Assembly: GCA_025454855.1 (NCBI GenBank)
Contig: JALONS010000032.1
Span: 1 to 34,221 of the forward strand
Reading direction: 5' to 3'
DNA: 34,221 bases
From: Arcicella sp.
GTDB lineage: Bacteria > Bacteroidota > Bacteroidia > Cytophagales > Spirosomataceae
Below the pieces are notes generated by a model. That model did no database searches. It saw nothing but the letters and a program-made list of their open reading frames with translations, and had not been told where the DNA came from. The first letter of the stretch is position 1, and the number at the start of each line of letters is the position of its first letter. This document shows positions 1-34,221 of this stretch, one piece after another. A program made the translations under genes and the position numbers.

Positions 1-1217
1 TTAACAGGTTGAAATGAAGATAGATATAAGGCTGGATAGCTTCCAGCCACTAAACCCGTAAGTAAACTAATTCCAAGACCAATTAACCAAAACCAAGGAT
101 TTGACCATAAAATGGACATATTTTTATCAGAAACTTGGTTAAAAAATGATAATGAAAATTCCACCAAAAGTAAGGACAGCACAAAAGCGAAGACCACTAC
201 CAATAACGATTCACTCAAAAATTGTGAGATTAATTGCCCTCTCATCGAGCCAATTGCCTTCCGAACGCCCACTTCCTTAGCTCTTTTTTCGGAACGGGCG
301 GTACTCAAATTCATAAAATTGATGCAAGCCAAGAGCAATACAAAAAGCCCAATTACGCCAAAAAGCCAGACGAATGTGACAATCCCACCAATGTTTACGC
401 CATTTTTGAAATCCGAATACAAATGCCATTTGCTCATGGGATGTAAGAAAAAGGCGGGTTTGTAAGGAGGCGGATTGTCCCTTTTCATCCGAATGTCCTT
501 GATTTTGACTGAAACTTTCTCGAAATCTGCCTCTTTTTTTAGTTGCGTATAAATCAAAAAAGAATTAGCGTCCCATTCATCTTTTGTATTATTGGCATTG
601 CCTTCAATGGTTAGGTACAGCTTCCATGTAGAAAGAAAGTGTACATCTTTGAAATCACTATTATTTGGAAAATCTTCATAAACGCCCACTACTTTTGCAT
701 TGGCTTTATTGTCAATTTTGATTACTTTATTGAGGGGATTTTCAGAATTAAAGAACGTTTTTGCCAACGACTCAGAAAGGAGAATGGAGTTTACGTCTTT
801 CAAGCCCGCACGAGTACCAGCAATCATTTTCAAGGACATCATTTCAGTAAAATCAGGCTCTACAAAACTGCCTTCTTTTGAAAATTTTTGGTTTCCCATC
901 GTCAAGATATGAGCATAGTTATTGGAAGCTACACTAACTGCCTCAAAATCAGGATATTTGCTTCTTAATTCTTCTGCCAATGGTATTGGTAAAGAAGAAT
1001 AAGTTGCCACATCGGCATCAAATTTGACATTTTGCCAAACCTGAGCAATTCTATCGTAATTTTTATGAGATTTATTAAAAGAAACCTCATCCCAAACCCA
1101 TAATCCAATGAGCATTGCTACTGCCATACCCACCGCCAAACCGGCGATATTGATAAACGAATAAACCTTATTTCGTTGAAGGTTTCGGAATGCGATTTTT
1201 AGATAGTTTTGTAACAT
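1..1217 (-). CDS. ABC transporter permease, MacB/FtsX type (partial, C-terminus outside window)
   Basis: The minus-strand frame is open from an ATG at 1217 to the window edge, about 405 codons, so roughly the C-terminal half is missing. The protein begins MLQNYLKIAFRNLQRNKVYS and has a first membrane segment around residues 20-42 (INIAGLAVGMAVAMLIGLW), then a periplasmic MacB-like core, then the FtsX block with the family motif ARSEKRAKEVGVRKAIGS and the loop LVAGSYPALYLSSFQP near the edge. It is very similar at the N-terminus to the lone permease at 13717-16107. It is the last visible gene of a minus-strand run adaptor, ATPase, permease, permease, so it probably shares the upstream ATPase. 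Such permeases do not usually import; they drive periplasmic or outer-membrane export or lipoprotein transfer. Substrate unknown. Confidence 0.85.
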   Translation of the reverse strand, partial: MLQNYLKIAFRNLQRNKVYSFINIAGLAVGMAVAMLIGLWVWDEVSFNKSHKNYDRIAQVWQNVKFDADVATYSSLPIPLAEELRSKYPDFEAVSVASNNYAHILTMGNQKFSKEGSFVEPDFTEMMSLKMIAGTRAGLKDVNSILLSESLAKTFFNSENPLNKVIKIDNKANAKVVGVYEDFPNNSDFKDVHFLSTWKLYLTIEGNANNTKDEWDANSFLIYTQLKKEADFEKVSVKIKDIRMKRDNPPPYKPAFFLHPMSKWHLYSDFKNGVNIGGIVTFVWLFGVIGLFVLLLACINFMNLSTARSEKRAKEVGVRKAIGSMRGQLISQFLSESLLVVVFAFVLSLLLVEFSLSFFNQVSDKNMSILWSNPWFWLIGLGISLLTGLVAGSYPALYLSSFQPV

Positions 1218-1233
1218 GATTTTGGTATTTTAA

Positions 1234-1284
1234 AATAATATTTAGTAGAGACAGGGCATTGCCCTGTCTCTACTAAATATTATT
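1234..1284. repeat. Perfect 24-bp inverted repeat, REP-like hairpin with GTAG ends
   Basis: Arms 1234-1257 and 1261-1284 are perfect reverse complements around a 3-nt loop (att). The core 1245-1273 begins GTAG and ends CTAC, the layout of REP elements mobilised by RAYT (TnpA-REP) enzymes. It fills most of the gap between two co-directional permease genes, and the TAA stop of the upstream permease (1280-1282, minus strand) lies in one arm. In RNA it would fold into a very stable hairpin, so it could also end transcription or limit mRNA decay. The REP reading is inference. Confidence 0.8.
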
Positions 1285-3691
1285 CTGTTCTCAATGATTT
1301 CACAGGATTTGCCAAAGCGGCTCTTGATGACTGCCAGCCTACCGTTATGATGGCAATGATTCCCGTTAGTAAAATTGCTACGGCAAAAACACTTACTCCG
1401 ATGCTGATTCGGTATTCAAAATCTTGTAACCAACCATTCAATACCCACCAAGCAACGGGGGCGGCTATGATGAAAGCGATGATGATTAAGATGGTAAATT
1501 CTTTACCAAAAAGCCATAAAATCTGCCCTACCGAAGCTCCAAGCACTTTTCTTACGCCAATTTCTTTTGTTTTTTGGGCTACCATGAAACTCACTAAACC
1601 GTATAATCCCAAACAGCCAATCAAGATGGCAATCAGAGCAAAGACTTGAATCAGTCCCAACATTGCCGTTTCCAAAATGTACATTTTACCGATGGCTTCG
1701 TCATAGAATTCGTACTCAAATACAAAATCGGGGAAGGTAGCAGTCCAAATTTTATCCAATTGTTTAATGGTTTGCTGAGCATCCGCCATGTTCATTTTCA
1801 CGGCAACGGTTCGGAACATATCGGTGGAAGATGTAATAGCCAACGGAGGAATTTTTTCGTGCAAAGTCATCACGTGATAATCTTGAACAACACCCACGAT
1901 GGTCATCTTTCTACCGTTAAATTCTATGATTTTGTTTAGCACTTTATCATTGGATTTTTCACCCAAACGTCTCACCATTTCTTCATTAACCAATGCTTCT
2001 CGCATGGTATCTATGTGAGCAATGTTTCGTCCTGCTAAGAGTTTAATCCCATATAATTTGAGATAATCTTCATCCACGTACTTTGTATTCAACTGAAACT
2101 TCTCATCTTGTTGTCGAGTACCATATCTAACGTTTGTTGTATTATGACTTTGTGACATCGGGGGAGTCCAGATATAAGATACACTTTCAATGGCAGAAAT
2201 ATTTTTGAATTGGTTTTTTAACGTTGCTAATTTGATGGCATCTTGCTGAGGAACAGGCATTTGCAAAATAGCGTCGTGCTTGAAGCCCATTTCGGATTTG
2301 GTAAAATGATTCATTTGTGAACTCACCACAATGGTACCAATTACCAAGATTTGGGTAATGACAAACTGCATAACTACTAAGGCTTTTCTGACAGAAACAC
2401 CTCCTAAACTTTGAGTACTGATTTTACCCTTCAGGGCAATAATGGTATTAAATCCACCCAATACAAAACCAGGATATGAGCCTGCTAAAAATACTAAAGC
2501 GAGAATTGTGAAGATGAAGATTGCCCAAAAGCGAAAGGCGATTAATTCAGAGAAAATCATCTTGTAACCAATCAGACCTTCTTGCCAGTTGCTCAAAAAT
2601 GGGAAGAGTACAGAAGCAAAAATATAAGAGAAAATTGCTGCTAAAACTGTAATGATGGCGGTTTCAGCGATAAATTGCCAGAACAATTGCCCTCTCGAAC
2701 TCCCCATAACTTTGCGAACTCCCACTTCTTTAGAGCGTTTGAGGGCTTGGGCAGTTGCCATATTCACGAAATTGATACAGGCGGTAATCAATAAAAGAAA
2801 ACCAATGATTCCCAGAGTAGTGATGATACTTTTGGGCATTCCGTTGTAATTGTCGTTGAAGTGAATATCAGAAATTGGTTGAACGTAAAGGAATCGAGAT
2901 TTTTTTTCTTCGGGAGTCTTGTATTGTTTTTTTAGAAAAGGATTTGCTAAGTTTTGAACCTGGGCAACACTTGTATTGGGTTTCAATAAGGCATAACATT
3001 GTGTAGAACTATTAATGCCACCCCAATGGTTTTTCATGAATTTTTCCCAATCGGGGCTATACGTTCCACGAGTGGCATAACTGGCTATTATAGAGCCTTT
3101 TATATCGGTATTGGAAGGGAAATCTTGGGTAATTCCTGCCACTTTTACGTCTAAGCGTGCATCAAGGCGTAATACTTTTCCGATTGGGTCTGTATCTCCG
3201 TAATATTTTTTTGCCGTTTTTTCTGTTAAAAAAACCATGTTTGGCTTTTTTAAATCTTGAACATTTCCTTTCAAAACCTTCAAATCAAGAATAGAAAATA
3301 AGTCGGGTTCTACGAAAAACATCCCTCCGTTATCTTCTTTGAATTTCTTAGTTGGCACGCCATTCTCCATTAAAGCGAGTGTGACAGAACCTTCATTATA
3401 GACCATTGCAACTTTCTCTAAAGGAGCAATTTCCGCACGGGCGGCATCTCCTAAAGGGGCAGGAACGCCAGGAGTGTAAAACTCACCATCGGGGGTATTG
3501 AAATAAGAGACGATTCTTACCACACGGTCGGCGTTTTTGTGGTATCTATCAAAACTCAAATGAAATGATACCATCATATAAATCAAGATGGCACAAGTAA
3601 GCCCCAATGTCAAACCAAGTACATTGAGGGTAGTGTATGCCTTGTAGCGAAGCAATGTTCGGTAGGCTATTTTTAAGTAGTTGCGTAACAT
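1280..3691 (-). CDS. ABC transporter permease, MacB/FtsX type, full length
   Basis: The 803-residue protein has the duplicated architecture usual for Bacteroidota permeases of this type: an N-terminal membrane helix at about 21-42, a first MacB-like periplasmic domain to about 250, a first FtsX block around 290-405 with RSKEVGVRKVMGSSRGQL and FLAGSYPGFVLGGF, a second membrane helix near 430-452, a second periplasmic domain, and a final FtsX block from about 685 with KTKEIGVRKVLGAS. It ends NPVKSLRTE, the same ending as the permease at 13717-16107. The ATG at 3691 directly follows a purine-rich inverted-repeat region. It lies downstream of an ATPase and an adaptor gene in the same direction, suggesting one export machine acting in the inner membrane and periplasm. 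Substrate cannot be told from sequence. Confidence 0.93.
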   Translation of the reverse strand: MLRNYLKIAYRTLLRYKAYTTLNVLGLTLGLTCAILIYMMVSFHLSFDRYHKNADRVVRIVSYFNTPDGEFYTPGVPAPLGDAARAEIAPLEKVAMVYNEGSVTLALMENGVPTKKFKEDNGGMFFVEPDLFSILDLKVLKGNVQDLKKPNMVFLTEKTAKKYYGDTDPIGKVLRLDARLDVKVAGITQDFPSNTDIKGSIIASYATRGTYSPDWEKFMKNHWGGINSSTQCYALLKPNTSVAQVQNLANPFLKKQYKTPEEKKSRFLYVQPISDIHFNDNYNGMPKSIITTLGIIGFLLLITACINFVNMATAQALKRSKEVGVRKVMGSSRGQLFWQFIAETAIITVLAAIFSYIFASVLFPFLSNWQEGLIGYKMIFSELIAFRFWAIFIFTILALVFLAGSYPGFVLGGFNTIIALKGKISTQSLGGVSVRKALVVMQFVITQILVIGTIVVSSQMNHFTKSEMGFKHDAILQMPVPQQDAIKLATLKNQFKNISAIESVSYIWTPPMSQSHNTTNVRYGTRQQDEKFQLNTKYVDEDYLKLYGIKLLAGRNIAHIDTMREALVNEEMVRRLGEKSNDKVLNKIIEFNGRKMTIVGVVQDYHVMTLHEKIPPLAITSSTDMFRTVAVKMNMADAQQTIKQLDKIWTATFPDFVFEYEFYDEAIGKMYILETAMLGLIQVFALIAILIGCLGLYGLVSFMVAQKTKEIGVRKVLGASVGQILWLFGKEFTILIIIAFIIAAPVAWWVLNGWLQDFEYRISIGVSVFAVAILLTGIIAIITVGWQSSRAALANPVKSLRTE

Positions 3692-4049
3692 ATTGAAGGA
3701 GGAAGGGAAATGGAAGAAAGGGAGGAAGGTATCCCAACTTTTGCTATCTCTTCATTAAAATTTTTCTTTTCTTGTTTGTATTAATCCGTAAAGCATGGCT
3801 GAAATTTTCTTTGTTTTTCTAATAATTCCATGCCTTTTTTCAATTCGCATTATTTTATTAGTAGGAAAGGTGAAAAGGAGGCAGGAGAAATGAAGAAAGA
3901 AAAATAAAACTCTAACTCGTTTTACCATTCAGTCTGCCAGAATACATCTAACTCTGTATATCTATTCCATTTTCAAAACCTGTTCTCATTTTCAAATTAT
4001 TTTCCCTTTTATTTTCTTCTGTCTCCATTCCTGTCTTCTTTCATTTCTC
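3692..4049. repeat. Intergenic purine/pyrimidine inverted-repeat region between ATPase and permease genes
   Basis: This 358-bp gap holds no credible gene. Plus-strand 3861-3908 (contains ggaggcaggagaaatgaag) and 4008-4050 (contains cctgtcttctttcatttctc) are imperfect reverse complements, and a third related purine-rich stretch lies at 3692-3731 right beside the permease ATG. The arms consist of loosely repeated GGARG/GAAATGAAG words rather than a single copied unit. The arrangement matches the other gap-filling inverted repeats in this window, although the words differ. Confidence 0.6.
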
Positions 4050-4727
4050 CTATTGTAAAACATTTTCCATTACCACAGACCCATCCAACATTCTTATAAT
4101 ACGATGTGCATAACGGGCATCATGTTCCGAGTGCGTAACCATTACCACAGTTGTACCTGCCTCGTTCAGATTGGTCAAAAGCTCCATTACTTCGTTACCA
4201 TTTTTTGAATCCAAATTCCCCGTAGGTTCATCGGCAAGAATCAATTTTGGATTGTTTACTACGGCACGAGCTACGGCACAACGTTGCTGCTGCCCCCCAG
4301 ATAATTGCTGAGGAAAGTGATTTCTACGGTGCATGATTTGTACTTTCTCCAATACCGCTTCTACTCGTTTTTTCCGCTCGTCGGCATCAATGCCCAAATA
4401 CAACAATGGTAATTCCACGTTTTCATAAACCGTCAATTCATCAATCAAATTGAAAGACTGAAACACAAAACCAATATTACGTTTGCGGAGGTCGGCACGC
4501 TTACGTTCGTTATAGCTAATGACCTCCTCACCGTTGAATTTAAAACTACCTTTATCGGCATCGTCTAAAAGCCCCACAATATTGAGGAGGGTTGATTTAC
4601 CGCAACCCGAAGGACCCATAATGGCAACAAATTCGCCATCTTTTACTTCAACTGATATTTTGTTAAGGGCTACCGTTTCTATATCTTCAGTGCGGTAGAT
4701 TTTTTCTAAGTCAGTTATTCTTAACAT
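4050..4727 (-). CDS. ABC transporter ATP-binding protein, LolD/MacB-like
   Basis: A complete 225-residue ATPase. Walker A is GPSGCGKST at 38-46, Q-loop FVFQSFN near 88-94, signature LSGGQQQR at 142-149, Walker B LILADEPTGNLDS at 162-174 and the H-loop histidine at 199 (VTHSEHD). The LSGGQQQR signature, the TGNLDS motif and the short length are typical of the MacB/LolD/FtsE group that partners FtsX-fold permeases. It sits between the adaptor gene upstream and the two permeases downstream, all on the minus strand, and should power them from the cytoplasmic face. The symbols lolD or macB would over-specify the substrate, so none is given. Confidence 0.95.
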   Translation of the reverse strand: MLRITDLEKIYRTEDIETVALNKISVEVKDGEFVAIMGPSGCGKSTLLNIVGLLDDADKGSFKFNGEEVISYNERKRADLRKRNIGFVFQSFNLIDELTVYENVELPLLYLGIDADERKKRVEAVLEKVQIMHRRNHFPQQLSGGQQQRCAVARAVVNNPKLILADEPTGNLDSKNGNEVMELLTNLNEAGTTVVMVTHSEHDARYAHRIIRMLDGSVVMENVLQ

Positions 4728-4766
4728 GATATTTTTGGTTTTAATGAATGTCTGTTTTATTGTTTG

Positions 4767-4825
4767 GTAGGGGCGAATAGCATTCGCCTTTGTTTTCCAA
4801 ATTGGCGAATGCTATTCGCCACTAC
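4767..4825. repeat. Inverted pair of REP-like hairpins (BIME-like)
   Basis: Arms 4767-4788 and 4804-4825 (22 bp each) are reverse complements with one mismatch, separated by 15 nt. Each arm is itself a hairpin (GGCGAAT-AGC-ATTCGCC), and the pair is bounded by GTAG at the left and CTAC at the right. This two-hairpin design matches bacterial BIMEs. It lies between the adaptor and ATPase genes of the export operon. Confidence 0.8.
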
Positions 4826-4834
4826 TCACATCTA

Positions 4835-6094
4835 TTACTTCGGGGCTTTTATGACCAATTCCTGCATATCACCGTAATTTTCATAGCTACTTGTTACTAC
4901 TTTATCCCCCACCTTTAATCCACTCATAACTTCGTAATAATCAGGGTTTTGTCTGCCTAATTGAATATCAACTTTATATGCTTTTGTACCGTTTTCATTA
5001 ACCTTGAAAATCCAATTGCCACCCGTTTGTTGATAAAAACCACCCTTTGTTAATAGAATCGCCTGCGTATCGTCGCTCAATGAAAGGCGAACTTGGAGTG
5101 TCTGCCCACGGCGAATGTTACTCGGAGGTGTACCCACAAACTCCATATCTACCTGAAAACGCCCATTGGTTACTTGCGAATAAACCTTTCTAACTTTCAG
5201 TTTATAAGTTTTATCCGAAATGGTAAACTCACCCGTCAATCCAATGAAAACCCTTGAAATATAATGCTCGTCAATATCTGCCCGAACTTTGAAACCACTC
5301 AATACGTCAATTTGCCCCAAGCGTTGTCCACGAGTTTTCAATTCTCCGATTTCCGCATTTCTCGAAGTCAATTGACCATCCACGGGAGCTTTCACAATCA
5401 AGTCTTCTGCCTTTTTACGCATCAATGCCAAAGTAGTTTGGTTGCGAGAAATAGTCTCACGCATTTGGTTGATTTGCTGATTAGTCGTTACCGAATCTTG
5501 CTTTAATGTTTGACTCACCAATTTTCTCCGACGGGTCTGATAGTTGTACGCATTCAATGACGCTTTGTAATCTTGTTCCGAAATCACTTTTTCACGGTAA
5601 AGACGCTCATTTAGCTTGAAAAGACGTTCAGCTTCAGCAAATCCATTATCAATATCCGCTTGTGAATTTTGGTACTGAATCGTTGCCTGAGCCGCCAAAT
5701 TGCGAGTATATTGCATTTGGGTTTGTAGCTGAAAAACCGAAGTTTCTTGGTTCGCCAATGATAATTCTAAATCTGAGTTTGCCAATTTCATAATGGGTTG
5801 CCCTTTTCTGAGGGTAGCACCATCCTCAGCGTATAATTCTTCTACTCGTCCGCCCTCGATGGCATCCAAATAAATAGTTTGTATTGGCATCACAACGCCA
5901 TTGATGGGAATAAACTCTTGAAAATTTCCCTTGCTTACTTCTGTAATCATCAAACGGTCTTGCTCAACATTGAGCTTCGATTTTCCTGTGGAGCTTAAGT
6001 AAGCGGCTGCTATTAGACCAACTAAGGCTACTCCTCCTGCTATTGGAAGAATCTTCTTCATTGACCATTTCTTTTTTTCTATGACTCTGTCCAT
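4835..6094 (-). CDS. Membrane-fusion (HlyD/MacA-like) periplasmic adaptor subunit
   Basis: The 419-residue protein starts with a basic stretch and a single membrane anchor at about residues 14-32 (ILPIAGGVALVGLIAAAYL). A lipoyl-like segment follows (GGRVEELYAEDGATLRKGQP), then a long polar alpha-helical hairpin around 110-225 with many Q, E, R and N residues, a second lipoyl half (IVKAPVDGQLTSRNAEIGE), and beta-barrel and membrane-proximal domains ending at VVTSSYENYGDMQELVIKAP. This order is that of MacA/HlyD adaptors, which connect an inner-membrane pump to an outer-membrane duct. It is the first gene of the minus-strand operon with the ATPase and two permeases. No TolC-like gene is visible nearby. 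The ATG at 6094 gives the anchor directly and is the likely start. Confidence 0.93.
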   Translation of the reverse strand: MDRVIEKKKWSMKKILPIAGGVALVGLIAAAYLSSTGKSKLNVEQDRLMITEVSKGNFQEFIPINGVVMPIQTIYLDAIEGGRVEELYAEDGATLRKGQPIMKLANSDLELSLANQETSVFQLQTQMQYTRNLAAQATIQYQNSQADIDNGFAEAERLFKLNERLYREKVISEQDYKASLNAYNYQTRRRKLVSQTLKQDSVTTNQQINQMRETISRNQTTLALMRKKAEDLIVKAPVDGQLTSRNAEIGELKTRGQRLGQIDVLSGFKVRADIDEHYISRVFIGLTGEFTISDKTYKLKVRKVYSQVTNGRFQVDMEFVGTPPSNIRRGQTLQVRLSLSDDTQAILLTKGGFYQQTGGNWIFKVNENGTKAYKVDIQLGRQNPDYYEVMSGLKVGDKVVTSSYENYGDMQELVIKAPK

Positions 6095-6995
6095 GACTTT
6101 AATTGTTGAATTACGAGTGGCGAATTATTAAATGCTAAATAAGTTCTGATAATACATTTAACAAATTGATGCCAAAGTGTTAAGTATTTGAAATTCAGTA
6201 GATTAACTTTATTTATTGTTTTTAATCTGTTCGGTTTTGATACACTTTTTGTACGTTGGCGGACGGTGGAGTAACCTCAAAATTAAATTTTGCTATTTTC
6301 ATGATTAGAAAATTCATGACATCAGATAATATACATTGAATCACCACATGATTTTAGCCCTATTACTCTTGATAAATGTATTTACTCTCTCTCACCGTTA
6401 ATCGTTCCTATTCCTATTTAAAAATTAAACTTTTTTGAAATATGCCTTTTCTTTAAAAAATATAATTTTACTGATTCGTTTAAAGTATAATATTCTACTA
6501 AATATCTACTATATTGGTACTTAAAAGATAGCCCATTAAACAACTTCTGTTACGAAAAGGAAATTTAAAACTTCTTGATTATTTTCAATTTACCACAATT
6601 ATATAAGATGTTTTTGTGATAAATTTTCAAAAAAAAATGCAAAAAATACTTGTATATACAAGATGTGTTTTGTAGTTTTGACTCGTACTAAAAATTACAT
6701 AAATATTGAATATAAAAATTTAAAGGTAAATATTGTTAATGAATGGGGTATTTCCGTTAATGGTACTGCCCTAAGTTTCTATGCTTATGTCATAGTATAT
6801 GCTTAATATAAAAAATCTTTAAAACCAGACTTTTTACTTATTCTCTATCAATTCCATCTATGCGTTCTTACTGAACGTAATTCTTAAATTTCTTTTATTG
6901 CATTTACTGAGGACATAAATTTTATGACCATAATATTGTATTGTCTTATTGGTAAAGTACAAAAAACAATTTCAAAAATCTAATTTGTTAACAAC
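6095..6995. other. 900-bp non-coding stretch between divergent genes
   Basis: No open frame of believable length or composition occurs on either strand; the stretch is very AT-rich with stops in all frames. It must contain the start signals for the adaptor operon (minus) and the GH12-like gene (plus). I found one good plus-strand promoter at 6650-6680 overlapping a 14-bp palindrome. A minus-strand -7-like box (TAATTTTG, complement of 6278-6285) lacks a matching TTG. No tRNA or other recognised RNA was seen; an unrecognised small RNA between 6690 and 6990 is possible. Confidence 0.6.
6649..6680 (+). promoter_or_regulatory. Bacteroidota-type promoter overlapped by a perfect palindrome
   Basis: TTG at 6650-6652 is followed after 20 nt by TAGTTTTG at 6673-6680, an exact match to the TTG/TAnnTTTG pattern. 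The perfect 14-bp palindrome CTTGTATATACAAG (6649-6662) covers the -33 element, as an operator for a dimeric repressor would. Transcription would start near 6687, about 310 nt before the GH12-like gene, so either that gene has a long leader or the promoter serves a separate transcript. Confidence 0.5.
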
Positions 6996-7868
6996 ATGAA
7001 AAAACTAATCATTTTATCTTTTTCGGCTCTGGTAGCCTTCTCAAACTTAGCTTGCAAGAGTGAAGAATTACAAGATTTTATTACTTCCTCTACAAAAAAA
7101 GTAAGCTCTGCCCGCATTGACGTGGGTAATCCGCACAATACCAATACGTCGGGGCAATACGCGACCATTTGGTACGATAAATACATTATCCAAAATAACA
7201 TTTGGGGGTCAAATCCTGCGTGGCAAAATACTTGGTCAGCGGCTGGTACTGGTTGGTGGGCGTATGGTGTAAGTTCAGGACACGTAAATGGTACGGGAGG
7301 CATAAAATCATTCCCTTCGGCGGTTCGGGGTTGGGTGTACGGTCAGTGGTCAAATAACAGTGGTTTGCCTCGCCAAGTCTCTGGACTCAACGGTTGTAAC
7401 TTTTCTTGGAACACCGAAACTGCTACCACGGGGCGTTGGAATCAAATTTTAGATATTTATTTCTGCTATGACAATAATCCAGGGGGTAATAAAAACAAGA
7501 TTTCTTGCAACATATTACTTCAAACCAATCAAAGTTCTAATTATTACTGGAATGGCTGGAATCAAAACAACGCTAACCAAACCGTTGAATACCATACCAT
7601 TGGGGGCGTTGAATATACCGTAGTAATTACCCAAGACCAAGAATACAGCACAGGGCGTAAATACCCTTGGATAAACTTTCATAGAAAATACGGTACTAAC
7701 AGTATGAGTAATTATGACTTGAAACCCTTGTTCGATTTTTGTAGAAACAGAGGATGGATAAAAACGACAGATTATTTAATCTCAATTCAGAATGGATGGG
7801 AAATTGTGGATGGAAACAACGGAAATTCAAAGTTAAAATCTAATGCGTTATCTCATAATATTTGGTAA
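6996..7868 (+). CDS. GH12-like (endoglucanase-fold) secreted lipoprotein, probable missing nucleophile
   Basis: The 290-residue protein has a signal peptide ending at a likely lipidated Cys20 (FSNLACKSEE; the lipobox is loose). From about residue 55 the sequence follows glycoside hydrolase family 12 order: ATIWYDKYIIQNNIWG (56-71) like the family's YTVSNNLWG, GGIKSFP (101-107) like NVKSY, DIYF (153-156) like YDLF, then YDLKPLFDFCRNRGWI and YLISIQNGWEIVDG (260-273), where Glu269 matches the acid/base of the GTE motif. The strand that should carry the nucleophile (Y-E-L-M-I-W-L in Trichoderma Cel12A) appears here as KISCNILLQT (168-177) without Glu or Asp. It may therefore bind rather than cut glucans, or be strongly altered. 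Monocistronic by its terminator. The family call is by motif recall. Confidence 0.7.
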   Translation: MKKLIILSFSALVAFSNLACKSEELQDFITSSTKKVSSARIDVGNPHNTNTSGQYATIWYDKYIIQNNIWGSNPAWQNTWSAAGTGWWAYGVSSGHVNGTGGIKSFPSAVRGWVYGQWSNNSGLPRQVSGLNGCNFSWNTETATTGRWNQILDIYFCYDNNPGGNKNKISCNILLQTNQSSNYYWNGWNQNNANQTVEYHTIGGVEYTVVITQDQEYSTGRKYPWINFHRKYGTNSMSNYDLKPLFDFCRNRGWIKTTDYLISIQNGWEIVDGNNGNSKLKSNALSHNIW

Positions 7869-7916
7869 GAAATACGCTCAATAAGTAGAAAGGAAATAAA
7901 AATGGTCATAACGATT

Positions 7917-7950
7917 AAACTTCTGGATTCTTTGGATTCAGAAGTTTTTG
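7917..7950 (+). terminator. Rho-independent terminator after the GH12-like gene
   Basis: AAACTTCTG (7917-7925) pairs with CAGAAGTTT (7939-7947) around a 13-nt loop and is followed by more T. It lies about 50 nt after the stop codon. Confidence 0.65.
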
Positions 7951-7963
7951 TTTTCAATCCCTT

Positions 7964-7993
7964 TTGTCCTTTCAAATTCACACTATACCTTTA
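7964..7993 (+). promoter_or_regulatory. Promoter of sucD
   Basis: TTG at 7964-7966, 19 nt, then TACCTTTA at 7986-7993, seven of eight matches to TAnnTTTG. Predicted start near 8000, which leaves about a 40-nt leader before the ATG at 8041. Confidence 0.6.
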
Positions 7994-8040
7994 CACAAAA
8001 TTTAGGTGATTTTCATAAAACAATAATTCATACCAGAGAA

Positions 8041-8916
8041 ATGAGTGTACTTGTAAACAAAAACTCAAAAGTAATCGTACAAGGCTTTACGGGTTCAGAG
8101 GGTTCGTTTCATGCCCAACAAATGATAGAATACGGCACAAACGTAGTAGGTGGTGTTACACCAGGAAAAGGTGGTTCAACGCACCTCGACCGTCCCGTGT
8201 TCAATACCGTGGCTGAAGCCGTAGAAAAAGCAGGAGCTGATACTTCCATTATTTTTGTGCCACCTGCATTTGCGGCTGATGCCATCATGGAAGCGGCTGA
8301 CGCAGGTATCAAAGTAATTATTTGTATTACTGAAGGTATTCCTACCAAAGATATGATTTATGCCAAAGAGTATATTCAAGGAAAAGGAACCACGCTCATC
8401 GGACCAAACTGCCCAGGAGTAATGACCGCCGAAGAGTGTAAAGTGGGCATTATGCCAGGTTTTATTTTCACGAAAGGGAAAATTGGTATTGTGTCGAAAT
8501 CAGGAACATTAACTTATGAAGCCGTTGACCAATTAACCAAAGCTGGTTTAGGACAAACTACTGCTATCGGTATTGGTGGAGACCCCATCATTGGTACTAC
8601 TACCAAAGAAGCCGTAGAATTATTAATGAATGACCCCGAAACTGAAGGAATCGTGATGATTGGTGAAATTGGTGGAGGTATGGAAGCCGAAGCTGCTCGT
8701 TGGATTAAAGCCGACGGAAACCGTAAACCAGTAGTGGGCTTCATTGCAGGACAGACTGCTCCGAAAGGTCGTAGAATGGGTCACGCAGGAGCTATCATTG
8801 GCGGTGCAGATGATACTGCCGCTGCTAAAATGGCAATTATGCAAGAATGTGGTATTCACGTGGTGCATTCACCAGCCGATATTGGTGCAACGATGTTGAA
8901 GGCATTGGGAATGTAA
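8041..8916 (+). CDS. sucD: Succinate-CoA ligase, alpha subunit
   Basis: Converts succinyl-CoA to succinate with nucleotide formation in the TCA cycle, together with SucB encoded elsewhere. The 291-residue length equals the family norm when the ATG at 8041 is used; the frame stays open upstream to 7948, but that extension lies in the promoter and is not family-like. Visible hallmarks are the CoA-binding Rossmann start [18 protein letters not shown] (11-28), [28 protein letters not shown] (121-128), SKSGTLTYE (152-160) and the phosphohistidine loop [10 protein letters not shown] with His248. It has its own promoter and a strong terminator, so it is transcribed alone. Confidence 0.97.
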
Positions 8917-8939
8917 TTGGCAAGTAATAATAATTTCAG

Positions 8940-8976
8940 GGAAGGCTTCGTTCAGAAACGAAGCCTTCCTTTTTTT
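8940..8976 (+). terminator. Rho-independent terminator of sucD
   Basis: A perfect 13-bp stem, GGAAGGCTTCGTT (8940-8952) with AACGAAGCCTTCC (8957-8969), has a 4-nt loop and is followed by seven T residues. Confidence 0.95.
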
Positions 8977-9022
8977 GTATAAAAATTTGTACATTCAACT
9001 TCAAAACCAAAACCTTGACTCA

Positions 9023-10417
9023 ATGGAAATGCCAGATATTTTTCAAATCGGAAACTACACTTTCAACATCACTGAAAGTAATTTTTCAATCGCTACCCTT
9101 TCGCATGAATTTTATGTTGAAATAAAAGCGAACATTGCCCAACCCCAAAAGGCAATTGACGAAGAATTATTGAGTGATTATGAAGATGGCGAAATTTCGT
9201 GGCAATTTGCTTGTTTGGGTATTTATCAAAATGGTATTCCTACGGGTGAATTTACGTTGGAAGAAGATAAAACTACCAATCCCTATTTTTATCTGAGACG
9301 AGGCGGTTTTCATTATAATCTTGACTTTTATGGTAAAATTATTTTTCGAGATGGACTGATGATTTGTGAGGGTGACTTGAAAAATAGTTATGATGACAAA
9401 CCAATCTTTCCCGTAAAAATTTATCAAAAATTTGATTGCAAAAGTTTAGATTGGAAAGATTATCATTTCTCATCAGTACAAGAGACCGAAGGCGTGGCTG
9501 ATGAAATAATCCAGTATCTAAATCTGAAAAAAGACGATGCAGTATTTCCCAGTAAAGTTTTTCAGTTCAAAAATCTCAAAACTCTTACGATTGGTGATTA
9601 TCAGGATTATTATTCACAAACCCACGCACCACTCAGTAATATTCCCGAAGAAATTGGTGTTCTGAGCAAGTTGGAAGGTTTAACCATCATTAATACTGCC
9701 ATCAAATCACTGCCCGATAGTGTGGGGAAATTGAAAAAATTAGAAACCCTCAACGTGATGAATTGTCAGTTAGAAAGTCTTCCTGACAGCCTATTTTTGT
9801 TGCCCAAATTGAAATATATTTTTGCGGATAATAATAAAATCGCTACCATCCCCGACCATATTCAATTATCCAACTTGAACTCACTGTCTATTGCAAATAA
9901 CCAACTACGTACCCTGCCCGAAAGTGTGGCTTCATTGCCCAAACTCAAGAGTTTGAAAATTGATGGCAATCCCTTTGAGCGTTTAGCTGCTATTTTCAAT
10001 CAAGTGAAAGGACTGCAAATGAATATCAAAGACAAACGTCGTTTGCTTGATTTTGAATACCGAGGAGCAGACGGAAAAGGACTTTTGAAATGGGATGATT
10101 CGCAGTTTTTTATGCAACCTAATAGTCCGCTTTTACAGCCTGTTGTTGAAATTATCAAGAAAAATAAGCTGACTACCCACCAAACAGATTTGCTGGCACT
10201 TGCCAAAAAATCGGTTGGTTTTACCATTGTAGGAGCAGAAACTAACGATAAAATAGGCAATACTCGTTTTGGTGGAATGCCAGATTTACCAAAATCCATC
10301 AAATACCCAACTTTTAAATATGATTATGACAAAACCACTTATAAATACGAATTTATTGCTCAGATAAACTGTGCAGAAATAGCTAAGTGCTGTATTATGA
10401 CGGTGAGGAGGTATTAA
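9023..10417 (+). pseudogene. Leucine-rich-repeat/DUF1963 protein, N-terminal part of a broken gene
   Basis: From the ATG at 9023 the frame encodes about 464 residues. An N-terminal beta-rich region of unknown kind is followed by leucine-rich repeats of the plant/bacterial LPxxxxxLxxLxxLxLxxN type (for example LPDSVGKLKKLETLNV, LPDSLFLLPKLKYIFADNN, LPESVASLPKLKSLKIDGN). A DUF1963 (YwqG-like) domain then begins with GNTRFGGMPDLPKSIKYP and YEFIAQINCAEIA. Just after INCAEIA the reading breaks: the last residues (KCCIMTVRRY) are out of frame, and the DUF1963 domain resumes in another frame as VLYYDGEEVL. The stretch expected between these two points in this family, about 30-40 residues, is absent. 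A longer start at 8975 is a TTG inside the sucD terminator and was not used. The intact parent probably took part in intracellular protein binding; its role is unknown. Confidence 0.8.
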
Positions 10418-10925
10418 TTGCTGGGAAAAACCTGAAATTTAAAAACGAAGATTATTACGAAATGGTAGGGGATGGGTGTTATGAAGCCATGCAAGTAACT
10501 GTGGGTGAGGCGTTTTCGTTGCCCTATTTTTATTCATACTCAACCAATACTTATATTTTCAAGGGAAGAGCCGAAAAGCTGTACGAAACTTTTGAGAAAG
10601 ATGAAAAGTTTGAGCAAGGCTTTTATGATAAATTTGAAAACCCAATAGCCGATTTGAACAAAACAGATTTTGAAATACAATAGCCGATTTGAACAAAACA
10701 GATTTTGAAATAAACGGCTATTTCTTTACCCAACACGAAAGCCCCGAATTACAAGCGGCTTTAAGCAAAAAAGGTGAACCTCAAGACTGGATAACGTTAT
10801 TGAGAGTTTCATCACGGGGAGATTTTCAATGGGGTGATGCGGGCGATTTAGCCTTCGTAATTCATAAAAGTGATTTATTGAAAAAGAATTTTAGTAATAT
10901 TTTCTGTACGATGGAAAGTAGTTAG
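10387..10925 (+). pseudogene. C-terminal DUF1963 remnants of the same broken gene
   Basis: Two short frames continue the DUF1963 domain of the gene at 9023. The first (10387-10683) reads VLYYDGEEVLIAGKN through FYDKFENPIADLNKTDFEIQ and stops. The second (from about 10689 to 10925) repeats NKTDFEI and continues NGYFFTQHESPELQ, ending with WGDAGDLAFVIHKSDLLKKN, a typical DUF1963 close (GDxGxLxFxIxxxDLxxxxF). The break between them is caused by a 35-bp tandem duplication. Removing one copy joins the frames exactly into ADLNKTDFEINGYFF. Neither fragment is likely to be translated as an independent protein. A promoter for the next gene begins just after the final stop. Confidence 0.85.
10643..10712 (+). 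repeat. 35-bp perfect tandem duplication that breaks the reading frame
   Basis: 10643-10677 and 10678-10712 are identical (each starts caatagccgatttgaac). Thirty-five is not a multiple of three, so the second copy shifts the DUF1963 frame and creates a stop. The exact identity suggests a recent slippage event or an assembly error. Confidence 0.97.
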
Positions 10926-10932
10926 AAATACC

Positions 10933-10960
10933 TTGATTTGTTCTATTTTTTGTAATTTTG
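10933..10960 (+). promoter_or_regulatory. Promoter of the DUF4271 gene
   Basis: TTG at 10933-10935, 17 nt, then TAATTTTG at 10953-10960, an exact -7 match. Predicted start near 10967, so the ATG at 11016 is transcribed while the upstream TTG (10980) is an unlikely start. Confidence 0.55.
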
Positions 10961-11015
10961 AAAAAAAACAATCCAGTCATTGAATTTATTGCGATTTCAT
11001 ATTACTTACAAAGCG

Positions 11016-12191
11016 ATGATGCACTCTTTACGTTTCATCATCATTTTGCTTACTACCTATTGCCTATTGCCTGTTGTTCTTCATGCCAAAGGTGGAATCG
11101 GACCCGATAATGCCTACTATCTTGTGCATAACTACCAAGATGATTGGCAAGTATTTGATGAACGATACAAGGCTTACGTACCCTACGTGCGTGAGCAACA
11201 CAAAGATTATAATTCTTTTAGTTTATTCTTTGACATCGAAAATTACAAGGGGTACAAGATTTTGTACCGTTCTGAGAAAGAGAATTATTTATTTATTGAC
11301 GCTTCGTTACAAAAAAAGATGCCTACTGCCACTTGGGTAGTGCTGGATGTGGATAGTTTACAGCAGGTTTTTGGGAAAACGAAGTTATTTCTCACTATCT
11401 ATGGCAATAATACCAATGTTGAAGACCTGACCATACAGATAGGTAATAAGATTTCAAAAGCCCAAAAAGCCATAGAGATGGGAGAGTCACTACTCACGAT
11501 TTTACCCCGTGAGATTCCTCCGTTTCAGAATTTCTTTGTGATTGGTTTGATACTCTTAGCGTGTGCTTATGCCTTTTTGTACAATTATCAGCCAAAATCA
11601 TTTGAGCGTTTTTTTAGTGTCAGAGACCTCCTCACGCTCAGTAAACGAGACGATTCTTTCGTAGTAAACAAACCTTTCGACTTAGGGAATTTACTTTTTG
11701 TTATAAACCTGAGTTTTACCTTAGGTTTTATCTTTATGTTGATAACGAATCAGAAAACAGACCTTTTTTCTGCCAGTAATATTTTGGGCGAAGGCGAAAC
11801 ACTCAGAACCCTACTGGGGAATTTCCTGAAAATATCTTTTATTGTTTTTGTCTCTTTAATGTTAAAATATTTTGCCTTACGGGTACTTTCAAACCTCTAT
11901 CGGCTCGATAACATCACCAATATTCATTATTTCAAGATAATTCAGGCATCCAGTTTATTCTTTTTGGTTATTCTAATTACGCTTACTTTCAGTACGGTTT
12001 CTTTGCCTGAGATTGTGAAGAATGCAGAGAAATACCTGTTTCTCCCGATTTCCTTGTTTTTTGTAGCAAGGTTGGCATTACTTTACTTTGCGATAAATAA
12101 GATGACTACACTAAAAAATCTGTATTTATTTTCGTACCTTTGCATCGTTGAATTAATCCCTCTCATTATAGGCATTCGTTTTGCGTTATAA
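11016..12191 (+). CDS. DUF4271 integral membrane protein
   Basis: About 391 residues from the ATG at 11016. A signal peptide (LRFIIILLTTYCLLPVVLHA) leads into a periplasmic domain of about 140 residues, followed by roughly six membrane helices, for example FFVIGLILLACAYAFLYNY, LLFVINLSFTLGFIFMLI, ISFIVFVSLMLKYFALRVL, SLFFLVILITLTFS and LFLPISLFFVARLALLYFA. The order and the basic loop PKSFERFF match DUF4271, a family confined to Bacteroidota. It lies just upstream of hemD in the same direction, a pairing I recall from related genomes, which may point to a link with haem or envelope function. Its biochemical role is not known. A second ATG directly after the first is an equally possible start. 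Confidence 0.75.
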   Translation: MMHSLRFIIILLTTYCLLPVVLHAKGGIGPDNAYYLVHNYQDDWQVFDERYKAYVPYVREQHKDYNSFSLFFDIENYKGYKILYRSEKENYLFIDASLQKKMPTATWVVLDVDSLQQVFGKTKLFLTIYGNNTNVEDLTIQIGNKISKAQKAIEMGESLLTILPREIPPFQNFFVIGLILLACAYAFLYNYQPKSFERFFSVRDLLTLSKRDDSFVVNKPFDLGNLLFVINLSFTLGFIFMLITNQKTDLFSASNILGEGETLRTLLGNFLKISFIVFVSLMLKYFALRVLSNLYRLDNITNIHYFKIIQASSLFFLVILITLTFSTVSLPEIVKNAEKYLFLPISLFFVARLALLYFAINKMTTLKNLYLFSYLCIVELIPLIIGIRFAL

Positions 12192-12293
12192 TTATTGGTA
12201 AAATTCGATGAATTTATATAGTGGTATCAAGATACTTTTTAGGTATTTTAAAGCCCTCAAAAGATTAGCCCAATAGATAAAACTGCATTGAGC

Positions 12294-13079
12294 ATGAGCG
12301 AAATTACAGTAACCGCACATCCAGACAGATTGACCAAAGTAACGAGTATTTTAGTTACGCAAGCCCGTCCAACTGACGAAAAATCACCTTATTTTGAACT
12401 GGCTCGTAAATATAATATAAAGGTTGATTTCCGCCCATTTATTGAAATACAAGGAGTTTCATTCAAAGAATTTCGCAAGCAAAAAATTAATATCTTAGAC
12501 CACACGGCTATTATTTTTACCAGTCGTAATGCCGTAGATCATTTTTTTAGAATTTGCAAAGAAGCCCGTATCGAAGTACCCGCTGATATGAAATATTTTT
12601 GTATCACCGAGCAAACTTCTAATTATTTACAGAAATACATCGTTATCCGTAAGCGTAAAATATTTACAGGTACTAAAACGGCAGCGGAATTGTTAGAGTT
12701 AATCAAGAAACACAAAACGGAAAAATTCTTGTTTCCATGTTCTGATAAACGTACGAATGATATTCCTGGTTTTATGGGAACGAATGACTTACATCTTACC
12801 GAAGCCGTTATGTACGAAACCGTTTCGGCTGATTTGTCGGATTTAGAAGATGTTTATTACGATGTTTTAGCATTTTTTAGCCCGTCTGGCATTACGTCAT
12901 TATTACATAATTTTCCAGATTTTAAACAAAATAAAACCAGAATGGCAGCTTTTGGACCTACCACTGCCAAAGCGGTTTCGGATGCGGGTCTTATTTTAGA
13001 TATTCAAGCTCCACTACCCAATGCTCCATCCATGACGGGTGCTTTGGAATTATACATTAAGAAAGCCAACGGAATTTGA
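12294..13079 (+). CDS. hemD: Uroporphyrinogen-III synthase
   Basis: Cyclises hydroxymethylbilane, with inversion of ring D, to uroporphyrinogen III in haem synthesis. The 261-residue protein begins at the ATG at 12294 (MSEITVTAHP); a TTG two codons earlier is ignored. The two alpha/beta lobes of HemD can be followed: ILVTQARPTDEKSPYFELA at the start, IIFTSRNAVDHFF in lobe one, KFLFPCSDKRTNDIPGF and VMYETV across the linker, AFFSPSGITSLLHNF in lobe two and AAFGPTTAKAVSDAGL near the end. HemD is poorly conserved in sequence, but the order of these blocks is characteristic. It is about 100 nt downstream of the DUF4271 gene, possibly co-transcribed, and is followed by a strong terminator. Confidence 0.9.
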   Translation: MSEITVTAHPDRLTKVTSILVTQARPTDEKSPYFELARKYNIKVDFRPFIEIQGVSFKEFRKQKINILDHTAIIFTSRNAVDHFFRICKEARIEVPADMKYFCITEQTSNYLQKYIVIRKRKIFTGTKTAAELLELIKKHKTEKFLFPCSDKRTNDIPGFMGTNDLHLTEAVMYETVSADLSDLEDVYYDVLAFFSPSGITSLLHNFPDFKQNKTRMAAFGPTTAKAVSDAGLILDIQAPLPNAPSMTGALELYIKKANGI

Positions 13080-13098
13080 TTCGTCAATTTTTCTAATA

Positions 13099-13135
13099 AA
13101 AAAAGCCTGTAAGTCTCAGATTTACAGGCTTTTTT
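13099..13135 (+). terminator. Rho-independent terminator of hemD
   Basis: AAAAAAGCCTGTAA (13099-13112) pairs with TTACAGGCTTTTTT (13122-13135). The stem can extend inward with a G-U pair. A-tract on one side and T-tract on the other could make it work in both directions. Confidence 0.92.
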
Positions 13136-13192
13136 ACGTTAAAAAGTTAATAAAGTTTTCAAACTTTAGAATGGTTATTATCGTTTTTTTGT

Positions 13193-13200
13193 TATTTTTG
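13193..13200 (+). promoter_or_regulatory. -7 box of the first Uma2 gene
   Basis: TATTTTTG fits TAnnTTTG and lies 16 nt before the ATG, so the transcript would have almost no leader. No TTG was found at the proper distance upstream, which lowers confidence. Confidence 0.35.
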
Positions 13201-13215
13201 AAAAAAATAATACTT

Positions 13216-13707
13216 ATGGAACTACCAACCGAAACCGTAACAGAAAAAGTACTTTCGCCTTACGAGATAGAAAGAGGAAAACCTATGCCAACACTTATAC
13301 ATGGTTCACTACAATTCAATATTGGATTTGAACTTAAAATAAAATATCCTAATCAGTTTCGTATTGCCAGCGAAGTAACCTTAGACACCGTTCCTACGGG
13401 AAGCACGCCCGATTTGGTACTTTACCCAATGGGTGAGATGGATTATAAAAATGACCCATCTCGCCGACCAGATGCTCCATTGCTCACGGTTGAAATACAG
13501 TCTCCCTCTCAGAGTTCCAAAGACATGACCGACAAATTGGAACAATATTTCTATTTCGGGGTAAAGTCTTGTTGGATTGTAGCTCCCGATTTCAGAGGTA
13601 TTTTCGTGTATGACAATCCCTTCAATTATACCTACTTTCACCACAACGACGTACTGAAAGATAGTGTATTGAATATAGAAGTTGAACTGAAAAAGATATT
13701 TGAATAA
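13216..13707 (+). CDS. Uma2-family (DUF820) putative endonuclease-fold protein, copy A
   Basis: The 163-residue protein carries the PD-(D/E)XK-like Uma2 fold: helix with HGSLQFNIGFELKIK, EVTLDT, acidic motif GSTPDLVLYP (Asp66), PLLTVEIQSPSQSSKDMTDK (Glu93, Gln95, Lys107) and YFYFGVKSCWIVAP. The ATG at 13216 is chosen because it aligns exactly with the paralogue at 16154 (same length, same MEL start); the frame is open further upstream, through the hemD terminator. Uma2 proteins are numerous in cyanobacteria and some Bacteroidota; a nuclease role is assumed from the fold and biology is poorly known. Its stop is 9 nt from the stop of the convergent permease gene. Confidence 0.85.
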   Translation: MELPTETVTEKVLSPYEIERGKPMPTLIHGSLQFNIGFELKIKYPNQFRIASEVTLDTVPTGSTPDLVLYPMGEMDYKNDPSRRPDAPLLTVEIQSPSQSSKDMTDKLEQYFYFGVKSCWIVAPDFRGIFVYDNPFNYTYFHHNDVLKDSVLNIEVELKKIFE

Positions 13708-13716
13708 CGGTAATTA

Positions 13717-16107
13717 TTATTCTGTTCTCAGTGACTTCACGGGGTTTGCCAATGCCGCTTTGATAGCTTGGTAACTCACTGTTAGTAAGGTGATTGCGAT
13801 TGCCGTTATCACTACTAAAACAAATACGCCTACTCCGATACTGATTTTGTACTCATAATCTTTAAGCCATTCATTCATCGCAAAATATGCAATGGGAATA
13901 GCTATTCCACAAGCAATAAGGACTAACACGATGAAGTCTTTAGATAGTAAAGTCCAGAGATTCAAAACGCTCGCTCCCAACACTTTTCTTACGCCAATTT
14001 CTTTGGTACGTTGTTCTGCCATGAAAGAAGCCAACCCAAACAAACCCAAACACGAAATGAAAATAGCTAATATGGCTATGACAGCGGCTAATTTGCCTAC
14101 TAACTCCGTATAATTAAATTTCTTGGCGTACTCTTCATCGGCAAACTCATAGTCAAATGGAAAACCAGGATTATACCGATTGAAGATAGGTTCAATTTTT
14201 TTGAGAGCCTCAGAAGCAGACAATTTAGAATTTAGTCTTACGAAAATATAACTCGACCAATTTTTATTGAATACAATCGTCATGGGTGAAACTGGACGAA
14301 ACGGAGATTCCATCTGAATATCAGGAATGACCCCCACAACGTGCATGGTGTTTCCATCTTTTTTCAACGTTTCGTTGAGTGGGTCTTTTAGTCCCATTCG
14401 TTTTACCGCTGCTTGATTCAAGATAACACCCAGCGAATCAGAGGCAAAATCTTTAGAAAAATCTCGTCCTGCCGAAAGTTTTATGCCCATCGTTTTAATA
14501 TAATCGTAGCTGGTAGCAATCATAGAGAAAATCACTCCTTTATCGTTGGGCTGCATTCCTTTCCATTCCCAACCGTTTTGATTACTGTAAATGTAAGAAG
14601 GTGGCGAATTACTTTTACAAATAGAAGATACCGCTCCTGAGCTTACTAAATCGTTTTGAAGTGCCTCAAAATTTTTGTCTAAATCATTAGAAGTAGTTAC
14701 TGAAATCAGTCCTTTATTTTCAAAACCTATCGGGCGATTTTTACCATGTTGCACCTGTTGATAGATGATGATAGTACCAATCATTAATACTACCGAACAA
14801 GCAAATTGAGTAACTACTAAGATTTTGCGGGGTAAAGAGCCACTTTTGCCAGCGTGGATGTTGCCTTTAAGCACCCGTACAGGATTGAAGCCTGATAAAT
14901 AAAATGCTGGATAACTGCCTGCCAATAAACCCGTGAGAATGGTAAAACTAATCATTATGAGCCATAAAATTGGACTGGTGACACTCAGTATCATTTCTTT
15001 GTCCGTTAGTTTATTAAAAAACGGAAGTGCCAATGCCACGATACTCAACGCTAATAAAAAAGCAAAGAATGAAATCAGTAAAGATTCGCTGAGGAATTGA
15101 CCAATTAACTGTTCTCTTACCGACCCCACTGCTTTTCTGATACCTACCTCTTTCGCTCTTTTTTCTGAGCGAGCGGTACTTAAATTCATGAAATTGATAC
15201 ACGCAATAATCAATACTAAAAAGCCCAAAATCCCGAATAAACGCACATATTTTATCATTCCACCCACATTGATTCCTTCTTCAAAATCAGAAAAAAGCCG
15301 CCATTTTGCCATTGGTTGTAAGAAAACAGCAGGTTTCACGCTTTTTTGCATTAATACATCATCTTTGGTATGATTGAGAACTAAATTTTTGATTTTGGCA
15401 TTCACTTTCTCAAGGTCATCGGCAGAACGTAATTGAGCATACACTTGCCATGAGTTATTTCCCCAATTAGATTTATGGTACTGCTTAATCCAATCAAATT
15501 GACTTTCCTGTAAATGAAATGGCATTAAAAAATCAAACTGAATAGTGCTGTTATGGGGTTGCTTCTGGATAACAGCTGTTACCTTCAAATCTACGATATT
15601 ATCTACTTTCAGTACTTTGCCAATGGGATTTTCATTACCAAATATAGTTTTGGCAGTTTCTTCGGTTAATACAATAGAGTAGGGGTCTTTTAGTGGATTT
15701 TTATCTCCTTGTAATACTTTAAACGAGAACATCTCAATTGATTCTTGCCCCATGTAATAGCCCCTTTTCAGAATTTTCTTGTCTCCAATCCGCAAAGCAC
15801 GCTCACCACCCCAATCGCACATAGCAATTGCCTTAAATTCAGGAAATTTAGTTTTCAGCTCTTCACCCATTGGATAAGGCATAGACGTTTGCGAACCCCG
15901 ATGTCCATCAAAGGTTTGGTGCATCATTACTTGGTAAATGGTATCGTAGTTTTTATGGTGACGGTCAGTTGTTATTTCATCGTACATCCAAAGTCCAATG
16001 AGCATAGCAACCGCCATGCCTACTGCCAGCCCAGCGATATTAATAAAAGAATAAACCTTATTTCTGAGCAGATTGCGGAGAGCGATTTTTAAATAGTTTT
16101 GTAACAT
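13717..16107 (-). CDS. ABC transporter permease, MacB/FtsX type, stand-alone
   Basis: A complete 796-residue permease with the two-fold layout: membrane helix at about 20-42 (INIAGLAVGMAVAMLIGLWM), periplasmic core, FtsX block with ARSEKRAKEVGIRKAVGS and LLAGSYPAFYLSGFNP, a second periplasmic core, and a final FtsX block with RTKEIGVRKVLGAS, ending NPVKSLRTE. It is closer to the partial permease at 1-1217 than to the one at 1280-3691, judging by the shared first 40 residues. No ATPase or adaptor is adjacent: it sits alone, reversed, between two sister Uma2 genes, so it must borrow an ATPase, perhaps the one at 4050-4727, or be regulated separately. Function otherwise unknown. Confidence 0.93.
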   Translation of the reverse strand: MLQNYLKIALRNLLRNKVYSFINIAGLAVGMAVAMLIGLWMYDEITTDRHHKNYDTIYQVMMHQTFDGHRGSQTSMPYPMGEELKTKFPEFKAIAMCDWGGERALRIGDKKILKRGYYMGQESIEMFSFKVLQGDKNPLKDPYSIVLTEETAKTIFGNENPIGKVLKVDNIVDLKVTAVIQKQPHNSTIQFDFLMPFHLQESQFDWIKQYHKSNWGNNSWQVYAQLRSADDLEKVNAKIKNLVLNHTKDDVLMQKSVKPAVFLQPMAKWRLFSDFEEGINVGGMIKYVRLFGILGFLVLIIACINFMNLSTARSEKRAKEVGIRKAVGSVREQLIGQFLSESLLISFFAFLLALSIVALALPFFNKLTDKEMILSVTSPILWLIMISFTILTGLLAGSYPAFYLSGFNPVRVLKGNIHAGKSGSLPRKILVVTQFACSVVLMIGTIIIYQQVQHGKNRPIGFENKGLISVTTSNDLDKNFEALQNDLVSSGAVSSICKSNSPPSYIYSNQNGWEWKGMQPNDKGVIFSMIATSYDYIKTMGIKLSAGRDFSKDFASDSLGVILNQAAVKRMGLKDPLNETLKKDGNTMHVVGVIPDIQMESPFRPVSPMTIVFNKNWSSYIFVRLNSKLSASEALKKIEPIFNRYNPGFPFDYEFADEEYAKKFNYTELVGKLAAVIAILAIFISCLGLFGLASFMAEQRTKEIGVRKVLGASVLNLWTLLSKDFIVLVLIACGIAIPIAYFAMNEWLKDYEYKISIGVGVFVLVVITAIAITLLTVSYQAIKAALANPVKSLRTE

Positions 16108-16132
16108 GACCTTAGTATTTTATGTATATTTG
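16099..16132 (+). promoter_or_regulatory. Promoter of the second Uma2 gene
   Basis: TTG at 16099-16101, 23 nt, then TATATTTG at 16125-16132, an exact -7 match. The -33 element lies inside the first codons of the divergent permease gene. Start predicted near 16139, leaving about 15 nt before the ATG. Confidence 0.5.
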
Positions 16133-16153
16133 AGAAAATAAACAATGTAAATT

Positions 16154-16645
16154 ATGGAACTATTAAATGAGACCGTAGTAAACAGAGAATTATCCACCTA
16201 CGAAATTGAAAGAAATAAACCAATGCCAACACTTATTCATGGAGCAATTCAGCTCAATATTGGATATGAATTAAAAAATAAATATCCTAAGCACTTCCGT
16301 TTAGCCAGTGAAGTTTTGTTAGATACTCAACCCAATGGAAGTACGCCAGACATTGTAGCATACCCTTATTCCGAATTAGATTTCCAAAATGACCCCTCAC
16401 GTCGTCAGGATGCTCCTTTGCTTTCCATAGAAATTCAATCAGGTTCTCAAAGCACTAAAGATATGACCAGCAAGTTGGAACCCTACTTCAGTTTTGGTAT
16501 AAAATCTTGTTGGATTGTTGTTCCAGAACTGAAAGCCGTCATCGTTTACGATAGTCCTTACCATTATAATTTTTTCCATGAAAAGGATATGGTAAAAGAT
16601 AGCGTTCTTGGTATTGAGATTTCAGTAGAAAAGATATTTGAATAA
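16154..16645 (+). CDS. Uma2-family (DUF820) putative endonuclease-fold protein, copy B
   Basis: A 163-residue paralogue of the protein at 13216, same length and collinear: YEIERNKPMPTLIHG, GSTPDIVAYP (Asp66), RRQDAPLLSIEIQSGSQSTK (Glu93, Gln95), SKLEPYFSFGIKSCWIV. The two differ at scattered positions through the whole length, so this is an old tandem duplication rather than a recent copy. In typical PD-(D/E)XK nucleases the third position is Lys; both copies have Gln95, with a later conserved Lys (107) that may replace it, as in many Uma2 members. The permease between the copies is on the other strand. Followed by a terminator at 16710. Confidence 0.85.
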   Translation: MELLNETVVNRELSTYEIERNKPMPTLIHGAIQLNIGYELKNKYPKHFRLASEVLLDTQPNGSTPDIVAYPYSELDFQNDPSRRQDAPLLSIEIQSGSQSTKDMTSKLEPYFSFGIKSCWIVVPELKAVIVYDSPYHYNFFHEKDMVKDSVLGIEISVEKIFE

Positions 16646-16709
16646 TAGTCTAAACTTATGCCAAATATGTAAATTGTTGATTTTTAGATATTTATGGAAT
16701 ATGTTAAAA

Positions 16710-16739
16710 CAAAAACTGTTCGTTTTCGGACAGTTTTTG
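16710..16739 (+). terminator. Rho-independent terminator after the second Uma2 gene
   Basis: CAAAAACTGTTCG (16710-16722) pairs with CGGACAGTTTTTG (16727-16739), one G-U pair, loop tttt. About 65 nt after the stop codon. Confidence 0.75.
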
Positions 16740-16827
16740 TGCGTTACTGGACATTCCTCAATCATTGAGAATTGTTAAGCTATCAACTAAATTTCTCCCT
16801 TTCCTTTTCTTTCTGAAAAAAAGTCTC

Positions 16828-16835
16828 TAATTTTG
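16828..16835 (+). promoter_or_regulatory. -7 box of the yceD-rpmF-plsX-fabH cluster
   Basis: TAATTTTG matches the -7 pattern exactly, 21 nt before the GTG start at 16857. No TTG was found at the expected distance. It supports the GTG as the true start, since little room is left upstream. Confidence 0.4.
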
Positions 16836-16856
16836 CAGTCTTTTCAATGAAAGTCT

Positions 16857-17540
16857 GTGAAAAAGAGCATCTTAAATAGTTTCAAAATTGATATTTTCCG
16901 CCTTGAAAACAAGCAATATGTGCATGAATTTGAGGGAGACGATGCTTTTTTTGTGGCTCTTCAACAAGATTTAATATTAAGAGGTAATTTCAAAGCAACC
17001 GTTACATTAGACAAGTCTGAAACCATGATTCAAATGGTTTACAGAATTATTGGAAGCGTAGAATTGACCTGTGATAGAAGCCTTGACCTCTTTGATTTTC
17101 CAGTGGATGTAACTCAGAAAATGATTTTAAAGTTTTCTGACCACACCGAAGAAATCACGGAAGAATTGATGCTCATCGACCGTAACAGTCAGTACATCAA
17201 TGTAGCACAAGATATTTTTGATTTTATCGGTTTGCAAATACCCATCAAAAAACTGCATCCAAGATTTATTCAAGATGAAGTAACCTATGAGAGTTTGATG
17301 CAAAAGTTTGAAGATGAATATGAGGAAGAAGAATTTGATGATGAAGATTTAGACGACGATGAGTTAGATTTTGAGGATGATGAAGATTTTAGCCTTGACT
17401 TAGAGGATGACGACAATTTTGAAGATGAAGGTGAAATAGTTTATTCAACCCTCAAAGAAGGTGAAGAAGAAGTCGAGAAAGAAGAAGAAAAACCCATTGA
17501 CCCCCGCTGGGCGGCTTTGATGAAATTAAGAGAAAATTAA
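16857..17540 (+). CDS. YceD/DUF177 family protein
   Basis: The 227-residue protein starts with GTG at 16857 (MKKSILNSFKIDIFRL); the nearby ATG at 16847 is in another frame. The DUF177 core contains LILRGNFKATVTLDKS, VYRIIGSVELTCDRSLD and FPVDVT, with the expected CDRSLD motif and the close PIDPRWAALMKL. Between about residues 150 and 212 is a long, almost purely acidic tract (D/E with few other residues), longer than I expect for this family. YceD is nearly always encoded just before rpmF; in E. coli and plants it is linked to 23S rRNA processing. It lies 42 nt before rpmF, so the two are probably co-transcribed. Confidence 0.85.
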   Translation: MKKSILNSFKIDIFRLENKQYVHEFEGDDAFFVALQQDLILRGNFKATVTLDKSETMIQMVYRIIGSVELTCDRSLDLFDFPVDVTQKMILKFSDHTEEITEELMLIDRNSQYINVAQDIFDFIGLQIPIKKLHPRFIQDEVTYESLMQKFEDEYEEEEFDDEDLDDDELDFEDDEDFSLDLEDDDNFEDEGEIVYSTLKEGEEEVEKEEEKPIDPRWAALMKLREN

Positions 17541-17582
17541 TATTAATATACAATAAGAATCATAAAATAAGGAAATAAAGAG

Positions 17583-17777
17583 ATGGCACATCCTAAACGC
17601 AGACATTCGACGACTCGTAGAGATAAAAGACGTTCACACGACTTCGGAACTCCAAAAACAATCACTACTGACCCTACTACTGGCGAAATTCACTTACGTC
17701 ACCGTGCTCACGTATTTGAGGGAAACCTTATGTACAAAGGTAAAATGGTAGTAGAAGGATACGCTCCACAAGCGTAA
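17583..17777 (+). CDS. rpmF: 50S ribosomal protein L32
   Basis: A 64-residue basic protein beginning MAHPKRRHSTTRRDKRRSHD, with TTGEIHLRHRAH and the terminal GKMVVEGYAPQA. Length and order match bacterial L32 of the large ribosomal subunit. It contains no cysteine, so it belongs to the zinc-independent form. It follows yceD and precedes plsX, the classic order. The leader contains aaataaagag before the ATG; no strong ribosome-binding site is visible. Confidence 0.97.
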   Translation: MAHPKRRHSTTRRDKRRSHDFGTPKTITTDPTTGEIHLRHRAHVFEGNLMYKGKMVVEGYAPQA

Positions 17778-17790
17778 TCCGTCGTCAGGG

Positions 17791-17835
17791 TTTAGGGGTT
17801 GGAAGTTAGTATCAAGCTAATATCCAACCCCTAAA
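17791..17835. repeat. Inverted repeat/terminator-like hairpin after rpmF
   Basis: TTTAGGGGTTGGA (17791-17803) pairs perfectly with TCCAACCCCTAAA (17823-17835), and the inner part pairs imperfectly. It uses the same TTAGGGG word as the repeats before fabH, accB and accC. It may end some transcripts before plsX, which seems to have its own promoter. Confidence 0.75.
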
Positions 17836-17980
17836 TTTTATAAGTGTTTGTATTTAGTTTATACTCAAATTAAACTCAAACTTTTGATTAATAGTGGGTT
17901 ATACTTTTATCCCCCTACCCACCAACCCTGTTTTCTAATTATTTTTACGAAAAAATACCAATAAACACTTCAATAGTCGT

Positions 17981-17988
17981 TAATTTTG
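17981..17988 (+). promoter_or_regulatory. -7 box of plsX
   Basis: TAATTTTG fits exactly and lies 32 nt before the ATG at 18021. No correctly spaced TTG was found. Confidence 0.35.
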
Positions 17989-18020
17989 TGGTTAAATCTT
18001 TTAACCAGAAAAATATATTA

Positions 18021-18959
18021 ATGAAGATAGGTATTGATGCAATGGGAGGAGATTACGCTCCCGAAGCAATCGTAGAAGGAATTATTTTGGCGGCTCAAGA
18101 GTTACCCGTTGGTGCAACTATTGTATTAATTGGTAAAGTACAAGAGATTCAACAAGTTATTGATAAGCAAAACTTTAAGGGAACAAACATTGAAATCGTT
18201 GAAGCAAATGAGACTATTGAAATGGGTGAACACCCTGTTAGAGCATTACAATCTAAACCCAATTCCAGTATCGGAGTTGGGTTTAAACTTTTAAAGACAG
18301 GCGAGATTGACGTATTTGCCTCAGCGGGAAATACGGGAGCAATGATGGTTGGGTCGTTATTTTCAATCAAAACGATAGAAGGCGTACAACGACCACCGAT
18401 TGCGGGTTTTGCTCCGCAGACGGACGGTAAATTGGCAGTTATCTTGGATATTGGAGCCAATGCAGATGTAAAACCAGAAATGTTGGCTCAGTTCGGAGTG
18501 TTGGGTTCTATTTATGCCAAAGCCACCATGGGTGTAGCATCACCGAGAGTTGCCCTGATGAATATTGGGGAAGAAGAAGAGAAAGGTTCATTGGTAGCAC
18601 AGCAAGCTCATAAGCTAATGAAAGAAGATAAAACCATTAATTTTGTGGGTAATATTGAAGGTAAAGACTTTTTTAAGGGCAAAGCCGATGTTATTGTAAC
18701 GGATGGTTTTACAGGAAATATTATCTTGAAAATGGGAGAATCTCTGTACGGAATCATGAAAGATAGAGGTATTAGAGATGAGTTCTTGGACAAAACAAAT
18801 TATGAAGCCGTGGGAGGCAGTCCGATAATTGGGGTAAACGGAAATGTTATCATTGCTCATGGTTCATCGTCGGCAACGGCGGCAAAAAATATGGTTCATC
18901 TATGCTACAAGATAGTAGAATCAGAAGTTACTCAGAAAATTAAAGAAGCATTAAGTTAG
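18021..18959 (+). CDS. plsX: Phosphate acyltransferase PlsX
   Basis: Makes acyl-phosphate from acyl-ACP, feeding PlsY in phospholipid synthesis; a peripheral membrane enzyme. With the ATG at 18021 the protein is 312 residues, the family norm, and opens with MKIGIDAMGGDYAPE, the invariant start. Other hallmarks are EMGEHPVRALQSKPNSS, FASAGNTGAMMVGS, VILDIGANADVKPE, ADVIVTDGFTGN and AHGSSSATAAKNM. A GTG further up at 17988 is in frame but overlaps the -7 box and was not chosen. It stands between rpmF and fabH; its TAG stop runs directly into a TTAGG-type inverted repeat. Confidence 0.97.
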   Translation: MKIGIDAMGGDYAPEAIVEGIILAAQELPVGATIVLIGKVQEIQQVIDKQNFKGTNIEIVEANETIEMGEHPVRALQSKPNSSIGVGFKLLKTGEIDVFASAGNTGAMMVGSLFSIKTIEGVQRPPIAGFAPQTDGKLAVILDIGANADVKPEMLAQFGVLGSIYAKATMGVASPRVALMNIGEEEEKGSLVAQQAHKLMKEDKTINFVGNIEGKDFFKGKADVIVTDGFTGNIILKMGESLYGIMKDRGIRDEFLDKTNYEAVGGSPIIGVNGNVIIAHGSSSATAAKNMVHLCYKIVESEVTQKIKEALS

Positions 18960-19087
18960 GATTTAGGGGTCAGGGATTAGGTAATTGGGAATTAGGAGTT
19001 TCAAGTTTTTTCTATGTTTGAATTGAAAAGGCTTTTAATCTTATTCCTAATCTCTAATCCCCAATCCCTAAAATCTAACCCCTAAAA
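18956..19087. repeat. TTAGG-type long imperfect inverted repeat filling the plsX-fabH gap
   Basis: Left arm 18956-19000 reads as degenerate TTAGG words (tagg, ttagggg, cagggattagg, aattagg); right arm 19043-19087 is the complementary series (cctaatc, taatccccaatcccta, aacccctaaaac). The left arm begins at the plsX stop codon and the right arm ends 4 nt before the fabH ATG. Confidence 0.8.
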
Positions 19088-19091
19088 CATT

Positions 19092-20081
19092 ATGACTAAA
19101 ATCACTGCTGCTATTACAGGTGTTCAAGGGTACGTACCCGAAGATATACTCACCAATGCCGACCTTGCAAAAATTGTTGATACCAATGATGAATGGATAA
19201 CCTCAAGAACGGGAATTAAACAACGTCATGTGTTAAAAGGAGAAGGGAAAGGCACTTCTGTGATGGCAATAGAGGCTGTGAAAGGACTATTAGAAAAAAC
19301 TAATACTAATCCAGAAGAGATTGATTTATTAATTTGTGCCACCATTTCGCCTGACCACTTTTTTCCTGCTACTGCCAATATTATTTGTAATGCAGTGGGA
19401 ATTCCGCACGTGGGGTCTTATGATATTGCGGCAGCCTGCTCTGGATTCGTGAATGCTCTTACAACGGGTGCTATGTTCATAGAATCTGGACGGTATAAAA
19501 AAGTTGTGGTGGTAGGAGCAGATAAAATGTCGTCTATCGTGGACTATTCCGACCGCACCACTTGTGTACTTTTTGGCGATGGGGCAGGAGCAGTTCTGTT
19601 AGAAGCCAATTATGAAGGATTAGGTATCCAAGATTTTATTTTGAAGTCTGACGGGTCTGGAGCAAATCATCTCATTCAGAAAGCTGGAGGAAGTGCCTAT
19701 CCGCCAACGCATCAGACGATTGAAAATAAATGGCATTATATCTACCAAGAGGGGCAGGCAGTGTTTAAATTTGCCGTAACAAGAATGGCAGATGTATCGG
19801 CAGAAATTATGGAGCGTAATAATCTTACGGGTGACGATATTGCTTTTTTAGTGCCTCATCAAGCCAATAAAAGAATTATTGATGCTACGGCAAATAGGAT
19901 GGGGGTAGGTCCAGAAAAAGTAATGATGACTATCCAAAAATACGGAAATACTACGGCGGCAACGATTCCCCTTTGTTTATGGGATTATGAATCACAGCTT
20001 AAAAAAGGAGATAATCTGATTTTGGCAGCCTTTGGTGGTGGTTTTACTTGGGGTAGTGTTTATCTGAAATGGGCGATTTAG
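19092..20081 (+). CDS. fabH: Beta-ketoacyl-ACP synthase III
   Basis: Condenses a CoA-bound primer with malonyl-ACP, the first step of type II fatty-acid elongation. The 329-residue protein shows the full catalytic triad: Cys116 in [10 protein letters not shown], His256 in VPHQANKRI and Asn286 in KYGNTTAAT. The N-terminal block [17 protein letters not shown] and the glycine-rich end [15 protein letters not shown] are also typical. It follows plsX but is separated from it by a TTAGG-type inverted repeat whose right arm touches the start codon; this might modulate translation or separate transcripts. The paralogue pair seen in some Bacteroidota is not present here. Confidence 0.97.
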
Positions 20082-20145
20082 GAGTGTAGAGTTTTGAGTG
20101 CGGAGTTAATATTTCAGATTAGAGATCTTATAGAAAACTAAGAAC

Positions 20146-20805
20146 ATGACAGCTAATATAAAACGAAAATCTTTTGATGATTGGACAACGCAAGAAGTGC
20201 GTCTGGCATTTCATCTGAAAGAAACCGATTCGTCAGAGCTTTTGACGGAATGGTTATCGGTTGTTCATCCGCTTGATGATTATCAAAAAATATTTCTACA
20301 AGAAAAAAGAGAATTACTGAAAAGGTTTTACAGGTCTTGGAATGAAGACGAACTCAAATTCCAATTCATCGCTCATATTGTAGAAATGGCAAGGTTGAGA
20401 GGTGATAATTTTGGTACATTTAGCCAAAGAAAACTAAGTGCTACTATCAATGATATTACGCTGTATGGTCGCCCAGAAGTGATGATAGCCACTGGTCAGG
20501 AAGACCCGCTAAAACCGTATTTTTTCATTCATGAATATAAACCCTCTAAACGGGCTGACGAACCATTAGGGCAAGTTTTATCAGCAATGGTGGCGGCTCA
20601 ATATCTGAATGAAGACAATAGACCACTTTTAGGATGTTTCGTATTAGGTTCTATTTGGCAGTTTGTGGTTTTGGAAAACAAAACTTATACCCTTAGCGAT
20701 AATTACGACGCTACACAGTTTGACGAATTATCAGCTATTTATTCAGCACTTTGTCAGGCGAAGGTTTATATACAAGAACAGGCTGGTGAGTTAATGATAG
20801 ATTGA
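20146..20805 (+). CDS. Putative PD-(D/E)XK-like protein of unknown function
   Basis: The 219-residue protein is not firmly recognised. It contains a likely PD-(D/E)XK nuclease core: a helix with acidic residues (NEDELKFQFIAHIVEMARLR), YGRPEVMIATG with Glu111 where Asp is usual, then PYFFIHEYKPSK (Glu130-x-Lys132) and a following helix EPLGQVLSAMVAAQYL with Gln143. The later part LLGCFVLGSIWQFVVLENKTYTLS resembles the beta-strands after the core in restriction-type nucleases. It lies 64 nt after fabH in the same direction; that gap contains repeated gagtg words. No methyltransferase or toxin/antitoxin partner is adjacent. Could be a stand-alone nuclease or a binding fold that lost activity. 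Confidence 0.55.
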   Translation: MTANIKRKSFDDWTTQEVRLAFHLKETDSSELLTEWLSVVHPLDDYQKIFLQEKRELLKRFYRSWNEDELKFQFIAHIVEMARLRGDNFGTFSQRKLSATINDITLYGRPEVMIATGQEDPLKPYFFIHEYKPSKRADEPLGQVLSAMVAAQYLNEDNRPLLGCFVLGSIWQFVVLENKTYTLSDNYDATQFDELSAIYSALCQAKVYIQEQAGELMID

Positions 20806-21036
20806 GAATAGTTATTTTTACTAATTATTCAAAACAAAATAATGCTTCAAAGATGAATGTTTTTGATGTTATTTTTAGGAAAAAACATCGTTGCAATTCT
20901 GTAAAATGTTGATTCTATTGGAGCTTTTTATTATAATTGTCTGATTAATAAAGAGTTAAAAACATGAAAATTACATAGGCAGTGAAGATACTGTCCACGG
21001 GTATGAGAAAAAAATAATTATTGATTGATTGATAAT

Positions 21037-21597
21037 ATGGGCATTCTTAATATTTGGAATAAACTAATTTCTTTACGAAACATAAAAGTAAACTATTTAG
21101 AAAGCAATAATGTCAGAGTTATGTATAAGACTCGTCTGGACTATAATTTTGAGCAAGTTGTAAATAGTAAAAGTATTGATTCTGATATGGAAATTGTGGA
21201 AGACAAACTTTTTAATGCAGAGAGTTTTGGGTTGATTAGTATAGAGACTCATCCGTTGGAAGGGGAATTGTCCAGTGAAGCACAACAAATTGCTGAGGAA
21301 AAAATTAAACTAAATCAACAAGAATTGATAAATAAGCTCAATCCAAATTTTATTTTAAAAGAACTTGAAGTAATAAAGATTAAGTCAGCGGATGGTCTTG
21401 GGAAATATAGAGCCTTAGTATATGGTATAATTGATGTAGTTAGCGGTAAATATGTGTCTGTATATCATATAACAATTATTTCAGCAAAAGCTATCGTCTT
21501 TTTAAAGGTTTACAATAAATTTTCACCTATTGATGAAGAAAATATTAAGGTTTTTTCAGAAATCAACTTTTTATTATCTGGACTTGCTGTATTTTAA
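21037..21597 (+). CDS. Hypothetical protein, soluble
   Basis: A 186-residue protein that I do not recognise. The ATG at 21037 (MGILNIWNKLISLRNIKV) is preferred over an in-frame TTG four codons earlier. It has no signal peptide or membrane segment. It reads as an N-terminal beta-rich part with YLESNNVRVMYKTRLDYNF, a Glu/Gln/Lys-rich helix (AQQIAEEKIKLNQQELINKL) and a beta-rich C-terminal half (KYVSVYHITIISAKAIVFLK). It stands alone between the PD-(D/E)XK-like gene and efp, with 230 nt of AT-rich sequence before it. Its base composition is more AT-rich than the neighbours, which is compatible with recent acquisition. Confidence 0.6.
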   Translation: MGILNIWNKLISLRNIKVNYLESNNVRVMYKTRLDYNFEQVVNSKSIDSDMEIVEDKLFNAESFGLISIETHPLEGELSSEAQQIAEEKIKLNQQELINKLNPNFILKELEVIKIKSADGLGKYRALVYGIIDVVSGKYVSVYHITIISAKAIVFLKVYNKFSPIDEENIKVFSEINFLLSGLAVF

Positions 21598-21757
21598 ATA
21601 CTCCTTACTTTCTACCAACTTTTATTGCTTTTGTTTGTGTTTACTTTTAGAAACTCCACAATAAAAATAACTTTTCACTCTTGAAATATAATTAAACAGT
21701 TCAAAAACTAAATAAAAACCATAAGCATATCATTCATCTGAATTGCTAAACAAAAAA

Positions 21758-22321
21758 ATGGCAACTACTGCAGACATCAAAAACGGATTAGTAATTAAAT
21801 ACAATAACGATTTATTTTCAATCGTTGAATTCCTTCACGTAAAGCCAGGTAAAGGTCCTGCTTTTGTGAGAACAAAGCTAAAATCACTAACATCGGGAAA
21901 AGTAATTGATAATACTTTTAACTCGGGCGTAACAATCTACCCCGTGAGAGTTGAACGTAGAACTTTCCAATATCTTTATGCGGAAGAGTTTGGTTTTACT
22001 TTTATGGATAACGAAACATTCGAGCAAATTACGCTTAATAAAGAAATGGTAGAGGCTTCGGATTTAATGAAAGAAGGACAAGAAGTGGAAATTCTTATCA
22101 ATACCGAAACCGATTTGCCAATCTCTTGTGAAATGCCTATGTTTGTTGAGTTGGTGGTTACTTATACTGAAAACGGTATCAAAGGAGATACGGCAAACTC
22201 ACCCAAAAAACCAGCTACGGTAGAAACAGGAGCAACCATTACCGTTCCATTATTCATTCAACAAGACGAAAAAATTAAAGTTGATACTCGTACTTATGAG
22301 TACGTAGAAAGAGTTAAATAA
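21758..22321 (+). CDS. efp: Elongation factor P
   Basis: Relieves ribosomes stalled at proline runs. From the ATG at 21758 the protein is 187 residues, as expected (188 in E. coli); a TTG five codons upstream was rejected. Domain I carries the tip loop HVKPGKGPAF with Lys32, the residue modified in organisms that use lysylation, hydroxylation or related chemistry; no modification gene is in the window. Domains II and III contain FTFMDNETFEQ, ETDLPISCEMPMFVELVV and the conserved end IKVDTRTYEYVERVK. Downstream a TTAGG-type repeat leads into accB, and the efp-accB-accC order is common in bacteria. Confidence 0.97.
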   Translation: MATTADIKNGLVIKYNNDLFSIVEFLHVKPGKGPAFVRTKLKSLTSGKVIDNTFNSGVTIYPVRVERRTFQYLYAEEFGFTFMDNETFEQITLNKEMVEASDLMKEGQEVEILINTETDLPISCEMPMFVELVVTYTENGIKGDTANSPKKPATVETGATITVPLFIQQDEKIKVDTRTYEYVERVK

Positions 22322-22560
22322 TTAAGGGGTCAGGGGTTAGGAATTGGAGGTTAGGGACTGGGTAATTAGGAATTAGAGATTAGGTAAATTGGTAATTAGG
22401 GCGGGTAGCATTCCGCATTGGGGATTAGAAATAAGTTTTAGACTTTCAAGCACTTGTTTCACAACTTCAATTTTCAATCACCAACTATCTAATCCCTAAT
22501 TATCTAACCCCTAATTACCTAATCTCTAATCCCTAACCCCCGACCCCTAATCCCTAAAAC
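22322..22560. repeat. TTAGG-type long imperfect inverted repeat filling the efp-accB gap
   Basis: The left half (22322-22430) is G-rich on the plus strand (aggggtcaggggttagg, gggattag), the right half (about 22478-22558) is its C-rich counterpart (ctaatccctaatt, cctaacccccgacccc). It starts one base after the efp stop and ends 4 nt before the accB ATG. A small extra hairpin of the GCGGGTAGCATTCCGC type at 22401-22416 is embedded in the left arm and resembles the 4767-4825 element. Confidence 0.85.
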
Positions 22561-22562
22561 AA

Positions 22563-23048
22563 ATGGAAAATAAAGAAATTCAAAAACTTCTTGACTTTAT
22601 AGCACAGTCAACGCTTGATGAGGTAAATATTGAAACCTCTGAATTAAAATTATCGGTTAAACGTTACGGCGTAGCCCCCGTGGTTCAACAAGTTGCTGCT
22701 GTACCGCAGGCTGTTGTAGCTGCCCCAGTGGTGGCTCCTATTGCTCCACAAGTGGCTCCAGTTGCCCCTTCAGCACCAGCCGCCCCTGCACCAGCAGCAT
22801 CAGCTGCTAATAGAGTTACCATTAAATCACCAATGATTGGTACATTTTATCGTTCCGCAGGACCCGATAAGCCAGCGTTTGTGGAAGTTGGTTCGGAAAT
22901 TTCAAAAGGTAAAACCGTTTGTATTATTGAAGCCATGAAGTTATTTAACGAAATTGAAGCTGAAATTTCAGGTAAAATCGTTGAAGTTTTGGTTGAAAAT
23001 GCTACTCCAGTAGAATTTGACCAACCTCTTTTTGTTGTGGAACAGTAA
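22563..23048 (+). CDS. accB: Biotin carboxyl carrier protein of acetyl-CoA carboxylase
   Basis: Carries the biotin that AccC carboxylates. The 161-residue protein has the N-terminal helix region (EIQKLLDFIAQSTLDEVNIE), a flexible Ala/Pro/Val-rich linker at about 38-82, and the biotinyl domain from about 84 to the end with IEAMKLFNEIEA, where Lys126 is the biotin site, and the thumb-like segment SPMIGTFYRSAGPDKPAFVE. It lies between efp and accC, but is insulated from each by a TTAGG-type inverted repeat of more than 190 bp, unusual for a subunit pair normally in tight operon spacing. Confidence 0.97.
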   Translation: MENKEIQKLLDFIAQSTLDEVNIETSELKLSVKRYGVAPVVQQVAAVPQAVVAAPVVAPIAPQVAPVAPSAPAAPAPAASAANRVTIKSPMIGTFYRSAGPDKPAFVEVGSEISKGKTVCIIEAMKLFNEIEAEISGKIVEVLVENATPVEFDQPLFVVEQ

Positions 23049-23248
23049 TTTTTAGGGATTAAGGATTAGGGGTTAGGCAATTTAGGAGCTTAGAGATTAG
23101 GTAATTAAGAATTAGACAATTAAGGATTAGAAATGAGTAGTTAGTTTTTCTAACAGTTATATATTTCATAATCATAATGCTTAATTTTTAGTCCCCAATC
23201 TCTAATCTCCAATCCTTAATCCCCAGTCCCCAGCCCCTAACCCCTAAA
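23049..23248. repeat. TTAGG-type long imperfect inverted repeat filling the accB-accC gap
   Basis: Left arm about 23052-23135 (tagggattaaggattagggg and related words), right arm 23191-23248 (ccccaatctctaatctcc through cccctaacccctaaaat). It spans from the accB stop to 2 nt before the accC ATG. Confidence 0.85.
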
Positions 23249-23250
23249 AT

Positions 23251-24594
23251 ATGTTTAAAAAAATACTTATTGCCAATCGTGGTGAAATCGCCTTGCGAAT
23301 CATCAGAACTTGCCGTGAGATGGGTATCAAAACGGTAGCTGTTTATTCCACTGCCGACCGTGAGAGCCTTCACGTAAAATTTGCTGACGAAGCGGTTTGT
23401 ATCGGTCCTCCGCCAAGCCGTCAATCATATCTCAATATTCCTGCTATCATTTCAGCCGCCGAAGTTACAGGGGCTGATGCCATCCATCCAGGGTACGGAT
23501 TCTTATCAGAAAATGCCGAATTCTCAAGAATTTGTGCAGAATACGGTATAAAATTTATCGGAGCAACCGCCGAGCAAATTAATTCAATGGGAGACAAGGC
23601 AACTGCTAAAGCTACCATGAAGAACTCAGGTGTACCCGTAATACCAGGTTCTGACGGTTTAATTGATACCGTTCAGGAAGCCAAAGTATTAGCCAAAGAG
23701 ATAAAATATCCCGTAATCATCAAAGCTACTGCGGGTGGTGGCGGACGTGGAATGCGTATCATCCGTCATGAAGACGAGTTTGAGAAATTGTGGGATGATG
23801 CCAAAACGGAATCAGCGGCGGCATTCGGAAACGATGGACTGTACATGGAGAAGTTCGTAGAAGAACCACGTCACATTGAAATACAAATTGTGGGCGACCA
23901 ATTCGGAACGGTTTGTCACCTGTCGGAACGTGATTGTTCTATTCAGCGTCGTCACCAAAAATTATGTGAAGAAACACCTTCGCCCGCTCTCACGCCCGAG
24001 CTTCGTGAGCGTATGGGAACTGCCGCTATCAAAGGAGCAGCTGCCATTAAATACGAAGGAGCAGGTACAATAGAATTCTTGGTTGATAAAAACGGTGATT
24101 TCTACTTCATGGAAATGAACACCCGTATTCAAGTAGAACATCCTATTACGGAAGAAGTTACTGATTTTGATTTGATTAAAGAACAGATTAAAGTAGCAGC
24201 GGGCATTCCAATTTCTGGTAAAAATTACGTTCCCAAAATATATGCTTTAGAGTGTAGAATTAATGCGGAAGACCCAGCTAATGGTTTCCGTCCGTCACCA
24301 GGTAAAATTACCAATTTACATTTACCAGGTGGACACGGGGTACGTATTGATAGTCACGTATATTCTGGTTATACGATTCCTCCCAATTATGACTCTATGA
24401 TTGCGAAGGTAATTGTATCAGGGCAGAGCCGTGAAGAAGTACTTTTAAGAATGAAACGAGCTTTACAAGAATTCGTGATTGAAGGTATTAAAACTACCAT
24501 TCCGTTCCACATCAAATTAATGGATGACGAACGTTTTAAATCTGGACAATTCACTACCGCTTTCATGGATGGTTTTGATTTGACCGATTTGTAA
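23251..24594 (+). CDS. accC: Acetyl-CoA carboxylase, biotin carboxylase subunit
   Basis: ATP-dependent carboxylation of the AccB biotin, the first half-reaction of malonyl-CoA synthesis. At 447 residues it has the family length. Hallmarks are [20 protein letters not shown] at the start, [13 protein letters not shown], the ATP-grasp glycine loop [25 protein letters not shown], and the active-site block [15 protein letters not shown]. The end [16 protein letters not shown] is also typical. It follows accB on the same strand. AccA/AccD are not in the window. Confidence 0.98.
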
Positions 24595-24617
24595 GATAAA
24601 ATTGAAATAACAAGAAT

Positions 24618-24646
24618 ATCTCGGAATCCTTTCTGAGAGATTTTTG
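24618..24646 (+). terminator. Probable terminator of accC
   Basis: ATCTC (24618-24622) pairs with GAGAT (24637-24641), with an imperfect inner stem (GGAA/TTCT), followed by T5. Weak stem but correctly placed about 25 nt after the stop. Confidence 0.45.
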
Positions 24647-24689
24647 CTTTTATGACCAAATACTCATTTCAGGATGATTTTGTGCAAGA

Positions 24690-24697
24690 TAGATTTG
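24690..24697 (+). promoter_or_regulatory. -7 box before the secreted coiled-coil gene
   Basis: TAGATTTG matches TAnnTTTG, 55 nt before the ATG at 24752. No TTG at the right spacing was found, so this is weak. Confidence 0.3.
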
Positions 24698-24751
24698 GTA
24701 TTTAAAGCCTTTTTTTTTAAATTTCATAAATTTTAATTGACAAATACGGCT

Positions 24752-25204
24752 ATGCGTAAAATATTTTTACTAACACTTTTATTTGGGTTATCATTGGCTC
24801 AAATCTCCAAAGCACAAGCACCCGTAGGTTTTCCTGATGGAATCGTTGTGGGTAATACAACTGTCACTATTCCCGCTGGTAGTACTTATAAAATGGCAGT
24901 GAGTGGCGGTATCATCACTGAGAAAGTAAGAGTAGCTACTAATGGAACTACTTTTTGGGCTGACTTTGTGTTTGACCCCAACTATAAATTACGAACATTG
25001 AGCGAGGTAGCAGAGTATATCAAATTGAACAAACATCTACCTGATATGCCCACTACTGCTGAGGTTAATCAGGAAGGAATAGACCTTGCTCGTACGCAAG
25101 CCTTACTGCTTCAGAAGGTAGAGGAATTGACGTTATACGTGATAGAACAGAACAAAAAAATAAATCGTTTGGAACGAAAAATACGTAAACTATCTAAAAA
25201 ATAG
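24752..25204 (+). CDS. Secreted protein with tail-fibre-type C-terminal segment
   Basis: About 150 residues from the ATG at 24752; an in-frame TTG five codons earlier was rejected. A signal peptide (MRKIFLLTLLFGLSLA, cut near AQA) is followed by a short beta-rich part and then a segment common at the end of Bacteroidota surface proteins: ADFVFDPNYKLRTLSEVAEY, KHLPDMPTTAEVNQEGIDL, then LLQKVEELTLYVIEQNKKI with a heptad-like coiled coil and a basic tail. In longer relatives this forms the trimerising base of tail-fibre or adhesin-like proteins; here almost nothing precedes it, so this is a minimal version. Role unknown. Strong terminator follows. Confidence 0.75.
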   Translation: MRKIFLLTLLFGLSLAQISKAQAPVGFPDGIVVGNTTVTIPAGSTYKMAVSGGIITEKVRVATNGTTFWADFVFDPNYKLRTLSEVAEYIKLNKHLPDMPTTAEVNQEGIDLARTQALLLQKVEELTLYVIEQNKKINRLERKIRKLSKK

Positions 25205-25221
25205 TAGGTTCTGACGAGCTA

Positions 25222-25260
25222 CAATAAAAGCCCTTGAAACATTTTCAAGGGCTTTTATTG
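25222..25260 (+). terminator. Rho-independent terminator
   Basis: A perfect 18-bp stem, CAATAAAAGCCCTTGAAA (25222-25239) with its complement at 25243-25260, closes a 3-nt loop. A- and T-rich flanks let it act in both directions, but the minus-strand tRNA has its own terminator next to it. Confidence 0.92.
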
Positions 25261-25280
25261 TGCCGTTTAGGCATAAAAAC

Positions 25281-25308
25281 AAAAAACCTCTCATTGCTGA
25301 GAGGTTTT
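25281..25308 (-). terminator. Terminator of tRNA-Gln
   Basis: Read on the minus strand, AAAACCTCTC pairs with GAGAGGTTTT (10 bp; plus-strand 25283-25292 and 25299-25308) around a 6-nt loop and is followed by more T. It begins only 2 nt after the tRNA. Confidence 0.85.
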
Positions 25309-25309
25309 G

Positions 25310-25380
25310 TTAACCGACATGGATTCGAACCATGAATAACGGTACCAAAAACCGTTGTGTTACCATTACACCATCGGTCA
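25310..25380 (-). tRNA. tRNA-Gln (anticodon TTG)
   Basis: The minus strand folds as a full cloverleaf of 71 nt: acceptor TGACCGA with TCGGTTA (one G-U), D-arm GTGT/ACAC with a 7-nt loop, anticodon stem ACGGT/ACCGT with loop TTTTGGT giving anticodon TTG, a 4-nt variable loop, T-arm CATGG/CCATG with loop TTCGAAT, discriminator A. CCA is not encoded. Reads glutamine codons CAA and CAG. Confidence 0.96.
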
Positions 25381-25421
25381 ATCTATTTTCTTGCTGACTT
25401 ATGTCGTTCGGAAAAGTGATG

Positions 25422-25452
25422 CAAAATTACGCTTTTAATTATTATGTGTCAA
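25422..25452 (-). promoter_or_regulatory. Promoter of tRNA-Gln
   Basis: On the minus strand TTG (25452-25450), 20 nt, then TAATTTTG (25429-25422): an exact match to the Bacteroidota consensus. Predicted start near 25415, about 35 nt before the mature 5' end. Confidence 0.7.
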
Positions 25453-25571
25453 GTCAAAAGAAGAAAAAAATATCATTTATGCCGATAAAAATTTTGCGTA
25501 TGACTCAGGTAGTTTTTAAATCTCTGACAATCAGTAGCTTATTTTTAACTCTTCAATTCGTAAAAATTAAA

Positions 25572-26447
25572 TTAAATACTGGCAGTTTCCACTTCTGGAC
25601 TGATTTTCTTGATTAGTCCTTGTAAAACCTTACCCGGACCACATTCGACAAAGGTAGTTGCTCCGTCAGTAACCATATTTTGCACAGATTGTGTCCAACG
25701 AACAGCCCCCGTTAATTGAGCAATGAGATTTGCCTTAATCGTTGCAACGTCGGTGGATGGTTGAGCATTTACGTTTTGGTAAATGGGACAAGCTGGACTT
25801 GCAAATGTAGTGGCTTCAATGGCAGCCGCTAATTCTTCACGGGCGGGTTGCATCAAAGGTGAGTGAAAGGCACCGCCTACGGGTAGTGGTAAAACTCGTT
25901 TTGCTCCAGCTGCCTTTAATTTTTCACCCGCTTGGGCTACACCTTCATTTGAACCAGAAATTACTACTTGTCCAGGGCAATTATAATTGGCGGCTACCAC
26001 CACTTCATCCGTAACAGATGCACAAATTTCTTCAATGACTTCATCGGTTAAATTTAATACTGCCGCCATCGTTGAAGGATTTGCCTCACAAGCCTTTTGC
26101 ATAGCTAAAGCACGAGCTGAGACTAAGCGTAAACCATCTTCAAAACTTAATGCTCCTGCTGAAACCAATGCCGAAAACTCACCCAGAGAATGCCCTGCCA
26201 CCATATCAGGCTTAAAGTCGGTACTTTCTTTGGCTAAAATAACCGAATGTAAAAAAATAGCGGGCTGGGTAACTTTGGTTTGTTTGAGTTCTTCGTCGGT
26301 ACCTGCAAACATAATATCAGTAATGCGGAAGCCCAAAATATCGTTAGCTTGCTCGAAAAGAGCTTTGGCAGATGCTGAGTTATCGTACAGGTCTTTGCCC
26401 ATACCTCTAAATTGTGAACCCTGTCCCGGGAAAACGTATGCTTTCAT
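25572..26447 (-). CDS. fabD: Malonyl-CoA:ACP transacylase
   Basis: Loads malonyl groups onto acyl carrier protein for fatty-acid synthesis. The 291-residue protein starts MKAYVFPGQGSQFRGMG, has the nucleophile Ser87 in VAGHSLGEFSALV, Arg112 in VSARALAMQ, His195 in GGAFHSPLMQPA, the QPAIF motif at 61-65 and the ending FVECGPGKVLQGLIKKI. All catalytic positions are present. It lies on the opposite strand from accB/accC and fabH, downstream of the DCC gene, from which it is separated by an AT-rich inverted repeat that ends beside its start codon. Confidence 0.97.
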   Translation of the reverse strand: MKAYVFPGQGSQFRGMGKDLYDNSASAKALFEQANDILGFRITDIMFAGTDEELKQTKVTQPAIFLHSVILAKESTDFKPDMVAGHSLGEFSALVSAGALSFEDGLRLVSARALAMQKACEANPSTMAAVLNLTDEVIEEICASVTDEVVVAANYNCPGQVVISGSNEGVAQAGEKLKAAGAKRVLPLPVGGAFHSPLMQPAREELAAAIEATTFASPACPIYQNVNAQPSTDVATIKANLIAQLTGAVRWTQSVQNMVTDGATTFVECGPGKVLQGLIKKISPEVETASI

Positions 26448-26448
26448 T

Positions 26449-26565
26449 GAGTTGATAGTTGATATTTGATAGAGAATAGTTGAGGATAATTTGGTTAAAT
26501 TTCAGACTATTGCTTTTCACAAAATTAACTATTATCTATTCTCTATTAGCTATCCTCCATTAAAA
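26449..26565. repeat. GATAGTT-type imperfect inverted repeat filling the DCC gene-fabD gap
   Basis: Plus-strand 26449-26497 (gagttgatagttgata, gatagagaatagttgag) and 26524-26565 (taactattatctattctc, attagctatcctcc) are imperfect reverse complements. One end touches the fabD start; the other runs into the last codons and stop of the DCC gene, so it encodes that protein's C-terminus. Same architecture as the TTAGG elements with a different word. Confidence 0.7.
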
Positions 26566-26965
26566 ATCTTTCTCTCAAGTCGGTAGTGGGCATACGGCAG
26601 ACATCAGATTTGCCAAAAATACGATAACGATTTTTAGCAACTATATCGTAGAAAAAATTGAGGATAGGAGTAGGGAATACTTTGAAAATGCGGAGATACT
26701 GCCAAAATCCAGAGAGATGTTGAACAATTTCTATCGCTGCCTCTGCTTTTTCGTATAATTGGTTATTTTTGAGGAGGATTACGGAGTCAAAATCTTGGGT
26801 ATTCTTGCTGAATTTACGAAGAATATTTTGCCCGAAATCAGATTGGAGAGATGCAAACTTAAAATGTTTTTTGGGGTCGTGGTCAATGATAAAATTAATG
26901 GAAGCATTGCAAAAATTACAAACGCCATCAAAGAGAATTATTTGGTATTCGTCTGGTTTTCGCAT
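26546..26965 (-). CDS. DCC-family thiol-disulfide oxidoreductase-like protein (DUF393)
   Basis: From the ATG at 26965 the protein is 139 residues (MRKPDEYQIILFDGVCNFC), the usual size; a longer start at 27025 would add 20 hydrophobic residues not typical of the family. The diagnostic DGVCNFCN has the CxxC pair at Cys16 and Cys19 right after the first strand, followed by INFIIDHDPKKHFKFASLQS, ILLKNNQLYEKAEAAIEIV and a C-terminal YDIVAKNRYRIFGKSDVC, all standard for DCC proteins. They are presumed redox proteins in the cytoplasm; substrates are unknown. It probably shares a transcript with fabD, 98 nt downstream. Its final residues are encoded by an intergenic repeat. Confidence 0.85.
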   Translation of the reverse strand: MRKPDEYQIILFDGVCNFCNASINFIIDHDPKKHFKFASLQSDFGQNILRKFSKNTQDFDSVILLKNNQLYEKAEAAIEIVQHLSGFWQYLRIFKVFPTPILNFFYDIVAKNRYRIFGKSDVCRMPTTDLRERFLMEDS

Positions 26966-27127
26966 TGAATTAACATTAAATACTACTGATACAATGAAAA
27001 CATTGTAAAGGCGGAAAAAATTCATGGTGGAGAGATAAATATTCTGAAAATGGATTACGATAGATTTATTGGAATACCTTGATTAAACTATACTCGAAGC
27101 TGACCATCTAACGTAAAACAAAAACAA

Positions 27128-28066
27128 ATGAAATCAACGATATTGTTATTAATTACATGGTGTACGCTCTTTGCGTGTAGAAAAGAGAATATTGTAACAC
27201 AGCCGGGTGATAAACCGAGTGAACAGAAAACGATTAATCTGACAGTTGATGGGAACACAAGGAGTTTTTTAGTGTATTTGCCAGTGGGCTACAACAATGC
27301 GGGTAAAATGCCCATGATTTTTGCGATTCACGGGGGAGGAGGAAGCCCACAAGTGATGCTGAATACCGCCGATTTTAGGGCGATAGCCGATAAAGATAAA
27401 GTGGTACTGGTGTACCCTGCGGGAATACAAAATAATTGGAATGATGGACGACCAACCACTCCTAACCAATTAGGAATTAATGATGTGAATTTTTTCAATC
27501 AAATGTGCGACTATATGATTGCCAACTATGCGGTTGATGGCACAAGAATCTACGCAACTGGAATTTCAAACGGTGGTTTTATGTCTTCGAGATTGGGGTG
27601 TGAATTGAGCAACAGGATTGCCGCTATTGCCGTGAATGCAGCCACGATAGAAGCCACCACAATTGCCTCTAATTGTAATACTACCAGAACAGTGCCAGCA
27701 ATGTACATTCATGGAACGAATGATTTACTGGTTCCATTTATTGGCGGACAAATGACAGCAGGAGCGGGCGGAACAATTTTGTCGCACTTTCAAGCCGTAG
27801 ATAAATGGGTGAGCATTAATGTATGTAACAAGACTCCGATAACAACAGATTTACCTGATATTGCCAATGATGGCACAACCATAAAACAACGGATTTACTC
27901 AGGGGGTAAAAACGGAAGTGAGGTAGTAAGTTACGTTATTTTAAACGGTGGACACACTTGGCCTCAGGGAAACCAAAATTTGAGTGAAGCCATTGTTGGA
28001 AAAACAAGTCAAGACATGAATGCTTGTGATGTAATTTGGACGTTCTTCAAGCGATTTAAAAGATAG
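27128..28066 (+). CDS. Secreted lipoprotein esterase, PHB depolymerase/LpqC family
   Basis: The 312-residue alpha/beta hydrolase has a lipoprotein signal (LLITWCTLFACRKEN, Cys17 lipidated). Hallmarks are the oxyanion loop FAIHGGGGSPQVM, DKVVLVYPAGIQNNWNDGR, nucleophile Ser147 in YATGISNGGFMSSRL, the acid in YIHGTNDLLVPF and the histidine in LNGGHTWPQG. Together these are the catalytic core shared by extracellular polyhydroxybutyrate depolymerases, feruloyl and acetyl-xylan esterases (CE1-like). Without a carbohydrate- or polymer-binding domain the substrate cannot be fixed. Stand-alone on the plus strand, convergent with the EEP hydrolase gene 22 nt away. Confidence 0.85.
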   Translation: MKSTILLLITWCTLFACRKENIVTQPGDKPSEQKTINLTVDGNTRSFLVYLPVGYNNAGKMPMIFAIHGGGGSPQVMLNTADFRAIADKDKVVLVYPAGIQNNWNDGRPTTPNQLGINDVNFFNQMCDYMIANYAVDGTRIYATGISNGGFMSSRLGCELSNRIAAIAVNAATIEATTIASNCNTTRTVPAMYIHGTNDLLVPFIGGQMTAGAGGTILSHFQAVDKWVSINVCNKTPITTDLPDIANDGTTIKQRIYSGGKNGSEVVSYVILNGGHTWPQGNQNLSEAIVGKTSQDMNACDVIWTFFKRFKR

Positions 28067-28088
28067 TAGGATAGTAGGCTCTTCTTTA

Positions 28089-28940
28089 TTACTTGTCTTT
28101 GTGTTTCAATTCTACGTAAACGGGTAGGTGGTCAGAGGGATATTTTAAGTTTTGGGAATCGCTCAAAATGGCATATTTCTTTACCTTAAATGCTGATTGT
28201 TTATCAACGAAAATGTAGTCAATCAATCTGGTTACGGGTTCAGAAAACTTGAAGCCATTAAAACTGCCACTTGGTCCGAAAGGTTTTTCTTCGGATACAT
28301 CCCTTGTATCAGCCATTTCTTTTTTAAGATTTACCAAAAGTTCGGTTTGAGGCTCAGTATTGAAATCTCCCATCAGAATAACTGGATACTTTTTAACGTT
28401 TACTGCTTGTATTTTCTTCAAAATCAAATCTATTCCTTTTAGCCGAGCCGTTACGCCATTATTATCAAGATGGGTATTGAAAACCCAAAAGTTTTTCTTC
28501 ATTTTTTTATCGTAAAATAAGGCATAAGTACATACCCGAATATACGATGCGTCCCAACCTTTTGAAATTTGGTCAGGTGTGTCAGAAAGCCAAAAGGTTT
28601 GATTATTAGATACTTTAAAGCGTTTTTTTAGATAAAAAATGGCTGACGCTTCCCCTTTTCCTTCCCCTTCTCTACCAATACCGATGTGTTCATACGCTGA
28701 TAAATTTGTGGCTAAATCTTGAATTTGATTAGGAAGAGCTTCTTGAACTCCCATGATATTGGGTTCATAAAACTGTATTTGTGAACAAAAAAAGTCTTTT
28801 CGCTGACTCCAAGCATTTTCCCCGTCTGAGGCAATATCCAAACGAATATTATAAGTCATTACTTTTAAGGTCTGGGCATTGCTTTGCGATGTAGCTAATA
28901 AACAATAGATGAATATAGATTTGAAAAGATTAATTTTCAT
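28089..28940 (-). CDS. Secreted endonuclease/exonuclease/phosphatase-family hydrolase
   Basis: The 283-residue protein carries a signal peptide (MKINLFKSIFIYCLLATSQS, cut after NAQ) and the full EEP catalytic set: Asn31 in MTYNIRLD, Glu67 in GVQEALP, His157 in FNTHLD, Asp192 and Asn194 in GDFNTEP, Asp270-His271 in PSDHLPVYVEL. Length and motif spacing resemble the secreted Bacteroidota members that act on phosphodiesters or sugar/inositol phosphates rather than DNA repair ExoIII. Its start overlaps the end of the phosphatase gene upstream by 11 nt, which implies translational coupling and a two-step dephosphorylation theme, though one product is exported and the other is not. Confidence 0.88.
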   Translation of the reverse strand: MKINLFKSIFIYCLLATSQSNAQTLKVMTYNIRLDIASDGENAWSQRKDFFCSQIQFYEPNIMGVQEALPNQIQDLATNLSAYEHIGIGREGEGKGEASAIFYLKKRFKVSNNQTFWLSDTPDQISKGWDASYIRVCTYALFYDKKMKKNFWVFNTHLDNNGVTARLKGIDLILKKIQAVNVKKYPVILMGDFNTEPQTELLVNLKKEMADTRDVSEEKPFGPSGSFNGFKFSEPVTRLIDYIFVDKQSAFKVKKYAILSDSQNLKYPSDHLPVYVELKHKDK

Positions 28941-29433
28941 ACTTCAAGGTTGTTTTTAGTTTGATGACAAATTCTTCCGTCCATTTTTCTTGAGCCGAAG
29001 TATCTGGTACGGATAGACCTCTGATTTTGGCAATTTTTTCAAAGGCCTCTTGCGTGTTCATACCTCGTAAACTCAAAATACTGGCAGTAATGATTGACAC
29101 CCGCCCAATACCTCCTCTACAATGCAACAACACTTTTTGGGAGTCTGTTATTTTGTCAGATAATATCTGTACTAACTCTTTGGTTTTCAAAAAACTATCG
29201 GGTACGTCACGGTCGGGTATCGGAAATTTAATGAAGTCAAATCCCGCTTTGCGGCAGTCTGTTCGTTCGTATTCTAAATCTAACTCTTCATTTTCTTCGT
29301 CAGTGAGGAAACTCACAATGGTATCAACCGCTAATTTTTTCCAATGCGATATTTCTTCCTGAAGGTCATCACCACCTAATGGTCTGGGCATAATACCGAG
29401 GTTTTCTTCAACCCAGAATATTCTTGTTTTCAT
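28930..29433 (-). CDS. Dual-specificity/tyrosine phosphatase-like protein
   Basis: A 167-residue cytoplasmic phosphatase with the signature HCRGGIGR (Cys105, Arg111), a CX5R loop, and a general-acid loop PIPDRDVPDS (Asp76 or Asp79). The N-terminal part MKTRIFWVEENLGIMPRPLG and HWKKLAVDTIVSFLTDEE is like the KAP/CDKN3-type group of bacterial phosphatases. Possible substrates are phosphotyrosine proteins, nucleotides or phosphoinositides; none can be picked from sequence. It overlaps the EEP hydrolase by 11 nt, and a GTAG-type repeat separates it from the CDF gene upstream. Confidence 0.87.
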   Translation of the reverse strand: MKTRIFWVEENLGIMPRPLGGDDLQEEISHWKKLAVDTIVSFLTDEENEELDLEYERTDCRKAGFDFIKFPIPDRDVPDSFLKTKELVQILSDKITDSQKVLLHCRGGIGRVSIITASILSLRGMNTQEAFEKIAKIRGLSVPDTSAQEKWTEEFVIKLKTTLKYEN

Positions 29434-29436
29434 ATA

Positions 29437-29504
29437 CAGTAGGACAGGAATCCTTCCTGTCTGGTTAAATAGTCAAAAAGACAGGAAAGATTCCTGTCCT
29501 ACTG
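29437..29504. repeat. Inverted pair of REP-like hairpins (BIME-like)
   Basis: Arms 29437-29461 and 29480-29504 (25 bp each) pair with one mismatch around 18 nt. Each arm is partly self-complementary (GACAGGAATCCTTCCTGTC), and GTAG lies at 29439-29442 with CTAC at 29499-29502. The complement of CTAC supplies the TAG stop codon of the CDF gene; the left end lies 3 nt from the phosphatase ATG. Confidence 0.8.
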
Positions 29505-30425
29505 CCATTCTTGTAAATCGGGTTCGATGTAAATCCATTTTACTTCGGGAGCTACTTTTCTAATATCACTTTCAAATTTATTGATAAGTGTACTGAGTTG
29601 TAGAGAAGTCAATTCGTGCTTGCATTTAATTTTGAGGCACATGAGTACTTCTCCTGGTCCTTGTTGAATGGTAATACAATTAATTAATTTCAAAATATCA
29701 GGGTTCTGTTCCGCTTCTTTTTCCACTAATTGATTGATGATAGGGTCGGCACTTTCTCCGATGAGTAGTGATTTAACTTCTACCGAAAGGAAAATCGCAA
29801 CGGCAATTAACACAATACCAATAGCCAATGAACCTAAAGCATCATAACGTCCATCACCCGTATAGTACGCAGATAGTAGGGCAACAATGGCTAATATTAA
29901 TCCAAAAACTGCCGCAGAGTTTTCGCCAAAAATGACGATTAAATCACTGTCTTTCGTACTTCTGATGTATTTTACAAAGCTCGTAGAGCCTCTTCTTTGG
30001 TTTAATTCTACGATATTAGAATACGTGGCATAACCTTCCAAAGCTAAAGAAAATACTAAAATGCCAATTGCCCATTCAATGTTCTCTACGGGTTCGGGAT
30101 TATGAAATTTATGGATTCCTTCATAAATAGAGAACATTCCTCCGATAGAAAAAAGCAACATTGCTACCATGAACGACCAAAAATAGACGGCTCGTCCGTA
30201 TCCCAATGGATGTTTTGCATTGGCTGGGCGTTTGGATTGTTTTACACCCACTAATAAAAGTCCTTGATTGGCACAATCGGCAAAGGAGTGGATAGTTTCG
30301 GCAAGCATAGAACCTGACCCCGTCATGAATGCCGCAAAACCTTTTGAGGAAGCAATGAGTACATTTACTACTAAACTTTGAATGATATGACCTGTACCGT
30401 GGTCATTTGATTTTTCTTTTGACAT
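29499..30425 (-). CDS. Cation diffusion facilitator family transporter, ZnT9-like
   Basis: Taking the ATG at 30425 (MSKEKSNDHGTGHIIQSLVV) the protein has 308 residues and about six membrane helices; the frame extends 28 codons upstream but those residues are not membrane-like or conserved-looking. Features: HSFADCANQGLLLVG (the HxxxD site of helix 2), KHPLGYGRAVYFWSF in the second loop, GENSAAVFGLILAIVALLSA in helix 5 and a C-terminal cytoplasmic domain with KCKHELTSLQLSTLINKFE. Helix 5 of ordinary CDF zinc exporters has a second HxxxD; here it reads ENSAA, as in the SLC30A9 (ZnT9) branch, so metal choice or coupling may differ. First gene of a minus-strand trio with the phosphatase and EEP hydrolase. 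Confidence 0.9.
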   Translation of the reverse strand: MSKEKSNDHGTGHIIQSLVVNVLIASSKGFAAFMTGSGSMLAETIHSFADCANQGLLLVGVKQSKRPANAKHPLGYGRAVYFWSFMVAMLLFSIGGMFSIYEGIHKFHNPEPVENIEWAIGILVFSLALEGYATYSNIVELNQRRGSTSFVKYIRSTKDSDLIVIFGENSAAVFGLILAIVALLSAYYTGDGRYDALGSLAIGIVLIAVAIFLSVEVKSLLIGESADPIINQLVEKEAEQNPDILKLINCITIQQGPGEVLMCLKIKCKHELTSLQLSTLINKFESDIRKVAPEVKWIYIEPDLQEWQ

Positions 30426-30580
30426 AAATAATTGCTGTAAGTTATAAGCTGTACACTTTAGGCTTTTATTGGGAGTTTTCTCTAAAGCTAAATGAATTTC
30501 TATGAACAAATTTACGTTATCCTTTTCCTAAAAGAATATTTCATTGTCGTTTTTTGTTGGGAAGGTTTTAATTAATTATA

Positions 30581-30800
30581 CCCACGAAAGCACGAAGGCT
30601 CTAAGTTTTATGAAATTTTTGAGCTTTCGTGTCTTCGTGGCAAAGTCTCAAAGTTATTTTTAAAATAGAATTCTTTGAGCCTTTGTGTCTTCGGGGCAAA
30701 GTCTCTAAATTTTATGATTTTTTGAGCCTTCGTGTCTTCGTGGCAAAGTCTCTAAGTTTTATGATTTTTTTGAGCCTTTGTGTCTTCGGGGCGAAATACC
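30581..30800 (+). repeat. Array of about 47-bp direct repeats before dnaG, with one inverted partner
   Basis: Four units start at 30621, 30677, 30724 and 30772, each beginning gagccttcgtgtcttcgtgg or a close variant and continuing with caaagtctctaagttttatg. Spacing is 56, 47 and 48 bp. A shorter inverted copy (ccacgaaagcacgaaggctc) lies at 30582-30601. Long frames through it read as repetitive SLRVF/SLCVF and are not genes. Confidence 0.9.
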
Positions 30801-30821
30801 TTAATCTTCACAAAAAAAACG

Positions 30822-30829
30822 TAATTTTG
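30822..30829 (+). promoter_or_regulatory. -7 box of dnaG
   Basis: TAATTTTG matches exactly, 19 nt before the ATG, immediately after the repeat array. No correctly spaced TTG is present because the array occupies that position. Confidence 0.4.
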
Positions 30830-30847
30830 AATAAATAACCAAACCCC

Positions 30848-31885
30848 ATGCGAATAGACCAACCAACCATAGAACGTATCCGACAAAGTGCTGACATCGC
30901 CGACGTAATTGGCGATTATGTGTCTTTGAAGAAAAAAGGAGCGAACCTCTGGGCGTGTTGTCCTTTTCACGGAGAGAAATCGCCCTCATTTTCGGTATCG
31001 CCCGCCAAAGGTATTTATAAATGTTTTGGCTGTGGAAAAGCGGGAGATTCCATTCGTTTTATCATGGATATTGAAGGCTTGGGCTACGGCGAAGCCTTAC
31101 GGCATTTGGCGAAAAAATACGGTATCGAAATCCAAGAGACCGTTCTGACGGATGAACAATTACAAGCCCAAAACGAACGAGAAAGTTTACTAATCGTTCT
31201 TAATTACGCCAAAAATTACTATCAAAATAACCTTTTTAAGCACGAAGAAGGTCAATCAATTGGTTATCCATATTTCAAAGAAAGAGGCTTTTCGGATAAA
31301 ACGATTAACACTTTTGAGCTGGGCTACAGCCTTGAAGGTTGGGACGCATTCACGAAAGAAGCCCTTAAAAATGGTTATAGCTTAGACATTTTGGCGAAGG
31401 CAGGATTGACAATTCTGAAAGAAAACGAACAAACCGCTAACCCAAATGCTCAAAAAGCCTTCGACCGTTTTCGTAACCGAGTAACCTTTCCGATTCATAA
31501 CGTTTCGGGAAAAGTGATTGCGTTCGGAGCGAGAATCTTGAAAGCGGATAAATCACAAGCTAAATATCTCAACTCGCCCGAGACCGAAGTTTACCATAAA
31601 TCAAACGTTCTTTATGGTATTTTTCAAGCCAAGAATGCTATTCGTACCAAAGATGTTTGCTATTTGGTGGAAGGTTATACGGATGTCATTTCTTTGCATC
31701 AAGCAGGTATTGAAAACGTAGTGGCATCTTCGGGAACGTCCTTGACCGTTGAGCAAATACGATTGATTGGACGTTTTACCCAAAATATCACCGTTTTGTA
31801 CGATGGTGATACCGCAGGTATTAAAGCATCTCTGAGAGGGATGGATATGATTTTGGAAGAAGGGCTGAATGTGAAATTATTTTAA
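30848..31885 (+). CDS. dnaG: DNA primase, N-terminal part (gene interrupted in the Toprim domain)
   Basis: DnaG makes RNA primers at the replication fork. The 345-residue frame has the zinc finger (Cys38, His41 in CPFHGEKSPSF; Cys59, Cys62 in YKCFGCGKAGD), the RNA-polymerase basic region (FDRFRNRVTFPIHNVSGKVI, AKYLNSPETEVY) and the first two Toprim motifs: Glu275 in VEGYTDVISLHQ and Asp319-Gly-Asp321 in VLYDGDTAGIKAS. It then stops at GLNVKLF. Family members continue with a third metal-binding motif (P-x-G-x-D-P-D) and about 30 more residues before the text that resumes here in another frame at 31886. This essential site is therefore absent. The ATG at 30848 is preceded by a -7 box. Either a second primase gene exists, or the lesion is a sequence error. 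Confidence 0.9.
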   Translation: MRIDQPTIERIRQSADIADVIGDYVSLKKKGANLWACCPFHGEKSPSFSVSPAKGIYKCFGCGKAGDSIRFIMDIEGLGYGEALRHLAKKYGIEIQETVLTDEQLQAQNERESLLIVLNYAKNYYQNNLFKHEEGQSIGYPYFKERGFSDKTINTFELGYSLEGWDAFTKEALKNGYSLDILAKAGLTILKENEQTANPNAQKAFDRFRNRVTFPIHNVSGKVIAFGARILKADKSQAKYLNSPETEVYHKSNVLYGIFQAKNAIRTKDVCYLVEGYTDVISLHQAGIENVVASSGTSLTVEQIRLIGRFTQNITVLYDGDTAGIKASLRGMDMILEEGLNVKLF

Positions 31886-31898
31886 AGCAGAGCTTTCC

Positions 31899-32843
31899 TT
31901 GAAAGAAGCGGGTAGTGACCCTTTCAAACGAGCCGAGTTGATAAAAAACATGGTAGGTAGTATTTCTAAAATTCCTGACTCCATAAAGCGGTCGGTATTT
32001 TTTCAGAAAACTGCCAATTTGATGCAGATTGATGAGCAATTACTGATTTCTGAAAGTAATAAAGTTGCTATTGAACGAGCCAAACAAAAGGATAAAGACC
32101 GAGAACGAGAACAAAATCGCCAACGTTTGCAGAATGATTTGCCGAAGGGCGTAACCGTCAGTAAACCTGTACCACCTACTTTTGATGCGGGCGGTATGAT
32201 GAGTTTTGAAGAAGGAGAAGAATTTTCGGGTTTCCCGACGGATTTTGCACCAACGCAAAATGTGGCTACACCCACGATTGATTCGCCCGAAGCACCCCGA
32301 ACAACCATTTCGGGAATGGCTTTGCAGGAATCCGAATGTATCCGTTTATTAATCAATCACGGTACGAAAGAAGTGGACCCTGGTGTGGCACCGGGGGTTA
32401 CTTTAGCCCAATATATCCTTACCGAAATAGATGGTTTGAACTTTGAGACCCCTATTTATCAAGAAATTCTCCGTACTTTTCGTGAACATTTTTCGCAAGG
32501 AAAAATTTTAGATGCCCAGTATTTTATCGGACATCCCGTATCTAATATTCAGATGGAAGCCATTAATCTTTCAACCGAAAGGTACAGTATTTCAGAATCA
32601 TGGGTAAAGCACGATATTCATGTTCCTACCGAAGACGATAAATTAGCCGATTTAGCTTTTCAAAATATTTTACGGCTGAAAAAAGCCTTCAACGAGCAGC
32701 AAATGAAGCAGTTAATGAAACAAATATCCCAAACCAAAGATATTGATGAGCAATCTCGATTGTTGGAGATGTTTATGCACGCTAAAGAAATTGAAAAACA
32801 AATTGCTAAAGAATTAGGGACGGTAGTGAAGTATAGTAGATAA
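31899..32843 (+). CDS. dnaG: DNA primase, C-terminal part (out of frame with the N-terminal part)
   Basis: This frame resumes the DnaG sequence 14 nt after the first stop: before the TTG at 31899 it reads FKAELS, then LKEAGSDPFKRAELIKNM and ISKIPDSIKRSVFFQKTANL, the normal region after the Toprim domain. A charged linker follows (KDREREQNRQRLQ), then the helicase-binding C-terminal domain, for example ALQESECIRLLINHGTKEVD, and a final coiled part (KDIDEQSRLLEMFMHAKEIE). The 314 residues alone have no catalytic site. The two parts total about 660 residues, near the length of related primases minus the missing piece. Independent translation from TTG is possible in principle but would not rebuild the active site. 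Confidence 0.85.
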   Translation: MKEAGSDPFKRAELIKNMVGSISKIPDSIKRSVFFQKTANLMQIDEQLLISESNKVAIERAKQKDKDREREQNRQRLQNDLPKGVTVSKPVPPTFDAGGMMSFEEGEEFSGFPTDFAPTQNVATPTIDSPEAPRTTISGMALQESECIRLLINHGTKEVDPGVAPGVTLAQYILTEIDGLNFETPIYQEILRTFREHFSQGKILDAQYFIGHPVSNIQMEAINLSTERYSISESWVKHDIHVPTEDDKLADLAFQNILRLKKAFNEQQMKQLMKQISQTKDIDEQSRLLEMFMHAKEIEKQIAKELGTVVKYSR

Positions 32844-32904
32844 ATATGTAATTAGTTTCGTTAGAATTAAGAAACTAAGCAGAAGTTTTTGAGTATCTGA
32901 AAGC

Positions 32905-32953
32905 TAATCATTGTATAAATTCTTTCAGTTAGAATGGGTTTATACAATGATTA
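32905..32953. terminator. Inverted repeat between convergent dnaG and lipoprotein genes
   Basis: TAATCATTGTATAAA (32905-32919) is perfectly complementary to 32939-32953, with a 19-nt loop. An outer pair, TAAGCAG at 32876 and CTGCTTA at 32974, may extend the structure. It lies between two converging genes and may serve both, though it is AT-rich. Confidence 0.5.
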
Positions 32954-33051
32954 ACACGATTACTTTCGTTCAACTGCTTAAAACTTTTTAGGAATTATAC
33001 TTTCTACATATTTTCTTTTTAAAAAATTATGTATGTTAAGTCTAATTTTAT

Positions 33052-34098
33052 CTACCAAATTGTACCAGAAAGTGTCCAGTCTGATGGATTAGAATTAGAG
33101 GTTAACCAAGTGTCTCTTGCACTTATAGAACCTGTTACATTAACGTTAAAAGCTCCTAAGTGCTCATAGGGATAATCCTGATTACATACTAAAACACCAT
33201 CTATTAATATGGGTTCATATATATCATTGCCGCTTAAATGAATGGTGTTCAATATACGGTTCGTGTTTCTCCAATATTGGAATTGGCAATTGTATGCAGT
33301 ATAGGAAGGTAAATTATAGCTATTACCACAATATATATCTATACCATATGTTCGAGGGTCGCCTGCTTGATAATACACGTTATTTGAAGGACTTAACCAT
33401 TGTAATTTAAATCGCATAAATAATTCTACATAGTAGTTATCTGCTCCTGAGCCAATATAATCAATGTATGATACTAACTCGTAAACCCATCTTCTTTGAT
33501 TTGCTCCGTCTCCTGTCAGAGAGAAAGCATGACTTTTTTCAATAGTTTGAGAATTAGCTTGTATGATAGTTGATTGGGTTACTAAATTACCATTACCCAT
33601 TTTCGTCTTTACGATATTACCTCCAGCTTTTGCTGTATTCTTACTTAAAGATGGATTAAGTTTTATTCTTGAAAGTAATTCTTCATTCTTATTTGGTATA
33701 AAATGTTTTAGCCCTTTATTGTACCAAACGATAGTATCTCCAATCATGTACTCTCCCCTTTCGTTGAGGATAGAAGCGAAAGTCATAGGGAAACGGAAGT
33801 CTTCTAAAATATTTTTTCTGTTCTTAAGATTATGAGTTCTTAAAGAAATAAAATTAATTTCTTGTTCCCACTCGTCAAAAAAAGAACTGCTACCAGATGA
33901 TTTCTCATTCAATTCTTTTATTGTACTATAAAATGCTTCAGAATTTGCAAATCGAATACGATTTCCTACCACAGTGTATTTACTTTCAGTAGTTTCAATA
34001 TTCATGGTATTGACAATGTTTGTCATTTCATCTTTGCATGAAATGATTCCTAAGAATAAGCATAGGATAAGTGCTGAGGATAAAATTGGCTTTTTCAT
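33052..34098 (-). CDS. Hypothetical lipoprotein, secreted
   Basis: Not recognised. The frame is open up to 34212, but the start is placed at the ATG at 34098 because it opens a clear lipoprotein signal peptide (MKKPILSSALILCLFLGIIS followed by CKDE, Cys21 lipidated). The 348-residue protein then has a charged helical part (FANSEAFYSTIKELNEKSSG, FDEWEQEINFISLRTHNL), a segment FASILNERGEYMIGDTIVWY, and a beta-rich C-terminal half rich in Tyr, Asn, Ser and Trp (NYYVELFMRFKLQWLSPSNN, PSYTAYNCQFQYWRNTN, WTLSGTIW). The layout of signal, short helical domain and beta-rich end resembles Bacteroidota surface lipoproteins of the DUF4848 kind, but I cannot confirm this. It has no obvious partner in the window. 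Confidence 0.7.
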   Translation of the reverse strand: MKKPILSSALILCLFLGIISCKDEMTNIVNTMNIETTESKYTVVGNRIRFANSEAFYSTIKELNEKSSGSSSFFDEWEQEINFISLRTHNLKNRKNILEDFRFPMTFASILNERGEYMIGDTIVWYNKGLKHFIPNKNEELLSRIKLNPSLSKNTAKAGGNIVKTKMGNGNLVTQSTIIQANSQTIEKSHAFSLTGDGANQRRWVYELVSYIDYIGSGADNYYVELFMRFKLQWLSPSNNVYYQAGDPRTYGIDIYCGNSYNLPSYTAYNCQFQYWRNTNRILNTIHLSGNDIYEPILIDGVLVCNQDYPYEHLGAFNVNVTGSISARDTWLTSNSNPSDWTLSGTIW

Positions 34099-34221
34099 AA
34101 CTTGATAGAATTGTTGTTTTAGATTAGTGTTTATTAGGATAATAATTAAAACTTGTGAGATTTTACGTTTTGGTTCTGTTTCTAATTCTAAGATTATGTA
34201 AACCGCATCCAATCCAAAAGA

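Follow-up and report, generated by a model that had tools for sequence, protein, structure and literature searches.

GH-fold pseudoenzymes have been described before; a natural GH12 protein lacking its nucleophile, bacterial lipoproteins included, was not found in searches of open-access papers. Among active members, GuxA GH12 has D114 as a strictly conserved active-site Asp, E131 as the nucleophile and E216 as the acid/base, according to PMC9181691. For T. maritima Cel12B, PMC3936955 names Glu131, Met133 and Trp135 as conserved, with labels for the two catalytic glutamates that are the reverse of those in PMC9181691. Substitutions reported for TMDG_GH12-2 show the weight of these positions: replacing either catalytic Glu, or the motif Met (M149A), with Ala inactivated the enzyme completely, and the same replacement of the motif Trp left 1.5% activity (PMC12265866). 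A GH12-derived protein of Phytophthora sojae, PsXLP1, is described as being without endoglucanase activity (PMC7773600); it has an active paralogue and works as a decoy that draws off a plant inhibitor.

The window analyzed here, a 34,221-nt stretch of DNA from an Arcicella sp. contig (JALONS010000032.1), encodes a protein that is related in sequence to GH12 and has an asparagine where these enzymes carry their nucleophile. Its features are given below, where A2 denotes an 18-row alignment of GH12-type proteins.

6996..7868, + strand: coding sequence (290 aa) of a GH12-fold predicted lipoprotein without the nucleophile; open reading frame, phmmer match to GH12 (E 4.2e-14) and fold search.
6996..7055, + strand: predicted lipoprotein signal peptide, residues 1-19, and lipobox Cys20 (SNLAC); read from the sequence.
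7053..7067, + strand: C-K-S-E-E from the lipidated Cys onward, a candidate signal for surface exposure like the Bacteroidota lipoprotein export signal (LES); compared with the LES of PMC5080379 and SusD N-termini encoded in the same genome.
7134..7865, + strand: GH12 beta-jelly-roll domain, residues 47-290; VIA-align range 47/48-290 on the model, Z 29.6 to 1h0b.
7452..7454, + strand: D153, retained counterpart of the GH12 active-site Asp (GuxA D114); phmmer alignment to 7mkr, role from PMC9181691.
7500..7532, + strand: beta-strand 169-179 (ISCNILLQTNQ), the E-x-M-x-W strand of GH12; DSSP on the model and alignment.
7509..7511, + strand: N172 (AAC), replacing the catalytic nucleophile Glu; phmmer, MAFFT, codon reading and A2 columns.
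7515..7517, + strand: L174, replacing the invariant Met of E-x-M-x-W; A2 columns.
7521..7523, + strand: Q176, replacing the Trp of E-x-M-x-W; A2 columns.
7542..7568, + strand: aromatic insertion, residues 183-191 (YYWNGWNQN), at the site of the GH12 V-x-P-x-G loop; alignment.
7800..7802, + strand: E269 (GAA), retained counterpart of the acid/base Glu (GuxA E216); invariant in 18/18 A2 rows.

The kinship with GH12, which the original prediction had read from the order of motifs, was borne out by several searches. When phmmer was run against PDB sequences, all seven matches were GH12-type cellulases, led by R. marinus Cel12A (2bw8, E 4.2e-14; 1h0b, E 6.2e-14) and including GuxA (7mkr, E 1.5e-12), and an hhalign profile-profile comparison with GH12 gave a probability of 99.9. 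The Pfam model PF01670 matched neither the protein, even at E up to 10, nor anything else in its own genome; NCBIfam PRK06215 matched the protein weakly (E 6.7e-6) and 17 of the 18 A2 rows. A structure was then predicted by AlphaFold2 with A2 as input, so the fold described here is that of a model. Its mean pLDDT was 80.1, falling below 50 in the signal peptide and linker (residues 1-45) and reaching 94 in block 171-180. The best 50 Foldseek rows were all GH12 by entry title (E 2.1e-18 to 1h0b), and VIA-align superposed the model on R. marinus Cel12A (1h0b) with Z 29.6 and an rmsd of 1.8 Å over 221 residues; GuxA gave Z 28.3. Every VIA-align row with Z > 22 was GH12, with GH11 xylanases next at Z ~20; GH11 and GH12 belong to one clan. 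On this predicted model, residues 47-290 adopt the GH12 fold.

The alignment A2 was drawn from 29 ORFs with a GH12 match, of which nine repeated the same gene under another locus; 18 of the 20 distinct ORFs were used. The two left out, L005:1468-2250 and L017:87-1313, are near copies of included rows and both have the Glu nucleophile. A further alignment, A3, took in 13 of the 16 Glu-type rows. In the printed phmmer alignment to 7mkr, D114, E131 and E216 of GuxA paired with D153, N172 and E269, and MAFFT and profile-profile (hhalign) alignments agreed with this pairing. E269, which lies in QNGWEIVDG and had been named beforehand as a surviving acid/base, is thus retained. The nucleophile column holds Asn in the window protein and in one orthologue, L001, and Glu in the 16 other rows (16/16). 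Since the same change occurs in L001 and all other rows keep Glu, the substitution is not a chance one. The original prediction had further claimed that the segment SCNILLQT (residues 170-177, window 7503-7526, within the 7491-7530 first given for it) offers no acid nearby, and DSSP on the model agreed: strand 169-179 contains neither Asp nor Glu. No register along the strand can therefore supply an acid, and a register shift was ruled out as a source of one.

The nucleophile is not the only position altered. The 16 Glu-type rows of A2 agree fully in ten columns, and at five of these the window protein and L001 show the same changes (Y106F, W155Y, E172N, M174L and W176Q), while W70, Q77, P107, G267 and E269 are kept, as is the near-invariant D153. 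As a control, each Glu-type row was left out in turn, and it departed from the remainder at 0-2 of the columns invariant there. Compared with Cel12A and GuxA, with which it shares the fold, the acid/base Glu, the Asp and the order of motifs, the window protein thus differs in Asn172, in having Leu and Gln for the Met and Trp of E-x-M-x-W, in a Tyr for the Trp of D-x-W, and in an Asn-rich aromatic insertion in place of the V-x-P-x-G loop. This insertion, YYWNGWNQN, recurs in L001 save for the context of its last residue and is a possible glycan platform. The strand had been expected to read E-[LI]-M-I-W-L, and its departure from that pattern stands for the Glu and the Met; the Trp to Gln change means little by itself, as TMDG_GH12-1, from a hyperthermophilic euryarchaeon, naturally carries Gln at the motif Trp place and is active, its catalytic glutamates being labelled in a figure (PMC12265866). 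The lost Glu argues for inactivity of the window protein, and the Met to Leu change would do so too, less surely.

To what extent is the Asn form shared? In a pattern scan of genome contigs, the sole confirmed relative was L001, an orthologue from a Cytophagales MAG with 71% identity over the full length. L001 and the match in the G028 genome are one gene, G028 belonging to the window's family but to a different genus. The gene was present in 2/222 genomes of that family, its own included, and in 1/8 genomes of the genus, namely its own. Six of 390 sampled genomes of the order matched, being its own and those of L007 (E 6e-39), L008, L009, L010 and L011; the five others have Glu, in strands that include GELMVWIN, YELMIWL and YEIMLWM. 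Only the window's own gene was found among 395 sampled genomes of the class. The phylum search matched 4/395 genomes and the family of G633 gave three matches in 8 genomes; the three others in the phylum and all three in the family have Glu. Asn-type relatives beyond L001/G028 were found in none of the family, order, class, phylum, genus and G633-family samples nor in the pattern scan, samples that overlap and of which the order and class searches scored the best 6 candidates per genome, so that weak relatives may be missed. A check for orthologues, suggested with the original prediction, thus yielded a single one with the same Asn, more distant relatives keeping Glu. The expectation that GH12 is uncommon in Bacteroidota also proved sound, PF01670 matching 10/390 sampled genomes of the phylum. 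As a separate observation, two genomes of family f18 (G403 and G334) carry two tandem GH12 genes (L017, L019, L023 and L024), of which the first has additional N-terminal sequence and both keep the nucleophile Glu. No phage matched the protein and no match in viral contigs was confirmed; plasmid matches were limited to two GH12-type genes of Burkholderia plantarii at 25.6% identity, and a mobile or phage origin was rejected on these grounds.

In a maximum-likelihood tree, the window protein and L001 paired with support of 100/100 and joined L007 with moderate support (86/90). The stem of the pair was 1.28 changes per column long, and hence much of the change predates the split of the two species. 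Between the window gene and L001, dN was 0.19 and dS 3.3 over the whole gene; over the domain, dN was 0.16 with dS saturated, so that the ratio is imprecise but well below 1. Judged by these codon comparisons, the gene is under purifying selection since that split.

The N-terminus bears on where the protein resides. In C. canimorsus, the minimal LES is K-(D/E)2 or Q-A-(D/E)2 and the optimum C-X-K-(D/E)2-X, while in other species a polar residue is followed by acids (PMC5080379). The window protein has the lipobox SNLAC followed by K-S-E-E, which resembles the published C-X-K-(D/E)2-X but is not identical to it, and L001 has ISC at the same place with C-K-D-D. The SusD N-termini read from the window's own genome include C-KDYLE and C-KDLLE, the others being without this pattern. 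The predicted lipoprotein is likely surface-exposed, on the reading of these N-termini.

The window gene lies between an HlyD/ABC/MacB exporter and sucD, with hemD, plsX, fabH, accC and dnaG further on. No SusC/SusD pair was seen beside it, and it is not within a polysaccharide utilization locus; the 19 SusD-family matches in its genome are all on other contigs. Two other genes of the window appear interrupted: dnaG (30848-32843, + strand) changes frame near 31885 and so forms two separate ORFs, likely a draft-contig indel or a broken gene, and an LRR and DUF1963 gene (8975-10417, + strand) ends early and seems to resume in another frame near 10417, a probable indel. In L001, an ORF for a GH9 cellulase (CelD_N, GH9, fn3) lies 208 bp downstream on the same strand, and L007, which keeps Glu, likewise has, downstream on the same strand, a GH9 gene whose product bears a T9SS sorting tail. 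The two GH9 proteins share 49% identity over 346 aligned columns, that of L007 being cut by the locus end. The GH12-GH9 pairing may therefore predate the loss of the nucleophile, although two instances would also fit the genes having been brought together independently. No GH9 match was found in the window's genome, which is 84% complete. In G028 (contig 289, L036:3-4105), the ORF with the GH9 domain terminates within repeats, where a second ORF of the same repeat type overlaps it in another frame; a very long multi-domain protein has probably been interrupted by a frame break here.

Considering these results together, we think it probable that the protein is a surface beta-glucan-binding pseudoenzyme derived from a GH12 endoglucanase; surface location, inactivity and glucan binding are all points that we infer. 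A GH12 endoglucanase ancestor would have given rise to a lipoprotein that is probably exported to the cell surface. Since the nucleophile Glu is now Asn172, the retaining double-displacement mechanism would not be usable. The old substrate groove, partly preserved in W70, Q77, P107 and E269 and supplemented by the conserved aromatic insertion YYWNGWNQ, would hold a chain of the beta-1,4-glucan type (cellulose, mixed-linkage glucan or xyloglucan) for other enzymes, the obvious partner in the L001 genome being the GH9 cellulase encoded just downstream. The ligand may differ from an ordinary beta-glucan, since W155 and Y106, likely substrate contacts, and the V-x-P-x-G loop are changed. Against binding, the window gene sits among housekeeping genes (sucD, hemD, an ABC exporter) with no GH9 found in its own genome (84% complete), and the retention of both E269 and D153 is more than a pure binder needs.

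Similarities to described non-catalytic proteins are partial. Like the surface glycan-binding lipoproteins (SGBPs) of Bacteroidota, the window protein is a predicted lipoprotein, likely at the surface, and in one genome (L001) a glycan hydrolase gene is adjacent; unlike them, it has no SusC/SusD pair beside its gene, and its fold is GH12. The SGBP folds known to us are other than GH12. PsXLP1 shares GH12 descent and a lack of activity, which for the window protein is predicted. It reportedly lost its activity by C-terminal truncation, whereas the window protein is a lone bacterial lipoprotein with a point loss of the nucleophile.

The original prediction had left the choice between a glucan-binding protein and an enzyme of changed mechanism, and both readings stay, with binding favored. 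The best-surviving alternative, which we regard as unlikely, is that the protein is still an enzyme, acting by inverting single displacement. E269 would then be the general acid, the general base would be D153 or an acid of the altered loop 206-221, and Asn172, being smaller than Glu, would make space for a water molecule. This reading is best supported by the retention of E269 and D153 in the window protein and L001 alike. Further acids (E198, E206, D214 and E216) are also kept in both, and the purifying selection on the gene fits an enzyme as well. However, M174L and W155Y are also changed, and Met to Ala in TMDG_GH12-2 abolishes activity (PMC12265866). It is slightly less likely again that a GH12-fold protein without the retaining nucleophile became such an enzyme of different, inverting mechanism and reached fixation in two genera belonging to a single Cytophagales family. 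We know of no inverting GH12.

A decoy or protective paralogue, binding an inhibitor or competitor protein rather than a glycan as PsXLP1 does for XEG1, has a documented precedent in the catalytically dead GH12 decoy of Phytophthora (PMC7773600), but no active GH12 to protect was found in the same genome (84% complete) and there is no plant-pathogen context, which makes this reading improbable. Still more improbable is substrate-assisted catalysis on a 2-acetamido sugar of the chitin or peptidoglycan type, in which Asn172 would help the acetamido group and E269 serve as acid/base. An Asn assists such a reaction in GH85, and the window protein has Asn where the nucleophile would stand while retaining its acid/base; however, Pfam and NCBIfam scans gave no match to an enzyme of this kind, and the closest kin are glucanases, some beside GH9, with no pointer to an N-acetyl substrate. 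A decaying gene, or an Asn produced by assembly error, is hardly credible: the draft contig does have frame breaks elsewhere (in dnaG and the LRR/DUF1963 gene), but the ORF is intact, the independent genome of L001 has the same Asn at 71% identity, dN is low with dS saturated, and Glu to Asn (AAC) takes two base changes; a pseudogene was rejected.

A binding pseudoenzyme derived from GH12 thus remains the reading that we favor. Since the Pfam GH12 model misses the window protein, counts of such pseudoenzymes may be too low. A natural protein that has lost its nucleophile but retains the acid/base would offer a clean evolutionary test, either of a cellulase turning into a binding protein or of a GH12 scaffold changing its mechanism, and the Glu-bearing L007, beside its GH9 gene, would be a ready comparator.
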